From NCBI GenBank assembly GCA_016839555.1, contig JAEOUA010000004.1:1-64000 (forward strand): 64,000 nucleotides of DNA, in the 5' to 3' direction. A model generated the notes under the pieces. That model ran no database searches and was not told where the DNA came from. It saw nothing but the letters and a program-made list of their open reading frames with translations. The stretch is from Promethearchaeota archaeon. GTDB taxonomy: Archaea; Asgardarchaeota; Lokiarchaeia; Sigyniarchaeales; SOKP01. A program made the position numbers and the translations under genes. Below, piece by piece: positions 1 to 64,000 of this stretch; position 1 is the first letter of the stretch; the number at the start of each line of letters is the position of its first letter.

Positions 1-76
1 AAAAAAATGAAAAAAAATTGTCTTTTTTGTGACATTTTTCCTCGCTGATAACTTGTGGGCAGTAAAAATTTGTTTG

Positions 77-91
77 TCAGTAAATTACTGA
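77..91. repeat. 15-base perfect palindrome in the leader of the window
   Basis: TCAGTAAATTACTGA reads the same on both strands. Its right half, ATTACTGATC (84-93), recurs as a direct repeat at 109-118, and each copy is followed within ten bases by a run of six T's. No gene is seen in 1-229. The arrangement could be a regulator site or the remains of a repeat element. There is no independent evidence of function, and AT-rich DNA makes short palindromes common. Confidence 0.3.
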
Positions 92-229
92 TCTTGTGTC
101 ATTTTTTAATTACTGATCACATTTTTTGATTATCAGAAAGAAAATTAATAATTTTATAACAGAGCAATATTTAATTAAGATTTAAAATAATTTAAAAATC
201 AAAAAATTCAGTAAGAGTAAGATCCTTTG

Positions 230-1330
230 TTAAATCCAATCTTTATGTCTAAAGAAGATTAGCATGCCAATCCCTATAAGAACCATTATGGCTAAGAGCA
301 AAGGGTATCCCAGAGGTGATCGAAGCTCTGGCATAAATGCAAAATTCATTCCATACAACCCTGCTAAGAATGATAACGGAATAAAAATAGTGGAAATAAT
401 AGTTAATACCTTCATAATATCGTTCATTTTATTACTCACACTTGATAAGTACATTTCAAGCATTCCTGACACAATATCTCGATAATTCTGAAGCGAATCA
501 TTTAATCTGAAGATATGATCGAAAATATCTCTTAAATAAATCTGCATCTCATTTCCAATTAAATCAGATTCTTCTCGCTGGAGTTTATTAACAACCTCTC
601 GCATTGGCCAAACAGATTTTTTAAAATCGATGACAATTTTTCTTAATTTGTATATTGCTTGTAAAGTTTCTATTTTAGGATCTTCTATTAATTTTTCTTC
701 GATTTCTTCAATAAAGTCGCCTAAAGATTCTTCTAAAATAAAATAATTATCTATAATGATATCTATTAATGCATATAATAAATAGTCAGATTTCATATCT
801 CTAATCTTTCCCTTTGGAACTTTAATTCTTTCTAAAATAGGATCGAAAATGTTTGATTTTTGCTCTCTAAATGTAAGAACATAATTCAATCCAAGGATTA
901 GAGAAATTTGCTCCGTTTCAATAGTTTCATAATCCTCATTTTTAATCTTTAATTTTTTTAAAACGATAAAAATCTTTTCCTTATAATCTTCAAATTTTGG
1001 TAGTTGATTAGGATGTAAAATATCTTCCAGAATTAGTGGATGAAGATTAAATTGTTTTCCTATTTCTTCAATCAGACTCACATTTTCTAATCCATCTATT
1101 AAAATCCACCTAATATTAGTATTTTGTATGTCTGAAAGATCGAATTTAGGTTCGGTTAATTCTTGAATTTGATAATCTTCTCTATTATAATCTATAATAG
1201 TTATTTTTGTTTTTCTCTTTTTTTTCTCTCCCGTATAAGTTAAAGTTCCTGGAGGCTGACCAACTTTTTGCAAACTTTTCTTTTTTCTAATATTTCTGAT
1301 TTTTCTACGAGATTTGGAATTATTACTCAT
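230..1330 (-). CDS. corA: CorA-family magnesium/cobalt transporter
   Basis: A 366-residue inner-membrane divalent-cation channel of the CorA family, expected to work as a homopentamer that admits Mg2+ (or Co2+/Ni2+). The family signature Gly-Met-Asn lies at residues 327-329, at the end of the first of two C-terminal membrane helices (about 303-326 and 340-358). The long N-terminal part is the cytoplasmic alpha/beta funnel, rich in Lys and Glu. The first 45 residues are a strongly basic extension (many Lys/Arg) not typical of CorA. The C-terminus ends just after TM2 with a short basic tail, as usual. The gene stands alone, on the opposite strand from the channel genes that follow. Family assignment is firm; ion preference cannot be read from the sequence. 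Confidence 0.93.
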   Translation of the reverse strand: MSNNSKSRRKIRNIRKKKSLQKVGQPPGTLTYTGEKKKRKTKITIIDYNREDYQIQELTEPKFDLSDIQNTNIRWILIDGLENVSLIEEIGKQFNLHPLILEDILHPNQLPKFEDYKEKIFIVLKKLKIKNEDYETIETEQISLILGLNYVLTFREQKSNIFDPILERIKVPKGKIRDMKSDYLLYALIDIIIDNYFILEESLGDFIEEIEEKLIEDPKIETLQAIYKLRKIVIDFKKSVWPMREVVNKLQREESDLIGNEMQIYLRDIFDHIFRLNDSLQNYRDIVSGMLEMYLSSVSNKMNDIMKVLTIISTIFIPLSFLAGLYGMNFAFMPELRSPLGYPLLLAIMVLIGIGMLIFFRHKDWI

Positions 1331-1601
1331 TTTTTTGAGGAATTAATAATGTAGTTCTGTAATAGACCCTTATAAAAAAATTATTTCATTGATTATTTAA
1401 GATTTATTATTTTAGAGGAGAAATTTCTCTTTTTCAAACCTTCAAAATCAAAAGCTAAAATATTTTATTAAAAGTAAATAATTTATTAAATATAAATTAA
1501 AATAAAAGAATTCAATTTTTCATATATGATTTTTTGAATTAGAGAAAAAATAATGAAATTCTTACCAAAACTTAAAAAAAACTTCTTATGGAGATGAAAT
1601 T

Positions 1602-2537
1602 ATGAAAAAGATTTATCAAATAATACTTACCGTTCTTCTAATTATAATCGGTGCTCTAGCGATATATTATTGGGATTACATATTAGAAACGCTAAATGTT
1701 GATCCTGTGCTGGTATATTCTATTATGATTAACATATTTGTATATATAGGACGAACGATACTCATCCGAATTTTAAATTTTGCGTTAGGAACTAGAAAAA
1801 TTCGATTCATATTAGTATTTATCATCAATATCATTTGGATTGTGTTTATATTTGAATTGATTTTTATAATCTCTCCGCAATTGGGCGTTGCTGTCATATC
1901 TTTCTTAGTAGTCGCAATCTCTTTAACTATGGAAGATAGGATAAATACAGTTACATCTGGGATTATGCTTTTATCAGCAAGTTCATTTGATATCGGGGAT
2001 TTAATAGAAACCAATGAAATTCAAGGGATTGTTACCGAAATTAACTTAAGTTATACTAAAATACGCGATTTCTTAGGGATATTCACTTATATTCCTAATA
2101 CTGCTGTCTATAATGCGAGTATAAAAAAGTTTACCCAAAAACTCTCCCGTCTCCCAACACCAGAAGAAGAAGAGAAAATTGAAGCAAAAAGTTATAAGAA
2201 GTTCCTTAAAAAATTAGAAGATATTATTGCAAAAGAGGGGAAATTTACAAGATATATAAAAGTTGTCGAAGTCCCCTACATTGCAGATTTGGAACACGTT
2301 GGGGATCTATTAGAAGAAGTTTTCGATAAATATGAAAAAAGATTGGGAATTAGACCTTATTACTATGCTAATACTACAGTACGGGACCATTTAAGCATTA
2401 CCTTGCAAATTTTGTCAAAAAATCCACAATTGGTTTTAAGAAATACCTATCCATTTATCAAGGATGTTTTATATGCATTATTGTCTGATGAATTAATTGC
2501 TGGATCAAAAAACCAAAGAGAGGAGGGTGGTAAATAG
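1602..2537 (+). CDS. MscS-family small-conductance mechanosensitive channel (first of two)
   Basis: A 311-residue membrane protein with three N-terminal hydrophobic helices (about 5-25, 42-62, 70-95). A pore-lining helix and an MscS beta domain follow; the Phe-Asp-Ile-Gly-Asp signature sits near residue 127 and is followed by the Ile-Pro-Asn turn near 165. The C-terminal half is a mixed alpha/beta cytoplasmic vestibule. MscS channels open on membrane tension and release solutes during osmotic downshock. The ATG has a good upstream GGAGATGA. The stop codon lies one base before the start of a second MscS-like gene, so the two are almost certainly cotranscribed and may form a heteromeric channel. 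The glycine-poor pore helix is less canonical than that of its partner. Confidence 0.85.
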   Translation: MKKIYQIILTVLLIIIGALAIYYWDYILETLNVDPVLVYSIMINIFVYIGRTILIRILNFALGTRKIRFILVFIINIIWIVFIFELIFIISPQLGVAVISFLVVAISLTMEDRINTVTSGIMLLSASSFDIGDLIETNEIQGIVTEINLSYTKIRDFLGIFTYIPNTAVYNASIKKFTQKLSRLPTPEEEEKIEAKSYKKFLKKLEDIIAKEGKFTRYIKVVEVPYIADLEHVGDLLEEVFDKYEKRLGIRPYYYANTTVRDHLSITLQILSKNPQLVLRNTYPFIKDVLYALLSDELIAGSKNQREEGGK

Positions 2538-2538
2538 A

Positions 2539-3408
2539 ATGGCAATATTTGAGACCAATTTTGAAGCTATTGTTTATTTAGGTGTAATATTATTAATACT
2601 TCTCGTTATAAATTGGATATTATCATATAGTCTTAAAAAAATTAAAAAAGTTAGTATTCGACAGAGAACCATTACAAATTTTATTGTAAAAATACTTTCC
2701 GTCATAATATTTGTATATTTTGTATTAGAAGGAGTACCCTATATTGAGACTATTAATCCTTCTTATCTTGCAATTCTTACTACTTCATTTAGCACCGCGC
2801 TTGCTTTTGCATCTAAGGGTATTTTTTCAAATATAGTATCGGGTATTGTTTTATTAGTTACGAGTCCTTTTGATATTGGAGATGTAGTAAAAATTAACGG
2901 AGATCTAGGTGTAATTAGAGAGATTGAATTATTAAGGACGACTATTGAAACTTTTGATAATATTCTAATAAAAAAATCCAATAGTGAAATACTTTCTTCT
3001 AAGGTCACAAATTATTCGGTCGAAGTTGATAATATTGAGCAATTTAAAAAGGTTGATAAGAGCATAGAACAAAAATTAGAAAAAAAGGCGAAACAAAAAA
3101 AGAAATCTGTTTTTGAACGTGCTTTAAAAACTGCCTATGGTACCATCTTGAGCAGAGTAAAGATCGAGAAATTACATAATTTTGTATTTATTATGGAATT
3201 TCCATACAAGGGATTTGATAATATATTAGAAAAAATTGATGATATAATAGAAGATTACCAACCTATTTTCGGGATAAAACCAATATATCAGATATATGAG
3301 TTTGGATTTAGAATCCAAGTTAGATTTAGAATTATAACTGATGATATAAACAAAATATTTAATTTTCAACCCGAATTTGCTGAAGATATTGCGAAAATAA
3401 TTCAATAG
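2539..3408 (+). CDS. MscS-family mechanosensitive channel (second of two)
   Basis: A 289-residue MscS-type channel. The frame is open further upstream to 2497, but the ATG at 2539 is preferred: it follows the previous stop by one base and has a GAGGAGGGTGG ribosome-binding site, which is itself embedded in the last codons of the upstream gene. Three membrane helices lie near residues 8-28, 43-65 and 75-105. The TM3 pore helix has the classic pattern of small residues (Ala, Gly, Ser) followed by Asn and Ser-Gly, then the Phe-Asp-Ile-Gly-Asp beta-domain signature. A Lys-rich stretch lies near 170-195. Translational coupling with the first MscS gene suggests joint function in osmotic adaptation. 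Confidence 0.87.
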   Translation: MAIFETNFEAIVYLGVILLILLVINWILSYSLKKIKKVSIRQRTITNFIVKILSVIIFVYFVLEGVPYIETINPSYLAILTTSFSTALAFASKGIFSNIVSGIVLLVTSPFDIGDVVKINGDLGVIREIELLRTTIETFDNILIKKSNSEILSSKVTNYSVEVDNIEQFKKVDKSIEQKLEKKAKQKKKSVFERALKTAYGTILSRVKIEKLHNFVFIMEFPYKGFDNILEKIDDIIEDYQPIFGIKPIYQIYEFGFRIQVRFRIITDDINKIFNFQPEFAEDIAKIIQ

Positions 3409-3440
3409 TTTTTTTCTTTTTTTCTTTTTCTTATTTTTAT
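3409..3440 (+). terminator. Oligo-T transcription terminator after the MscS pair
   Basis: Directly behind the second MscS stop codon the coding strand carries several long T runs in about 30 bases, the form of intrinsic terminator used by archaeal RNA polymerase. No stem-loop is needed or seen. It fits the end of the two-gene operon and the facing end of the transporter gene on the other strand. Confidence 0.55.
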
Positions 3441-3526
3441 CAATGTTGACCTGATAGAATTCCTAATTAAATTATTGCCTAAAATAACAATAAGGCAATC
3501 ATATTCAAAGAGAAAAAATTGGGGAG

Positions 3527-4930
3527 TTATAATCCCATTTCACTCAACTTTTTAACATTTTCTTGCGCCTTTTCTTTTGATATAGCATACATAAATAAGA
3601 AAATAGTGGCCCCGATTAATAAAATAAACATTGGAATCAATGACATTTGAAAGTTTAATCCCAATTTAGCTTCATAAGTTTGGTTGGTTCCTAAAGATGC
3701 GTCAAATCCGAAAAGAGTACCTATAATTGCAAAAATTAGTGTTTGAAAGAAATAAGAAAATGCGGAAAAGACGCGTAAAACCCCTATGTAGGTGCCCTCT
3801 TCACGTTTTCCGGAATTGACTGCTGCATTATCAATAGCTTCGGCTGTAGCGAGATCAAAAATAACTGTTTGATTGGCACTTGACGTTATTCCAATAATCA
3901 TTAAAATTAAAGTCATTGTTGTTAAACTATTCACGAATAAAAACAGAAAGAAACCAATAACATTTAAAAATAAACTTGTAGTATAGGTCTTTTTTATCCC
4001 AAATTTTTTTGCTACTTTAATCCAAATTGGAACAAAACTTATGGCAACTAAGCTATAAAATAATGCCGGAATACTAGCAACCTCAATAGGTTGTTCTAAA
4101 TTATAAACAACATAAAAATTAAGTCCATATAATACACACGCACCAGCTATAACAAAACAAGTGTTAGAAATAATTAAAGCTACCCAGTTTCTGTCTTTAA
4201 AAATACGATTCAACACTTCTTTTAAAGGAGAGGAACTCTTTCCTGCTTGATCTAATTTTGTTCTGAACGATATCATTTCCCCTGTTTCCTTAACTCCTTT
4301 TAAATATGGAATAGTTAAAATATAAGCTATGATAACAATTATGATACACGTTATCAAGTAAGCAGGGGCACTAAATTCACCCCCCCAGATTCCAATGCTT
4401 AGAGGAATAAAAATAGCTCCAAAAATAAGTGTTAAACCACCGATTATACCTCCAAAAATACTTACTTTCCTTCTATGATATTGTTCTCTAAACATATCTG
4501 GAAATAAAGATTTTTGACTGACTTCATGTAAAGTAAGAAATGTCTCATAAATCGCCATTTGTATAATTAACCAAATGGTGGATATTATTATATCATTTGA
4601 AACTGGAATAAAACATAGAATTAGAAAAATTGGTGTAAACAACACACCAATTATTATCCAAAGATACCTTTTTCCAAATTTTGGCGTATATTTGATTGAA
4701 CGATCGGTTAAATAACCAATAATTGGATCATTAAACGCATCGACAAGAGAATACACTAAATATATAATTGCAATAAATAATTGAGGAATTAATAATACTG
4801 ATACTGCAAAAAATTGAACATTACCCCACATTCCAGTAATTAATCCCGCTACTGGTGCTATTAATGCAAATTGAAAAATTTTCTTATTAGTAATTTCATC
4901 AGAACGAGTTTTATTATCTTTATCATTCAT
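3527..4930 (-). CDS. GPH-family (MelB-like) sugar:cation symporter
   Basis: A 467-residue transporter with about twelve hydrophobic helices in the glycoside-pentoside-hexuronide:cation symporter branch of the major facilitator fold. Near residue 64 it has the family's Asp-Ala-Phe-Asn-Asp-Pro motif followed by Gly-Tyr-Leu-Thr-Asp-Arg, which in MelB carries the cation-binding Asp. A charged loop follows helix 6. GPH carriers import glycosides or free sugars with Na+ or H+. It borders a cluster of sugar-handling enzymes (cupin isomerase, fucosidase, dehydrogenases), so a deoxyhexose or oligosaccharide substrate is likely but not provable here. A long intergenic region with a palindrome (5084-5100) lies upstream. 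Confidence 0.85.
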   Translation of the reverse strand: MNDKDNKTRSDEITNKKIFQFALIAPVAGLITGMWGNVQFFAVSVLLIPQLFIAIIYLVYSLVDAFNDPIIGYLTDRSIKYTPKFGKRYLWIIIGVLFTPIFLILCFIPVSNDIIISTIWLIIQMAIYETFLTLHEVSQKSLFPDMFREQYHRRKVSIFGGIIGGLTLIFGAIFIPLSIGIWGGEFSAPAYLITCIIIVIIAYILTIPYLKGVKETGEMISFRTKLDQAGKSSSPLKEVLNRIFKDRNWVALIISNTCFVIAGACVLYGLNFYVVYNLEQPIEVASIPALFYSLVAISFVPIWIKVAKKFGIKKTYTTSLFLNVIGFFLFLFVNSLTTMTLILMIIGITSSANQTVIFDLATAEAIDNAAVNSGKREEGTYIGVLRVFSAFSYFFQTLIFAIIGTLFGFDASLGTNQTYEAKLGLNFQMSLIPMFILLIGATIFLFMYAISKEKAQENVKKLSEMGL

Positions 4931-5083
4931 AATAATAGTTTTAAGATAGTTTTGAAAAATTTATAAATTATTTTTTCGTTATAAATATCAACTTTATTGT
5001 TTTTAAATGTATAGTTACCCAATGGGATATCTTATATTTGATAATTGTTGAAAGAGCCACACATAAATAGGTTATTTTAGTGA

Positions 5084-5100
5084 GAGGTTATAATAACCTC
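5084..5100. promoter_or_regulatory. Inverted repeat upstream of the sugar symporter gene
   Basis: GAGGTTATAATAACCTC has 7-base arms around a TAA centre, and a further half-site (AGGTTAT) occurs at 5069-5075. It lies about 150 bases upstream of the GPH symporter start and behind the cupin gene. The geometry is that of an operator for a dimeric regulator, but a chance palindrome is possible. No coding remnant was seen in the rest of 4931-5206. Confidence 0.3.
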
Positions 5101-5206
5101 AAGTTATAAGAAAAGTAATTAATAGAACTCTTAAAATCAGGATTTTGATTGAACTCTTCTCGTTTTTTAGGAACTCAAATTATATCAATATGTAATCATA
5201 ATTTTA

Positions 5207-6412
5207 TTAAACTTTTAAGTCTGGATTATTGGGTCCAAAATGTTTTAACATAACAATTGGTTCATTTTCAGAAAGGTTCTCAATAACCACTCCTTTTTTA
5301 GCAGCATTTTCACTGACAAAGAACTCATCATTTGTTAATTGACCAAAGCGTATGAGAGTAGGTGTTTCGATTTTCCAATCATCCATCATTCCATGACCTT
5401 GAACCATAATCATTCCATAAGCAGCACCATCTTTAATGGTTGCTGTGCAACCAGGTAAAATGGTGAGTTCCTTAGCGCTAAAATCATCAGATTTATAACA
5501 TGTCCAATTCTCAATATATCCTTCAGATTTCATTTTTTCAAGATCTTTAACTGATTTTGGAAGCATAAAATGTTTATTATAGAAGTCAGGATCTATATTA
5601 AGATCCCAATCAATTATTTCCATCAAATAATCAATATCTCCTCTTTTTTCTTCAGGGGTATCTTTCCATAATAATTCTTCCGGAACTAATTGACCATGTG
5701 TGAGTGATTCATACATTGCAAAGACATCTGAAGCCTTTTGTGGTTCATAGGTGCAAAGACTTCCAGGGGCATGTAATAGACCTGGTGGAACATTCCACGC
5801 AGTACCAGGTTCAAGCTTGTATGATCTGGAATAATTTACAAGCTTATTGTCTCCTTTTGTAAAGTTTTTAATACATCTTTTAATTTCATCCTTGGTTACA
5901 GATGGTATAAACCCAAAAAATGTATATGGAAAATCCCCTCCGTGATTATTTAGTTGAGGTGGAAAAAAGTAGGCTTCTGGCTTTCCACTTTGATTTACAA
6001 GTTTAGCATGCATTTCACGATGATGAATGTGAAAGGGAAGTGCTCCTTGATTATCAAAGAATTTTGAATAAATTGGCCAAGAATTATATTTCTCCCAAAT
6101 TCGTTTTCCTATTAAAGAATCTTGAAGTTCATTAATAGCATCTTTTAAAAGGAATTTATGAATATCAGAACCATCTTTATAAACAACAAAACTTAAACCT
6201 TCATTGGGAGCGGTTAGAGGACCATTATCAGCTTTCGTTGTTGAAGAGAACCATCGCTCATCTATACCACCTCGAGAAGCACCGAGAGCATAATAATCAT
6301 CCGGGTGAAGTTTTATTCTTCTTCCTGGAATACAAAAAATTCTTGGAACCCATGTAGGTACTAAGCGTAATATTCCATTTCCATCATTAAAAGCTTTTTC
6401 TGCTAATGACAT
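5207..6412 (-). CDS. Mannose-6-phosphate isomerase-like cupin
   Basis: A cupin-fold protein resembling class I phosphomannose isomerases, enzymes that interconvert aldose and ketose phosphates using one Zn2+. Numbered from the upstream GTG at 6430, the likely metal ligands are His134/His136 in a His-Ile-His-His-Arg-Glu stretch, Glu152 in Lys-Pro-Glu-Ala-Tyr-Phe, and His220 in Pro-Pro-Gly-Leu-Leu-His. This matches the family pattern of two His, one Glu and a later His. I prefer the ATG at 6412, which has a GGTGA element upstream; the GTG at 6430 would add six residues. It is divergent from the fucosidase gene across 175 bases, which suggests joint control. The true substrate may be another sugar or sugar acid, since these cupin homologues are often misnamed. 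Confidence 0.72.
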   Translation of the reverse strand: MSLAEKAFNDGNGILRLVPTWVPRIFCIPGRRIKLHPDDYYALGASRGGIDERWFSSTTKADNGPLTAPNEGLSFVVYKDGSDIHKFLLKDAINELQDSLIGKRIWEKYNSWPIYSKFFDNQGALPFHIHHREMHAKLVNQSGKPEAYFFPPQLNNHGGDFPYTFFGFIPSVTKDEIKRCIKNFTKGDNKLVNYSRSYKLEPGTAWNVPPGLLHAPGSLCTYEPQKASDVFAMYESLTHGQLVPEELLWKDTPEEKRGDIDYLMEIIDWDLNIDPDFYNKHFMLPKSVKDLEKMKSEGYIENWTCYKSDDFSAKELTILPGCTATIKDGAAYGMIMVQGHGMMDDWKIETPTLIRFGQLTNDEFFVSENAAKKGVVIENLSENEPIVMLKHFGPNNPDLKV

Positions 6413-6587
6413 AATAGAATAATTCACCACATTTTATTCAATCATTTAATATTAAGATAAATAAATTTCCAATGTATATTAAATCAAACATAAATAATTT
6501 CTAAAGAATAAAAAGTTTAATTAAGTTCAAAATCTTAAATTTAAATTAATTTTAAACAATTATAATTAAAAATATGAAGGGATTAAC

Positions 6588-8051
6588 TTGAAAAAATCCA
6601 TTAGAGCGAACGATTTTGGAGAATGGTGGGAAAAACCAGGATTAGGAATAATGTACCAAATCGAAGCAAGACCAGGATGGATTTGGGATCGAGATTTTGA
6701 TAAATTTAACGCTTCAATGAAAGATGAAAAGGGGAATTTTAGGTTTAATGGTCCTTTTTGTAAGATAAAGGATTGGGTGGAATTTTCAAATAAAGTAGGA
6801 GTAGATTATCATATATTTGAGGTAAAATGGCATGATGGAATTTGTTATTTTGATACTAAATATACCAAATGGAAAACCCCTACTGATTACAGCAAGATTT
6901 TTGCTGAGGAAAGTAAAAAAGCAAACATTCCATTTATGTTCTACTATTCTAGTGTATTTGATCACAACCCTCAGTTTGATGAAATTCAACCTCTTAGGAA
7001 ATTCACTCCCTCCTATATCGCTTTACATCGAGAAAAGAAAGAGGATGTCGTAAAATTCTGTTTAAAATTTACCCAAATGATCGTGAATCTTTTTGTAAAA
7101 CAATTTTTGGATAGAATGAATAAGGGTGAAAAATTTGAAGAATTTAAAAGTAATGATTTGAATATAGATATTAGAAGGTATTCTAAAAAGAACTTTAATA
7201 AGTTATTTAAGGATATTGAAGAAAATCCACCTCAATTTGACTATAATCCAGAACAGTATGAAAAATATCTAGAAAATCAAATGATTGAATTGATTGAAAA
7301 TTATAAGCCTGATGGTATGTGGATGGATTGGTATATGAATCCCTCTTTGAGAGAAGGATCTACAGAATTAATAATGGACTTAATGGAGAAAAAATATCCA
7401 AATGTAATTCTTACATTTAATAACAGTATAAATGAAAATCCGAGATGGTGCCATTATCTTAGCGGGGAAGCGCATACAGTAGAATCAGCTTGGAAACAAG
7501 GTAATGTAATTCGTAAAAAAAAGAAACCATGGGAATTGGTTGGTCCTGCAGCAAAAAGTTGGTTTGATCCATCACCCCGGACGGATCCCCAAGAAATAGG
7601 CAGAATAGCTACAATTATAATGGCAAATGGTGGAAAATTTTGTTTAGGTTTACCTTCTCAAATGAGTGGAAGTTTATATCCAGAACCTACTGAACAATTA
7701 GCGAAATTGGGAAAATGGTATAATCTTAGACGCTCTCTGTTTGTTGAAGCTGTTCCAATGGATTATAAAGGGAAAAATGTTCCTGGAATTATTTTGGATG
7801 ATAAAAATTTCGGAGTTATCGGCAATATTTATGGTTCAGATAACTTAATCCATATTATAAATTTCACAGGTATTCAAAAATCTATAAAAATAGAATTTTC
7901 TTATGAGTCTTGGAAAAATATAGAAAAGATTATCTTAGAGCCAATCAATCAAAAAGTTTCATTCAAATTAGTTGAAAAATATTATAAGGTAGAAATCTCC
8001 GAAAATTTTGTTGATAAAATTGATACTATATTAAGAATAAAAATGAAATAA
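6588..8051 (+). CDS. GH29 family alpha-L-fucosidase
   Basis: A 487-residue glycoside hydrolase of family 29, which removes terminal alpha-L-fucose with retention of configuration. The family's Lys-Trp-His-Asp-Gly stretch with following Tyr-Thr-Lys-Trp lies at residues 80-95 (the fucose-binding His and Trp). The likely nucleophile is Asp247 in Met-Trp-Met-Asp-Trp. The C-terminal 90 residues look like the family's beta-sandwich. No signal peptide is seen, so it probably acts inside the cell on imported oligosaccharide. The start is TTG: it has an AAGGGAT ribosome-binding site five bases upstream, and the first in-frame ATG would remove a conserved N-terminal part. It is next to a decayed alcohol dehydrogenase and a BKACE gene, in line with deoxyhexose breakdown. 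Confidence 0.86.
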   Translation: MKKSIRANDFGEWWEKPGLGIMYQIEARPGWIWDRDFDKFNASMKDEKGNFRFNGPFCKIKDWVEFSNKVGVDYHIFEVKWHDGICYFDTKYTKWKTPTDYSKIFAEESKKANIPFMFYYSSVFDHNPQFDEIQPLRKFTPSYIALHREKKEDVVKFCLKFTQMIVNLFVKQFLDRMNKGEKFEEFKSNDLNIDIRRYSKKNFNKLFKDIEENPPQFDYNPEQYEKYLENQMIELIENYKPDGMWMDWYMNPSLREGSTELIMDLMEKKYPNVILTFNNSINENPRWCHYLSGEAHTVESAWKQGNVIRKKKKPWELVGPAAKSWFDPSPRTDPQEIGRIATIIMANGGKFCLGLPSQMSGSLYPEPTEQLAKLGKWYNLRRSLFVEAVPMDYKGKNVPGIILDDKNFGVIGNIYGSDNLIHIINFTGIQKSIKIEFSYESWKNIEKIILEPINQKVSFKLVEKYYKVEISENFVDKIDTILRIKMK

Positions 8052-8053
8052 AA

Positions 8054-8200
8054 AGGCTGTGATAATTATAAAGAATTATGAAAGTATTAAAATTTGTGAT
8101 TTAAATGAACTACGCCCTAAGAGTGATGTACTGATCAAATCTTCCTTTCCATATGTCGTTTTTTCATAATTCTATATGAGTAGAAGTATTACTTATAATA
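8054..8200 (+). pseudogene. N-terminal remnant of a zinc-type alcohol/polyol dehydrogenase
   Basis: Directly behind the fucosidase stop, the frame beginning Lys-Ala-Val-Ile-Ile-Ile-Lys-Asn-Tyr-Glu resembles the start of medium-chain (MDR) dehydrogenases such as threonine or sorbitol dehydrogenase. It continues with an Arg-Pro-Lys-Ser-Asp-Val-Leu-Ile-Lys segment matching the usual pattern 'Pro-Gly-Glu-Val-Leu-Ile-Lys', and stops near 8170. In the next frame, Ile-Cys-Arg-Phe-Phe-Ile-Ile-Leu-Tyr-Glu looks like the family's Ile-Cys-Gly-(Ser/Thr)-Asp-x-His-x-Tyr-Glu with substitutions. About 45 codons with at least one frameshift remain and no nucleotide-binding domain follows. This reading rests on pattern memory only; a chance resemblance is possible. 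Confidence 0.5.
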
Positions 8201-8283
8201 GTTGAAATCTAATTTTTTTAAGTTGAATTTTACATTGAAAGAAAAAATTTTAATAAACTATAAATTCATTTTATAGAAGAGTT

Positions 8284-9087
8284 ATGAAAGATAATAACAA
8301 AATGATTTTAACGGCTACCACAGCTAATTCTTGGATTTATCCAGAAGTGAAAAATTGGTCAGAAAATTTGGATGATTTAATTAAGGACGTTATTCAATGC
8401 TATGAGGCAGGAGCAACCATCGCTCATGTCCATCTATCTCGGGGAAAAGAGGTCGAGACTGTAAGACGGATAAGAGAACATTGTGATATTATCATTCAAG
8501 CGGGAATGTCCTCTGATAATATCCCCAAAAGAAAGGGCGATTTCAAGGCAAGACCAGATATGATGTCTATAATTCTTAATCATCATGATGAACATTTTAC
8601 ACAAATTAGCGTGAATAAGCTTCACACACTCGAAGAATTGGAAGAATACTGTAAAAAATGCGCCGAATTTAATATAAAACCAGAATGGGAAGTATGGCAT
8701 ACGGGGAGTTATTGGAATTTAAATTATTTAATTGACAAAAAATTAATTAACCCTCCGCATGTATTGACGTTATTTTTCAATTGGCCCGGGGGCACATGGT
8801 CGCCAGCAACTGCAGATGAATATTTGCATAGAATTAAATATATGCCAGAAAATTGTGTGCATACAATTAGCGTAATGGGAGAAGAACAAACTAAGATAGC
8901 TACCTTAGCTATATCAAAAGGAGGCAATGTACGAGTAGGAACAGAGGATTTTCCTTTTTTAAAAAAAGGTATTCCTGCAAAAAATAACGCAGAAATAGTT
9001 GCTAGAATGAAAAGAATTAGTGAAGAAATGGGAAGGGAGGTGGCGACACCCTCCGAAGGAAGAGAAATTTTAGGATTAAACTATTAA
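8284..9087 (+). CDS. BKACE (DUF849) beta-keto acid cleavage enzyme
   Basis: A 267-residue TIM-barrel enzyme of the BKACE family (3-keto-5-aminohexanoate cleavage enzyme type). Family members condense a beta-keto acid with acetyl-CoA and split it into acetoacetate and a new acyl-CoA. Visible hallmarks are the Zn2+-binding His48-x-His50 in the Ala-His-Val-His-Leu-Ser stretch after beta-strand 2, and the C-terminal Val-Arg-Val-Gly-Thr-Glu-Asp with Glu221. The usual Arg after His-x-His-Leu is Ser here, which could indicate altered substrate choice. The Thr-Ala-Thr-Thr N-terminal strand fits the family. It lies 33 bases before an SDR dehydrogenase, so a secondary alcohol oxidised to a beta-keto acid and then cleaved is a plausible two-step route. 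Substrate unknown. Confidence 0.83.
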   Translation: MKDNNKMILTATTANSWIYPEVKNWSENLDDLIKDVIQCYEAGATIAHVHLSRGKEVETVRRIREHCDIIIQAGMSSDNIPKRKGDFKARPDMMSIILNHHDEHFTQISVNKLHTLEELEEYCKKCAEFNIKPEWEVWHTGSYWNLNYLIDKKLINPPHVLTLFFNWPGGTWSPATADEYLHRIKYMPENCVHTISVMGEEQTKIATLAISKGGNVRVGTEDFPFLKKGIPAKNNAEIVARMKRISEEMGREVATPSEGREILGLNY

Positions 9088-9120
9088 ATATACGAGAAAA
9101 AAGAAGATTAAGGTAATAAT

Positions 9121-9867
9121 ATGGAAATAATAAATAAAGTAGCAATTATTACTGGTGCAGGTGCTGGAATTGGAAAGGCGACCGCAAAATTATTTGCAAA
9201 AGAAGGAGCAAAAGTAGTATGTAATTCTCTTTCCGAATCTGCATTGAAAATCGTAGATAAATTAAAGAAAAAGGGTTTAGAAGCATTATTTGTGCAAGCC
9301 GATGTCTCTATAGAAGAAGAAGCAAAAGAAATTATTGATAAAACCATCGAGGTCTACGGTAAAATTGATATTTTATTCAATAACGCCGGTATTGTGATTC
9401 CAGGAGCAGTTGATACTATAACAACCGAAAATTGGGATAAGACGATGAATGTCAATGTGAAAGGGATATATTTAGTCTCTAAAAATGCAATTCCTTATTT
9501 AAAGAAAACTAAAGGAGTTATTATTAATAATTCATCATCAGTTGCCTTAAAGGGGGTCAAAGATAGAGCTGCCTATACCGCATCTAAGGGAGCTGTACTA
9601 TCTTTAACGAGAGCTATGGCTGCAGATTATATTGAGGATGGAATACGTGTAAATGCAATTTGTCCTGGTACTACTGACACACCTTCATTAGCACGACGGT
9701 TACAAAAATTCGAAGATCCTGAACAAGCACGAAAAGACTTTGTTGCACGTCAAAAAATGGGAAGATTAGGTAAACCAGAAGAGATCGCTAAGGGAGTGTT
9801 ATTGCTTGCGACTAATGAATTCATGACCGGAACCTATTTGTCCATTGATGGCGGAATGACCATGTAA
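9121..9867 (+). CDS. SDR-family NAD(P)-dependent oxidoreductase (first)
   Basis: A classical short-chain dehydrogenase/reductase of 248 residues. The Rossmann motif Thr-Gly-Ala-Gly-Ala-Gly-Ile-Gly is at 11-18, Asn-Asn-Ala-Gly at 87-90, and the catalytic triad is Ser139, Tyr152 and Lys156. A C-terminal Thr-Gly-x-x-Leu-Ser-Ile-Asp-Gly-Gly segment is typical of sugar-alcohol and 3-oxoacyl reductases. It follows the BKACE gene by 33 bases and is probably cotranscribed with it, so oxidation of a hydroxy acid or sugar acid to a keto acid is the natural inference. Substrate and coenzyme choice cannot be settled from sequence. Confidence 0.85.
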   Translation: MEIINKVAIITGAGAGIGKATAKLFAKEGAKVVCNSLSESALKIVDKLKKKGLEALFVQADVSIEEEAKEIIDKTIEVYGKIDILFNNAGIVIPGAVDTITTENWDKTMNVNVKGIYLVSKNAIPYLKKTKGVIINNSSSVALKGVKDRAAYTASKGAVLSLTRAMAADYIEDGIRVNAICPGTTDTPSLARRLQKFEDPEQARKDFVARQKMGRLGKPEEIAKGVLLLATNEFMTGTYLSIDGGMTM

Positions 9868-9874
9868 CGCAGAT

Positions 9875-10135
9875 TTAAAGCTCCCAATGGACATCTTTAT
9901 AATTTTGTTGAGTTACTTCATTTAAGTTTTCTAATAATAGCTTAGTATCATTTTTTACAGCATACTTGTTTAATTCTTCCCTTTTTGTTGCCTTTCCGTT
10001 TTTTGCTGCAAGATAAGCCAATAATACAATCGCAACCGCTTCCTTTGCGTCTTCGGGAGTAAATTCAGGTTCCATATCGTTTAAAATACAATCCGCAAAA
10101 TAGGAGTCTTCATGATATGCAGAAATTAAATAATT
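9875..10135 (-). pseudogene. C-terminal remnant of a Gfo/Idh/MocA oxidoreductase
   Basis: The last 66 codons read from an internal ATG at 10075, and the frame continues upstream without a stop to about 10135 and beyond. The translation (Glu-Asp-Ser-Tyr-Phe-Ala-Asp-Cys-Ile-Leu-Asn-Asp, then Glu-Pro-Glu-Phe-Thr-Pro, then Glu-Ala-Val-Ala) matches the C-terminal 85 residues of the intact Gfo/Idh/MocA protein at 12274-13401 nearly position for position. The NAD-binding domain and most of the C-terminal domain are missing. The fragment begins just behind the stop of the SDR gene at 10175, on the same strand. It is therefore a deletion remnant, not a small gene, and shows that this island once held a second oxidoreductase. 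Confidence 0.8.
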
Positions 10136-10174
10136 AATAAAAAGAGAAAATAATGTATTTAAAAAAACGGAGGT

Positions 10175-10951
10175 TTAGCGAGCAGTCCATCCTCCATCTA
10201 ATCTCAGATCTGCTCCTGTCATATAAGAAGCGTCATCGGAAGCTAAAAAGAGAATACCTGAGGCAATTTCTTCAGGTGTAGCCCACCGTCCTAACACCCC
10301 CTCCTCTTCGAATTCCTTTTTAACCACTTTATACTCAACACCTCTATCTCTGGCTTGTTTGGCAACATCACTTTGAAGCATCGGAGTATCTGTCGCTCCT
10401 GGCGAAACACTATTAACTCTAATATTATATGGGGCTAAATCTAACGCAAGTGCCTTAGTAAATCCAAGAACTCCTGCTTTCGTTGAGCAGTAATTGGCAT
10501 GATTTACTTGTCCTATATGCGCTGCTACGGAGGCAAGTGTAATTATCGTGCCATATCTCTGTTTTTTAAAATAAGGAATAGCATATTTACATGTAAAATA
10601 TGTTCCTTTGAGGTTTACATCAATTAGTAAATCATAATCTTCATCAGGAAAATCTTCAACTGGACCAACCCTTACCACTCCAGCATTCACAATTAGAATA
10701 TCAATTTTTCCGTGCTCATTTTTTGAAAATTCAATCATTTTCTTTACTTCTTCTGGGTTTCTGACATCAACTTTCATATATGTGGCTTTATTTTTACCTT
10801 CTTTTAGTAATTCATAGGTCTCTTTTAAGTTCTTTTCATCTATATCAGAGAGAACTTGAATAGCCCCTTCTTTTGCAAACATTTTAGCAGTTGCTCGCCC
10901 AATTCCGCTTGCTGCTCCTGTTAACACCACAACTTTATCTTTAAATCTCAT
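10175..10951 (-). CDS. SDR-family NAD(P)-dependent oxidoreductase (second)
   Basis: A 258-residue classical SDR. Thr-Gly-Ala-Ala-Ser-Gly-Ile-Gly is at 11-18, and Asp36 after beta-strand 2 favours NAD+ over NADP+. The Asn-Ala-Gly motif sits at 89-91 and the catalytic residues are Ser141, Tyr154 and Lys158. The Asn-Ser-Val-Ser-Pro-Gly-Ala-Thr-Asp-Thr-Pro stretch and the C-terminal Leu-Asp-Gly-Gly-Trp are as expected. It differs clearly from the SDR at 9121, so the two are not a recent duplicate. It lies on the opposite strand, downstream of the M24 peptidase-family gene and just upstream of the Gfo/Idh/MocA stump, which was probably once cotranscribed with it. A sugar or polyol substrate is inferred from the neighbourhood. 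Confidence 0.85.
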   Translation of the reverse strand: MRFKDKVVVLTGAASGIGRATAKMFAKEGAIQVLSDIDEKNLKETYELLKEGKNKATYMKVDVRNPEEVKKMIEFSKNEHGKIDILIVNAGVVRVGPVEDFPDEDYDLLIDVNLKGTYFTCKYAIPYFKKQRYGTIITLASVAAHIGQVNHANYCSTKAGVLGFTKALALDLAPYNIRVNSVSPGATDTPMLQSDVAKQARDRGVEYKVVKKEFEEEGVLGRWATPEEIASGILFLASDDASYMTGADLRLDGGWTAR

Positions 10952-11032
10952 TTTAGGTCACTATCTACTTTTATATTTAACATTTTTAATTGAACCTTTC
11001 ATCCATAAAATAAAATAGAAGAAAATCTTGAT

Positions 11033-12163
11033 TTATTTTACCACTATTTTTTTATCTAAACTTGAGAGGCGCTCACAGCCTGTATTGGTTACTCTATAGC
11101 AATCTTCAATACCCACGAGTCCTTGCCCTCTCACATTCAACCATACTTCTATATCCAAAACCATATTCTTTTCGAAGGGTATATCCATTGCACCCATAGG
11201 ACTAAACATATGAGCTTCTTCGCATTCCAAGCCTATGTGATGCCCTGTAATTAAATAAAAGCCGCGTTTTGTCAGATCTTTAAGAAATTTATGCGCATCA
11301 TCAGATAATTGTTTGGGGTCTACACCAGGTTTAATATTATCAACGCAATATTCTTGAAGCTGGATCATATATTCCATTGCTTGTGCCGCCTTTTTAGGTT
11401 CTTCTCCGACTACGACCCCTCGACTCACATCTGAAACATATCCTTCCCATACCGCTCCAAAATCAAACCTCACGATATCATTTGGAGTTACTGGAATTCC
11501 AAGACCAGGAGCTTCTGGATCTGAAGGCCCTATATTCATCGTCAGATGATCCCAACCCCATGCTCCTTCTTCTACTATTGTTTTTCTAGCTACTTTTAAT
11601 AATTCCGTATCTTTCACATTTAATTCTGTAGCATCAATACATGCTTGAATTGCCTTTTCTGCAACTTCAGTAGATTTTTTTATTCTTCGAATTTCCTCCT
11701 CAGTTTTTACTAATCTCATATCTAAGAAAGCGCTATCTCCCTCAATAAAATTAGCTTCTGATAATTCGTTTCTTAACGCTTCTGATTGATATCTAGGCAT
11801 TAATGATTCTAAGGCGATTGTTTTATTAGCTAATTCCCATTCTTTGATTTTATTTATTAATGTTTTTACAGCAGCTTCAACGGCTCCCGCGCGAAATACT
11901 TCACTGGGGTCAAGCCAAGAAAATTCTTCCACACTATCATAAAGTGACCATACAATTGCGCTTTCTTCGCCATCTCTTCTAACCATCGATAAAAATGGAT
12001 ATTGATTTTTTAATACATATAAAATTGGATTAGGCGCAACGTGAGTGACGGGTAATCCTGTAGTATAAAAGACATTGACAGGGGTAGAAGCGATCAAAAG
12101 ATCGATATTATGAGCTTCGAGAACCTCTTTTGCCCTCTCTTTTCTATATCCTATTGGTTCCAT
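11033..12163 (-). CDS. M24 metallopeptidase family protein (Xaa-Pro peptidase/creatinase type)
   Basis: A 376-residue two-domain pita-bread protein: an N-terminal creatinase-like domain (about 1-150) and a C-terminal M24 catalytic domain. All five metal ligands of Xaa-Pro aminopeptidases can be placed: Asp234 (Phe-Asp-Phe-Gly), Asp245 (Val-Ser-Asp-Val-Ser-Arg), His308 (Thr-Gly-His-His-Ile-Gly), Glu339 (Leu-Asp-Ile-Glu-Val) and Glu353 (Gly-Ile-Glu-Asp). It should be an active dinuclear metallohydrolase that splits X-Pro bonds or a related C-N bond. Its place among sugar-catabolic genes is unusual for a prolidase and hints at a different amide substrate. It has its own promoter region, divergent from the Gfo/Idh/MocA gene. 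Confidence 0.82.
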   Translation of the reverse strand: MEPIGYRKERAKEVLEAHNIDLLIASTPVNVFYTTGLPVTHVAPNPILYVLKNQYPFLSMVRRDGEESAIVWSLYDSVEEFSWLDPSEVFRAGAVEAAVKTLINKIKEWELANKTIALESLMPRYQSEALRNELSEANFIEGDSAFLDMRLVKTEEEIRRIKKSTEVAEKAIQACIDATELNVKDTELLKVARKTIVEEGAWGWDHLTMNIGPSDPEAPGLGIPVTPNDIVRFDFGAVWEGYVSDVSRGVVVGEEPKKAAQAMEYMIQLQEYCVDNIKPGVDPKQLSDDAHKFLKDLTKRGFYLITGHHIGLECEEAHMFSPMGAMDIPFEKNMVLDIEVWLNVRGQGLVGIEDCYRVTNTGCERLSSLDKKIVVK

Positions 12164-12273
12164 TTTAGTTCTTTTTTTAATATTTTAATTTATAATGTTT
12201 ATTATATAATTAAACTTCTATTTGTTTATTATTATTTAAAAAACTTTATTTAATTTTTATCTAATTTTTTATT

Positions 12274-13401
12274 ATGGATTATGTGAAATATGGTATTGTT
12301 GGTGTTGGAAGCGCCTGGATGTTTCATATTGCAGGATCCCGAGATAATCCGAAAATAAAATTTACTTCTGCATTCGATATAGATGAAAGAAAGCTGAAAA
12401 AAACCGCTCGGATTCATAAATTGGATTATTTTACTGATTACGAGGATTTTCTAAAGAGTGATATTGATGCTGTTCTGATAATGGTCCCTCATTTTCTGCA
12501 TGAACCCTTTGTTGTAAAAGCTGCCAAGGCCGGAAAGCACGTGCTCTGCGAAAAGCCTATGGCACGAACCTTAGAAGAATGTGATAGTATGATTGAGGCA
12601 ACACAAAAGGCTGGCGTGAAGTTCATGATCGCGGAGAATCACCGATTCCTACCGGCGCATCAATATATTGCCGATGCAGTTAATAAAGGATGGCTTGGAA
12701 GAGTTTTTTTAATCCGCTCTTATGAAGGAGTTAATGAAATTTCTGGATTAATGAACCCTGATTTGTGGAAGGGAGATCCAATAAAAGCTGGGGGAGGTGC
12801 CTTAATGGATATGGGAGTTCATAAATTTGCCACAATTAATTGGTTATTGAATGATACTGTCGGATCAGCTTACACGTGGATTACTAAGCAATGTACAAAT
12901 TTAGAAGAAAAAGCGGAAGATAATGCTATGACCTTACTCAATTACAAAAATGGTGCTATTGCTAATGTTACAGTTAGTTTTACTGTAGTAACACCTCCTA
13001 CAAATTCTCTTGAAATATATGGGACAAAAGGTACAATCTTAGAAAATCATATGTGGCAACATCCAGTAAAAATCAACAGCAACCATGAAGCTTTGGAAGA
13101 GAATGCGAATAAATGGTTCGAACCGAATATTGAACATGGTCCTTTTCCTAAATATTATGAAATATCGGCAAATATAGAAGATGCCTATTTCACCAATTGT
13201 ATTTTAAATGATAAAGAGCCAGAATTCACTCCACAGCACGCAAGAGAAGCGGTTGCGACTGTATTGTTAAGTTATTTGTCTGCTATAAAAGAAAGAAATA
13301 TGACTTATGAAGACTTAATGGAAATTTATCAAACTGATGGTACTGAATCAATATTAAAAGGACTTCAAAAAGCGGTAAAAAATTATTGTCCAAATATTTG
13401 A
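12274..13401 (+). CDS. Gfo/Idh/MocA-family oxidoreductase
   Basis: A 375-residue NAD(P)-dependent sugar or polyol dehydrogenase of the glucose-fructose oxidoreductase / inositol dehydrogenase family. The N-terminal Rossmann domain has Gly-Ile-Val-Gly-Val-Gly at 7-12, and the family's Glu-Lys-Pro motif is at 93-95 followed by Met-Ala-Arg-Thr. The alpha/beta C-terminal domain includes Gly-Gly-Gly-Ala-Leu-Met-Asp-Met-Gly-Val-His, which carries the catalytic Asp and His. Its C-terminal 85 residues are closely related to the decayed fragment at 9875-10135. It is divergent from the M24 gene with about 110 bases between them. Oxidation at a sugar C1 or C3 is the expected chemistry; the sugar is unknown. 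Confidence 0.87.
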   Translation: MDYVKYGIVGVGSAWMFHIAGSRDNPKIKFTSAFDIDERKLKKTARIHKLDYFTDYEDFLKSDIDAVLIMVPHFLHEPFVVKAAKAGKHVLCEKPMARTLEECDSMIEATQKAGVKFMIAENHRFLPAHQYIADAVNKGWLGRVFLIRSYEGVNEISGLMNPDLWKGDPIKAGGGALMDMGVHKFATINWLLNDTVGSAYTWITKQCTNLEEKAEDNAMTLLNYKNGAIANVTVSFTVVTPPTNSLEIYGTKGTILENHMWQHPVKINSNHEALEENANKWFEPNIEHGPFPKYYEISANIEDAYFTNCILNDKEPEFTPQHAREAVATVLLSYLSAIKERNMTYEDLMEIYQTDGTESILKGLQKAVKNYCPNI

Positions 13402-13421
13402 GATAGAATAATTATAGCTAA

Positions 13422-14384
13422 CTATATAAAAATATCAATTGGGACATACAAAAGTAATGAGAAAAGGGCTGCTACAGGAAAAGTAAGGATCCAAATTAAT
13501 ACAACTTTCCATAACCCCTTTTTTACAGGAGCCTTCCGAGCTTTTGCTAATCCTAATAATGATGCTACTAACATATGTGAACCTGATAATGGAATCCCTA
13601 AGAATGTTCCTGCAAATAATATTATTGCCATAGGTACTTGGCTTGCGAAAGCAGAGCTAGGTACTAATTCTGTTATTTTGCCTACACTTTTTATTACAGT
13701 TCGCCCTAATATTATTATTCCAACTGAAAAACTAATTCCTGCTATTATTAATATAAAGTCAAGATCAACCCCAATGCCTATAACAATTCCAACTGCATTG
13801 GAACAGTCATTTCCGGCTCGAGAAAATGCAGTTAAACAAATAACTCCCAATAATATGTAGGAGAAGATTCTCTCTGTTCTTTCAAAATCTTGAAATCCGT
13901 TTAATTTGCTAATAATCGTTTTATGAATTAGTTTATAGACGAAAAAAGATACAATATATCCTATAATAGGCGATAATAACCACCAAAAGCTCATTTCGAG
14001 AATTTTTAACCAATTTACACCTCCAAAACCAGCTATTAGAATTCCAACTCCCATTATAGACCCGATTGTTGAATGCGTAGTTGAGATAGGAACTCCTAAA
14101 ACAGAAGCAATAATTAGCCATATTGCAGTGGAAATTAATATCGTAAGAGCAATAGCATCTGTCACTTCTATATTTAATAATTTTTTTCCCACGGTTTCAC
14201 TAACTCCTCTACCTAAAAAAAATGCTCCAAGTATTGCTAAGACGGTTGTAAGAATCAAAATCTCCCTCATCATTAAAGCTCGAGAACCGTGAACTGCCGC
14301 AAAAGTTTCATCATTTGCTCCAATGGCAAAAGCAATAAAAATGGAAATAAGGACAAATACAATAATAATTATGGATGAAAACAT
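13422..14384 (-). CDS. pit: PiT-family inorganic phosphate permease
   Basis: A 320-residue, about ten-helix low-affinity phosphate:cation symporter (PF01384). The two inverted half-repeats carry the family signature Gly-Ala-Asn-Asp near residue 22 and its counterpart Arg-Ala-Gly-Asn-Asp-Cys-Ser-Asn-Ala near 189; these Asn-Asp pairs line the phosphate and cation sites. Conserved Gly-x-Pro-x-Ser-x-(Thr/Ser)-His stretches occur in both halves. It lies 17 bases behind the DUF47/PhoU-like gene, the standard DUF47-PiT arrangement, in which the small partner is thought to modulate the permease. Confidence 0.92.
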   Translation of the reverse strand: MFSSIIIIVFVLISIFIAFAIGANDETFAAVHGSRALMMREILILTTVLAILGAFFLGRGVSETVGKKLLNIEVTDAIALTILISTAIWLIIASVLGVPISTTHSTIGSIMGVGILIAGFGGVNWLKILEMSFWWLLSPIIGYIVSFFVYKLIHKTIISKLNGFQDFERTERIFSYILLGVICLTAFSRAGNDCSNAVGIVIGIGVDLDFILIIAGISFSVGIIILGRTVIKSVGKITELVPSSAFASQVPMAIILFAGTFLGIPLSGSHMLVASLLGLAKARKAPVKKGLWKVVLIWILTFPVAALFSLLLYVPIDIFI

Positions 14385-14401
14385 AATAAACTAAACACTT
14401 A

Positions 14402-15067
14402 TTATCTGCTTGGGTATTTTATAATTAAACCTCTTAAGTAATCGGCAATATTTTCGACATGGGATATGATATCATATAAATACGTCACTAATTTTGAAGT
14501 TAAATAGACTTTTAAATGATTATCTGTCTTTTTATAGAGGATCTCAAGTAATTCAAATTTAATTTTTCGTGCCTCCCTGCGAGTCGCTTCAATCTTAAAT
14601 GTTTTTTCATACGCAGCATCAAAATCAGTTTCCATTAATTCTAAAGTCTCAACCAGTTCCACTATAAGTTCCGAACAGATTTCACATATTCTGGAAAATT
14701 CGTGTGAAATCTCATCATAGAACTCAAATGGATACACTCGCAAAAAGCGGGAAAGAAATTCCACTTTACCTAAGCCCTCATCAACTAGAGTTATTATTTT
14801 ATATCTATCTTCTACGAGAAAGGGTAATGCTCTTTTATTTTGAAATAAAACTTGAATATATTTCTCTTTAATTCGATCACATTTTTTTTCTGCTTGTATT
14901 ACTCCATCTAACTTGCTTTTATCTAATTTGTGGTTAATAAAATCATGAATAAGTATATGAAGTAATTTTATTCCTTTTAATAATTCACTATTATATTCTT
15001 TTGCTAATTGATCTATATTTTCTGAGGTTTTACTTTTTATATTATATTTAGAATTTGAGATTATATA
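14402..15067 (-). CDS. DUF47 (PhoU-like) protein with no canonical start codon
   Basis: The frame is open for 221 codons from a TAA at 15068-15070 down to the stop at 14402, matching the usual 200-220 residue length of DUF47 proteins. It reads as continuous helical coiled coil typical of the family, including Leu-Leu-His-Ile-Leu-Ile-His-Asp-Phe and, later, His-Val-Glu-Asn-Ile-Ala-Asp-Tyr-Leu. No ATG, GTG or TTG exists in the first half; the first candidate is a GTG at 14764, which would yield only the C-terminal 120 residues. Near the upstream end, ATA (15062) and ATC (15059) are the only start-like codons. So the gene uses a non-canonical start, has lost its start, or carries a base error. 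DUF47 proteins are small helical partners of PiT permeases, and the pit gene lies 17 bases downstream. Confidence 0.72.
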   Translation of the reverse strand, partial: YIISNSKYNIKSKTSENIDQLAKEYNSELLKGIKLLHILIHDFINHKLDKSKLDGVIQAEKKCDRIKEKYIQVLFQNKRALPFLVEDRYKIITLVDEGLGKVEFLSRFLRVYPFEFYDEISHEFSRICEICSELIVELVETLELMETDFDAAYEKTFKIEATRREARKIKFELLEILYKKTDNHLKVYLTSKLVTYLYDIISHVENIADYLRGLIIKYPSR

Positions 15068-15143
15068 TTAATATATAGTAATAGAGATTATAGTTATTAA
15101 AATTTAAAAAATTTAAGAGTATTCTATCGAAAAACAAAAAACA

Positions 15144-16301
15144 TTAGGGAAATCCTACAGAAATATAAGTAGGAATAAAAATAGGTTTTTTCTTTATTTT
15201 TGCAAGAGATAATTGAGGATTAATAATTTTTACCATTAAAACAGATCCTTTTATAATTAGAAAACATAATTTTCGAATACTATTTCTGAGATTGTTATCA
15301 TTAGAATCACCATAATATAAAACAATTCCAAGTTTTCTCTGTATTGCAGCTCTCAAAATTTTTTCAAATAAATATTGGAATCCTAGCCCCAATAATTTTG
15401 CATTAGGAAATAATTCTTTTTCTATAAAAATTTCATGAATAATACACATTCGAAACTTGATGTTGGATTTTGGCATAAGAATTCGCTCATATGTAAAACA
15501 TGCTCCTCCAATGGTTTTATTACCCTTTTTTACCAGAATATATGTTGGAATCTCCCTTTTAGAAGGCACATTTACTCTAGCCCATTCGAGTTTCTCTTTA
15601 TCATATTTAGAAAACCCTATATAATATTTAGGTAAAATAGTGTTAACTTTATTCATATAAGTTAAATGTTTTTTATTAAAAATTATATTATATGAAAAAT
15701 CTTTAAAAAAGGACGAAAATAAAATTTTTAATTTTAGCATTAATCTAGGAACAATTGCAAAATATAAAATTGCTGGGAATAAAAGAATCACTATGGGTAA
15801 ATCTTTTATCAACTGAAATGGATGGGGTAAAGCTAAATACAAATTTGAATATGTAAGATCTCGATATCCTAATCTTAAATATAATTTTTTTCGAGCAATT
15901 CCCTCGCGATCTGCTGTTAATATTGAAAGATCACAATTTTTTTGTTTCATATATTCTATGGCCATTTTCATTAATTTAGTGGCTATTCCTCTTTGGATAT
16001 AATCGGGATGGGAAGCTACATCGTTTATATCTCCAATCAAATAAGCTTTTCCATTAATATTGAGGTTTTCTACTAAATTTACAAATACAGAACCAACTAT
16101 TTTATCCTTTTCTACATCTTCAGCAATCTGAACCATTTCTGGTTCAAACTTAGGAGATTTTGAATATCTCCATTTCTCAATTTTTGTACTTCGTAAAAAA
16201 CTTTTTCCATTCCTTAGAAAGGCACGCATAAATAAATCCACAAGCTGTCGATCATCACCTTCTTGGTAATGGCGGAATATTATATTAGTCATAGTGATCA
16301 A
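15144..16301 (-). CDS. Tandem GNAT N-acetyltransferase-like protein
   Basis: 385 residues. The N-terminal half (about 8-150) is a GNAT acetyltransferase domain; its acetyl-CoA loop Gln-Arg-Gly-Ile-Ala-Thr lies after a Val-Ala-Ser-His-Pro strand near residues 95-108. A hydrophobic stretch near 168-195 (Ile/Leu/Phe/Pro rich) could be a membrane-contacting helix pair or linker. The C-terminal part resembles a degenerate second GNAT domain, as in Eis-like enzymes: a His-Glu-Ile-Phe-Ile strand, an amphipathic helix, then Asp-Ser-Asn-Asp-Asn. The acceptor substrate is unknown. It is divergent from the transglutaminase-like gene. M4 (16292) is an equally possible start. Confidence 0.72.
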   Translation of the reverse strand: MITMTNIIFRHYQEGDDRQLVDLFMRAFLRNGKSFLRSTKIEKWRYSKSPKFEPEMVQIAEDVEKDKIVGSVFVNLVENLNINGKAYLIGDINDVASHPDYIQRGIATKLMKMAIEYMKQKNCDLSILTADREGIARKKLYLRLGYRDLTYSNLYLALPHPFQLIKDLPIVILLFPAILYFAIVPRLMLKLKILFSSFFKDFSYNIIFNKKHLTYMNKVNTILPKYYIGFSKYDKEKLEWARVNVPSKREIPTYILVKKGNKTIGGACFTYERILMPKSNIKFRMCIIHEIFIEKELFPNAKLLGLGFQYLFEKILRAAIQRKLGIVLYYGDSNDNNLRNSIRKLCFLIIKGSVLMVKIINPQLSLAKIKKKPIFIPTYISVGFP

Positions 16302-16410
16302 ATCATTGATTCAATTTATTAATTCCAATACTTTAGTAATTAAAGATGAAACTTTCGTAGAAAGTATATGAAGGTAAATAATTTTCTTTTACCTAATCTT
16401 TATTCAAAAA

Positions 16411-16432
16411 TATTTAAATAATAATAACTTTT
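16411..16432 (+). promoter_or_regulatory. Promoter-like element of the transglutaminase gene
   Basis: A TATTTAAATAATA box followed by TAACTTTT lies 86 bases before the transglutaminase-like start. The same 22-24 base pattern recurs at 17667-17690 before the Roadblock gene. The TTTAAATA core matches an archaeal TATA box; the TAACTTTT that follows is an extra shared block. Shared control of the two genes is inferred. Confidence 0.45.
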
Positions 16433-16496
16433 GTTAGTAATTATTATAAATGTACTTATATAAAAGAGGGAAGATAAAATTAAGTTAACAGATATT

Positions 16497-17627
16497 ATGA
16501 TCTTAAGTAAGGACCAAGCTAAACTGTTAGAAAAAGAAGGAATTAAGGCAACAGAAGATTTAGTTGCGTTAAGCAAAAGTCAAATTAGAAATTTGGCAAA
16601 AAAGACGGGGCTTTCTGCTAAATTAATTGATACTTGCCAAGAATACGCAGACTTAATGCGTGTTGAAGGGATTAGTCCAGAGTATGCTCATTTAATCAAT
16701 CTAATAGGGATTGATTCTGTCAAGGAATTATCAATGCGTAATGCTAAAAATACATTAGAAAAAATGGAAAGTTATTTAAAAGAAAATCCGAAAATAGTTA
16801 AACAACTTCCCAAAATTGAAGATATTGAAAATTGGATTGAGCAAGCCAATATTTTAAAACAAAAATATGGAAAATATAATAAAGAATATTGGAATGAGAA
16901 ATGGAAGAAATCTCCCATAATTTATAAGGGAAGAGCACTTAGGGGGAGTTCCTATAATCAAATAGTATCTATTGATGTTAAAACTTTTTTAAAGAAAGAT
17001 GATGCGATTCTCCAAAAAGTTATCTCTGTATTCAACTTAAAAAAGGGTACCTTTAATGAGACAGCATTAGAATGTCAAAAATTTGTCCACGACAGCATAA
17101 AATATTTATATGATGAATTAAGTGCTGATTGCGTGGAGTACTGGCAATTTCCCTTCGAGACTGCTCAATCAGGAATAGGAGATTGTGAAGACGGCGCTAT
17201 ATTCATGGCAGGACTTATGTTAAATGCAGGAATTCCTTCATGGAGGATTAAGGTCTGTGCAGGCACAGTGCTACAAGATCCTAATGTGGCACCTTCAAGT
17301 GATGGCAATCTGGGAGGGCATTGCTATACTATTTATTTAGCTGACAGACCAGATTCAAAACGCAAACTAGAATGGGTAATCTTAGATTGGTGCTACAATC
17401 CTGATCCTGATATACCTATAGAGAAAAAACCATTATCACGAAATGGAGGGCAAAAAAAATCATACAAAGATGTGTGGTTTACCTTTAATGACGAAAATAG
17501 TTGGGCTAATACTGCGTTTGAAATAATTGATGATAGAATCAGTAAAAATCAAAAAACGAAGAAGGAAAGCGTCTTGAATAAAATAAAAGAAATTATGAAT
17601 CAAATTGATGTAAAAGTTAAAAAATAA
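16497..17627 (+). CDS. Transglutaminase-like cysteine protein with N-terminal HhH/DUF4332-like domain
   Basis: 376 residues in two parts. Residues 1-95 form a helical SAM/HhH-like domain of two helix-hairpin repeats (an 'LLEKEGI...' unit and a 'LINLIGI...' unit), like DUF4332. Residues 150-330 are a transglutaminase/protease fold whose triad can be read as Cys230 (Gly-Asp-Cys-Glu-Asp), His275 (Gly-Gly-His-Cys-Tyr) and Asp297 (Ile-Leu-Asp-Trp). With the triad intact it should be an active thiol enzyme, either a protease/amidase or an amide cross-linker. No signal peptide is seen, so it should be cytoplasmic. It shares a promoter-like motif with the next gene (Roadblock). Fusion of an HhH-type domain, usually a nucleic-acid or protein-binding module, to a transglutaminase core is unusual. 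Confidence 0.78.
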   Translation: MILSKDQAKLLEKEGIKATEDLVALSKSQIRNLAKKTGLSAKLIDTCQEYADLMRVEGISPEYAHLINLIGIDSVKELSMRNAKNTLEKMESYLKENPKIVKQLPKIEDIENWIEQANILKQKYGKYNKEYWNEKWKKSPIIYKGRALRGSSYNQIVSIDVKTFLKKDDAILQKVISVFNLKKGTFNETALECQKFVHDSIKYLYDELSADCVEYWQFPFETAQSGIGDCEDGAIFMAGLMLNAGIPSWRIKVCAGTVLQDPNVAPSSDGNLGGHCYTIYLADRPDSKRKLEWVILDWCYNPDPDIPIEKKPLSRNGGQKKSYKDVWFTFNDENSWANTAFEIIDDRISKNQKTKKESVLNKIKEIMNQIDVKVKK

Positions 17628-17666
17628 AAAATTCAATAAAGCAAAAAGATTAAATTACTCTATTAA

Positions 17667-17690
17667 TATTTAAATAATATTATAACTTTT
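17667..17690 (+). promoter_or_regulatory. Promoter-like element of the Roadblock gene
   Basis: TATTTAAATAATATTATAAC followed by TTTT repeats the element found before the preceding gene (16411-16432), here 67 bases before the ATG. A GGAG ribosome-binding site follows about nine bases before the start. Probable TATA box with a shared downstream block. Confidence 0.45.
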
Positions 17691-17733
17691 ATAATAAGTA
17701 TATATATATGTAATCTTAATGGAGTTTATATAA

Positions 17734-18087
17734 ATGAGCTCGAAGATAGAAAGTATTTTGGATAATTTAAAGGCGATTAAAGGAGTCCATGGATCAGCAT
17801 TAATCGAACGATTTGGTTTAATTAAAGGGCAAGCTCTGCCAGGCTGGATAGACCCTGAATCCCTAGCGGCAATGGTTACGTTAATATTAAAGGCAAGTCA
17901 GCGCGCTACCAAGGAATTAGAGCAAGGTGAATTTTTAGATGCAATTATCGAGAGTAAAAATGGAAAAATTCTTTTTACTGAGATTAAAGGCAATGTCCTC
18001 GCCGTGCTTACAACGGTTGAGGCTAAGCTGGGTATTATTAATTTAAAGTTGGAAGCTGCAAAAAAGAGTTTAGCAGCAGAATTATAA
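17734..18087 (+). CDS. Roadblock/LC7-domain protein
   Basis: A 117-residue single-domain Roadblock/LC7 (longin-like) protein. The N-terminal helix with 'Ile-Lys-Gly-Val-His-Gly-Ser-Ala-Leu-Ile' begins the fold; central strands carry 'Gly-Lys-Ile-Leu-Phe' and 'Val-Leu-Ala-Val-Leu-Thr', and a C-terminal amphipathic helix closes it. Such proteins dimerise and, in eukaryotes and Myxococcus, regulate small GTPases (MglB, Ragulator subunits). Asgard genomes hold many of them. No GTPase gene is adjacent, so the partner may be elsewhere, including the Rab-like protein at 56304. The gene is monocistronic with its own TATA-like element. Confidence 0.85.
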   Translation: MSSKIESILDNLKAIKGVHGSALIERFGLIKGQALPGWIDPESLAAMVTLILKASQRATKELEQGEFLDAIIESKNGKILFTEIKGNVLAVLTTVEAKLGIINLKLEAAKKSLAAEL

Positions 18088-18288
18088 TCATTTTTTTATC
18101 TTTCATTTTTATCTTATTTTAATATATCTCATTATTTATTCTGAAATCTATTTACTTTTTCCTCATTTAATTTCTATAAAAATTAAGTGAAATAAAGCAA
18201 AATTTTTCGAGTTAGAGGATAATAGAATTTTTTAAAAAAGAAATTTATATTTTTGATAAAAAAGAGAGATTAATAAGTTTTTATTTGA

Positions 18289-19032
18289 TTATTTTTTCTT
18301 TTTCTTTAAGGGCGCACCGCAATTTACGCATGTTTTAGCATCCGCTTGAATTTCAGCTCCACAAAAAGGACAATAATTTTTCTTAGGTTGAGTAATTTCT
18401 GTTTCAAGAGGCTCTTTTTGAGGAAAGGTGGTTTCTATTGTTGGTTTTGGTTCTTCCAATTGAAGAAGGTTTTTAAAATTCTCTAATTTAAAGTAGCCTA
18501 TTATTCTATAAATCCACCCTATAAAGACGGTTATTGCAAATATTGATAAGATATCCATAAGAGCTGCTGTTCTTAAATTTTGTGAAGCATTAATTCCTTT
18601 ATCAGCACGCGGGAAATTTTGGGTTTCTTCGAAAAATTTCATGAATCTTTTCCAAGCTTTCCGCTCGATTGCTCCATAGCTTATTTTTAGTATTAAACCG
18701 ATTAAAGTAAAGATACCAAACCCTGTATAAATAATAATATGCTCAATATTTATAACTAAGGCAAAATTAATTAACCAAATAAATATTATAATAGATGTAA
18801 TAAATCGAATAATTGTCGCCTTTTTAAATTTAGCATGATAGGTATTTAATGAGCTATTTTTTAATTTTTCGTTTGCATATTTAATATGCTTTAATGCTGT
18901 TAAAGTAAAAACAAGAACAATTACACTAAAAGGAAAAAACATCAGGAATGTTTCTACAATTGTAAAAATTGCAACTAATTTCATTTTATTACCATATTCT
19001 TCAAACTCTTTAAGGACTTTTTTATCTATCAT
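18289..19032 (-). CDS. Four-helix membrane protein with C-terminal zinc ribbon
   Basis: 247 residues not matching a family I can name. Hydrophobic helices lie near 15-45, 72-92, 95-118 and 155-178. A Pro/Glu/Thr-rich linker (190-215) leads to a zinc ribbon: Cys-Pro-Phe-Cys-Gly, then Cys-Val-Asn-Cys-Gly about twelve residues later, and a poly-Lys tail. The layout resembles archaeal membrane proteins that carry a cytosolic zinc-ribbon adaptor. Function unknown. Confidence 0.7.
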   Translation of the reverse strand: MIDKKVLKEFEEYGNKMKLVAIFTIVETFLMFFPFSVIVLVFTLTALKHIKYANEKLKNSSLNTYHAKFKKATIIRFITSIIIFIWLINFALVINIEHIIIYTGFGIFTLIGLILKISYGAIERKAWKRFMKFFEETQNFPRADKGINASQNLRTAALMDILSIFAITVFIGWIYRIIGYFKLENFKNLLQLEEPKPTIETTFPQKEPLETEITQPKKNYCPFCGAEIQADAKTCVNCGAPLKKKKK

Positions 19033-19188
19033 TTATATTCTCATATAAGTTTTTTTATTAGAAAGTTATCTACAAATATGAATAATTTTTTTTTAACTTT
19101 TTCTATAAATTTCTTATAATTATATGTTTAAATTTAAAGAATAATAGGAACGGAATCAAATCATTTATTTTTATCTAAACGATATTGG

Positions 19189-19980
19189 CTAAAGTAAATT
19201 GTTCTTCTTTTTTCTTAATAAATATTTAGAAAAGATATTCATATATAAACAGTCTTCTGGGGGCATTTCTGTTGTCAGTTGAGGATTTTCAGTAAATTTT
19301 ACTTGAGCTCCGCGTATTATTACAATCGGTGTTTGTTCATCTGCCTCACCTAATAAAAATTGAGCAGCACTTGTTAAATCATCTGCAATTGCTCTCATAG
19401 TTATTTCTAACGGACGCCCAAATAAATCTGGCTGCCCTCTGCAATCTTCAATCGGTTCAAAGCCAGCTGTGGCAAGTGCTATACCTATAGTCCCTTTTCT
19501 TAATGGTTGGACTCGTGAGTCTGCAAATATTACACCTAAATCCGTTATATTAAATTCGTTTCTTAACTCTTTCCAAAAATACCATATTAGATCCTTCATA
19601 TTCTCTGGTAAAAGAACTACATTTCCACGTCCCGCGTTAGATTGATCAATCCCCGCATTTGCGATTAAAAAATTGTTAACTTCCGCTAATATCACATGAT
19701 TCATCCCCCCTAAAATAGAGTTAGCTTCTCTTAATATCAATTCCACATATTTTTCATTCATATCATATTTTTTTGCTAGTTTTTTCGCGGTTTTCGATAT
19801 TGGCTTAACCTTATTTAATTCTACTGCCCTTCCTTGAGCCGTAGCTATAACCTTTTCAGAAATAACTAATATATCTCCTTGTTTCAAAGACTCAATGTTC
19901 TCTTTAATTGAACTTATAATAATCTCCAGTAATGGATCATTTTTTTTAATTTGCGGAAGTTTAATTGAAAAGAGATACAT
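19189..19980 (-). CDS. cofE: Coenzyme F420-0:L-glutamate ligase
   Basis: A 263-residue CofE, which adds gamma-linked glutamates to F420-0 using GTP. Family features include the Ile-Ser-Glu-Lys-Val-Ile-Ala-Thr-Ala-Gln-Gly segment near 40-52 (GTP and metal site), Asn-Ala-Gly-Ile-Asp-Gln-Ser-Asn near 112-120, and an Asp-Ser-Arg-x-x-Pro-Leu-Arg-x-Gly motif near 152-162. The length matches the single-domain archaeal form rather than the FMN-fused bacterial FbiB. It shows that the organism makes F420. It is divergent from a dihydropteroate-synthase-family gene across about 50 bases, which suggests shared control of cofactor genes. Confidence 0.93.
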   Translation of the reverse strand: MYLFSIKLPQIKKNDPLLEIIISSIKENIESLKQGDILVISEKVIATAQGRAVELNKVKPISKTAKKLAKKYDMNEKYVELILREANSILGGMNHVILAEVNNFLIANAGIDQSNAGRGNVVLLPENMKDLIWYFWKELRNEFNITDLGVIFADSRVQPLRKGTIGIALATAGFEPIEDCRGQPDLFGRPLEITMRAIADDLTSAAQFLLGEADEQTPIVIIRGAQVKFTENPQLTTEMPPEDCLYMNIFSKYLLRKKKNNLL

Positions 19981-20034
19981 ACTATATAAAGAAAGAATTA
20001 AACTTAATTGATATATTTTGATAATTGATAGACT

Positions 20035-20904
20035 TTGCTAAATTCAAAGATATATTCTAATTTCTATAATATTCTTGAAATTGGCGATACTCATCCCACT
20101 GTGATAATGGGGGTAATTAATTTAAGTCCAGAATCATTTTATAAAGGGTCTATATATAAGGGTGTAGAGGTAATCAAAAATGCTGCAGAAGAAATGATTT
20201 TTAATGGAGCAAAAATGCTTGATATTGGAGCAAGATCTACTGCACCTTGGTCTAAGAAAATATCTATTCAAGAGGAAAAAGAAAGGATTATCCCTGCTCT
20301 TGAAATTATTTCAGAATTTATTGATAATAACTTTATTTTATCGATTGACACCCAATACCGTGAAATAGCAGAGATAGCTTACGATCTAGCAAATAAATTT
20401 AAGAAAAAGATTATCATAAATGATGTGAGTTGCTTAAAAACAGATCCCAAATTAATTGATTTTATAATATCTCATGAAATTCCAATCATCTTGATGGCAT
20501 CAAAAAAAATTCCCGGCGATTTATGTAAAATTGAAGAAATCATAGAAGAGCTGGGGAAAACAATAAATTTACTAAAAAATAAAGGTTATAATGAACAAAA
20601 CATTATTATAGATCCAGGGATAGGGCATTGGGTGGAAAAAAAAACTTATGAATATGATTTAAAAATAATAAATAATCTCCAAAAACTTCGAGTACTTCAA
20701 AGACCAATTTTAGTTGCTATATCTCGAAAATCTTTTATTGGCAATGTTTTAAAAATTGATGATCCTAAAGATAGACTATCTGGCAGCTTATCATCAACAG
20801 CAATAGCCGTTTATAATGGTGCCCACATTATTAGGACTCATGATGTAAATAAAAATCTTTTAGATATTATTAAAATGGCGGAGGCTATTAGAAAAAATCA
20901 ATAA
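20035..20904 (+). CDS. folP: Dihydropteroate synthase family protein
   Basis: A 289-residue pterin-binding TIM barrel. Motifs in order: Met-Gly-Val-Ile-Asn-Leu-Ser-Pro-Glu-Ser-Phe at 25-35 (substrate loop 1), Asp-Ile-Gly-Ala-Arg-Ser-Thr at 63-69 (loop 2; the usual Gly-Gly-Glu-Ser is Gly-Ala-Arg-Ser), Ile-Asp-Thr-Gln at 104-107, Ile-Asn-Asp-Val-Ser at 128-132, Asp-Pro-Gly-Ile-Gly at 193-197, Ser-Arg-Lys-Ser-Phe-Ile-Gly at 230-236 and Arg-Thr-His-Asp-Val near 267. It should join a pterin pyrophosphate to an aminobenzoate for folate or a methanopterin-like C1 carrier. The start is TTG at 20035; the next ATG would remove loop 1. Its neighbour on the other strand is cofE. Confidence 0.85.
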   Translation: MLNSKIYSNFYNILEIGDTHPTVIMGVINLSPESFYKGSIYKGVEVIKNAAEEMIFNGAKMLDIGARSTAPWSKKISIQEEKERIIPALEIISEFIDNNFILSIDTQYREIAEIAYDLANKFKKKIIINDVSCLKTDPKLIDFIISHEIPIILMASKKIPGDLCKIEEIIEELGKTINLLKNKGYNEQNIIIDPGIGHWVEKKTYEYDLKIINNLQKLRVLQRPILVAISRKSFIGNVLKIDDPKDRLSGSLSSTAIAVYNGAHIIRTHDVNKNLLDIIKMAEAIRKNQ

Positions 20905-20937
20905 TTAAATAACTATTAATTTAATTATTATATATAT

Positions 20938-22152
20938 ATGACTTTACCATTAGAAAATATTCTGATAATTGATTTAAGCAGAATGCTTCCAGGACCATAT
21001 TGTAGTATGATATTAGCAGATTTAGGAGCTGAAGTCATTCGCGTTGAAAATCCTAAATTTCCATATGGTAATCCTCCTCCATTCTATCAAAAAGGTAGAT
21101 ATCGTGTGAGCGCATTTAATACAATTTTAATGCGCAATAAAAAATCTATGGCTCTTAATCTTAAGAAGAAAGAGGGGCGAGACATCTTTTATAAATTAGT
21201 AAAAGATGCTGATGTTGTTTTAGAGACATTTCGCCCTGGAGTTGTTGATGATTTAGAAATAGACTACAATACAATATCTAAAATAAATAATGGGATAATT
21301 TATTGTTCCCTTTCTGGGTATGGTCAAGATGGTCCTTATAGGAGGAGAGCTGGTCATGATTTAAATTATGTGGGGCTTTGTGGTATTTTGGATTTAAATA
21401 GAGAAAGAAAAGTCTATGGAAATGAAAATCAAAAAAGAAAACCTATAGTGCCTGGTATTCAAGCAGCAGATATAGGAGGGGGTCTAATGGCTACTATCGC
21501 AATTCTTGGAGCGGTTATTGAGAGAGAAAAAAATCCTAACAGAGATGGACAATATATTGATGTGGCAATGTTAGATATCTCTTTTTCATTTATGCCAATG
21601 GCAGCAGCCTTTCATTTTTCAAAGGATAAAAAAGGTATGATCATACCAGAAAATCCGTTACACGGCTCCGCACCATATTATCAAACTTATGAAACCATGG
21701 ATAATAAATATTTATCAGTAGGGGCAATCGAGATGAAGTTTTGGTATCAATTATGCGAAGGGTTAGGGCGTGAAGATTTAAAATTAAAACAAGGAGCAAG
21801 CGGAAAAGAAAGAGAAAAAGTTTTTAAAGAAGTTCAAAACGAATTTTTAAAAAAAACCCAAGCAGAATGGATGGAAATCTTTAAGGATATGGATGCATGT
21901 GTAGCCCCTATAAAAGATTTCGGAGAAGCATGCGAAGATCCGCAAATTAAGGCCAGAAATATGGTTGTAAAGCAAATGCATCCTAAAATTGGAGAAATCA
22001 AAAATGTAGCATCGCCTATAAAATATTCAAGAACTACTTTAAGCATTAAAACTTTAGCTCCTAAAGTGGGAGGACAAACCAAGACTATATTGGCATCGTT
22101 GGGATTCTCTAAGATGGATATCAAAGAATTTAAAAAAAATGGTATAATCTAA
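20938..22152 (+). CDS. Class III (CaiB/BaiF) CoA-transferase
   Basis: A 404-residue family III CoA-transferase, which moves CoA between acids through mixed anhydride and enzyme-thioester intermediates. The N-terminal Asp-Leu-Ser-Arg-Met-Leu-Pro-Gly-Pro-Tyr-Cys segment and Gly-Ala-Glu-Val-Ile-Arg-Val-Glu are standard. The catalytic aspartate is most likely Asp178, in Gly-Ile-Gln-Ala-Ala-Asp-Ile-Gly-Gly-Gly. The Asn-Leu-Lys-Lys-Lys-Glu-Gly-Arg segment near 74 binds CoA in homologues. It is close to alpha-methylacyl-CoA racemase and BaiF in length and motifs, so the acid cannot be named. It follows the DHPS gene by 33 bases with a short AT-rich gap that may hold its own promoter. Confidence 0.87.
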   Translation: MTLPLENILIIDLSRMLPGPYCSMILADLGAEVIRVENPKFPYGNPPPFYQKGRYRVSAFNTILMRNKKSMALNLKKKEGRDIFYKLVKDADVVLETFRPGVVDDLEIDYNTISKINNGIIYCSLSGYGQDGPYRRRAGHDLNYVGLCGILDLNRERKVYGNENQKRKPIVPGIQAADIGGGLMATIAILGAVIEREKNPNRDGQYIDVAMLDISFSFMPMAAAFHFSKDKKGMIIPENPLHGSAPYYQTYETMDNKYLSVGAIEMKFWYQLCEGLGREDLKLKQGASGKEREKVFKEVQNEFLKKTQAEWMEIFKDMDACVAPIKDFGEACEDPQIKARNMVVKQMHPKIGEIKNVASPIKYSRTTLSIKTLAPKVGGQTKTILASLGFSKMDIKEFKKNGII

Positions 22153-22244
22153 TTAGTTTAATAAAAAATTATCACGATAGTTTTAATACATTTTATTTTT
22201 ATATATCCTATAAGTTTCTCAAACTCTAATAAACCCTTATTATA

Positions 22245-23870
22245 ATGTCGAAAGAATTAGATGATTCTAAAAAAAGAGATATTTCTAATAATTCAAAAGA
22301 AGAAGACACAAACTTTCAAGTAAGTGAAAAACATACACTTGAAGAACCTTTTGAAGATAAAGAGAGAGAAAGAAAAGAAAAAGCTGTTATAATCGAAGCG
22401 CAAGTATATAAAACAATAATACTATATGCCAGTAGATATGCTAATAAATCAATACCGAAAGAAGATTGGAAAGAAATCTATGGAATGTTAATTGGGTATA
22501 CTGATGAAGAATTAGTTTATGTGGAACGAGCAGAGGCTCTCACTTTTGGACATGCTACAGATGTACAATTAGATGAGCGACATTATGCTTTTATTGAAGA
22601 AATTGAAAATAAATTATACAAAGAAAACAATAATAGGTTCATTGTTGGGTGGTTTCATTCACATCCTGGATTAAATCTATTTTTTTCGTATATAGACTTA
22701 ATCAATCATTTAGGATTTCAAGGTAAAAACCCAGACGCAATCGGATTAGTCTTTGATCATGAACTCCTTGGAAAAAAGAAATTAGAAAAAGTAGAGGGAA
22801 CAGAACATAAAATAACAAAATATGAAACCGGTTTTGAGATTTATAGAATAAATGATATAACTATGGATGTTAATTCTCCTGAATTTGACAATAATTATCA
22901 TTCTGTAGATTATGTTGTAAAAGGACTTAATAAATTTTTCTTTGCAAATGTATTATCTGAATTATCGGCGTTAGTAAGCGCAGGCAAGCCCTTACAATCG
23001 GCTTATGGCGAGGATTTTACCTTAGATTCTGATTTCAGTAGCAAAAATGAAAGTCAAGATAAAAAAGGAATGGGGAATATTTTTAAACAGAAAGAATTTG
23101 GAGATTTTAATAGTGATATCTTAGAAGAAATCCCTAAAGATAATGATATTTCTTTTAATGGAGAGGAATTATTTTATGGGGAGAAAAAAGAAGAATTTGA
23201 TCATATAAAAATAAAAGAAGAAACTGCCGAACAATTAATTTATGAAGGAAATGAGGCTTTTAAAAAGAATGATGTATTTCAAGGTGTCGAAAAATATCGA
23301 AATGCCATTGAGGTTTATGAGGATATTGGAAATTCTCAGAGAATTTTAGAATTATTAAAATCTGTATCAGAAAATTGCATTTCCAGCAATCATTTAATTT
23401 TAGCTCAGGAATTCACTGAAAAATTATTAAGGCTAGCTAAGAAAGAAAATCAACCATTTTATGAAGGTGAAGCTAATTATTTAAGAGGATATATATTATT
23501 AAAACAAGATCAAAATGAAAATATTCAAGAAGCTCTAATTATAATACAAAATGCAGCAGTAATTTTCGAAGATGCTGAAGATTATGTTGGAGCAGCTTTA
23601 TGTTTTCATAAAATTGGTACAATTTATCAGTCACCCTTAGAAAAATTTGAAAACTGTTGCCTTTTTTATGAAGAAGCAATTGAAAATTATAACAAGGCTA
23701 TAATTAAGAGCCATCCTCTAAGAAAAACGATGTGGACCAAACCAGATAGATTAGTTCAAAAAATTTTAGATCTCAAAGAAAAGATAGAAAAATTGCTCCC
23801 GAAGGTAAAAGATCTTCATATAAAAAATATGGTAAAAGAAAACTTAGAAAATCTCGATTATAATTTTTAA
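22245..23870 (+). CDS. JAMM (MPN+) metalloprotease with helical-repeat tail
   Basis: 541 residues. After a charged 45-residue lead, residues 50-200 form an MPN domain with a complete JAMM zinc site: Glu78 (Glu-Ile-Tyr-Gly-Met-Leu-Ile-Gly), His138 and His140 (His-Ser-His-Pro), Ser148 and Asp151. It should therefore be active, like Rpn11 or AMSH, which cleave isopeptide bonds to ubiquitin-like proteins. Residues 320-500 are amphipathic helix pairs resembling TPR/MIT repeats (Tyr-Glu-Gly-Asn-Glu-Ala-Phe, Tyr-Arg-Asn-Ala-Ile-Glu-Val-Tyr). Such a tail after a JAMM domain would give a docking surface. No ubiquitin, E1 or E2 gene lies nearby. The following zinc-finger gene is 92 bases downstream. 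Confidence 0.84.
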   Translation: MSKELDDSKKRDISNNSKEEDTNFQVSEKHTLEEPFEDKERERKEKAVIIEAQVYKTIILYASRYANKSIPKEDWKEIYGMLIGYTDEELVYVERAEALTFGHATDVQLDERHYAFIEEIENKLYKENNNRFIVGWFHSHPGLNLFFSYIDLINHLGFQGKNPDAIGLVFDHELLGKKKLEKVEGTEHKITKYETGFEIYRINDITMDVNSPEFDNNYHSVDYVVKGLNKFFFANVLSELSALVSAGKPLQSAYGEDFTLDSDFSSKNESQDKKGMGNIFKQKEFGDFNSDILEEIPKDNDISFNGEELFYGEKKEEFDHIKIKEETAEQLIYEGNEAFKKNDVFQGVEKYRNAIEVYEDIGNSQRILELLKSVSENCISSNHLILAQEFTEKLLRLAKKENQPFYEGEANYLRGYILLKQDQNENIQEALIIIQNAAVIFEDAEDYVGAALCFHKIGTIYQSPLEKFENCCLFYEEAIENYNKAIIKSHPLRKTMWTKPDRLVQKILDLKEKIEKLLPKVKDLHIKNMVKENLENLDYNF

Positions 23871-23962
23871 CTATTATTAGGGTTTAATCTATTAAAAGAT
23901 AAAATAAAAAAAAATTTATTTTATAATTCATTCCTTTTTATATACACTATTTTTAAGAGTAA

Positions 23963-24670
23963 GTGATTAATATTCCTCGTAGAAAAAGAAAATTAAAATA
24001 TTCAAGAAAATACGCTTGTAAATATTTAGAACCAATGGGAGATATTTCGAGTAGTCGACAACCTTTATGTTATTGTACAGAAAGAGACTTAGTTCTTGGG
24101 ACAAAGGCTTATATATGCCAAGTGTGTTCGCTTTATTCAAAAACAAATACGAAAATTACGGAAGTTTATCAAGAAAGTAAAGCGGAGGCAGACAAATTAA
24201 TTGAGGAAGAGGAAGTAGAAGAAATAGAAATTGAAGAATTAGAAGAGGAAGAAGAAATAGATTTGTCTGTTGAAGAATTTGAAGAGGAAGAAATAATAAT
24301 AGAAAGATATGAACAAAAAAGAGCGGGTAAAGCAATAGAAGAAGCTGAGGAATTTGCTGAGATGGAATGCCCTTTTTGCGGAGAGCTTTTTGATAATCTC
24401 GCCACTCATATTAGGGAGTGTGAGTTCGCACCTGATGATGTTGATATAGAGGATTATCTTCCTTCTCGAAAACCTAAAAAGGAAAAAAAAGAAGAGAAAG
24501 CAATTGAGAAAGATGAAGATAAACTTAAGTGTCCTTATTGTGGAAAAACGTATGCACGCTTAGGAAGGCATTTACCTTATTGTGAAGAAAGACCTGATGA
24601 CGCTGATGAAGAGCTTGAAGAAAAATACAAAGATGGTAAAATTGATTTAACTGAATTTAAAAAAGATTAA
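23963..24670 (+). CDS. Acidic zinc-finger protein with two C2HC fingers
   Basis: 235 residues from a GTG start. The basic N-terminus holds a first cysteine cluster (Cys19, Cys36, Cys38, Cys52, Cys55). A Glu-rich stretch, roughly 70-120, follows. Two C2HC fingers come next: Cys136, Cys139, His149, Cys153 and Cys190, Cys193, His203, Cys207, each followed by a Pro-Asp-Asp segment. The paired fingers and acidic hinge suggest protein or nucleic-acid binding. The stop lies six bases before the radical SAM gene, so the two are cotranscribed, and the JAMM gene is upstream. I do not recognise a named family. Confidence 0.75.
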   Translation: MINIPRRKRKLKYSRKYACKYLEPMGDISSSRQPLCYCTERDLVLGTKAYICQVCSLYSKTNTKITEVYQESKAEADKLIEEEEVEEIEIEELEEEEEIDLSVEEFEEEEIIIERYEQKRAGKAIEEAEEFAEMECPFCGELFDNLATHIRECEFAPDDVDIEDYLPSRKPKKEKKEEKAIEKDEDKLKCPYCGKTYARLGRHLPYCEERPDDADEELEEKYKDGKIDLTEFKKD

Positions 24671-24676
24671 TAATTT

Positions 24677-25594
24677 ATGTCTAATCAAATTTATTATTGC
24701 AAACCTGTATTTAGACCCCCATCTGAAGCAAGATCATTATTAATTCAACTTACAGAAGGATGTACTTACCAATGCGATTTTTGCATGTCTAATTTGAGAA
24801 AAGAATTTAGAATTAGATCAGTTGATGCTGTTAAAAAAGATTTAGATAACGCTCGTAAAATATATGGAATGAATGTAAATAGAATCTTTTTTTTAGACGG
24901 GAATGCAATGGTAACTCCCACAAATAAACTATTAGAAGTGACTAACTACGCGTTTGAATTATTTCCGAACCTTGAAAGATGTGGTGTATATGCTCATTCA
25001 AAAGATATTTTGAAGAAATCAGATGAACAACTTGCTAAGCTTTCAAAAGCAGGATTGAAAATTGCATATGTGGGATTCGAATCAGGTTATGATGCATTAC
25101 TCAACGCAGTGAATAAACATGCAACCAAACAAGATCATATAGAAGCTTCTAAAAAGTTAATGAACGCAAATATTACATTATCAGCAACCTTAATTAACGG
25201 GCTTGGAGGTGCGAATAATCCTGAAATTAGTGAAAAGCATGCAATCGAATCTGCAGATCTTGTAAATACAATTTGCCCAGATGATGAAAGGCTCTGGTAT
25301 GTTGCTTTTTTAACTTTAATGGTTCCACCTGGAACAGAAGTGTTTAAAAAAAAGGTCACTGGAAGGTTTCAGGAAATGAATTCCACTCAAATCCTTCAAG
25401 AGCTCAAAATTTTTATTAGTAATATTGGTTTTAAGAATAAAAATGCTAATTGTATTTTTAGATCGAATCATGCTTCAAATTATTTACCTCTAAAAGGCAT
25501 ATTAGAGCGTGATAAAAAAAAAATTTTAAATGTGATCGATTATGGTCTTTCTCATCAAGAAAGTTTAAGACCAGAATTTTACCGTGCTCTTTAA
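24677..25594 (+). CDS. Radical SAM protein next to the JAMM and zinc-finger genes
   Basis: A 305-residue radical SAM enzyme with the Fe4S4-binding triad Cys29-x3-Cys33-x2-Cys36 (Gly-Cys-Thr-Tyr-Gln-Cys-Asp-Phe-Cys). The Gly-Phe-Glu-Ser-Gly near residue 136 is the SAM-binding GxE-type segment of Elp3/MiaB-like folds, and an Asp-Gly-Asn near 75 is also family-typical. It has no auxiliary cluster domain and no B12-binding domain. It begins six bases after the zinc-finger gene. The reaction cannot be told from the sequence; cotranscription with a protein-binding zinc-finger protein makes a protein or RNA modification role worth considering. Confidence 0.82.
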   Translation: MSNQIYYCKPVFRPPSEARSLLIQLTEGCTYQCDFCMSNLRKEFRIRSVDAVKKDLDNARKIYGMNVNRIFFLDGNAMVTPTNKLLEVTNYAFELFPNLERCGVYAHSKDILKKSDEQLAKLSKAGLKIAYVGFESGYDALLNAVNKHATKQDHIEASKKLMNANITLSATLINGLGGANNPEISEKHAIESADLVNTICPDDERLWYVAFLTLMVPPGTEVFKKKVTGRFQEMNSTQILQELKIFISNIGFKNKNANCIFRSNHASNYLPLKGILERDKKKILNVIDYGLSHQESLRPEFYRAL

Positions 25595-25746
25595 TCTTAA
25601 TATTTCTCTAATCTGTTTTCTAACCTTAGGGTGTAGTATTTATAAACAACAGAAAAATTTTTAATTTATAAATGAAGTTATCTTAAAAATTATCTAGTAT
25701 TATACATATTATTCTTAATTCAAAATTCTTAATGAAATGAAAAAAA

Positions 25747-26379
25747 ATGGAAAATAAAAAAATTACTTTACTCGTGGGCTCACCGCGTAAAAATCAAAGC
25801 TGCAATTTTTTAATTGATAAAGCGATTGAAGGAATTAAATCCATTTCAGAGAATATAATTATTAATAAGATTTATGTTACCGATTTCAATATAACCCCTT
25901 GTAATGGATGCAATAATTGCTTAAGGGACCCTTATGAATGCCCATTAGCAGAGAAAGATGATACTAAAAAATTAGAATCATTTATACTTAATTCGGATGC
26001 ACTTTTAATCGCCTCGCCTAGTTATTTTGGAAGTGTTTCTGCACAAATAAAAATAATTATTGATAGATCTCGTCCATGGAAGATGAATAATTATCAATTA
26101 AAAAACGTAATATTCGCGCCTTTAGTTGCTACGGGGACAAGAAATGATGCTGCAGGTGGTGTTATTTCAGATTTAATTAATTTTGCTCTTATTCAGGGTA
26201 TGATTGTTGTCGGAGCTTTAGGAAATCCTGTCATTGATCAAAATATACCCATTACTAGTCTTCAGAAATATAACAGAAAAGAATTTTTAGGTAAGGACGA
26301 AATTGACGAATTAGGTGGAATAATAGCTATTAATTTGGGGAAAAGAGTAGCAGAATTACTGAATTATATCAAAAAATAA
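25747..26379 (+). CDS. Iron-sulfur flavoprotein (Isf-like) / NADPH-dependent FMN reductase family
   Basis: A 210-residue flavodoxin-fold protein. The FMN-phosphate loop Gly-Ser-Pro-Arg-Lys-Asn-Gln-Ser is at 11-18. Four cysteines at 52, 55, 58 and 65 (Cys-x2-Cys-x2-Cys-x6-Cys) match the compact motif CX2CX2CX4-7C of methanogen iron-sulfur flavoproteins, which bind a Fe4S4 cluster beside FMN. Ser-Pro-Ser-Tyr-Phe-Gly near 95-100 is also typical. Isf proteins transfer electrons, probably to O2 or H2O2 detoxification or from ferredoxin. The gene appears monocistronic. Confidence 0.83.
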   Translation: MENKKITLLVGSPRKNQSCNFLIDKAIEGIKSISENIIINKIYVTDFNITPCNGCNNCLRDPYECPLAEKDDTKKLESFILNSDALLIASPSYFGSVSAQIKIIIDRSRPWKMNNYQLKNVIFAPLVATGTRNDAAGGVISDLINFALIQGMIVVGALGNPVIDQNIPITSLQKYNRKEFLGKDEIDELGGIIAINLGKRVAELLNYIKK

Positions 26380-26433
26380 GTAATAAAAAATAAAAAATTT
26401 TAATTATTTTATTTTTTCATCATATTTCAATAT

Positions 26434-26757
26434 TTATAATGGGTCTTCTTCTTTATCACTTTGGAGATCTAAAGAATTAGAAGAGCTCTCTTCGAATAAA
26501 TCCTCATCGTATTTAGATTTTCCTCCTATTGGTTTATCTCCTGGCCAATAACTATTAATAATAATCCCAGCAATGATAAGAATAACACAGATCACTATAT
26601 AGAATATTATATTAAATTGTGGAGCAATACTCAAAACAGCGGTAATCCAAGCCACCATGAAAAATCCTATAGGACTAAGGAAAGGAAAAAAGAAGAGCAT
26701 TATACCACCCATGGCGTTAACAAAATTTTGTAATGCATCAAATAATAGAAAGAACAT
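26434..26757 (-). CDS. Small membrane protein, third gene of a membrane operon
   Basis: 107 residues with two or three hydrophobic segments (about 15-45 and 50-70), followed by a strongly acidic C-terminal tail (Asp/Glu/Ser-rich) likely in the cytoplasm. It starts two bases after the stop of the preceding gene (26760-27305), so it is translationally linked. No family is recognised. Confidence 0.6.
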   Translation of the reverse strand: MFFLLFDALQNFVNAMGGIMLFFFPFLSPIGFFMVAWITAVLSIAPQFNIIFYIVICVILIIAGIIINSYWPGDKPIGGKSKYDEDLFEESSSNSLDLQSDKEEDPL

Positions 26758-26759
26758 TT

Positions 26760-27305
26760 TTATTTCATCAACCTCTCTGCTCTAATTTTTTCTCTATTTA
26801 ATGTAAAATCTACAAGATCATAAGTCTTTATAATTATTGTAAGGAAATAAATACCCATGTATAACATTAAAAAGTCTGCTAAGAACACATTTACAATTGC
26901 TTTAAAGAAATCATCGAAACCTATAGATCCTCCTCCTAGAATTATTTCATAAGGTGTTTTAAATGGTTGGAAAATAAATAATTGTACATCTGTTCCTCCA
27001 CTAAACTTATAGCTCCATATATATAAGCAATTTACTAGAATTTGAACTAAAGCAAACACTCCTTTTCTAATTGACTGTTTTGGACTTGAATAATTAAGAA
27101 AAGCGAATCCACTGACCAAAAGGCCAAAAGCGGTGAGCCAATAAACAATTCTCTCATATTGATATTGAGAAAGTCCAACTGGTATTCCTTGAAATTCTAT
27201 ATTTTTGATTGCTGTGAATACGATGGCAGGCACAACAATGGTAATAACTATATATGCCCCAAATCCTCCAAATCCTTTTAATATATTTTTAATTGCTGTT
27301 TTCAT
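26760..27305 (-). CDS. Membrane protein, second gene of a membrane operon
   Basis: 181 residues with about four hydrophobic helices (near 12-32, 50-70, 80-98 and 130-155). The N-terminus is short and polar, and the C-terminus is basic (Arg-Glu-Lys-Ile-Arg-Ala-Glu-Arg). A polar, Gly-rich loop lies near 115-128. It lies between a single-pass beta-rich protein (21 bases upstream) and a small membrane protein (two bases downstream). No family is recognised; the three probably form one complex. Confidence 0.62.
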   Translation of the reverse strand: MKTAIKNILKGFGGFGAYIVITIVVPAIVFTAIKNIEFQGIPVGLSQYQYERIVYWLTAFGLLVSGFAFLNYSSPKQSIRKGVFALVQILVNCLYIWSYKFSGGTDVQLFIFQPFKTPYEIILGGGSIGFDDFFKAIVNVFLADFLMLYMGIYFLTIIIKTYDLVDFTLNREKIRAERLMK

Positions 27306-27325
27306 GTTTTAAAACCCCCCTCTCT

Positions 27326-27961
27326 TTAAAATAATCCCTCCAGTGGATATTGAAATACAAGCACATTAAAATGGATGAGATCTAAAGAATAGGACGCTGA
27401 AAAATAGACATCTATATAGAATTTAACTGTCGGATTAGTAACAGTAACAGGAGCAAAATTCGTTATATTATATTTCGCAATAAACGTTTGTTGAGGAGCT
27501 ATTGCACCATATAACAATCCAAAAGGGATAAAACTTATATGAATGACACCTCTATCACCAACTCCTGTGCCATTAAACATAGTTATAGCTATTCCAAGTG
27601 TAAATTCACTTAAGTCAAAATATCCTGCATTTCTTATTTTAAAAGGTATTGAGATATATAAATCAGATAAATTCCCGGCAATAAGGGCATCAACAATATT
27701 TTCCTCTATATCTATATTAAAAGGTAGACCATATTCTGTTAAATTTAAAATATAAGGAAATGCAATATTATTTCGATTATTTTGGGCACCTGCAGGATCA
27801 AAAGGATCTCCTATCCCTGTGATGGTTGTATCTTGTCCCCCCAGTATTTGAACCGCTGATAAACCTCCTAAAATTGAAACGGCTGACATGGACAGTGTAA
27901 GAAATAGTACGAAAATTCTAACAATCCATCGAAAGATTCTCGATTTTCTAATTTTAATCAA
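27326..27961 (-). CDS. Single-pass membrane protein with extracytoplasmic beta domain, first gene of a membrane operon
   Basis: 211 residues. A basic N-terminus (Lys/Arg-rich) precedes one hydrophobic helix at about 12-40. The rest is beta-rich with alternating hydrophobic residues and several Asn-x-Ser/Thr sites, like the extracellular immunoglobulin- or LEA14-type beta-sandwiches of archaeal surface proteins. The topology would be cytoplasmic N-terminus and external C-terminal domain. It starts the membrane operon 26434-27961, and no cytoplasmic enzyme accompanies it. Function unknown. Confidence 0.62.
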   Translation of the reverse strand: MIKIRKSRIFRWIVRIFVLFLTLSMSAVSILGGLSAVQILGGQDTTITGIGDPFDPAGAQNNRNNIAFPYILNLTEYGLPFNIDIEENIVDALIAGNLSDLYISIPFKIRNAGYFDLSEFTLGIAITMFNGTGVGDRGVIHISFIPFGLLYGAIAPQQTFIAKYNITNFAPVTVTNPTVKFYIDVYFSASYSLDLIHFNVLVFQYPLEGLF

Positions 27962-28150
27962 CTACTTTTTTGATTAGATTTGATTTAAATAAATATTTTT
28001 AATAATTATATTTATAATTTTCTTATTTATATTTTTTATATTTTTTCTATTTATTTAAACAATTAAATTTCTAAGCAATTAAAAACAATTTAAACTAAAT
28101 ATTTGTAAATGCAATATATCAAATTTAATAAGACTAAATAGTTGTTGAAT

Positions 28151-30070
28151 ATGGGACATACTCTAACAGAAAAAATCATAACTAAGCATTTACTTGAAGG
28201 AAAATTAATCAAAGGAGAAAATATAGGAATTAAAATAGATCAAACGCTTACTCAAGATGCAACGGGCACGCTGGCATATCTTCAATTCGAAAGTATGGGC
28301 GTATCTAAGGCAAAGACCGAGTTATCAGTGAGCTACGTAGATCATAATACATTACAAACAGATTATAGAAATGCGGATGATCATCGATATCTTAAAAGTA
28401 TAGCTGCGAAATATGGACTATATTTTTCAAAACCTGGAAATGGGATTTGTCATCAACTTCATTTGGAACGATTTTCAATACCCGGAAAAACTCTATTAGG
28501 AAGTGATAGTCATACCCCAACTTGTGGAGGAATTGGAATGCTTGCTATTGGTGCGGGTGGTTTGGATGTTGCTGCAGCAATGGCAGGCGAACTTTTTTAT
28601 TTTAAAATGCCTCAAATCATTAATATGCATTTAATCGGTGAACTTTCCAAATTTATTTCAGCTAAAGATATTATATTAGAAATATTGAAAAGATTAGATG
28701 TTAAAGGCGCTGTAAATAGGATTTTAGAATATACAGGTCCCGGGATTAAGAGCTTATCAGTTCCAGAGCGAGCAACAATAACAAATATGGGAACTGAAAC
28801 AGGTGCTACAACCTCAATATTTCCTTCAGATGAAAATACAAAAAAGTTCCTATATGCTCAACAAAGAGTAAATGATTGGAAGGAATTAAAATCTGATGAA
28901 GATGCTACTTATGATGGAAAAATAGAGATGGAATTGAACGAGATTGAGCCTATGATTGCCTTACCTCATAGCCCAGGTAATGTAAAGCCTGTAAAGGAAG
29001 TTGAGGGGGTTCCTATTGATCAAATTTGCATAGGAAGTTGTACAAATTCCAGTTTAAGAGACTTGAAAATAGTCGCAAATATCTTTAAAAATCGAAAAAT
29101 AAAAGATGATGTAAGTGTCACAATTTCTCCAGGTTCAAGACAAGTTGTGAACCATTTAATTAAATCTGGGGAGATGTCTTACTTGATAAAAGCAGGAGCA
29201 AGGATTTTAGAAAATGCATGCGGACCTTGTATAGGTATGGGGCAAGCCCCCTCCACCGATTCAGTTTCTCTACGAACCTTTAATAGAAATTTTATCGGAA
29301 GATCCGGTACAAAAAGTGCGAGTGTTTATCTTGTAAGTCCCGAAACCGCAGCAGTTTCCGCTTTAATGGGAAAAATTACGGATCCTCGAACTTTCGATCA
29401 TTCAATAGAAATTACTATGCCAGAAAAATTTATTATTAATGATAATATGATTGTTCCCCCTTCAAGCACTCCTGAAAAAGTTAAAATAATTCGTGGTCCA
29501 AATATAAAACCCTTACCTTCTTTTCCTCCATTAAAAGATAAATTAAAGGGGGAAATCCTGCTTAAAGTGGGCGATAATATTACTACTGATCATATTATGC
29601 CTGCTGGGGCTAAAATTTTACCATTGAGGAGTAATATTCCAGCGATTAGTGAGTATGTATTTAATATTATTGATTCGAGTTTTTCAAATCGAGCCTTAAA
29701 TAGAAACGGGGGATTTATTGTTGGGGGAGATAATTACGGTCAAGGATCAAGTCGAGAGCATGCCGCTATAGCTCCTAAATATTTAGGAATTAAAGCTATT
29801 ATCGCAAAATCCTTTGCTCGCATCCATTTAGATAATTTAATTAATTTCGGAATTGTCCCACTTACATTTAACAATCTAAAAGATTATCAATCCCTTGATC
29901 AAGGTGATATTATAGAAATTGATTTAACTTCGTTAGAATTGGATAAAGTTGTAATTCATAACCTTACTAAAAATAATAAAATAACAACAAAACATAACTT
30001 AGATAAAAGATCCCTTCAAATTCTTAAAGTAGGGGGAAAATTACCCTATATTAGACAAAAACAAAATTAA
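28151..30070 (+). CDS. acn: Aconitate hydratase (short archaeal/clostridial type)
   Basis: An aconitase of about 640 residues that interconverts citrate and isocitrate with a Fe4S4 cluster. The start ATG at 28151 (Met-Gly-His-Thr-Leu-Thr-Glu-Lys-Ile) matches the family N-terminus; two TTG codons directly upstream extend the frame to 28142 but add nothing conserved. Cluster ligands are visible: Cys in Cys-Ile-Gly-Ser-Cys-Thr-Asn near 300, and the pair in Ala-Cys-Gly-Pro-Cys-Ile-Gly near 360. The C-terminal swivel domain has Gly-Asp-Asn-Tyr-Gly-Gln-Gly-Ser-Ser-Arg-Glu-His. Large and small parts are fused in the order of the 640-residue type, not the 900-residue AcnA. The gene is monocistronic. 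Confidence 0.92.
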   Translation: MGHTLTEKIITKHLLEGKLIKGENIGIKIDQTLTQDATGTLAYLQFESMGVSKAKTELSVSYVDHNTLQTDYRNADDHRYLKSIAAKYGLYFSKPGNGICHQLHLERFSIPGKTLLGSDSHTPTCGGIGMLAIGAGGLDVAAAMAGELFYFKMPQIINMHLIGELSKFISAKDIILEILKRLDVKGAVNRILEYTGPGIKSLSVPERATITNMGTETGATTSIFPSDENTKKFLYAQQRVNDWKELKSDEDATYDGKIEMELNEIEPMIALPHSPGNVKPVKEVEGVPIDQICIGSCTNSSLRDLKIVANIFKNRKIKDDVSVTISPGSRQVVNHLIKSGEMSYLIKAGARILENACGPCIGMGQAPSTDSVSLRTFNRNFIGRSGTKSASVYLVSPETAAVSALMGKITDPRTFDHSIEITMPEKFIINDNMIVPPSSTPEKVKIIRGPNIKPLPSFPPLKDKLKGEILLKVGDNITTDHIMPAGAKILPLRSNIPAISEYVFNIIDSSFSNRALNRNGGFIVGGDNYGQGSSREHAAIAPKYLGIKAIIAKSFARIHLDNLINFGIVPLTFNNLKDYQSLDQGDIIEIDLTSLELDKVVIHNLTKNNKITTKHNLDKRSLQILKVGGKLPYIRQKQN

Positions 30071-30119
30071 AAATAAACTATTTAATTTTGAAGATTTTAA
30101 TAGTTTAAAAATAGTGAAG

Positions 30120-30222
30120 TGTAAAATATTTAAAAAAAGATTATTTTTTTAATTTTTTATTTTTATTGGTCACACTCACGCAGAGTGAATCCCCAATCTT
30201 CTACCATTTATAAGATTGAGTC
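30120..30222. terminator. Hairpin and T-run between convergent genes
   Basis: Between the ends of aconitase and the facing small gene there are T-rich runs (about 30142-30162) and an inverted repeat, CAATCTT...AAGATTG near 30195-30220, with an 11-base loop and a T7 run just beyond. A second short stem, CACTC...GAGTG, lies at about 30174-30188. Likely bidirectional termination region. Confidence 0.4.
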
Positions 30223-30228
30223 ATTTTT

Positions 30229-30471
30229 TTACCCATACACATCCGATTCTTTTTTTATAAATAACATGCCAACTGTTTTTCCTTTGACTTCACCGAGTGC
30301 TGCATCGATAAGCATTGTAGGCTTTTCTTCGAATTCAGATACTAATGGGTTTTCAATATAGACTTCGACATCATAATCTTCATTAAATTCATCCCATTTA
30401 ACGAAGCCTTTTTTATCTTTGAGAACCTTATGTTTTTGGACAAGTTCTACCACATTTCCGCAAAATGCCAT
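30229..30471 (-). CDS. Small acidic protein of unknown function
   Basis: 80 residues, starting Met-Ala-Phe-Cys-Gly-Asn-Val-Val-Glu. It has a single Cys near the N-terminus, a mixed charged centre and a C-terminal beta-like stretch (Val-Gly-Met-Leu-Phe-Ile-Lys). No signal peptide or membrane helix is seen. I do not recognise the family. Codon pattern and clean flanks support a real gene, alone between aconitase and a P-type ATPase. The 252 bases upstream (30472-30723) hold no further gene that I can see. Confidence 0.5.
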   Translation of the reverse strand: MAFCGNVVELVQKHKVLKDKKGFVKWDEFNEDYDVEVYIENPLVSEFEEKPTMLIDAALGEVKGKTVGMLFIKKESDVYG

Positions 30472-30723
30472 TGTTCATGTTTCAGATGAATAGAAAAAAA
30501 TTGCAAGTATTAGTTCAGAGGAGTTATTTTGTTTTTTTTTAGTTTCTTTTTGTTCTTTAATATAATTCAGTGCTTTATTTGATATTGTTATCTTAAAAAA
30601 TTATCACCACTTTCTATATTTTATATGCAACAATCTTTTAAAAATTTAAAATATTTATATAATTGTTTTAAAAACTTTTTTTGTATAATATGAAAAAAAA
30701 TTTGTAAAAATATCGACTAAAAT

Positions 30724-33645
30724 ATGACACAAGAAGAATTACAAGTACATAATTTAGAAGTAGAGAAAGTGGCTGACGAATTAAAGACATCCATAGATAT
30801 AGGCCTTACTGAGGAGGAAGCTGAAAGGCGTCTTGAGCAATATGGATTAAATGAAATACAAAAAACTGGGGGAGTGTCTCCTATACAAATATTCATTAAT
30901 CAATTTAAAGATTTCTTAGTTTATTTATTGTTTTTTGCCATAGGAATTTCTATCGTTGTTGGATTTTATGAATTATCGATTGGCGGTGATCCATCTGAAT
31001 TTTTAGATGCTATCGTGATATTTATTATCCTCGTTGCAAATGCCATTTTAGGTTTTTATCAGGAATACAAAGCGGAAAAGGCTATTGAGAGTCTGAGAGA
31101 GATGGCTCCACATTTTGCCGTTGTAATACGTGATGGAAAAACCAAACAAATTGATGTCAAAGGGGTTGTACCAGGAGATATCTTGAAGCTTGATGAGGGA
31201 GATAAAATTCCCGCAGACGCTCGGCTATTTGAAAATTATTCATTATATGTGGATGAGGCAATCCTCACCGGTGAATCTCAACCAGTTGAAAAAGATTTAA
31301 ACCTATATGACGTAAAGACCATGTTAGCAGATAGGAAAAATATGGTATTTAGTAATACAGTCATTACTCGTGGAAATGCAAAAGCTATTGCGGTAAGAAC
31401 GGCTATGAAAACAGAGGTTGGTAAAATAGCTGAAAAAATACAAGAGGAAGAACCGGAAAAAACTCCCTTTCAAAAAGAGGTTGATCGTTTTGGAAAACAA
31501 ATAGGAATTATAACTTTGATTGTATGCGCCATGGTATTCGTAATAGAGTTGGTAATAATTATTGCAACAGAAGGATTCGGATTTGAAAAAGCTGAAATCG
31601 AAGAAATAATAGAGGCTTTAACAATTGCGATAAGTTTAGCTGTATCGGCTGTACCAGAAGGATTGGTAGTTGTAATTACGGTTGTAATGAGTATCGGAAT
31701 GCGAAAAATGGCGGAACGAGACGCCTTAGTTAAAACTTTAACAGCTGTGGAAACCTTGGGGAGAGTGAACATCATTTGTTCTGATAAAACTGGAACTCTC
31801 ACCAAAAACGAAATGACGGTTAAAAAAGTATATCTTGGAGGAGAGGAATATGATGTGGATGGTGTTGGTTATATTCTTGAAGGGAAAATACTGGATAATT
31901 CTGGGAATCCAATTCAACTTGATGATAACAAAAATTTAAAAAGATACTTGGAAGTGTGTAAATTTTGTAATAACTCAACAGTTTCACCTAAAGATGATAA
32001 CCCAGTAAAGACTAATGTTATTGGAGATCCTACAGAAATCTCTTTAAAAGTTCTCGCAATGAAAATGAATCTCGATACGGAATCTAAAAAACTTGATGAG
32101 ATACCATTTAGTTCTGACAGAAAAATGATGTCGGTTGTTGTAAAAATGAATGGAGAACTTTATTCTCTCATTAAAGGAGCTCCTGATGTGATCATGAAAA
32201 AGGCGGGAAAAGCATTATATAATGGAGAAATAAAACCAATTGATGAAGTCAGAGATATATATCTTTCAAAAAATAACGAATTTGCTGAGAATGCATTAAG
32301 AGTCCTAGGGATTGCCTACAAGCCTCTAAATGAAGGATTTAATAAGGATGAAATTGAACAAGATTTTACCTATCTTGGATTAGCAGGAATTATAGATCCC
32401 GCGAGGGATGAAGTAAAAGACTCAATAGAAGAAGCAAGAATGGCTGGTATTAGAACTATTATGATAACAGGCGATCATAAAATTACCGCTATTGCCATAG
32501 CAAAACAAATCGGATTAACTGACATAGACGACGCGATTACTGGTGCTGAAATGGAAGAGATGTCTGATGAGACATTAAATGAGCGAGTTGAAGAAGTAGA
32601 TGTGTTTGCAAGAGTAACATCTGGGCACAAACTTAGAATTCTTAAAGCCTTGAAATCAAAAGAATATGTTGTTTCCATGACAGGTGATGGAGTAAATGAT
32701 GCTCCAGCAGTGAAAGGGGCAAATGTAGGCGTGGCAATGGGGATAAAAGGAACGGAAGTAACTCGCGAAGCTTCCGATATGATCCTATTGGACGATGATT
32801 ATTCAACAATCGTAGATGCTATTGAAGAGGGTCGCGGAATTTTTGAAACTACAAAGGGTTTTTTCAGGTATATGCTTGCTGCAAATTTTGATGAAATATT
32901 TATGATCTTAACGGCATATATTTTGATGAAAGTCGCAGTGAATATCTATTTAGCACCACCTATACAAGCTATTCAGATATTATGGTTAAACATCGCCACA
33001 GATGGTATTCCAGCAATGGTTCTTGGATTAACTCCAACAGATCCGGATGTTATGAAACTTAAACCGCGAAAAGGATTTAATATGATACATGATATTAGAA
33101 ATGCGATAATTTTCGCAGCAGTTTTTGCTGCAATCACCGATGTTTTATTATATATAATTTGTTGGGGAGTCCTTATTCCCGCATGGTCTACTCCAGGAGG
33201 GCTTGTATTTGATCCGCGCTTACAAAATTATCACATAATAGAAACTTCAATTCTAGGAGTTAAAATAGATCTTGGAACTGATGCCTATGAATATGCTATA
33301 GCTGTCGCTCAGAGCATCGTCTTTACAAATGTGGTATTTTTTGAATTATTTTTTGTCTTTTCATGCACTTCCGAGTGGAAACCTTTATGGGAATTTCCCA
33401 ACAAACATCTATTCTGGGCAACAGGGATTTCATTTGTATTACATCTATTGATTCTCTTCACACCGCTAAACATTGCCTTCCATGCCGTACCGATGGACAG
33501 GTGGTACCATTGGGTAGCCATATTTCTAGGATCCATTGGAATTGTTCCCGCAGAGGAATTCAGAAAATATCTCATTCGTCGCAGACAGCATAAATCAAAA
33601 AGATATCAACGACGATTAAGCAGTTATCATAGAAATAACAACTAA
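30724..33645 (+). CDS. P-type calcium-transporting ATPase (type IIA-like)
   Basis: A 973-residue P-type ATPase. The phosphorylated Asp354 is in Ser-Asp-Lys-Thr-Gly-Thr-Leu-Thr. The actuator domain has Thr-Gly-Glu-Ser near 181, and the hinge has Thr-Gly-Asp-Gly-Val-Asn-Asp-Ala-Pro near 655. TM4 carries Ala-Val-Pro-Glu-Gly-Leu, and TM6 carries Asn-Ile-Ala-Thr-Asp-Gly-Ile-Pro-Ala, which matches the Ca2+ sites of SERCA/PMR1 pumps rather than the K+/Cu+ types. About ten membrane helices and an N-terminal cytoplasmic domain are seen. Ca2+ (or Mn2+) export is likely, but H+ or Na+ coupling is not excluded. The C-terminus ends in a basic tail (His/Arg/Ser). Confidence 0.9.
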   Translation: MTQEELQVHNLEVEKVADELKTSIDIGLTEEEAERRLEQYGLNEIQKTGGVSPIQIFINQFKDFLVYLLFFAIGISIVVGFYELSIGGDPSEFLDAIVIFIILVANAILGFYQEYKAEKAIESLREMAPHFAVVIRDGKTKQIDVKGVVPGDILKLDEGDKIPADARLFENYSLYVDEAILTGESQPVEKDLNLYDVKTMLADRKNMVFSNTVITRGNAKAIAVRTAMKTEVGKIAEKIQEEEPEKTPFQKEVDRFGKQIGIITLIVCAMVFVIELVIIIATEGFGFEKAEIEEIIEALTIAISLAVSAVPEGLVVVITVVMSIGMRKMAERDALVKTLTAVETLGRVNIICSDKTGTLTKNEMTVKKVYLGGEEYDVDGVGYILEGKILDNSGNPIQLDDNKNLKRYLEVCKFCNNSTVSPKDDNPVKTNVIGDPTEISLKVLAMKMNLDTESKKLDEIPFSSDRKMMSVVVKMNGELYSLIKGAPDVIMKKAGKALYNGEIKPIDEVRDIYLSKNNEFAENALRVLGIAYKPLNEGFNKDEIEQDFTYLGLAGIIDPARDEVKDSIEEARMAGIRTIMITGDHKITAIAIAKQIGLTDIDDAITGAEMEEMSDETLNERVEEVDVFARVTSGHKLRILKALKSKEYVVSMTGDGVNDAPAVKGANVGVAMGIKGTEVTREASDMILLDDDYSTIVDAIEEGRGIFETTKGFFRYMLAANFDEIFMILTAYILMKVAVNIYLAPPIQAIQILWLNIATDGIPAMVLGLTPTDPDVMKLKPRKGFNMIHDIRNAIIFAAVFAAITDVLLYIICWGVLIPAWSTPGGLVFDPRLQNYHIIETSILGVKIDLGTDAYEYAIAVAQSIVFTNVVFFELFFVFSCTSEWKPLWEFPNKHLFWATGISFVLHLLILFTPLNIAFHAVPMDRWYHWVAIFLGSIGIVPAEEFRKYLIRRRQHKSKRYQRRLSSYHRNNN

Positions 33646-33652
33646 ATTTCAA

Positions 33653-33697
33653 AATTTATTTTATTTTTTCTATATTTTTTTTACCTTTATTTTTTTC
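33653..33697 (+). terminator. Oligo-T terminator after the P-type ATPase gene
   Basis: Several long T runs (up to eight T's) lie on the coding strand within 55 bases of the stop codon, separate from the next gene, in keeping with archaeal intrinsic termination. No hairpin is seen. Confidence 0.5.
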
Positions 33698-33808
33698 AAA
33701 GAACGATTTAAAACTCATTGAGTTTAAATAATTTTATATTCTTACCATAATTTTATTAAATATTCAGAATAACTATTATCATTTTAATTAAGATATAAGA
33801 ATATAACA

Positions 33809-34501
33809 ATGAGCATTTCAGATATTTTAAAACAAAAGGCAGGTGCAGGACAAAAAGTCCTCACAGAATATGAATCCAAAGAGATCTTAAGAAAGATCGG
33901 TATTCCTATTACTGATCAAAAATTAACCTCTAATAAAGAGGAAACCATTTCTGTAGCAGAAGAAATTGGGTTTCCTGTGGTTATGAAATTAATGGCAGAA
34001 GATGTGGTACATAAATCCGATATGGGCGCAGTGAAACTAAATATTAAAACTAATGAAGAAGTCGAACAGGCATTTGATGATTTAATGAAAATTCCCTCAG
34101 AAGCAGAAAAAAAGATTTCTGTGCAAAAAATGGCTAAAGAACCAATTACGGAATTAATTATTGGTATGACCACTGATCCACAATTTGGTCCTGCACTAAT
34201 GTTTGGGATTGGAGGGATATTGGTGGAACTTTTGGAAGATGTGAGCTTTCGAATTGCTCCCATTACTGAATACGATGCAAAAGAAATGATTCGCGAAATT
34301 AAAGGCTTCCCTCTTTTAGATGGATTTCGCGGAAAACCAAAGGCTGATATAGATGCCATTGTAGATACTCTCATGAAAATTTCTGAATTTGTTATCGAAA
34401 ATGAGGAAATCTATGAGATGGACCTAAATCCTGTGTTTATATATGAAGATGGGTTAGTTTGCGTTGACGCAAGAATAATATTAAAGTCCGAAAATAAGTA
34501 A
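33809..34501 (+). CDS. acdB: ADP-forming acetyl-CoA synthetase, beta subunit
   Basis: A 230-residue stand-alone ATP-grasp subunit of acetyl-CoA synthetase (ADP-forming), which makes ATP from acyl-CoA and ADP in peptide- and sugar-fermenting archaea. His68 in Val-Val-His-Lys-Ser-Asp-Met-Gly corresponds to the second phosphorylated histidine of the Pyrococcus enzyme. ATP-grasp residues follow in Glu-Leu-Ile-Ile-Gly-Met-Thr-Thr-Asp and Asp-Leu-Asn-Pro. The length is that of the archaeal beta subunit (about 230), not the fused form. No alpha subunit is in the window. The last 285 bases recur, altered, at 35683-35970, beyond the HEPN/MNT genes. Confidence 0.9.
   Translation: MSISDILKQKAGAGQKVLTEYESKEILRKIGIPITDQKLTSNKEETISVAEEIGFPVVMKLMAEDVVHKSDMGAVKLNIKTNEEVEQAFDDLMKIPSEAEKKISVQKMAKEPITELIIGMTTDPQFGPALMFGIGGILVELLEDVSFRIAPITEYDAKEMIREIKGFPLLDGFRGKPKADIDAIVDTLMKISEFVIENEEIYEMDLNPVFIYEDGLVCVDARIILKSENK
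34217..34501 (+). repeat. 3' segment of acdB, intact copy of a duplication
   Basis: This 285-base part of acdB has a diverged second copy at 35683-35970 in direct orientation, offset by 1466 bases. The HEPN/MNT pair occupies the space between them. The protein translations are about 90 per cent alike over 85 residues (by eye). Confidence 0.8.
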
Positions 34502-34544
34502 AATGGTTATTTGACCAATTTTTTTAAAGCATATAAAATTTAAT

Positions 34545-35045
34545 TTAAAATTCAATTTTTTCGCCAAAATACTTTATTGGCCACTGCCAATATAAGTTAG
34601 TCTTAATAACCCCTTTTTCTGTCAAATTCTTGAATAATTGTTTTTTCAAACGATGAAGCAACCCCTCTGGATCATAGAGGATCTTTCCCTCATCTAGTGC
34701 ATCTAAAATCAAATAGAATTTGTGTTTTACATGGTTTTTAATTTCTTTAGGTGTCCACCAGAGCGCTTGAATCCCCCCAATTACTGGTTTAGTCAATTTA
34801 AGAGTTTTTTTTCTTCTCTCCCATAGACTGTCCGGTAAATCTTCACTTATAATAATTAAATCTATATCACTCACATAATCATCAGTAATTCTTCCTTTCC
34901 CCTTCGCAACAGAACCGAATAGTAAAAGTCCTTTTATATTTATTTCTTGTCTAAAAAGATAGTCCGTAAATAATCGTAATTTTTTTTTAAAATAATTTTG
35001 CTTAATATAAGATAAATCTATTTCATGGATTTTATTTTTAGTCAA
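34545..35045 (-). CDS. MNT nucleotidyltransferase of a HEPN/MNT pair
   Basis: A 166-residue minimal nucleotidyltransferase with the pol-beta signature Leu-Leu-Phe-Gly-Ser-Val-Ala-Lys-Gly-Lys at 41-50 and Asp60-x-Asp62 (Ser-Asp-Ile-Asp-Leu-Ile) as metal ligands. In HEPN/MNT toxin-antitoxin pairs the MNT partner AMPylates the HEPN toxin. The start overlaps the end of the HEPN gene by eight bases, so the pair is translationally coupled with HEPN first. It is convergent with acdB. Confidence 0.82.
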   Translation of the reverse strand: MTKNKIHEIDLSYIKQNYFKKKLRLFTDYLFRQEINIKGLLLFGSVAKGKGRITDDYVSDIDLIIISEDLPDSLWERRKKTLKLTKPVIGGIQALWWTPKEIKNHVKHKFYLILDALDEGKILYDPEGLLHRLKKQLFKNLTEKGVIKTNLYWQWPIKYFGEKIEF

Positions 35046-35550
35046 AATTTATCACCTTTTTAATCATATTTTTGAAATACCTTAATTTTTTTCTCTCTAC
35101 ATTAAATTCTTGTAAATTTTTTAATAATTCTAAAATTTCTATTAATATTTCAATTACATTTTTGAGGTAAACTTTTGTCTTGATTATATCATATTCTTCC
35201 TCAGGTGGGATTAAATTCTCACCTTTCATGATCCCATATCTCGTTTTGGTCTCCTCTTGTTCTAAATCCTTTGCTAAATTGGCAATATTTAAAAGACTAT
35301 TGCGTTTATCTTCTTCTATATTACTATTTTCGCTTGATAAGAAGGATTCTATAATAATAGAAGGTTCATAAGTTTTCTTAAATTGTAACCCTAGTAAAAA
35401 TAATAATGCTTTTTGAAGTTGTTCAATTGAAAGTTGAATTCGAAATACACAGTCAGCATAATCCTTTACCTTATAATTTCTAATTACCCTGTCAAGATTA
35501 TTAAAAGCGAGTTTAAACCAATCTTTCGTTTTTTTGTAATTTATTACCAT
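35038..35550 (-). CDS. HEPN-domain protein of a HEPN/MNT pair
   Basis: A 170-residue all-helical protein. The Asp-Cys-Val-Phe-Arg-Ile-Gln-Leu-Ser-Ile-Glu-Gln-Leu-Gln-Lys-Ala-Leu stretch (33-49) is typical of HEPN helix 2, and Thr-Arg-Tyr-Gly at 103-106 resembles the late Ala-Arg-Tyr segment of the family. The RNase motif R-x4-6-H is not visible, because there is no His after the Arg in that region; it may therefore be a non-nucleolytic HEPN. It is the upstream gene of a two-gene pair with the MNT gene and lies between two acdB 3' segments. The toxin role is inferred from the pair architecture. Confidence 0.78.
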   Translation of the reverse strand: MVINYKKTKDWFKLAFNNLDRVIRNYKVKDYADCVFRIQLSIEQLQKALLFLLGLQFKKTYEPSIIIESFLSSENSNIEEDKRNSLLNIANLAKDLEQEETKTRYGIMKGENLIPPEEEYDIIKTKVYLKNVIEILIEILELLKNLQEFNVERKKLRYFKNMIKKVINFD

Positions 35551-35682
35551 TTGTTACATTTATTATAAACAATTATTCATTAACTATAATTCTATTTCAT
35601 TTAATCTCCTATTAAATATTTATTATGTCTAAAATTTAATTTTATAGATTATGCTCCTTTAGCCTATACAAAAGCAAATGAT

Positions 35683-35970
35683 ATTTTAGTAGAACTTTTA
35701 GAGGATGTGAGCTTTCGAATTGCTCCAATTATAGAATACGATGCAAAAAAAATGATTCGCGAAATTAAAGGCTTCCCTCTTTTAGATGGATTTCGCGGAA
35801 AATCAAAAGCTGATATTGATGCCATCGTAGATGCTCTCATGAAAATTTCTGATTTTATCATCGATAATGAGGAAATCTATGATATGAATCTAAATCCTGT
35901 ATTTATTTGCGAAGATGGGTTAGTTTGCGTGGATGCAAGAATTATTTTAAAATCTAAGGAAAAAGAATAG
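35683..35970 (+). pseudogene. Partial second copy of acdB (3' end)
   Basis: From Ile-Leu-Val-Glu-Leu-Leu-Glu-Asp-Val-Ser to the end of AcdB, the frame matches acdB closely (about 90 per cent by eye). There is no matching sequence for the first 135 codons and no start codon except an internal GTG at 35707. Upstream, the frame stays open for about a dozen codons of unrelated sequence (from about 35641). It cannot be a working ATP-grasp protein, as the phosphohistidine and nucleotide lobes are missing. The remnant of a second acdB copy is the simplest explanation. Confidence 0.85.
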
Positions 35971-36229
35971 CTCTTTTTTATTTATTATACTTTTTCAAAA
36001 AAATCAAATTTTTTAATATTATTCATATCTATTTTGATTTTTTAAAAAATCTAGGAACAATGAATAATTTTTAAAAGATTTATTAATAATTTCCTTCTTA
36101 AACCCTTAATTCTCTTTCGATGATATTAAATATCTAAAGGTTTATTTATAGAAAACACCATATTTATAAATATATAAATTACTATTTTTTTATACAATTA
36201 ATTAGGAAATTAAGATAATTGTAGAAATT

Positions 36230-39200
36230 ATGATAAAATTTACCATAAAAAAAAGAAAAACTAAAAGATGCATTTTTCTGATTATATTAACTTTTGGTTT
36301 ACTTTTCAGTGGATTCTTAGACTTAATTGCAAATCCTAATCTATTACAATCAAACAATTCAAATCTATATTATTATAATAATTTTCCAACTTCTCTACCT
36401 CATAGCTCTAATGGTTATTCCACATCATTTAATAATACAGGAAATCCATTGAATATAACATTACACCAATCTAAAATAGAGATGGGAACCCCCCTGTTTG
36501 AAATTTTAAATACTTCAGATAGTTCAAATAGTACAATTAGCACATCTACACCAAGTGACACGTTATTTAATTCAACCACATCTCAAATATTTATTGAAAA
36601 TATTACAGCACCAGATAAGATATTACAATTAGAAAATGATACAGATCATTATAGTGATTTGAGTACAGCTCGCTTATTTTCATTTGAAATACCAATAAAT
36701 TGCACCCTAGACAGTGTTACTATTTATTTAAATAATACATCCAGTGTAAATCCTACTGCTGTTGGGATATTTTTATGGGGTTCACAATCGGGATTACCAT
36801 ATAATTATATTACACAATTAGGAACCTCGAAAACAATACCAGCAGATGGTGAGGGATATTATACTTATAATAATCTTAATATTTTATTGAATGACACTGA
36901 CACTACAAATAAAATTTTCTTTATAAGAGTTATTGATACAGGTATAGGCAGCGCAAGAATATTTGGAAAAAATGATGGGGCGGATGGTGATCCAGATGAT
37001 TCAGATGTTTATTATTACCTTGTTGATCATTATGAATCAATAGCTATAGATTATTTTGCAAATATTACACTTAAGGCTAATAGTAATCCCTCAAGACCTT
37101 CTGATATAGGGCTTAAAATAAATGGCACACTTGTTGATAATGGTGGAGCTAGTGGTACTGGAAATCTAACAATTTTAAAAGAATATTCTACTTTACCAGA
37201 CCAAATAGAATATAATATCACGGCAGATTGGTGGGATGTCTCTTGCAATATTACAAAAATAATTGTAAATTATACTCGATCGGATTTAACTGCAATAACT
37301 GAATATAGCATTTCGGGTAGTAATCAAACAGTCCAATGGAATGCCACATTAGGTAACTTTAATAACTTTGACATTGCTTTTAATAATTATTGGATTAATT
37401 ATACTGTTCCTGAAAGTTGGCTAAATTTTAATGCCTATAATGCTTCAAATTCTATTCCATCAGAGAATATTACCGTAGGATCACCTTCGAATGGCTATAA
37501 AGAAGTACAAATCTATCCAGCGGGAAACAGTACAAATTGGTATATTTCCGCCGAATCTCCAAATTTAGTGAATGATATACTCGTATTTTTAGCAGGTGAA
37601 ACTAATGAAATATACAGCGTGAATCATTCAGACACTATAGATATTAATGTCACATTTTCTGATACAATTTGGAATGGAAATATCACCTTAAATATCTATA
37701 GTCCTTCTGATACAGGAAACTATCTTAATCATACGTATTCTCTCAATACTTCGTCTTTAAGCCCCAATACGGAATTTTATTTAAACAATTGGACAATAGA
37801 TAATATTAAAGATTACGGGATATTTAAAGTTCAAGTAGATTGGACTAATGGAACTGATGCAGGTTTCGTTGAGATAAACCTAACTATAAATGCAGTTACA
37901 GATCTAATTGTTCAAGGACCATCAACTACTATATATGATGCTGGTGATATCTTTGATGTGCAAGTGCTTTATAATGATACGGGACAGGGTCTGGATATTG
38001 ACAATGCGAATATATCATATAAAATCAATACCGGGAGTTATCGACCAATCGATCAAAACGTAACGAAACTGGGAAGCGGACTCTATAATATATCAGTTGA
38101 TTGTAATGATACCGATTTAATTTATGGTCAAAACACAATTACAATAAACGCAAGCAAACAATATTATAATGAAGCGACTACTAGCTTTAATTTTACGGTA
38201 TTCGCAGAAACCGCCCTAAGTATTAAATATCCTCCATTAGATTCCTTCTATAACTCAAGTGATACATTTGAAGTTCGGGTGTTTTTCAATGATACAATAA
38301 AAGATGCAGGTATTGATAATGCTATCATTAACTATAGTCTTGATGGTGGAAGCTCGTATAGGGGTGATAATGTTGAGAATTTCCATAATGGATATTACAA
38401 TATCACAGTTAATTGTAATGATACGCAATTCAATGATTATGGCGACATTACTCTAATAGTTAATGCTAGTAAAGCTTATCATCATAATCAGAGTCAACAA
38501 GTTAATATATCAGTAAAAGGAGAGACATTACTTACGATAATCAGCCCATCGCCTTTAGATTCCTTCAATTCTGGAGATACTTTCAATATAACTGTGCAAT
38601 ATAATGACACTTCGAGAAATCAAGGTATATCTGGAGCAAGTTTTACTGTGAAAGTAAACGGGACGGCTTATACAGAAGTAATTTATCACGATTTGTTAAA
38701 TGGAACTTATGATATTACTCTAAATGCTAGCGATAATGAGTTTTTCCCATATGGAATTGTAACTATTGAACTTAATTTCAGTAAAGATGTCTACTATTCA
38801 AGTAATAACTCGGTTCAAGTTCAAATAATTGGTGAATCAACTTTTGACAGACTTTCACCTGAGATGTATGCAATCTATCTATCGGGAGAACAATTCAATA
38901 TTATTTTACAATACAATGATTCTGTAAGAAATATTGGTATAGATGATGCAACTATTGAATACACATTGAACGGAACGGGATATAAATCAATCAATTGGGC
39001 ATATGAAGGTAATGGAATTTATAATATTACAATTGATGTGGATGATTCAGATTTTGGATCTACATATGGATATCGAAATATTATTGTTAATGTTTCAAGA
39101 GCCTTCTACGTGAATCATTCACTCACCTACACGTTCCATCGTCAGATTCCAACCTCAATTGATCCCTCCAATTTTCAGGATTTAGGATCAGTATTAAGAG

Positions 39201-41893
39201 GATTAAATGTATCATATACTTTTAATTACTCTGATACCCTTTCCAATCCAATATCGAGAGCTAATTATTCAGTAATTGGTGATGATTATAATTTCAATTA
39301 TTTCTTACAAGATTTTGGAAATGGTACATATACAATGCATCTCGATACCGATAATGTGGTTGCGGGATTCACTTATCAATTTCAATTTAATGTATCAGCA
39401 ACTGGAAATGAAACCCAAATAATAACCTTAAATATCACAGTGACTATCACTCAAACAGCTATCGTGAATGTATCATTTAATGATACCATCGCCAGAAATT
39501 CTGGATTAAATCAAACCATTGAGTTTTACTTCAATGATACTACTAATAACCAACCAATAACAGGATTAACTAGTAATGATATTGTTGTATATGATAACTC
39601 GACGGGTTCAATTTGGGATACGAATGATTTTAATTGGACTTTGATTAATATTGCTGGAGCTGGGAATTATCGTTTAAATGTTAGTATGAATACTAAAAAT
39701 TCTGGATGGTATACTTTAAGGATTGAAGTGTCGAAATTACCAAACTATGATACGAGTATTGAGTATATTACCTTTTACTTGAGAGGAAATTATACTCTAA
39801 TAGGTATGCAGACCGTAGAGGGCCCACAAACCAATCCTCTAGGTCCAATAGACGGAAATTATACAATATATCTCGGAAGCGATATGTATGTAGAATTTAA
39901 TATCACGGATACAGAGAATAGCAATAAACTTGTAACTGGGCCGGTTCTCAATTATGAAATATGGTATATAAACTTGGATGACTCAAGCGATAATGGAACA
40001 ATTTCAGAATCACTTTATTTTGATTCTATTGTTGATAATAGATTTGAAGGATCTATTTCAATTTCCCAAATTACAAACAATGGTACATATCAAATAACAA
40101 TAACAGTTGTGAAATTAAATTACGAAAATAGTACATATAGCTTTAACCTTACAATAGTTAATAGGCTCAATGTAAATCTACAAGTAATAAATCCGCCCAG
40201 TCAAATAATAGCAGGAGAAACATTCAATTTAACTTTTTATACCACATTATATAATGGAACTAATTGGATTCCGATTGAGAATGCGAGTATTTCAGTTATT
40301 ACCTATATTAATGGTCTATACTTTGACACTTTTCCAGGTACAACTAACAGCTCTGGATACGTGGTAATTCAGATGACTATTCCAAATACTGCAAAAACCA
40401 TGAATTTAACAGTTCAATTAACCGGAGATTATTATCATAAAGATACATCAATTATCATCGATTATATATCAGTAAAGTCAACAATTGCTCCTATTTTCCC
40501 TCCTGGTGAAGAAGGATTTACTTTGGAAGATATACTCCTTTACTTAATAATCGGGATTGTTGGAATCGTTGTCATTATATCTGCGGTTGCAGTGCATAGA
40601 AAAGTTATTGTACCAAAAAAGGAAGCGAAACAAAAGATTCTAAAAGAAGTTAAAACCATATTTGACGATGCGATTAATTTAGAACATCTTTTAGTATTAT
40701 ATAAAGGTATGGGGGCATGTATCTTTTTCAAATCGTTTGCTTCAGAAAAGATTGATCCCGATTTAATTAGTGGATTTATCTCCGCTGTTTCTTCATTTGG
40801 AAAAGAAATCGAATCACAAAAAGCATTAAATGAGATGAAGTACGGCGATAAAACATTACTTCTTTCTGATGGAGAATATATTAGAGTAGCATTAGTTTTA
40901 GATAAAAAAGCATCCTTACCTTTAAGAAGAAATCTTAGAGAATTCGTTATAGAGTTTGAGGAGAAATATGGAGATCAATGTGAAGAATGGAGAGGAAAAC
41001 TAGATGTATTTAAAGGTGCTGAGCCTTTAGTAGATAAACACTTTAATACCTCAATAATTCTCCCCCACAGAATTTACTATAAACCTGCAGTTGTAAAAAG
41101 TCTTAAAAATACACATAGCAAGGATATTTTAAAAATTACAGAAAAATTACTAAAAGAAACCGGAAGAGAGTTCTTTTTCATTTCAAAATTACTTGATAAG
41201 ACAAAACAAGAAAGTAATAAAGATATTGCAGAAATTTTCATGGGAATTAAAGATTTGAGGGAGCGGGGATTACTTGCTCCCATAGATATCAGTAAACTTG
41301 AAGAAATACCAATATCTCCAGAAGAACGAAGAGAAATTGAGCAAAAAGTATATCAATTTTTAAAGCTTCCTGAAGCACAAAAACAAGAAATTATCGAGCA
41401 GCTATTAAAAACAAGTCCAGAAGAAAGGCGAGCTTATATCGCCAGTTTAGAAAAACAAGAAGAGATTATATCCGCTCCAGTGAAATCGAAAATAGGTGAA
41501 AAGGTGATTGAAAATAAAAAAGAAGCCAAAAATGAGCTAAAAAAGCTTAGGAAAAGAGCAGATAAAGAGAGAGCAATTCATAATTATCAAAAAGCGATTG
41601 ATATATATGAACAGGCAGCAATTATTGCTAATAATTGGGATATGAAAGATTTATTTGCAGAATATCAAGAAGAAATACGGCTTACACAAATAGGCGAAAA
41701 TGAGCTTAATATGAAAGAACATGTACAAAAAGCTGAAAAATTTGAAAAACGGGAAGATTATAAAAATGCAGCTGAAGAATATGAGCAAGCATCGAAATTT
41801 GCTTCACAAATATTTAAGTTGGGAGAAAATAAAATGCAAGATTTAGTGAAAGAATATACTAGAAAAGCAAAGAAATTTCAAAAAATGAGTTAA
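36230..41893 (+). CDS. Giant surface protein: repeated beta domains, one TM helix, longin/roadblock-like cytoplasmic domain
   Basis: 1887 residues. An N-terminal basic segment and hydrophobic helix (about 13-35) act as signal or anchor. Residues 40-550 are beta-rich with dozens of Asn-x-Ser/Thr sites. From 555 to about 1075 come five units of roughly 105 residues (Gly-Asp-x-Phe-x-Val-x-Val-x-Tyr-Asn-Asp-Thr, later Asn-Gly-x-Tyr-x-Ile), followed by two more divergent units and a Big-like domain (1313-1420). A TM helix lies at about 1435-1460. Inside the cell, about 1475-1620 looks longin/roadblock-like (Phe-Asp-Asp-Ala-Ile-Asn-Leu, then Phe-Phe-Lys-Ser-Phe). Charged helices and TPR/MIT-like helix pairs (1770-1887) end the protein. 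It is a single-gene unit. I do not recognise a named family for the whole. Confidence 0.78.
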   Translation: MIKFTIKKRKTKRCIFLIILTFGLLFSGFLDLIANPNLLQSNNSNLYYYNNFPTSLPHSSNGYSTSFNNTGNPLNITLHQSKIEMGTPLFEILNTSDSSNSTISTSTPSDTLFNSTTSQIFIENITAPDKILQLENDTDHYSDLSTARLFSFEIPINCTLDSVTIYLNNTSSVNPTAVGIFLWGSQSGLPYNYITQLGTSKTIPADGEGYYTYNNLNILLNDTDTTNKIFFIRVIDTGIGSARIFGKNDGADGDPDDSDVYYYLVDHYESIAIDYFANITLKANSNPSRPSDIGLKINGTLVDNGGASGTGNLTILKEYSTLPDQIEYNITADWWDVSCNITKIIVNYTRSDLTAITEYSISGSNQTVQWNATLGNFNNFDIAFNNYWINYTVPESWLNFNAYNASNSIPSENITVGSPSNGYKEVQIYPAGNSTNWYISAESPNLVNDILVFLAGETNEIYSVNHSDTIDINVTFSDTIWNGNITLNIYSPSDTGNYLNHTYSLNTSSLSPNTEFYLNNWTIDNIKDYGIFKVQVDWTNGTDAGFVEINLTINAVTDLIVQGPSTTIYDAGDIFDVQVLYNDTGQGLDIDNANISYKINTGSYRPIDQNVTKLGSGLYNISVDCNDTDLIYGQNTITINASKQYYNEATTSFNFTVFAETALSIKYPPLDSFYNSSDTFEVRVFFNDTIKDAGIDNAIINYSLDGGSSYRGDNVENFHNGYYNITVNCNDTQFNDYGDITLIVNASKAYHHNQSQQVNISVKGETLLTIISPSPLDSFNSGDTFNITVQYNDTSRNQGISGASFTVKVNGTAYTEVIYHDLLNGTYDITLNASDNEFFPYGIVTIELNFSKDVYYSSNNSVQVQIIGESTFDRLSPEMYAIYLSGEQFNIILQYNDSVRNIGIDDATIEYTLNGTGYKSINWAYEGNGIYNITIDVDDSDFGSTYGYRNIIVNVSRAFYVNHSLTYTFHRQIPTSIDPSNFQDLGSVLRGLNVSYTFNYSDTLSNPISRANYSVIGDDYNFNYFLQDFGNGTYTMHLDTDNVVAGFTYQFQFNVSATGNETQIITLNITVTITQTAIVNVSFNDTIARNSGLNQTIEFYFNDTTNNQPITGLTSNDIVVYDNSTGSIWDTNDFNWTLINIAGAGNYRLNVSMNTKNSGWYTLRIEVSKLPNYDTSIEYITFYLRGNYTLIGMQTVEGPQTNPLGPIDGNYTIYLGSDMYVEFNITDTENSNKLVTGPVLNYEIWYINLDDSSDNGTISESLYFDSIVDNRFEGSISISQITNNGTYQITITVVKLNYENSTYSFNLTIVNRLNVNLQVINPPSQIIAGETFNLTFYTTLYNGTNWIPIENASISVITYINGLYFDTFPGTTNSSGYVVIQMTIPNTAKTMNLTVQLTGDYYHKDTSIIIDYISVKSTIAPIFPPGEEGFTLEDILLYLIIGIVGIVVIISAVAVHRKVIVPKKEAKQKILKEVKTIFDDAINLEHLLVLYKGMGACIFFKSFASEKIDPDLISGFISAVSSFGKEIESQKALNEMKYGDKTLLLSDGEYIRVALVLDKKASLPLRRNLREFVIEFEEKYGDQCEEWRGKLDVFKGAEPLVDKHFNTSIILPHRIYYKPAVVKSLKNTHSKDILKITEKLLKETGREFFFISKLLDKTKQESNKDIAEIFMGIKDLRERGLLAPIDISKLEEIPISPEERREIEQKVYQFLKLPEAQKQEIIEQLLKTSPEERRAYIASLEKQEEIISAPVKSKIGEKVIENKKEAKNELKKLRKRADKERAIHNYQKAIDIYEQAAIIANNWDMKDLFAEYQEEIRLTQIGENELNMKEHVQKAEKFEKREDYKNAAEEYEQASKFASQIFKLGENKMQDLVKEYTRKAKKFQKMS
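37892..39460 (+). repeat. Tandem ~105-residue extracellular beta-domain units
   Basis: Five consecutive units in the surface protein share a Gly/Ser-Asp-x-Phe-x-(Val/Ile)-x-(Val/Leu)-x-(Tyr/Phe)-(Asn)-Asp-(Thr/Ser) edge strand and an Asn-Gly-(Thr/Ile/Tyr)-Tyr-(Asp/Asn)-Ile-Thr strand about 55 residues later. Approximate starts are residues 555, 662, 766, 870 and 974. Similarity falls in the fifth, suggesting older duplication. Likely immunoglobulin-like folds. Confidence 0.65.
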
Positions 41894-41894
41894 A

Positions 41895-41935
41895 TTTTTA
41901 TTTTATTTTTTTAAAATTTTTTTATATTTTAAATT
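41895..41935 (+). terminator. Oligo-T terminator after the surface-protein gene
   Basis: Long T-rich runs follow the stop codon immediately, before the convergent radA end. Archaeal-type intrinsic terminator, possibly serving both genes. Confidence 0.5.
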
Positions 41936-42040
41936 ATAATCTATATCAAATTCACAGTTTAATTCTAGAATCAATTCAAATCTAGTTTTTTTTATTTTTT
42001 AAGTTTCTCTAAAAATGTATTTTAAAAAAATAATAGATTA

Positions 42041-43336
42041 TTAGTCCGAAATACCATCCTCTGTTATTGAAAATACCGCTTCTGCAACGGGTAAATGGGG
42101 TGCATCAACCACCTTAGCTACGCGCTGTTCTCCTTTGCCTTTTCGCAGATAAATCCGAATTGTAGAGCCGTGAGCGATTATATTACCTCCTGTAGCTTGA
42201 ATTGGATTGCCATAAAATACATTTGGTTTCGCTTGGACTTGATTAGTGACACATATACTTAAATCTGGATAGATATCCGTGAGTCTTAGTAAATCATGTA
42301 AATGTTGATTAATACGCTGTTGACGATCTGCCAAAGTTCCCCTTCCTATATATTCCGATCGAAAGTGTCCGATTAACGAATCAACCACGATCAATTTGAT
42401 ATTTTTTTCTTTGATTATATTTGTTGCTTCTTTTACAAGAAGGATTTGATGATCTGAATTGTAGGCTCTTCCATATATAATATTTTTAAGAACTTTTTTA
42501 TGGTCTAAATCTAGGGCTTCAGACATTTGAATTATTCTTTCTGGTCGAAAAGTTCCTTCTGTATCAATATATAATGCGGCTCCCTCAATTCCTCCTTTTT
42601 CTTTTGGTAATTGGACATTCACACATAATTGATGCATTATTTGCGTTTTTCCTGTTCTAAATTCTCCAAAAAATTCTAATACCGCTCCGGTTTCTATTCC
42701 CCCTAATAATAAATTATCCAATTCTTGGCTTCCTGAGGTTATTCGACTTATATTTTTTCTATGATTCCATACTTCTTTAGCAGATTTAAATCCGATATTT
42801 AATTTTTTCATCGCAGATTGAATAATTTTCGCAGTGGTTTTTTCACCTAGTCCACTATCCTCTTGAATAATAGAAGGAGGTGTAAATGCTATTGATTCAA
42901 GGCTTGAAAATCCAGCCTCCACTAATTTTACAAGAGTTGCTTCCCCAACCCCAGGGAGAGTCTTTACTCTTTCGATACATTCTTGCATTGTAAGATCTTT
43001 TTCTTTTGTATCTTCTTTTTCTGAATCTTTTTCCTCTAAAAATTCTTCATCTTCTAACTCTTCGTTTTCTTCTAACTCTTCGAATTCTTCTTCATCTTTG
43101 AAATCTTCTTCATCTTTGAAATCCTCTTCATCTTCTAAACCCTCTTCATCCTCGAAATCTTCTTTTTCCACTAAATTTTCTTCGCTTTCGGGATCCTCTT
43201 CATCAATAATTTCTTGAGCATACTTAAGATGTTCTTTATAAATCTTTCCCTTCACATGAGTTCGCTCACACTCTGAGCAATAATATGGATCTCCCATCTT
43301 AAAACCTTCATCGCCATTCTTTTCAGCAATAGTCAA
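42041..43336 (-). CDS. radA: RadA recombinase with zinc-knuckle and acidic N-terminal extension
   Basis: 431 residues, about 80-110 longer than usual RadA (320-350). The C-terminal part is a full RecA/Rad51 core: HhH domain (about 122-180, Leu-Pro-Gly-Val-Gly-Glu-Ala-Thr), Walker A Gly-Glu-Phe-Arg-Thr-Gly-Lys-Thr at 224-231, and Walker B in Leu-Ile-Val-Val-Asp-Ser. It pairs homologous DNA strands. The extra N-terminus has a zinc knuckle (Cys20, Cys23, His27, His36) and a Glu/Asp-rich run (about 44-112) with repeated Glu-Glu-Asp-Phe-Lys-Asp. The start could instead be the ATG of Met14 (43297). It faces the end of the surface-protein gene. Confidence 0.88.
43088..43140 (-). repeat. 18-base tandem repeats coding the acidic RadA linker
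   Basis: The DNA contains near-identical units of the form TTCTTCATCTTTGAAATC repeated about three times, giving Glu-Glu-Asp-Phe-Lys-Asp in the protein. Such in-frame microrepeats expand and contract easily, so linker length may vary between relatives. Confidence 0.65.
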
Positions 43337-43641
43337 TAATTATCACTTATTTTTAGTGTGATTTTTATAGTTTTTTCTAAATATATTAAAGCGATATGTA
43401 TTTTAAAATAAAATACACTAATTATTTTCTAATTTATTAATTAATGAATAACTTAATTAACCCCAATTTTTCTAAAAAATTAAATTACTTTTAACTATTT
43501 TATTATTAAATAACCCTATTTCCCATATTTTTCTAAAATTTCGTCCTGAGTGGTTAAACTATTCGATTACATCTTTTTATGAAGATTTGTATTCTAAAGA
43601 AAAAGAAAATAATTATAAGATACTAATTATAAGTAATAATT
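43337..43641. other. 305-base intergenic region between radA and pgi
   Basis: AT-rich divergent promoter region. It holds a short stem near 43360 and T/A-rich runs, but no repeat, RNA gene or clear operator that I can see. One frame on the plus strand is open for about 58 codons (roughly 43484-43660, overlapping the pgi start) but has no start codon. Confidence 0.4.
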
Positions 43642-44895
43642 ATGCCTCAAACTAATTCATTAGATTCGTTTGAATTAGAATATTATCCAAAAGTCTCTGA
43701 AAATCTTATAAGAAAAAGTATAAAATTTATTAATGAAAAAAAGGAAAAGTGGCAAGATCCTTTTTTCACAGACACAAAATCTTACTTAAACTTAAATGAA
43801 ATTAGAAAGGTTTCATCTAAATACTTAACTCCAGAGATTCAAAATGTGATAATTCTTGCTACAGGCGGCTCAATTCAAACACTTTTTGCTTTAAAGCATT
43901 TATCAAAAAAAAATATCATTCCAATAATGAGTGCAAGGTCTATAGAATTAAAAAATTGTCTAGAAAATACCAACTCTCAAAATAGTATTGTGATTCCTAT
44001 TTCTCGAAGCGGCGAAACACTCGATGTTAATTCTACCATTGGTACTTTTGTAGAACATAATTATCCTTTTTTAGGACTTTCTTCTCGTGGAAGAATGAGA
44101 GAATTATTAGAAGAAATTAATGCACCCATTTTGGAGGTTCCCGATCTATCAGGTCGCTTTGCTGCCTCTATTACGAATGTCGCTATACTCCCTGCTTATA
44201 TTTCTGGGATTGAAATATATAATTTTTTAGAAGGATTAAAAATAGGCTATAATATCTTTATGAATACTCAAAACAATTCCTCTTTAGAATTTGCCTCTTA
44301 TTTGTATAATTTACATAAAAAAGGATACAAAATAATTTTTTCAATGCCCTATTCTAAAAATCTTGACGGGAGCATTGGTTTATTTGTTCAAGAAATTTCT
44401 GAAAGCACCGGAAAGGTGGGAAGAGGCTTAATGGGAGCATATCAAGAAGCTCCACTCTGTCAACATTCTGTCCTAGAATTCTTATTGGGAGGAACTAAAG
44501 GCATAGTAATACCAATAATTTTTATAGTGAATGAAGAATTTCCTGATCTTAAATTAAACTCATCAATTACATATCTTAATGGAAAAAATGCAAATAAAGT
44601 TATAAATTATCAAGCAGATGCTACATTTCAAGCACTAATCAAGCAAGAAGTTCCGACAGCTAAAATATCTATTCAAACACCTGATGAAAAAAATATTGGG
44701 ATTTTAATAGCGTTTATTCAATCTTGCATTTATTATCTATGTTTATTGCTTGATGTAAACTGGGCAAATAATCCAATGGTAAATATTGGTAAAGAAATTT
44801 GCAATGAAGCTCTTAAAAATGAGTTTACGTTTTTAAAAATGAAAGAATCAAGAAATAAATTAGCTAAAGAGAAGTATAAGAATTTTTTTGATTAA
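43642..44895 (+). CDS. pgi: Glucose-6-phosphate isomerase (PGI/SIS fold)
   Basis: A 417-residue phosphoglucose isomerase of the SIS superfamily, interconverting glucose-6-phosphate and fructose-6-phosphate. The first SIS domain has Ala-Thr-Gly-Gly-Ser near 77 and Ser-Arg-Ser-Gly-Glu-Thr near 120 (phosphate loop). The second domain has Glu-Ile-Ser-Glu-Ser-Thr-Gly-Lys and Gln-His-Ser-Val, corresponding to the PGI signature with its catalytic Glu and His. The length is closer to the 440-residue archaeal/bacterial type than to the 550-residue eukaryotic one. It is convergent with lysC three bases away, so no terminator space exists between them. Confidence 0.83.
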   Translation: MPQTNSLDSFELEYYPKVSENLIRKSIKFINEKKEKWQDPFFTDTKSYLNLNEIRKVSSKYLTPEIQNVIILATGGSIQTLFALKHLSKKNIIPIMSARSIELKNCLENTNSQNSIVIPISRSGETLDVNSTIGTFVEHNYPFLGLSSRGRMRELLEEINAPILEVPDLSGRFAASITNVAILPAYISGIEIYNFLEGLKIGYNIFMNTQNNSSLEFASYLYNLHKKGYKIIFSMPYSKNLDGSIGLFVQEISESTGKVGRGLMGAYQEAPLCQHSVLEFLLGGTKGIVIPIIFIVNEEFPDLKLNSSITYLNGKNANKVINYQADATFQALIKQEVPTAKISIQTPDEKNIGILIAFIQSCIYYLCLLLDVNWANNPMVNIGKEICNEALKNEFTFLKMKESRNKLAKEKYKNFFD

Positions 44896-44898
44896 TGA

Positions 44899-46368
44899 TT
44901 AATTTTGCATTAATTTTTTATTTATAAAGGCATCATATAATACATTTACCGCTCTCACACAATCTTCCCTCTTAATAATAATGGTAATATTTAGCTCAGA
45001 ACTTCCTTGTGCTATTGCCCTTACATTAATTCCATTATTACCTAAAGTTGTGAATACTTTTCCAGCAATTCCTGGGGTATGAAGCATTCCAGCACCAATA
45101 ACTGCGATTAGGGAAATATCATTATCTATCTTGATAGAAAACCATTGTTTACCAAACCAATCGGAATTTCTAAGAAGACAACTAACTTTCATAGAATCTT
45201 CCAAATCTATTCCAAATGTAATATTATTTTCTGAGGAACTTTGTGAAATAAATTTTATATTTATGTTATTTTCTCCTAAAAGATTAAAAAGTTTTGCTGC
45301 GGTTCCTGGTAGAGAAACCATCGTTCCGCTTTCAATTTTAACCATTGATAATCTTTTAATTGAAGTTATAGCTTTTATCAAAGTGGCTCCTTTTTGTACT
45401 TCCTTAGTAATTGTAGTATATTTTTCCGAATAAGGATCAGCAAAGGGGTGTATTTCTGAGGGCACATTCCTTTTTTCATTTACATCCAAACATAATGGAT
45501 GAAGTACTTTCGATCCAAAAAAGGCTAATTCTTTTGCTTCTATGTAAGAAATTTGAGTAAGAAGTGAGGTCTGTTGAGCAATTTTAGGATCAGCGTTTAA
45601 AAATCCTTCAACATCTTTCCAATATATTACTTTACAGTCAAAATTAGGTTCTAATCCATAAGCCAATATTGCCGCTGTTAAATCAGTCCCACCCCGACCA
45701 AGGGTTGTGATTTTTTTATCTCTCGTGGAACCATAAAAACCAGTAACACATACCAAATCACATTTATTAGATTTGATGAGATTAGATATTCGTTGCTGAA
45801 TTTTTTGTTCTGTTTCATCTAATAATGGTAAAGCCCTTCCGAAATTATCATCAGTGAGTATTATTTCATCTGAAGAGATAAATTCTGAATTTAAACCTAT
45901 GGAATTGAAATATTTAGATACAATAAAAGTGCTGAGCTTTTCTCCATAGCTCATGATAAGATCTAATATATCTAAACTGGGGCGTAATAATCTAACAACT
46001 CTACCTAATTGCACAAGTTCATTAATATTTGATTCTAAAAAGTCTATAACATCTTGATATTCCACAGATTCTTTATTTATGTTCTCATCAATGAATTCTT
46101 TATGTTTTTTTCTTATAGATTCAATTAGATAACGACATTCACGGTAATTCTCATTATCTTTTTCTCCATCTCCACACGATTTATTATAAAAGTTGATCAG
46201 CTGGTCTGTAATCCCCTTGAATGCGGAGGTAACAATAATTATATTTGCTTGTTTCATATATTTTTTAACAATTTCGGTGGTCTGGGAAAAAGATTCCACG
46301 TTTTTCAGACAAGACCCACCGAATTTCATAATGATAATCTTTTGTTTCTTTTTCATCAATCTGATCAC
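44899..46368 (-). CDS. lysC: Aspartate kinase with two ACT domains
   Basis: A 489-residue aspartokinase, which phosphorylates L-aspartate in the first step of Lys/Met/Thr synthesis. Lys-Phe-Gly-Gly-Ser is at 15-19, and Gly-Phe-Tyr-Gly-Ser-Thr-(Arg) followed by Thr-Thr-Leu-Gly-Arg-Gly-Gly-Thr-Asp lies near 210-230. The ACT tandem (about 340-489) provides feedback control by amino acids. The length and internal spacing resemble the long monofunctional kinases related to ThrA/LysC of enteric type. The start may be the ATG of Met14 close to the Lys-Phe-Gly-Gly motif. It faces pgi and its end almost touches that of pgi. Confidence 0.92.
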   Translation of the reverse strand: MIRLMKKKQKIIIMKFGGSCLKNVESFSQTTEIVKKYMKQANIIIVTSAFKGITDQLINFYNKSCGDGEKDNENYRECRYLIESIRKKHKEFIDENINKESVEYQDVIDFLESNINELVQLGRVVRLLRPSLDILDLIMSYGEKLSTFIVSKYFNSIGLNSEFISSDEIILTDDNFGRALPLLDETEQKIQQRISNLIKSNKCDLVCVTGFYGSTRDKKITTLGRGGTDLTAAILAYGLEPNFDCKVIYWKDVEGFLNADPKIAQQTSLLTQISYIEAKELAFFGSKVLHPLCLDVNEKRNVPSEIHPFADPYSEKYTTITKEVQKGATLIKAITSIKRLSMVKIESGTMVSLPGTAAKLFNLLGENNINIKFISQSSSENNITFGIDLEDSMKVSCLLRNSDWFGKQWFSIKIDNDISLIAVIGAGMLHTPGIAGKVFTTLGNNGINVRAIAQGSSELNITIIIKREDCVRAVNVLYDAFINKKLMQN

Positions 46369-46553
46369 TAATGAACTTTTATTTTTCTATCTTATTATCA
46401 TAAAATTAAACAATTTTAAGATTTTTACTAAAATAATCATCAGATTATGAAAATACAGATTAGTTTGGTTTTCTCCTTATGAATAAAATAAATCGAATTA
46501 TAAAATTTGAATATTCTATATTTGAAAAATAAGATCTTTTTCAGAATTATAGT

Positions 46554-47015
46554 TTAACTATATTTTTGTATTATAATATCTGATTCTTTTAACAAATTTT
46601 CTTTTATTTTATTTTCCATATTATACCCTTCTTTATAAACAAGTCGTTTAATCCCCGCATTTATTAACACTTTTAAGCAACTCATACAAGGAAAAGTTGT
46701 AGAATATAAAGTGGTATAACCTTTTAATGATGTTCCATGTAGAGCGGCTTGAATTATGCAATTTAATTCAGCGTGGACTCCTCGACAGAGTTCTGGTTTT
46801 TCTCCGGGTTTTAAGTTTGTTCTAACACACGTTTTTTTAGTGCAATGCTTAAATCCCGATGGGGCGCCATTATAACCTGTTGATATTATATGTGAATCTT
46901 TAACTAATACGGCCCCCACTTTTCTTTTAATACAAGTGGATCTCTGAGATACCACTTGTGCAATACTCATAAAATATTCATCCTTAGAGATTCTTTTTGT
47001 ACTTTTTTGGTCCAT
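46554..47015 (-). CDS. Deoxycytidylate (dCMP) deaminase
   Basis: A 153-residue zinc-dependent deaminase of the dCMP deaminase / ComEB type, turning dCMP into dUMP for dTMP synthesis. The catalytic zinc site is His81-Ala-Glu83 with Cys110-x2-Cys113. A second Cys/His set (Cys59, Cys64 and Cys77 before His81) matches the structural zinc of many dCMP deaminases. Asn in Gly-Tyr-Asn-Gly-Ala-Pro at 47-52 binds substrate in the family. Stand-alone gene, on the minus strand, divergent from a methyltransferase. Confidence 0.88.
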
Positions 47016-47202
47016 TTTTAAAACATTATTTTTATTTTTTATAATTATGAATAGAAATAATATTTTTATACTCTTCTATTTGTTTAATGATATAAAATCC
47101 TCAGAATTTTTACTGGCAAGTTCCACCACATAAAAATAAATAAAAGCAGTATGATTTTATATATCAAATATAAAATATTCAAAAATTTTAATAATAATTT
47201 AA

Positions 47203-47796
47203 ATGCTGAGAGCAACTCGTGGATTTGGCATATTAGAAAACTTTTTGTCTATTCAGAGGATGAAATTAGCTCAAAAATTTATCAAAAAGTATAATAAGAA
47301 CGGCAAGATTTTAGATATTGGATGCGGGGCTTATCCTTTATTTCTCATTAATTCTGACTTTCAAGAAAAAGTGGGTATTGATCAAATAATTACTCCAATT
47401 AAGATTAAGAATTTAAATCTCTCACTGAATAATTATGATTTAACTGAAAAAAATGCGCTTTCCTTTCAAAAAAATACATTTGAGACCATTACAATGTTGG
47501 CATTTATTGAACATATTGATCCCAAGAAAGTAGACTCTTTGTTTAAGAATTGTTATAACTTATTAAAAAAAGGAGGGATTTTATTCTTAACAACTCCAGC
47601 TAAATGGAGTCATTTACCATTAAAAATAATGTCAAAATTTCGTTTAGTAAGTCCAGATGAGATTAAAGAACATAAATACGCTTATTATCTTCAAGAACTC
47701 GTGAATAAACTAAAGAAATCAGGATTTAAGCAGGAAAATATAGAAAAAGGCTATTTTGAATTTTTTCTTAATTTATGGATATGTGCTAAAAAATAA
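47203..47796 (+). CDS. Class I SAM-dependent methyltransferase
   Basis: A 197-residue Rossmann-fold methyltransferase with SAM motif I Leu-Asp-Ile-Gly-Cys-Gly-Ala near 42-48, a Thr-Met-Leu-Ala-Phe-Ile-Glu-His motif near 100-110, and Leu-Leu-Lys-Lys-Gly-Gly-Ile-Leu after it. It is a minimal domain without a recognisable acceptor module; the target is unknown. It is followed by a 169-base gap before the radical SAM/DUF4130 pair. Confidence 0.78.
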   Translation: MLRATRGFGILENFLSIQRMKLAQKFIKKYNKNGKILDIGCGAYPLFLINSDFQEKVGIDQIITPIKIKNLNLSLNNYDLTEKNALSFQKNTFETITMLAFIEHIDPKKVDSLFKNCYNLLKKGGILFLTTPAKWSHLPLKIMSKFRLVSPDEIKEHKYAYYLQELVNKLKKSGFKQENIEKGYFEFFLNLWICAKK

Positions 47797-47965
47797 AATT
47801 CAATAAATCCAACTTTTTATGAATATGATAGTTTTTATGGAGAATATGAGTTTTTAAATATAAAAATTTTGAAAATTAGATATCTCTTCCTTTTTATAAG
47901 TGATTTTGTAATAATCTAATTATTTAAACTCATATAAAAAATTTTTTTTCCTTTATTGATTAAAC

Positions 47966-49255
47966 ATGCCCTCTACCTTAGAGAAAATAAAGATACTCGG
48001 AGCAAACTCAAAATACGATATCTGCGCTAGTACAGCCTCAAGCCGGACGGAAAAATACCCACAATTGTTTGGAGATTCTAATTATTGGATCGGAGCGACT
48101 GAAAGAGCTGGAATTTGTCATAGTTATACGCCTGATGGTAAATGTATGAGCTTATTTAAAACTCTCTATACTAATAATTGTATTTATAACTGTAAATATT
48201 GTTTTTCCAATAATTGTAAAAAAAGAGTAAGTTTTACTCCAGAAGAATATGCTAAAACATTTATAAAGCTATATTCGATGAATGTGGTTGAGGGAATTTT
48301 TATTTCATCCGGCGTTTGTGGAAGTGCAGATACTACAACAGAAAAGATGTTAGATGCTATAAAATTGATTAGATTGAAATATCATTTTCAAGGCTATATT
48401 CACTTTAAATGCCTACCTGGCGTAAGCCAATATCTTATTAAAGAAGCTATAAGACTTTCTGACCGTATTTCTATTAATACAGAGGCTTCTACTAAAGATT
48501 ATTTGGCTGAAATTGCAGAACAAAAAGATTTTAAAAATGATATTGAAATGCGTCAAAGATGGATCAAAAAAATAAGAATTCGCCATAATGAGCAAGCTCT
48601 AAAAAAATTACAGGATATAAAAGATGATAAAGATATTGAAGTCCAGAGAAAAATGATTAATGGAAGGCGAGAAGATGGATATAAGAAATTTCGCTGGGAT
48701 GGTGCACCCATACTAAATGGAGGTCAAACCACTCAATTTGTTGTAGGAGCAGCCGACAATGAAACTGATTTAGATTTATTGAAGAGAATAGATTGGCAAT
48801 ATAAAAATGTAGATCTTCGGAGAGCATATTTTTCTTCTTTTATTCCGATTAAGGGAACACCATTAGCTTATAAAAAAAGAGCTCCTTTAGAAAGGGAGCA
48901 TCAACTATATCAAAGTGACTGGCTCCTTCGCATTTATCAATATCAGCTAAAAGATTTAAAAGAAATTATTAATGAAGATGGAAATTTACCGAAGGGTGAT
49001 CCTAAAATTCATTTTGCACGCCATTATTTCAACGACCATAGCTTAGTGGATCCAAATCAAGCTTCCTATAAAGAATTACTTCGTGTACCTGGTATTGGTT
49101 CTATTTCTGCGAAACGAATAATCAATTTAAGGACACAAAAATTTAAATTTAACAGACGTCAAGATTTAAAAGCAGTAGGTGTGGTATTAAAAAGAGCAGA
49201 TCCTTTTCTTTCTATAAATGGTCAAAAACAAGCAACAATTACAAGTTTTGTTTAG
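47966..49255 (+). CDS. Radical SAM DNA modification/repair protein (TIGR03916 type)
   Basis: 429 residues. The radical SAM triad is Cys72-x3-Cys76-x2-Cys79 (Asn-Asn-Cys-Ile-Tyr-Asn-Cys-Lys-Tyr-Cys). The N-terminus has a Tyr-Asp-Ile-Cys-Ala-Ser segment followed by the Gly-Ile-Cys-His-Ser-Tyr stretch of this family. The C-terminus has a helix-hairpin-helix (Leu-Arg-Val-Pro-Gly-Ile-Gly-Ser-Ile-Ser-Ala near 372-382), a DNA-binding module. The family is predicted, not proven, to act in DNA modification or repair, and usually lies beside a DUF4130 protein and a uracil-DNA-glycosylase-like gene. The DUF4130 partner follows after nine bases. No glycosylase gene is present here. Confidence 0.86.
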   Translation: MPSTLEKIKILGANSKYDICASTASSRTEKYPQLFGDSNYWIGATERAGICHSYTPDGKCMSLFKTLYTNNCIYNCKYCFSNNCKKRVSFTPEEYAKTFIKLYSMNVVEGIFISSGVCGSADTTTEKMLDAIKLIRLKYHFQGYIHFKCLPGVSQYLIKEAIRLSDRISINTEASTKDYLAEIAEQKDFKNDIEMRQRWIKKIRIRHNEQALKKLQDIKDDKDIEVQRKMINGRREDGYKKFRWDGAPILNGGQTTQFVVGAADNETDLDLLKRIDWQYKNVDLRRAYFSSFIPIKGTPLAYKKRAPLEREHQLYQSDWLLRIYQYQLKDLKEIINEDGNLPKGDPKIHFARHYFNDHSLVDPNQASYKELLRVPGIGSISAKRIINLRTQKFKFNRRQDLKAVGVVLKRADPFLSINGQKQATITSFV

Positions 49256-49264
49256 AGGTTTAAA

Positions 49265-49951
49265 ATGAATAACAAGAAAAATCAAAATGATCCACTAAGA
49301 GTAGTCGGACGTGCTAGAGGATATTCTCATAAAGAATTAGTCCAAAATTTACCCCGCCATAAAGATTTTACTACAGATCTCATCCAAAAGATGAAAAAAA
49401 TTCCTGAAGTTGTGCTTCGGAATTCTGGGACTATCTTAGCAAAAAAACTTATAAGAATGATGAAAGAACTTAATACAGAAGCCTATCGAGCAAAACAATT
49501 TACACGCACAAAATTGAATGATCGCGGGGTCTTATACGGGATAGTCTTACTGAAACATAAAATAATGGATATAGTTTTGAATTACTTTCATAAAAGATGG
49601 CCACAATGCATAATATGTCTTTATAATGAATATACTCATAAAACATCAATAATTAACGAGAAGGGAAGTATTCAAGAAACTGAGAATCCTCTCAATGAAA
49701 TTATTGAACAAATCAGTAAAAACAGAAAATCTATTCCATATTTTAAGGATATTCAATTTTCGGGAAATAAAATATATGAGATCCTATATAAATCCCAAAT
49801 TATTGAAGAGCGAGATAATCCCAATTATTTTAAACAAATGATACCAGAAAGTTGTTATAAACTTCCTGGAATGAGAGGAGGGGTTGAAATAAGGTTCAAT
49901 TACCAAAAAAAAATTTTAGATCATTTCTTAAAATCCCCTGAAGATGTTTAA
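49265..49951 (+). CDS. DUF4130-like partner of the radical SAM repair protein
   Basis: 228 residues beginning nine bases after the radical SAM gene. A segment near residues 58-105 (Glu-Ala-Tyr-Arg-Ala-Lys-Gln-Phe-Thr-Arg, then Leu-Lys-His-Lys-Ile-Met-Asp-Ile) has the DUF4130 layout, and Tyr-Phe-Lys-Gln-Met-Ile-Pro-Glu-Ser-Cys-Tyr-Lys-Leu-Pro near 197-210 matches the family's closing motif. The pairing with TIGR03916-type genes supports the assignment. The N-terminal 40 residues are basic and variable. Function unknown; the family is annotated as probable DNA metabolism. Confidence 0.7.
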   Translation: MNNKKNQNDPLRVVGRARGYSHKELVQNLPRHKDFTTDLIQKMKKIPEVVLRNSGTILAKKLIRMMKELNTEAYRAKQFTRTKLNDRGVLYGIVLLKHKIMDIVLNYFHKRWPQCIICLYNEYTHKTSIINEKGSIQETENPLNEIIEQISKNRKSIPYFKDIQFSGNKIYEILYKSQIIEERDNPNYFKQMIPESCYKLPGMRGGVEIRFNYQKKILDHFLKSPEDV

Positions 49952-49994
49952 GTAATATTGAGACATTATAAAAGTATAAAAATCGTATCAAAAC

Positions 49995-50498
49995 CTATGA
50001 ATATACAATTTTCACTTGATCCCCTTCTTTAAGAATGGAAGCTAAATCTTTAGACCTATTTTCATTAACAAAAATCTGTAATCTATTAAAATCATCTAAG
50101 ATATTAAGTTTTTTAAGTAAATATCTAAGATTGCTACCCATTGGTATACTTAAGAATGCTTCTGATCTATTAAATTTTTCTTCTATATTCTTAGGTAATT
50201 GAATGCGAATTCGAATTGAATTATTTTTTTCTATCTCCGCGAAAATTAAACCCATATTTTTAGGGAAAATTCCGACTCGATCACCTTCATGAAGTATTGT
50301 TCCCATACCGCAATATTTTCCATTCACGAAAATATGACTGATTTCATTCTCCTCTAAACCAAATTTCTTTAAGATATCATAAATTGTATAAATTTTTTCC
50401 TCTGTATTCAGATTTATTTTGACTGGGCTTCCAGGAGTAATATTATTTGATCTTATTTTAGTTTTTAAATTTCCAAATAAAAGTAAATTAATATTCAT
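49995..50498 (-). CDS. Tandem beta-grasp (ThiS/MoaD, Ub-Mut7C-like) protein
   Basis: 167 residues that look like two ubiquitin-fold (beta-grasp) domains in a row. The first (about 1-85) has Phe-Val-Asn-Gly-Lys near 60 and His-Glu-Gly-Asp-Arg-Val-Gly-Ile-Phe-Pro, the pattern of Ub-Mut7C/MoaD. The second (about 92-167) has Phe-Val-Asn-Glu-Asn-Arg and Lys-Glu-Gly-Asp-Gln-Val-Lys-Ile-Val. Neither ends in Gly-Gly, so it cannot be a conjugated or sulfur-carrying modifier in the usual sense. Binding or a structural role is more likely. It is isolated on the minus strand between DUF4130 and the U32 gene. Confidence 0.68.
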   Translation of the reverse strand: MNINLLLFGNLKTKIRSNNITPGSPVKINLNTEEKIYTIYDILKKFGLEENEISHIFVNGKYCGMGTILHEGDRVGIFPKNMGLIFAEIEKNNSIRIRIQLPKNIEEKFNRSEAFLSIPMGSNLRYLLKKLNILDDFNRLQIFVNENRSKDLASILKEGDQVKIVYS

Positions 50499-50735
50499 TT
50501 AATTCACCTAATAAGAGTATATTATACTAAATCAAATAATAGCAATTGAAATTACCTTATAAAAATTTAGCTTAACATGTTCAAAAGTTAAAAAAAACGG
50601 TTCTCTCTTGATTCCTCCTATAGAGAAGATCATCAAAAGAATTAATTTAAAAAAAATAGATAAAATATTTCTTAAATTATTAAGTATTAAGAATTCTTTA
50701 TTAGACTTGAAATTTATATAAGATATCTTTTTAAA

Positions 50736-51998
50736 ATGAAAAGAGTAGAGCTTTTAGCCCCAGCGAAAAACTTTAAAGCAATAAAAGCTGCTTCGGAATA
50801 TGCGGATTCTGTCTATTTTGGGCTGGAAAACTATAATATGAGAATGAGATCCGAAAATATTCATATTAAAGATTTATGGAAAATCATGGATTTTTGTGAA
50901 TATCATAATCTTAAAGCATATCTTGCAACTAATATCCTTCTCTATGATGAAGAATTGCATGAAACAGAAAAAATAATTAAAATTTCTTATGAAGCAGGAG
51001 TGAATGCCGTAATTGTACATGATTTAGCAGCTATGGAGATCGCGAAACGGATCGGAATCCCATTTCATGTGTCTACTCAATGTAATGTATCAAATTCTCT
51101 TTCAGCTCGATTTTACGAAAGATTGGGGGCAGAACGTATCATTTTAGCTCGCGAGTTATCTTTAGAAAAAATTAAAGAAATTAAAAGAAATTTAGTCTCA
51201 ACAGAAATAGAAACATTTATACATGGTGCGATGTGTACCTCCATAAGTGGAAGATGTTATTTTTCCCAGGATATATGTGAGACCCCAGAAAAATCTGCCA
51301 ATAGGGGAAATTGCATTCAACCTTGTAGAAGGAGATGGTGGGTAAAGGACGCGGAAAGTCATGAATATATATATGATGGAGTCCGTTTTATGAATTCTCG
51401 TGATTTATGTACTATTGCTTATATACCCGATTTAATTGAAGCTAATATTGATGCTTTTAAGATTGAAGGTCGCATGCGGCACCCCCATTATGTAGAAATC
51501 GTAAGTAAAATATATCGGGAAGCTATTGATGCCTATTATGAGGGAACGTTTAATAAAGATAAAGTTGGTAAATGGATTACTGAGTTAAAAAGAGTATATA
51601 ATCGTGGTTTCACGCCTGGGTTTTATTTTAAAAGAATGACCGAAGAAGATCATCAACACAATTATCCCTATAATCTCTCTCATTATCGGTATATAAAAGT
51701 AGGAGAAATAATAAATTATGATGATAAATCTAGATTAGCAACTATAAAAATAAATAATGGTTATATAGAAAGAGGAGCAGACGTTATTATCATGGGAAGA
51801 AAAACAGATACATATATTCATCAGAATGCTTTACATATTTTATATAATAATAAAAAGGTGAAAAAAAGCCCGCGCGGAACACATAATGATCCTATTTTAA
51901 TAGAAATGAGATTAGAAAAACCTCTAAATCAAAATGGAAAAAATAATGTGTATGTCTTTACTAATAGGACTTATTCCAAACAAAAATATTCTTTATAA
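50736..51998 (+). CDS. Peptidase U32 family protein (RNA/ubiquinone hydroxylation type)
   Basis: A 420-residue U32-family protein. The N-terminal Leu-Leu-Ala-Pro-Ala-Lys-Asn-Phe and Tyr-Phe-Gly-Leu-Glu-Asn-Tyr-Asn-Met-Arg are family signatures. The cysteines of Met-Cys-Thr-Ser-Ile-Ser-Gly-Arg-Cys-Tyr-Phe-Ser, then Asp-Ile-Cys-Glu and Asn-Cys-Ile-Gln-Pro-Cys, form the Fe-S-cluster-type motif of TrhP/RlhA/UbiU homologues. Known members hydroxylate tRNA or rRNA bases or quinone precursors without O2; older names (collagenase) are misleading. The C-terminal domain (about 330-420) is the family's beta-barrel. Stand-alone gene. Confidence 0.87.
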   Translation: MKRVELLAPAKNFKAIKAASEYADSVYFGLENYNMRMRSENIHIKDLWKIMDFCEYHNLKAYLATNILLYDEELHETEKIIKISYEAGVNAVIVHDLAAMEIAKRIGIPFHVSTQCNVSNSLSARFYERLGAERIILARELSLEKIKEIKRNLVSTEIETFIHGAMCTSISGRCYFSQDICETPEKSANRGNCIQPCRRRWWVKDAESHEYIYDGVRFMNSRDLCTIAYIPDLIEANIDAFKIEGRMRHPHYVEIVSKIYREAIDAYYEGTFNKDKVGKWITELKRVYNRGFTPGFYFKRMTEEDHQHNYPYNLSHYRYIKVGEIINYDDKSRLATIKINNGYIERGADVIIMGRKTDTYIHQNALHILYNNKKVKKSPRGTHNDPILIEMRLEKPLNQNGKNNVYVFTNRTYSKQKYSL

Positions 51999-52007
51999 GC
52001 ATTAAAA

Positions 52008-53741
52008 TTAAATAATGATTTTCACATCTTTTTCTTCTAATTTTTTCAAAATTTTGGGTTTTTCAACAAAAGTATTTTTTTGAATATCAAGATGTTTTAA
52101 ATTATCAATTTCTTTTATAGATTGGGGAATATTAGTTAATTTATTGGATTTAAGAAGGAGATATTCAAGAGAATTAAGTGAACCAATAGAATTTGGAATA
52201 TTTTCTAATTTATTATTACTCAAATTTAAATATTCTAAATTTTTAAGTAAGCCAAATGTTTCTGGAATTTCTATAAAATCATTATAATAAAGATATAAAA
52301 ACTTTAATGATTTTAATTCCCCAATAGAATCTGGTATTCTAGATAAAGCATTTTTCCCTAAATCCAAAGTATTTAAATTATTTAATTGACCTATAGACTC
52401 CGGAATTTTAACCAATCGATTAAATCCTAAGATTAAATATCTAAGAGAGCGTAAATTCCCGATACATTCTGGAATTGTTTCTAATTTATTAGTAGATAGA
52501 TCTAATTCCTTTAAACTTTCAAGCTCACAAAGAGAATCAGGTAATTCTTCAATATTATTACTACTTAAGTCTAATATTTCTAATCCCTTCATATTTCCAA
52601 TTGATTGGGGGACAGTTTTTAGTCTATTATCATATAAAAATAATTCCTTTAAGGAGCTCAAATTTCTAATTGCATTTGGTAGTTCTGTGATATTATTTTG
52701 TGTTAGTTTCAAAGATAATAATTTCTGTAGTGATCCTATAGAATTTGGTAAAGAGGCAAGTTCATTATTATCTATCAATAAATATTGCAAATCTTTCAGA
52801 TTTCCAATAGTTTCTGGTAGCTGCATTAATTGATTTCGTTGAAGATCAAATCTTATTAGGGATTTTAGATTCCCTATCGAATTTGGTAAATTTTTAAGAT
52901 GATTATTTCCCAAACTTAAATTATCCAAATCATATAATTTCCCAATAGAATCTGGAAGCTCTCTTAAATAATTAGAATTTAGTCCTAAATAATTTAAATT
53001 CTCTAATAAACCAATTGAGTTTGGAAGTTCTTGAAGATAATTACCCTTCAGAAAGCATGAAGATAAAGATTCTAAGGAACCAAATGAAGAGGGAAGTGCA
53101 GTCAAGTTATTATTTCTAATGTTCAACCGTTTAAGACATTTAAGAGAACCAATTGTGTCTGGAAGAGTTTTTAAATTGTTATTTCCCAAGTATAAAAACT
53201 GGAGAGCATCTAAAGAACCTATGGATTTGGGTAAACTATTAATCTCGTTATTACTTAAATCAAGAAATTTTAAGCTTTTTAAACCTCCAATAGATTCAGG
53301 GATTTGGTTAATTTTATTACCGCTAAGATCTAAAAATTCAAGTTGTTCACACTCTCCAATAGTTTCTGGAATGGTTTTTATTTCATTAGTTTCAAGATGT
53401 AATTCTTTAAGCGATTTTAACAAATATATCTCATCTAAAATGTAATTTAATCGATTTTCACTCAAATCTAGAAATTGAAGTTCTTTTAGAGAAAATATTT
53501 CTTGAGAAAGGGTTGTTATATTATTTCCCCTTAAATACAATCTTTTAAGATGTTGGAATTCTTCAATGTTTTTTGGAATATTTTCAAAACTACAAGAAAA
53601 TAGACTTAATCTCGTTATATGGTTTTCAATTGCTTTATATCCGATTAAATAAGGTCTTAGCTCCGTTACATTTGGTATAGACCCACCAATTTTTATCTCA
53701 AGATTTCTTAAATTTTTTCTTTCTTCAATTGATAAATCCAT
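52008..53741 (-). CDS. Leucine-rich repeat protein with 23 uniform repeats
   Basis: 577 residues. After a 40-residue N-terminal cap, 23 successive 23-residue LRRs fill 40-568, each like Leu-x-x-Leu-x-Leu-x-x-Asn-x-(Leu/Ile)-x-x-(Ile/Leu)-Pro-x-(Thr/Ser)-Ile-Gly-x-Leu. This is the Ras-group (PIRL/SHOC2-like) LRR class, an open solenoid that binds protein partners. No signal peptide, membrane helix or catalytic domain is present, so it is cytoplasmic. A Rab-like GTPase is encoded at 56304, but the two genes are not adjacent. It lies downstream of the iron alcohol dehydrogenase gene. Confidence 0.88.
   Translation of the reverse strand: MDLSIEERKNLRNLEIKIGGSIPNVTELRPYLIGYKAIENHITRLSLFSCSFENIPKNIEEFQHLKRLYLRGNNITTLSQEIFSLKELQFLDLSENRLNYILDEIYLLKSLKELHLETNEIKTIPETIGECEQLEFLDLSGNKINQIPESIGGLKSLKFLDLSNNEINSLPKSIGSLDALQFLYLGNNNLKTLPDTIGSLKCLKRLNIRNNNLTALPSSFGSLESLSSCFLKGNYLQELPNSIGLLENLNYLGLNSNYLRELPDSIGKLYDLDNLSLGNNHLKNLPNSIGNLKSLIRFDLQRNQLMQLPETIGNLKDLQYLLIDNNELASLPNSIGSLQKLLSLKLTQNNITELPNAIRNLSSLKELFLYDNRLKTVPQSIGNMKGLEILDLSSNNIEELPDSLCELESLKELDLSTNKLETIPECIGNLRSLRYLILGFNRLVKIPESIGQLNNLNTLDLGKNALSRIPDSIGELKSLKFLYLYYNDFIEIPETFGLLKNLEYLNLSNNKLENIPNSIGSLNSLEYLLLKSNKLTNIPQSIKEIDNLKHLDIQKNTFVEKPKILKKLEEKDVKIII
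52038..53624 (-). repeat. 69-base tandem repeat array encoding the LRRs
   Basis: The coding sequence has a 69-base period matching the 23-residue LRR unit, 23 units in all. Units differ at many positions, so the array is old, although units in the middle share a conserved stretch encoding Ser-Ile-Gly followed by Asn/Ser and Leu. Confidence 0.75.
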
Positions 53742-53863
53742 TTTAGTAATCAGAAGGTATTATTGATAATTTTTAATAATTCGCTATTTATCAATAAATA
53801 ATATTTAATATTTAAATATATTAAGCTTTAGAAAATAGAAAAGAATAAAAAAAAAGAATTAAC

Positions 53864-55060
53864 TTAGAAATCTATATCCTTTCCTTCAAAGGCATATCTA
53901 TAGATCTTTTTAATTTGTTCAGCATTAATTGAGCGAGGTGCCATAGTAATGGTTGGGTCTTGAAAACTTAATTCCACCATCATATCTAGGTTTGTCTCCA
54001 TATCTTCCTTAGATACTCCTGTCTCAGCAAAATTTTTAGGAAAATCTACCTTATCTTGTAATTCTTTAATTTTTCTTACAACTGAATATGCCGCATCATC
54101 AATAGAATCTGCCCATTCAGACCATCCTAATTGCCTTGCCATTTTAGCATAAATATTTTTTACTTCATCACTTTCAGGATTATTTAAAAGATATTGGACT
54201 ATATAACTAGTTAAAATTCCAACTGCTTCTCCATGGGCACATTTAAAGATACTTCCCCAACTATGGGCAAGAGAGTGACCAATATGAACGCTAGAATTAC
54301 CCATTGCTATTCCTGCTATTGTTGCTGCTTGATGGAGCATATCTCTTGCTTCCATATTATCATTTTTGTTATATACTTTGGGAAGATATTCAAATATTAA
54401 TTCTATTGCTTTTAAACCTAAAGCATTCGAGAACTCATTACGCCAAGTATTTGCGAAGTTCTCAAACGAATGAGCTAGCGCATCAAAGGCAGTGTTAAGA
54501 GTTAATCTAGGAGGCATTCCCGCTGGAAAAATGGGATCTAAAATGGTATATGAAGATACTAAACCTTTATGTGCATGAATTAATTTTTTCCAAATTCCCT
54601 CTTCTTTTTTAGAGATAATTATCGCAAATGTATTATCGGCACCAGTTCCCGAAGTCGTAGGTATGGAAATAAGCTGGGTTTTTTTGCCTAAATTATACAA
54701 TTCGGAATTCATTGGATATAGATCATCTAGAGTATATTCTGGATAATCATATAACGCTAATACAGCTTTAGCAACATCCATGACCGAACCACCACCCAAA
54801 GCAATAATTAAATCCGGTTGATAGGAAAGACATTGTTCTCTCGCTTCTAATACATCTTCTTCATGGGGATCTGGGTGAACGCCCGTATAGATCTCATATT
54901 CTCTTCCAAGACTTTTTAATTTTTTAGTTAAAATATCGACATATCCCAAATCTTTCATAACGTCATCAGTAACTATAAAACATTTTTTTCCAGCAATATT
55001 TTCTAAAAAATCTAAGGCATTTTCCCCATAAATTACTTTTGAAGGCCAAAAATACCACAA
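53864..55060 (-). CDS. Iron-containing alcohol dehydrogenase
   Basis: A 398-residue group III alcohol dehydrogenase. The N-terminal Rossmann-like domain has Gly-Gly-Gly-Ser-Val-Met-Asp-Val-Ala-Lys-Ala at 89-99, the NAD(P)-binding loop. Metal ligands of the helical C-terminal domain can be set as Asp193, His197, His262 and His276, in Asp-Ala-Leu-Ala-His-Ser-Phe, Ile-Gly-His-Ser-Leu-Ala-His and Ala-His-Gly-Glu-Ala. It reduces aldehydes or ketones, or oxidises alcohols, in fermentation. Butanol- or 1,3-propanediol-type substrates are possible. It is followed downstream by the LRR gene on the same strand after about 120 bases. Confidence 0.9.
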   Translation of the reverse strand: MWYFWPSKVIYGENALDFLENIAGKKCFIVTDDVMKDLGYVDILTKKLKSLGREYEIYTGVHPDPHEEDVLEAREQCLSYQPDLIIALGGGSVMDVAKAVLALYDYPEYTLDDLYPMNSELYNLGKKTQLISIPTTSGTGADNTFAIIISKKEEGIWKKLIHAHKGLVSSYTILDPIFPAGMPPRLTLNTAFDALAHSFENFANTWRNEFSNALGLKAIELIFEYLPKVYNKNDNMEARDMLHQAATIAGIAMGNSSVHIGHSLAHSWGSIFKCAHGEAVGILTSYIVQYLLNNPESDEVKNIYAKMARQLGWSEWADSIDDAAYSVVRKIKELQDKVDFPKNFAETGVSKEDMETNLDMMVELSFQDPTITMAPRSINAEQIKKIYRYAFEGKDIDF

Positions 55061-55259
55061 AAATTATTCACCTTAAAAATTTTTTAATTATTGTTATTTG
55101 TAATTTGTTATAGATATAACTTATATAATTAAATTTTTCTCACCTTAAATAATTCAGATTGGAAATAAAAAGTATAATAGATGTCAAAACTTTAAAGGTT
55201 CTATAAGATTCATTTTTCAGTTTTAAAGTAATATTTAATTATTAGTAGAAAGTATAAAA

Positions 55260-56111
55260 TTATTTAAGGAATTTTAAATGGATTATGCGTGCTGTTTTTA
55301 ACCAATTAGAAATTCTATTCATAAGCTTTGTTTTGAATTTCCAATTTTTATTAATTGATGTACGATCCCCGATAACATAACAATCTTTTATCTCAATTTT
55401 ATTTGACCATTTAGGAATTGAGTTATATGGATCATCAATCGCAAATTTAAATCTTAATTCACTTTTAGCTCTCTTAGCTCTTTTATTCGCAACTTTTAAC
55501 GCTAAGTTCGAGACCGCATCAAATATTATTTCTCTAGCTGGGAATCGATTTGCTAACTTTTTCAAGAAAGCGGATATCTCTTCTTCATTAAAATAATAAA
55601 TAAAGCCTCCTGCGATAAGAAATATACCCTTGTTCTCTGAAAAATTAATTTCATCCATCCAATCATTATTAAATACTGATCGCGCAATGTTTCGATTTCT
55701 TTCAGTTTCTTCAATTAATTTTTCTCGAAAGTTAATTACATTATGCAAATCTATGTTATACATTGTAATTTTGCCATTATCAACTCGAAAAAATGTAGTA
55801 TCGAGTCCAGCTCCTATATTTATAACTGTCGAATAAGGATAATTCTTTAAATAATTCTTTAAAGCATCATCAAAACTTCGTGCTCTTATCATTAATCCAA
55901 TAGAACGCCATTCTCCTAAGATTTGATCCATTTCTGAAAAATTATAATCAATTTTTTTAATAATTTCAATCGCTTTTTGGTCATTTAACAAACTGGGATA
56001 TAATTGAGAATAGATTGCGCGAGCCCATAAAGGACCAAGCATTGTTTCTTCAATACTCCCTTTTTTAATATCAAATTCATTGATATATTTTTCTTTACGT
56101 GCCATTTTCAA
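55260..56111 (-). CDS. Leucine carboxyl methyltransferase-like (TcmP/LCMT) methyltransferase
   Basis: A 283-residue class I methyltransferase of the LCMT/TcmP family. The SAM motif is Ile-Asn-Ile-Gly-Ala-Gly-Leu-Asp-Thr near residues 96-104, the second motif includes Ile-Asp-Leu-His-Asn-Val, and Glu-Gly-type loops are replaced by Ala-Gly-Gly-Phe-Ile-Tyr. Family members methylate carboxylates (protein C-termini or polyketides). Here the target is unknown. It lies 192 bases from, and divergent to, the longin-GTPase gene. In eukaryotes LCMT modifies PP2A; no such target is seen here. Confidence 0.78.
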   Translation of the reverse strand: MKMARKEKYINEFDIKKGSIEETMLGPLWARAIYSQLYPSLLNDQKAIEIIKKIDYNFSEMDQILGEWRSIGLMIRARSFDDALKNYLKNYPYSTVINIGAGLDTTFFRVDNGKITMYNIDLHNVINFREKLIEETERNRNIARSVFNNDWMDEINFSENKGIFLIAGGFIYYFNEEEISAFLKKLANRFPAREIIFDAVSNLALKVANKRAKRAKSELRFKFAIDDPYNSIPKWSNKIEIKDCYVIGDRTSINKNWKFKTKLMNRISNWLKTARIIHLKFLK

Positions 56112-56303
56112 ACTTTATACACTATTTTCTATTTACAATTTATTTCAACTTTTAATCACTATAAATATTTTAAATGATTTTTATTAGAATTGAATTTTAC
56201 TATAATTATATTTTTAGTAATTTGAAAAAACTTTAATAAAATAAATAAAAAATATCAATATTAAAATAAGTGTTATTTTATTATTGTTATGAGCTAAGCA
56301 TAT

Positions 56304-57347
56304 ATGACACGGTTAATTAAAGGGTTGGTGTATATAGAATTCCTTGATATTAAAGGCGTCACCCCTACTGTTTGGCTCCCCGAAGAATTAGATGAACAAT
56401 TAAGAGTACTATGCGGAATTAAAGCGGTTTCCTTACTCACGGGAGAAGACAATCATATTCCGAAGTCACTAATTACTATACCCTTTCCTTCTCGGAATTT
56501 AAAAGCAATCATTAAATTCATAAAATGGAAGGATCAAGATAGGCGAGGAGAAATTGGCCAATCTTCACTTTTTTTACTGTTTAATGAAGCTGATGATGCG
56601 ATCTTTTATAAAGCACAAAAATATCTTGAAGAAGTTTTTAATGAGCTTATAGAAGAAATCATATATATTGAAAAACACTCATCAGATAAATTAAAATTAG
56701 CTCACATTATTTCAGAATTTCAAACTCAAATTGATTTTATTCTAACAGATTTAAAACAAAAAGAAATTTCTAAGAGAAAGATTGAAGAATTTCCTTCTTT
56801 AAGAAAAGAAGGTGCTTTAACAACAGAAAATATTGATCTAAAATTAAAAACAATAGTTTGTGGAGATCCAATGGTTGGCAAGACTTCTATCATATTAAGA
56901 TTAACGGATGATGCGTTTACAAGAACATATTTACCTACATTGGGTGTAAATATATCTGAAAAGATGATAAAAATTGATGGAAACTACATTCAATTAGTAT
57001 TTTGGGATTTAGCAGGGCAATCAAAATTCAATTCTATGCGCATTCACTATTATCAAGGAGCAGAAGTAGTATTATTGGTTTTTGATCTGACAAATAAGGA
57101 CAGTTTTAAGAATATTAATAAATGGTATGAAGATATTCAGAAGAATTTTAAAAATAAAAAGGAATTAATTGGATTTCTGATTGGAAATAAAAATGACTTA
57201 AATGAAAAAAGATTAATTGAACAAAATAATGCTTTAGAACTTGCAGAGAAGTTAAATCTGCAATATTTCGAAACTTCTGCATTAACCGGTGAAAATATTC
57301 AAGACATGTTTGAGATTATAGGAAAAAAGTTTCTGGAAATTATTTAA
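56304..57347 (+). CDS. Rab-like small GTPase with N-terminal longin-like domain
   Basis: 347 residues. The N-terminal 130 residues are an alpha/beta segment with the length and strand pattern of a longin-type domain. A linker follows, then a complete Ras/Rab domain (180-347): G1 Gly187-Asp-Pro-Met-Val-Gly-Lys-Thr-Ser, G2 Thr212, G3 Trp234-Asp-Leu-Ala-Gly-Gln, G4 Asn295-Lys-Asn-Asp, G5 Thr-Ser-Ala near 324. The Gln in the G3 motif should support GTP hydrolysis. No C-terminal Cys for prenylation is present, so membrane attachment must come by another route, perhaps the longin-like domain. The start ATG is near an AGC-rich leader; no strong ribosome-binding site is seen. Confidence 0.85.
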   Translation: MTRLIKGLVYIEFLDIKGVTPTVWLPEELDEQLRVLCGIKAVSLLTGEDNHIPKSLITIPFPSRNLKAIIKFIKWKDQDRRGEIGQSSLFLLFNEADDAIFYKAQKYLEEVFNELIEEIIYIEKHSSDKLKLAHIISEFQTQIDFILTDLKQKEISKRKIEEFPSLRKEGALTTENIDLKLKTIVCGDPMVGKTSIILRLTDDAFTRTYLPTLGVNISEKMIKIDGNYIQLVFWDLAGQSKFNSMRIHYYQGAEVVLLVFDLTNKDSFKNINKWYEDIQKNFKNKKELIGFLIGNKNDLNEKRLIEQNNALELAEKLNLQYFETSALTGENIQDMFEIIGKKFLEII

Positions 57348-57398
57348 AAACTAAAAAATAAACCTTTATACTTAAAAAATAAAAAATAAATGGACTAT

Positions 57399-58532
57399 TT
57401 AATTAGTGGAAATTTTATTTAATCTTTGAGCAGATATTACATCTGTAAGGGTTTCTAACATTTCTTCCAAATCTTTTATTGTTATTTCACCCATATGACC
57501 AATTCTAAATGTTTTATTTGCAAGATCACCGTATCCATTCACAATTCTATATCCTTTTGAGAGCATTTCATTAACCATCTTTCCGCAATCTAAATTGATT
57601 GAATTTCTCATCGTTGATACCGTATTGGATTCATATCCCTTTTCAGGGAACATCTCTAAATTCATATCTCGTGCCCAAATTCGCGTTCGTTTTCCTAACC
57701 GTGTATGGCGTATAAATCTATTTTCGATCCCCTCTTCATTTAAAATATAATCTAATTGCGCAACTAATGCGCGTATTTGTGGTATAGGAGGCGTGGTGGG
57801 TGTTTCATTTGAATTGCTCTTCTTTTTAAAATACACAAAATCAAAATAAAACCCTCTATTTTCTACTTTTTCCGCTTTTTCTAATGCATGTTGTGATATC
57901 GATGCTATGGCTAATCCAGGAGGTAAGGCTAAGCATTTTTGAACGGATGCCAGACATACATCAATCCTTAATTTATCGATTTCAATTTTAACTCCAGCAA
58001 TAGAAGAAGTTGTATCAACGCACACTAAAGCGCCAGAATCTTTAATTATTGGTATAATTTCTTCCATAGGATTATATACTCCTGTTGAAGTTTCATTCGA
58101 CTGCAGAAAAACAGCGCTGTAATGATCTTTTGAGAGAATATCTTTTACAATTTCTGGTTTTAATGCTTTACCCCATTCAACACCTTCCTTAATCGCGTTC
58201 TTTCCATTTTTTACCCCTATTTCATACCATCTATCCCCAAATGCTCCTATTGAGAGAAATAACGCTTTTTCATCCTTATTAACAAGATTCCTTACACATG
58301 CTTCCATAATCCCTGTTGCGCTAGAAGTGAAAATAAAACAGTCATTCTCAGTATATAAAAGCTTTTGAATGCCTTCTCTTGCTTGTTTATGCATTTCTTG
58401 ATAGGGAACAGAACGATGAGTGTCATTTGGTTTTGATAATTCTTTTAAAACCCACTCTGGCACAAATACGGGTCCAGGTGTAAATAATTTTAGTTTTGAC
58501 CCTTGATCTTTATTAAAATGAATATCAGCCAT
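57399..58532 (-). CDS. Class V aminotransferase (alanine-glyoxylate/serine-pyruvate type)
   Basis: A 377-residue PLP enzyme. The N-terminal Phe-Thr-Pro-Gly-Pro-Val and His-Arg-Ser-Val-Pro-Tyr segments are family signatures. The Schiff-base lysine lies in Ala-Ser-Val-Gln-Lys-Cys-Leu-Ala-Leu-Pro-Pro-Gly near residue 198. Asp in Val-Asp-Thr-Thr-Ser-Ser binds the pyridine nitrogen. It may use serine, alanine or phosphonate-type amino donors with glyoxylate or pyruvate. The Ser-Gln-His-Ala-Leu-Glu-Lys variant region hampers choosing a substrate. Confidence 0.85.
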   Translation of the reverse strand: MADIHFNKDQGSKLKLFTPGPVFVPEWVLKELSKPNDTHRSVPYQEMHKQAREGIQKLLYTENDCFIFTSSATGIMEACVRNLVNKDEKALFLSIGAFGDRWYEIGVKNGKNAIKEGVEWGKALKPEIVKDILSKDHYSAVFLQSNETSTGVYNPMEEIIPIIKDSGALVCVDTTSSIAGVKIEIDKLRIDVCLASVQKCLALPPGLAIASISQHALEKAEKVENRGFYFDFVYFKKKSNSNETPTTPPIPQIRALVAQLDYILNEEGIENRFIRHTRLGKRTRIWARDMNLEMFPEKGYESNTVSTMRNSINLDCGKMVNEMLSKGYRIVNGYGDLANKTFRIGHMGEITIKDLEEMLETLTDVISAQRLNKISTN

Positions 58533-58632
58533 AATTGTTTCATAAAAGAAAAATTAGCAAGGAATAAATACTTTTTCTAATACCACTCTAATAATGAGAT
58601 ATTGTATGAGGTTTTCAAATTATTATTTTAGT

Positions 58633-59280
58633 TTAATATTTTTGCTTAATTTGATTATTTTCAAACACAAAATAAGATTTAATTTTATTAATTTGTCCAT
58701 TTTTTTGTTCTAATTGATTTAGCTCAACTTTTATATCGCCATTCTTTGAGTTCAAAATAAGGTGAATGAAAGAGGGTATCCCACTTGCTATAAATGACCA
58801 TGCGCCTGTAATACTTCCGGGATTTAGCAATAAAATACCACTTTTTCTGAGCACAACTTCCTCCTGATGAGTATGCCCCGATATTAAGATATTATATCCT
58901 TTATTTCTTGCTAAAGCTTCTAGTTCTGCATGATTACCCCTATTTCTAATTTCTGAACCATGAGTCATTCCAATAATTACTTTTTCTTGATTAATTTCAT
59001 TTATAGAAATTTCTAAGTTTTGATAAATAGGATAATCTCTCTTTCCTGCATAATAATCCATGTTTCCCATAACTCTAAATAGAGGCTTTTTAGTTTTTGA
59101 CTCAAGAAAACTAATAAATTCTTCATAATTAATTAAATCTCCGGTAAAAAATGTATAATCAAATAATTCTTGATTTGCTAAATTGCTGATATCATCTAAT
59201 ATAGCTTTTGGAATTTCTCTAGCCCTGTTAGGTATATGAGAATCACCAAGTATCAATATATGATATTCGGTCATAAGCAA
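58633..59280 (-). CDS. YfcE/MJ0936-family metallophosphoesterase
   Basis: A 215-residue calcineurin-like phosphoesterase of the small archaeal YfcE/MJ0936 class. Metal ligands: Asp and His in Leu-Gly-Asp-Ser-His near 12-15, Asp in Phe-Thr-Gly-Asp-Leu near 48, Asn in Val-Met-Gly-Asn-Met-Asp near 72, and His in Met-Thr-His-Gly and Ser-Gly-His-Thr-His. It hydrolyses phosphodiesters or phosphomonoesters; the physiological substrate is unknown. It lies 20 bases behind the tyrosyl-tRNA synthetase gene on the same strand and is probably cotranscribed with it. The second ATG (Met3) is an alternative start. Confidence 0.85.
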   Translation of the reverse strand: MLMTEYHILILGDSHIPNRAREIPKAILDDISNLANQELFDYTFFTGDLINYEEFISFLESKTKKPLFRVMGNMDYYAGKRDYPIYQNLEISINEINQEKVIIGMTHGSEIRNRGNHAELEALARNKGYNILISGHTHQEEVVLRKSGILLLNPGSITGAWSFIASGIPSFIHLILNSKNGDIKVELNQLEQKNGQINKIKSYFVFENNQIKQKY

Positions 59281-59300
59281 TTTAACACTTCCAAAATAAT

Positions 59301-60410
59301 TTAAGCATGTGCTTTATTATATTCTTTTTGCACAAAATGATATAATTCTTTGGCTTTTTTATTCGTTTCAAAATGTTTTCTTACAGGCTCAAGAAAGTTA
59401 TTAATGTATTTTGCCACAGCAGGCTTAAGATCAGGTGGATTTAGCTTACCTTCTTTATAGTCTTTTTCTAAATCTTTATAGGAGGTGTATTCAACATCTC
59501 CACCATATTTTTCGGGTCTCTCAATATAGAAACTTTCAGCTAATTCAAAAATGATATATTTACAATATTCTAAAATAGGATTATCTGAAATTTGTTCTGG
59601 TGGACAATATGCTTTATTAATCTTTCTTTTAACATCTTTTGGAGAATCAAGCATAAAAATTGCTGAATCGGGATTTGATTTGGACATCTTTAATTCAATC
59701 TCTCTATCAACTCCCTTACCAGTGATTTCCGCTGGAGGCAATAATCCCATCAGCATATGATGATGAATAGCTATTGGTTTTGGTCGATTAAAGAGGTCTG
59801 AAACCTCTCGAGCGAGCATATTAACTTTTCTCTGGTCTAATCCTAGTTGACAAATATCAACATCCATATAAAAAATATCTGCTGCTTGCATTAGTGGATA
59901 GAGAATTTGAGATGCGGAAAGGGTATCGCTCTCACTTCTTCCCATTATTTGGGTACACCGAATGATTCTATTGAGAGTGTTATTAATCCCAATTTTAAGA
60001 ACCATTTCCCAATATTTAGAATCTTTCACTATATTAGACGCGTATTTAAACTCTACCTTTTCCAAATCCATACCGCAAACTTCCCAGACTTCCTTAAAAA
60101 AGTCTCCTACCTTTCTAATAACCTCTAAATCGCCACTAAATTTTTGATTTGCAGCCGCATGCCAGTCTGCTATAAGAAAAATGAATTTAATACCACATTT
60201 TGTAATTTTATTGACATTAATCGCCCTTAATAATCCTTGAGCAATATGAATATTGCCAGAAGGTTCAAATCCATCGTACGCAGATATTTCTTTTCCATGT
60301 TCCATCTTCCATTGGATCATTTCCCGCAATTCATCTAATTCAATGATCTCTTCGCCTACTTCTTGAAGTAATTCTATTTTCTCATCTAAACTAAGACTCA
60401 TAATATTCAT
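59301..60410 (-). CDS. tyrS: Tyrosyl-tRNA synthetase (archaeal/eukaryal type)
   Basis: A 369-residue class I synthetase attaching tyrosine to tRNA-Tyr. Tyr-Asp-Gly-Phe-Glu-Pro-Ser-Gly near 45-52 is followed by His-Ile-Ala-Gln-Gly at 55-59 (the HIGH-type signature of the eukaryal/archaeal form), and Lys-Met-Ser-Lys-Ser lies near 240. The Asp-Leu-Asp-Gly-Gln-type anticodon-recognition C-terminal domain is replaced by the short archaeal tail. It is the only translation gene in the window. It is followed by a phosphoesterase gene and preceded by ppdK on the same strand; the upstream spacing of about 129 bases suggests its own promoter. Confidence 0.93.
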   Translation of the reverse strand: MNIMSLSLDEKIELLQEVGEEIIELDELREMIQWKMEHGKEISAYDGFEPSGNIHIAQGLLRAINVNKITKCGIKFIFLIADWHAAANQKFSGDLEVIRKVGDFFKEVWEVCGMDLEKVEFKYASNIVKDSKYWEMVLKIGINNTLNRIIRCTQIMGRSESDTLSASQILYPLMQAADIFYMDVDICQLGLDQRKVNMLAREVSDLFNRPKPIAIHHHMLMGLLPPAEITGKGVDREIELKMSKSNPDSAIFMLDSPKDVKRKINKAYCPPEQISDNPILEYCKYIIFELAESFYIERPEKYGGDVEYTSYKDLEKDYKEGKLNPPDLKPAVAKYINNFLEPVRKHFETNKKAKELYHFVQKEYNKAHA

Positions 60411-60539
60411 TCTCCGTTCATATTATTTAATGCAAATATTAAAAATGATAAAATTTTTGCGCCTCAGAATCGAAATAATATCAAAATAAATTTTTAATAA
60501 GTAAAAATAGTTTTTGATATTCAAGATAAAAATAAAAAA

Positions 60540-63230
60540 TTATTTCCTGTTTTGAATAGCTGCTTGTGCTGCTGCAACTCGTGCAATAGGGATTCGGTAA
60601 GGTGAACAAGAAACATAATCTAATCCGATCTTATGGAAGAAATGTATCGAATCTGGCTCGCCGCCATGTTCACCGCATACACCCAACTTAAGATTAGGGT
60701 TGGCACTTCTCCCTTTTTTTATAGCTATTTTAACCAATTCGCCTACCCCAATTTGGTCAATCGTATCAAAGGGATTTTGCTCCAAAATTTGTTTATTTAA
60801 ATAAATTGGGAGAAATTTACTCTCCGCATCATCTCGAGAAAATCCATATGTCATTTGAGTTAAATCATTAGTCCCAAAGCTAAAAAATTCTGCTTCTTGC
60901 GCAATTTCATCAGCAGTAAGGGCTGCTCTGGGTATTTCGATCATTGTTCCAAATTTATATTCTAAATTAACCCCACATTTTTCAATTACTTCTTGAGCGA
61001 CTTGTACTAATTGATTTTTTACTAATTTTAGTTCTGAGACCATACCGACTAGTGGTATCATAATTTCAGGAATTATGTCTATTCCTTCTTTTTTAAGTTC
61101 GCATGCCGCTTGGAATATTGCTCGTACTTGCATTTCATTAATTTCAGGCCAAGTAACACCCAATCGACACCCTCTTAATCCCATCATTGGATTTTCCTCG
61201 GATAATGATCTGATTAGAGTAATATAATCTTTCTTTTCATTTAATTGCTCATCTAAAGGACTTGCATGTAATAAGGACTTCGATAATTCATTCGTCATCA
61301 TCAATTGTTGTCTTTCTAATAAGACCTCTGAAAGATCTGGTAAAAATTCATGAAGTGGAGGATCAAGTAATCTAATTGTCACAGCCTTTCCTTTCATGAT
61401 TTTAAAAATTTCATAGAAGTCATTCTGCTGCCAAGGTAATATCTCTTCTAAGGCTTCCATTCGTTCCTTTTTTGTTCGTGCCATAATCATCTTACGTACT
61501 ACAGGTAAACGCTCTTGTGCCATAAACATATGTTCTGTACGGCATAAGCCAATTCCCTCCGCTCCAAAATCTAATGCTTTTTGAGCATCGACAGGAGTAT
61601 CTGCGTTGGCTCTTACTCCAATTTCTCTTATATCATCAGCCATTTCTAATAGTTCGAGAAATTCTCCCTTAATTTCGGGTTCTATTAAGGGAACTTTACC
61701 TTCAATAACTCTACCTGTTGTTCCATCAATTGTGACATAGTCCCCTTCTTTAACTACTGTTTCTGCAACTGTGAACAGTCTATTTTCTAAATCTATTTCT
61801 ATATCTTGAGCACCAACAACAGCTGGCTTACCCATCCCTCTTGCTACTACCGCAGCATGAGAAGTTTTGCCTCCAAAACGAGTTAATACCCCAGAGGAAG
61901 CATATAATCCATGAATATCTTCTGGTTTAGTTTGAGGTCTAACTAAAATTATATCACTATCACTTTCATTTGCCATTTTTTCTGCCTTATCAGCATCAAA
62001 AATTGCGATTCCTGATACAGCCCCTGGAGACGCATTTATCCCATGTGCTAATACATGGACGATTCCAGATTCATCAATACTTTTAAATAACAATTTAGAA
62101 ATTTTGTTAGCATTCAGACTCATTATGGCATTCTCCTTAGAAATCAATCCTTCTTTTACCATATCTACAGAGATCTTAACAGCTGCAGAAGGAGTCCGTT
62201 TGCCGTCTCTGGTTTGTAAAATAAAGAGTTCTCCATCTTCTATAGTAAATTCAATGTCCTGCATGTCCTTGTAATGTTGCTCCAGTTTTTCTAAAGTATT
62301 TATTAGTTCAGTATAGATTTCTGGGAAATCATCTTTCATCTCTTCAATTTTTCTTGGTGTCCTTATTCCCGCTACCACATCCTCACCCTGTGCATTCTTT
62401 AGATACTCTCCAAAACGGATTTTTTCTCCCGTTGATGGATCTCTTGAAAATGCAACACCCGTGGCAGAATCCCACCCTTTATTTCCAAACACCATGGTTT
62501 GAATGTTTACAGCAGTTCCAAAATTGGGAATGTCATTAATTTTTCGATAAGTAATTGCTCTTTTATTATTCCATGATTTAAATACTGCTTCAATGGCGAG
62601 AAATAATTGTTCAAAAGGATCTTGAGGGAATGGTGAGCCCATCTCCTTTTCATATAATTTTTTATAGTCCGCGATAATATCTTGTAGATCTTTTAATTCT
62701 AAATCAGTATCTTTTGCATTTCTCCCCTTTTCTCTTTTATATATCTCTAAGATTCTCTCGAATTTTTCATCGCTAATTCCCATTACAACATCACCGAACA
62801 TCTGAATAAATCTTCTATAGGAATCATAAGCAAAACGCGGATTATTAGTCTGTTCTGATAATCCTAAAACACTTTGGTCATTTAATCCCAAATTGAGAAC
62901 CGTATCCATCATTCCCGGCATACTCATTGGAGCTCCACTTCGAACACTCACTAATAATGGATTATTTGTATCTCCAAATTTTTTTCCAGTTTTTTGCTCC
63001 AGATTTTTAAGATGTTCTAATACTTTTGGTTTTAATTCATTCATAATAGCTTCCGGATTCTTAAAATATTTTAAGCAAGCTTCGGTAGTTATCGTAAAAC
63101 CGGGAGGGATATTGAGCCCTAAATTAGTCATTTCCCCCAAATTTGCTCCCTTTCCGCCAAGCAGGCTTTTTAACTCTTTCTTTCCCTCTTTAAAATCGTA
63201 AATATATTTTTTATTTTCTATATCTGACAT
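60540..63230 (-). CDS. ppdK: Pyruvate, phosphate dikinase
   Basis: An 896-residue PPDK converting pyruvate, ATP and phosphate to PEP, AMP and PPi, and reversibly the other way. The N-terminal nucleotide-binding part begins Gly-Gly-Lys-Gly-Ala-Asn-Leu-Gly-Glu-Met near 26-36. The swivelling phosphohistidine is His458 in Gly-Gly-Lys-Thr-Ser-His-Ala-Ala-Val-Val. The C-terminal TIM barrel has Gly-Leu-Cys-Arg-Thr-Glu-His-Met-Phe and Gly-Val-Cys-Gly-Glu-His-Gly-Gly. Length and motifs fit PPDK, not PEP synthase. A GAGG ribosome-binding site lies before the ATG. In fermentative archaea it often acts in the glycolytic direction, yielding ATP from PEP and PPi. Confidence 0.93.
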   Translation of the reverse strand: MSDIENKKYIYDFKEGKKELKSLLGGKGANLGEMTNLGLNIPPGFTITTEACLKYFKNPEAIMNELKPKVLEHLKNLEQKTGKKFGDTNNPLLVSVRSGAPMSMPGMMDTVLNLGLNDQSVLGLSEQTNNPRFAYDSYRRFIQMFGDVVMGISDEKFERILEIYKREKGRNAKDTDLELKDLQDIIADYKKLYEKEMGSPFPQDPFEQLFLAIEAVFKSWNNKRAITYRKINDIPNFGTAVNIQTMVFGNKGWDSATGVAFSRDPSTGEKIRFGEYLKNAQGEDVVAGIRTPRKIEEMKDDFPEIYTELINTLEKLEQHYKDMQDIEFTIEDGELFILQTRDGKRTPSAAVKISVDMVKEGLISKENAIMSLNANKISKLLFKSIDESGIVHVLAHGINASPGAVSGIAIFDADKAEKMANESDSDIILVRPQTKPEDIHGLYASSGVLTRFGGKTSHAAVVARGMGKPAVVGAQDIEIDLENRLFTVAETVVKEGDYVTIDGTTGRVIEGKVPLIEPEIKGEFLELLEMADDIREIGVRANADTPVDAQKALDFGAEGIGLCRTEHMFMAQERLPVVRKMIMARTKKERMEALEEILPWQQNDFYEIFKIMKGKAVTIRLLDPPLHEFLPDLSEVLLERQQLMMTNELSKSLLHASPLDEQLNEKKDYITLIRSLSEENPMMGLRGCRLGVTWPEINEMQVRAIFQAACELKKEGIDIIPEIMIPLVGMVSELKLVKNQLVQVAQEVIEKCGVNLEYKFGTMIEIPRAALTADEIAQEAEFFSFGTNDLTQMTYGFSRDDAESKFLPIYLNKQILEQNPFDTIDQIGVGELVKIAIKKGRSANPNLKLGVCGEHGGEPDSIHFFHKIGLDYVSCSPYRIPIARVAAAQAAIQNRK

Positions 63231-63430
63231 TTAGTTAAACCTCTTCGTAATATGGGGTAAATTAAATTGATGAGTCTATAATATATATAATATAGATCGT
63301 CAAATTTTGATTTAATATTTAGTATTTATAAATTCTAGGTTTTAAAAAAAATTATCCTATATTGAGATATATATAATAAAGCTAAAAAGTTTCTTAAAGG
63401 AGATTTTTATAGATTATTGATATATATCTT

Positions 63431-64000
63431 TTATTTTAAAATATCTATTAGTTCCCAAATTCCATTTATAATAAAATCTGGCTTGTTCTTGCTTTGCTCA
63501 ATCATATCTAATGTCGTCTCACCAGAAAGTACGCAACATGTTGTAATCCCAGAATTTAATCCCATCTTAATATCAGTATATAATCTATCTCCAAATATTA
63601 CCGCATTTTCTGGAGATATCCCTATTTGTTGTAGCTTAAATAATAGCATTTCTTTATTTGGTTTTCCGAATACCCTAGGCATGCGACCCGTTGCTTTTTC
63701 TAAAAGAGCTGCGATACCTCCCGCATCAGGTATATAGCCTTTCTCCGTAGGACATCGATTATCTAAATGAGTAGCAATATAAGGGATACCTTTTTGAAGA
63801 AGGTAAGAGGCTTTAACAAGGCGTTCATAGGTTAATTCTTGATCAAAGGCTAAAACTAAGATTTCTGGACTTTCTTCTGTAAGATTAAATCCTTCTTCTA
63901 TAAATTCTTTCTTCAATGATGATGTTCCCATTAAAAAAATAGTATGATATCCCTTATTTTTTAGATAAAAAATTGTAGGATGTTGAGATAAAATGATATT
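63431..64000 (-). CDS. NagD-like HAD phosphatase, 5' end beyond the window
   Basis: The frame runs without a stop from 63431 to the window edge (64000), so the true start is outside and this is the C-terminal part (about 190 residues seen). It resembles the HAD-IIA (NagD/phosphoglycolate phosphatase) family: a Phe-Leu-Met-Gly-Thr-Ser segment, a cap domain with Ala-Thr-His-Leu-Asp-Asn-Arg-Cys-Pro-Thr, then the Gly-Lys-Pro-Asn-Lys motif and Phe-Gly-Asp-Arg-Leu-Tyr-Thr-Asp-Ile with the acidic motif III. The N-terminal Asp-x-Asp nucleophile lies outside the window. An internal ATG at 63931 could mimic a start but lies within the conserved part. Confidence 0.82.
   Translation of the reverse strand, partial: NIILSQHPTIFYLKNKGYHTIFLMGTSSLKKEFIEEGFNLTEESPEILVLAFDQELTYERLVKASYLLQKGIPYIATHLDNRCPTEKGYIPDAGGIAALLEKATGRMPRVFGKPNKEMLLFKLQQIGISPENAVIFGDRLYTDIKMGLNSGITTCCVLSGETTLDMIEQSKNKPDFIINGIWELIDILK

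Follow-up and report, generated by a model that had tools for sequence, protein, structure and literature searches.

A predicted Lokiarchaeial surface receptor with a longin domain under the membrane, and its relatives in operons with small GTPases

Longin domains and the receptor gene of the window

Dimers of longin and roadblock domains are established platforms for small GTPases (PMC10933270, PMC12383261). In the MglA-MglB system of Myxococcus and in the core longins of TRAPP, such dimers determine which nucleotide state a small GTPase adopts, and longin dimers of the tri-longin RabGEFs MON1-CCZ1 and FUZ-INTU, heterodimers with three longin domains per subunit, activate Rab GTPases. Asgard genomes are rich in small GTPases, longins and roadblocks, and the literature we found offers no cue for when these GTPases act. 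Genome context is reported to yield few pairings of GTPases with their regulators, and Asgard GTPase genes as a rule to share no operon with the genes of longins or roadblocks (PMC10933270). A longin-tailed receptor encoded in one operon with one GTPase and one further longin would constitute such a concrete pairing of signal, regulator and switch, and it is a paralog of receptors of this kind that we describe here.

The window is a stretch of 64,000 nucleotides from a Promethearchaeota archaeon of the Lokiarchaeia (contig JAEOUA010000004.1 of assembly GCA_016839555.1, positions 1 to 64,000). Its open reading frame at 36230-41893 on the forward strand, with an ATG at 36230, a stop at 41893 and a product of 1887 residues, is a genuine, conserved gene, and its coordinates and length agree exactly with a preliminary description made from the letters of the window. 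A public contig of Lokiarchaeota isolate BC1 carries a full-length relative that is 80% identical, and orthologs in several genera of the same family share 42-60% identity. The cytoplasmic part is matched in all 61 searched genomes of the host family, with 8 to 26 matches in each, and more than half of these genomes hold one near full-length match at E < 1e-60. Thirty orthologous cytoplasmic regions, once aligned, are strongly conserved from end to end, the ectodomain being the less conserved portion, and no relative of the receptor was found in the viral contigs searched. The gene and its parts, in window coordinates, are as follows.

36230-41893, forward strand: whole gene, a predicted single-pass surface receptor of 1887 residues with a cytoplasmic longin domain; orthologs keep the order of the parts
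36263-36328, forward strand: signal-peptide-like hydrophobic segment, residues 12-33 (hydropathy; also in full-length orthologs)
36392-37708, forward strand: N-terminal ectodomain region, residues 55-493, common to operon receptors of ~760 residues (profile-profile match)
37934-39181, forward strand: four tandem beta-type repeats of ~104 residues each, residues 569-984 (E 1e-45 to 1e-49)
40211-40420, forward strand: MG2-like (macroglobulin, Ig-like fold) stretch, residues 1328-1397 (Pfam, below cut-off)
40532-40588, forward strand: single transmembrane helix, residues 1435-1453 (hydropathy; C-terminal side positively charged)
40661-41056, forward strand: longin domain of the MON1/FUZ first-longin type, residues 1478-1609 (profile homology via paralogs)
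41057-41299, forward strand: conserved helical segment, winged-helix-like, residues 1610-1690 (alignment; the winged-helix reading is a putative one)
41318-41890, forward strand: helical TPR/MIT-like tail, residues 1697-1887 (AlphaFold, profile and structure comparison)

Predicted topology and cytoplasmic domains

The predicted topology is receptor-like, that of a single-pass (type I) surface protein. Hydropathy and the asymmetry of glycosylation sequons together indicate a signal peptide (a hydrophobic helix at about residues 12-30, preceded by a lysine/arginine-rich N-terminus), an ectodomain of about 1400 residues, one strong transmembrane helix at 1435-1453 with the basic stretch HRKVIVPKKEAKQK directly behind it, and a cytoplasmic C-terminus. 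Residues 41-1462 contain 85 N-x-S/T sequons, whereas shuffled sequence has 33 +/- 4.9, and a single one lies C-terminal to the helix; orthologs carry up to 108 before the helix versus 0-4 from the longin start on, counted for the best domain match of each. The membrane helix near residue 1450 and the dozens of sequons of the preliminary description are both borne out, the latter with a bias to the ectodomain that orthologs share. Its array of Ig-like repeats stands in part. Four tandem ~104-residue copies are present, a number that runs from 1 to 8 in orthologs, while an Ig-like fold is no more than plausible from an MG2 match at residues 1328-1397, whose E of 3.6e-5 corresponds to 24.5 bits where Pfam sets its cut-off at 32.8. 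In 20 other receptors the longin domain follows the transmembrane helix at a spacing of 38-48 residues, while ectodomains vary from about 500 to 2400 residues.

Profile homology confirms the assignment of residues ~1478-1609 to the longin domains of the MON1/FUZ first-longin type, and not to the roadblocks. The assignment is transitive because the receptor sequence alone and an ortholog-only profile fall short of PF19036 and MON1, and it is paralogs that link them. Searched directly against Pfam, the receptor region reaches no longin model, including PF19036 (Fuz_longin_1, which models the first longin of FUZ, MON1 and HPS1). Two standalone paralogs of the same genome (L022, L025) score 35.3 and 33.8 bits against that model, for which the cut-off is 26.1. 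The receptor domain profile finds these two at E 4e-11 and 7e-13, and at E about 1e-11 it finds a fusion of the longin with an Arf-like GTPase encoded in the same genome. Run against 177,635 PDB sequences, a pooled domain profile has MON1 (four), AP-4 sigma and MglB (three) as its top eight matches, with TRAPP subunits further down the list from E 0.004. By hhalign, the pooled profile pairs with MON1 at 92.9% probability and with the longins of the operons described below at 98%, against a maximum of 1.1% in the controls (60 column-shuffled alignments for each comparison); the ortholog-only profile gives 0.5% and 62%, respectively. Weak and inconsistent Pfam matches of the region to a glutathione synthetase ATP-grasp domain and to a death effector domain were judged to be chance.

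The preliminary description had spoken of a longin/roadblock-like domain, and of these two the paralog profiles retain the longin. Against the roadblock N-terminus of Rab proteins encoded near receptor orthologs, hhalign probabilities are 1.0% for the pooled profile and 0.3% for the orthologs, and the domain is not assigned to the Roadblock/LC7 proteins of the MglB type. The structural check that had been proposed at the same time did not confirm the longin fold: with a two-sequence alignment (the window protein and L030), AlphaFold places the longin region at pLDDT mostly 25-45, both when the cytoplasmic part is modelled and when the domain is modelled alone.

Behind the longin domain, residues 1610-1690 may form a winged helix, and this segment is also the C-terminus of the ~760-residue receptors. 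The TPR/MIT-like helical tail proposed earlier was recovered at residues 1697-1887, where AlphaFold gives pLDDT values mostly of 75-93. Its model is similar to TPR proteins and to the MIT protein calpain-7 bound to IST1, but none of these matches reaches E 0.001, and weak MIT matches occur in 8 of 30 orthologs. One could accordingly picture the longin as a mere scaffold, with the winged-helix-like segment and the tail bringing in ESCRT-type or cytoskeletal proteins wherever the surface makes contact. The resemblances just given, and the conservation of the tail in all aligned orthologs, are what such an output would predict, but the ~760-residue receptors of the same family keep the longin and have no tail, and we consider it improbable that the tail is the principal output. 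Matches of the cytoplasmic profile to beta-catenin in the PDB (E about 0.15-1.7) were disregarded.

Receptor relatives, operons and neighbouring genes

Several Asgard families have receptors of this class. The preliminary description had suggested comparing Asgard genomes for the same order of domains, and this order is indeed kept in orthologs; further, a profile that comprises the transmembrane helix, the longin and the winged-helix-like segment (A5) matches 111 of 119 genomes of the phylum, many of which hold open frames of 1200-2000 residues with a match starting in the transmembrane helix. Receptors fetched from several other Asgard families have 20-75 sequons before the helix and 0-6 after it, and most of the complete ones possess an N-terminal hydrophobic segment. 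Within the host genome, the ortholog-domain profile recovers a whole longin-domain family: ectodomain-bearing receptors (L016, L017), multi-pass membrane proteins (L018, L020, L021), the two standalone domains (L022, L025), a fusion of the domain with a winged helix (L019), a protein in which the domain follows TPRs (L027) and one in which it is fused to an Arf-like GTPase (L023). In a midpoint-rooted tree built on a short alignment of the longin domain, all single-pass receptors and one multi-pass protein fall on one side, with the soluble longins opposite.

The longin domain of multi-pass proteins lies at the C-terminus (L020:7149-8243, L021:5831-6964, L018:8336-10576, L142:2154-3425). Receptors of ~760 residues with a longin also occur in clusters of two to four (L113, L114, L115, L116, L117, L122), and the fetched stretches around these clusters hold no GTPase gene.

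Certain paralogs are genetically linked to a small GTPase. On one strand of contig 5 of the host genome, a paralogous receptor is followed, after a gap of 33 nt, by a Rag/Arf-like GTPase gene (Arf 83 bits, Gtr1/Rag 82 bits), which overlaps a second longin-like gene by 8 nt. On locus L016 of that contig the receptor occupies 8022-10379, the GTPase 7431-7988 and the second longin 6986-7438. The identical order of three genes is found in G019, G022, G025, G053 and G057, six genomes with that of the host, and in G004 a receptor and a GTPase stand at the end of a contig. Among homologs of the operon GTPase at E < 1e-50, seven of nine lie directly behind such a receptor, and of the 21 more remote homologs whose loci were fetched none lies behind a single-pass receptor; one of these 21 (in G018) is found behind a multi-pass longin protein, with a longin gene adjacent. 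Homology between the operon receptors and the window protein covers the ectodomain (profile-profile probability 97.5, E 5.7e-12, 394 columns) and, as the tree indicates, the longin domain too. The multi-pass longin protein of L142 is encoded in one operon together with a longin and a Rag/Arf-like GTPase, so that the receptor slot of the operon seems exchangeable.

The genetic linkage of paralogs thus suggests that receptor and small GTPase may be coupled physically and functionally. The preliminary description had proposed a link of this kind, and it gains from the operons and from the longin-GTPase fusion in the genome, whereas regulation or binding is a further step that we only infer. Many ~760-residue receptors are arrayed in tandem with no GTPase among them, which counts against reading the family as GTPase receptors, and some longins, such as those of SNAREs and the small chains of adaptors, do not regulate GTPases. 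Given such longins (PMC10933270), the window protein might instead be a structural surface glycoprotein or adhesin, its longin serving sorting, dimerisation or anchoring with GTPase control absent. The very large ectodomain, the variable repeat number and the heavy sequon load are in keeping with an adhesin, as is the window gene itself, which has no GTPase gene adjacent to it; yet an adhesin would not predict that paralogous receptors share operons with a GTPase and a longin, that a longin of the same family is fused to a GTPase, or that orthologs conserve the cytoplasmic part better than the ectodomain. On balance we regard the adhesin as unlikely, although a reading to be taken seriously.

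The immediate neighbourhood of the window gene is occupied by a metabolic gene, listed here as context only.

33809-34501, forward strand: ATP-grasp gene (ADP-forming acyl-CoA synthetase beta-like), the upstream neighbour
35683-35954, forward strand: second copy of the 3' end of the ATP-grasp gene, 272 bp, 89% identical

Almost all orthologs whose flank is long enough, including in another family, have the ATP-grasp gene upstream. A roadblock-Rab GTPase gene lies a few kilobases upstream of orthologs of the window protein in eight genomes drawn from four genera, as well as in one from another family (for example L093:1142-2365, L097:1274-2386, L106:1684-2793 and L107:2286-3371, of which the L106 member reaches the Robl_LC7 cut-off), and the ATP-grasp gene, the more constant neighbour of the two, sits between it and the receptor. 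This proximity is weaker evidence for a GTPase than the paralog operons, because the ATP-grasp gene intervenes, because roughly half of the orthologs with a sufficiently long flank have no roadblock-Rab gene there, and because no close ortholog of that gene was found in the genus of the window; none stands beside the window gene itself. The same facts, the constancy of the ATP-grasp gene and the frequent lack of the GTPase, would suit a receptor that senses or serves the upstream acyl-CoA synthetase, the proximity of the GTPase being inherited gene order without function. Such a metabolic role leaves the separate receptor-GTPase-longin operons and the longin domain itself unexplained, and we hold it to be very improbable. 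The preliminary description had also named the Rab-like protein at 56304 as a candidate for complex models, and it gained no support as a partner: the ~175-residue N-terminal part of this GTPase (56304-57347), about half of the protein, matches no Pfam family, and the gene shows no special relation to the receptor and is not the orthologous counterpart of the roadblock-Rab neighbour in other genera.

Between the ATP-grasp gene and its duplicated 3' end (window 33809-35970) lies a HEPN/MNT-type pair on the opposite strand (34545-35550). Another genome (L099) has a duplicated 3' end of the ATP-grasp gene (7632-7859) alongside a different gene (7902-9143). The 3' end of the ATP-grasp gene seems to be a hot spot for insertions that duplicate it.

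A candidate mechanism and its relation to described systems

In light of the observed architecture and topology signals, the longin homology, the Asgard-wide family and the operons of its paralogs, we favour with moderate confidence a surface receptor of the Lokiarchaeia whose juxtamembrane longin is a platform for a Ras-superfamily GTPase. The glycosylated ectodomain would extend outward and one helix would span the membrane, while the longin directly beneath, probably in a dimer with itself or with another longin, would host the GTPase. Binding of a ligand outside, or clustering, would alter the longin dimer or how densely it is packed there, and the longin would in turn draw the GTPase to the membrane or shift its nucleotide state, acting perhaps as a GEF, a GAP or a scaffold, with the winged-helix-like segment and the TPR/MIT-like tail recruiting further partners. 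For the window protein, and for whichever GTPase may be its partner, everything beyond a longin under the membrane is conjectural and draws its support from the genetic linkage of paralogs.

In the closest relatives of eukaryotes, signals at the cell surface may thus pass straight to the control of a GTPase and, if so, the origin of GTPase control before eukaryotes would be open to direct biochemistry. More broadly, we entertain as a tentative proposal, somewhat short of an even chance, that single-pass glycosylated receptors throughout the Asgard phylum signal directly to Rag/Arf- and Rab-like GTPases via a juxtamembrane longin, a mode that is undescribed in archaea, bacteria and eukaryotes as far as we found, and that this stock of domains could have supplied the longin RabGEFs of eukaryotes. 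No description of an Asgard longin receptor appeared in the literature searched, mostly journal papers available without subscription, and the architecture is provisionally new within that search, although built from a known domain.

The Asgard longin, roadblock and longin-GTPase fusion proteins already described (PMC10933270) are of the same domain type and come from the same archaeal group; no transmembrane or receptor architecture is mentioned for that set, whereas here the longin belongs to a receptor, and a GTPase and a longin can follow the receptor in an operon. By profile, the closest described longin family is that of the tri-longin RabGEFs (PF19036), although their subunits have three longin domains and only one was found in the window protein, which we do not file as a member. 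We know of no tri-longin RabGEF with an ectodomain or a transmembrane helix of this kind. Plexins, which are single-pass receptors with Ig-like parts in the ectodomain, use their cytoplasmic part to act on a Ras-family GTPase directly; the logic is similar, although plexins are eukaryotic and employ an unrelated GAP domain, and homology is not claimed. Finally, MglA-MglB and TRAPP, both of which are represented among the PDB matches of the domain profile, are cytoplasmic or peripheral and are not fused to a surface receptor, whereas the longin of the window protein is joined to one.
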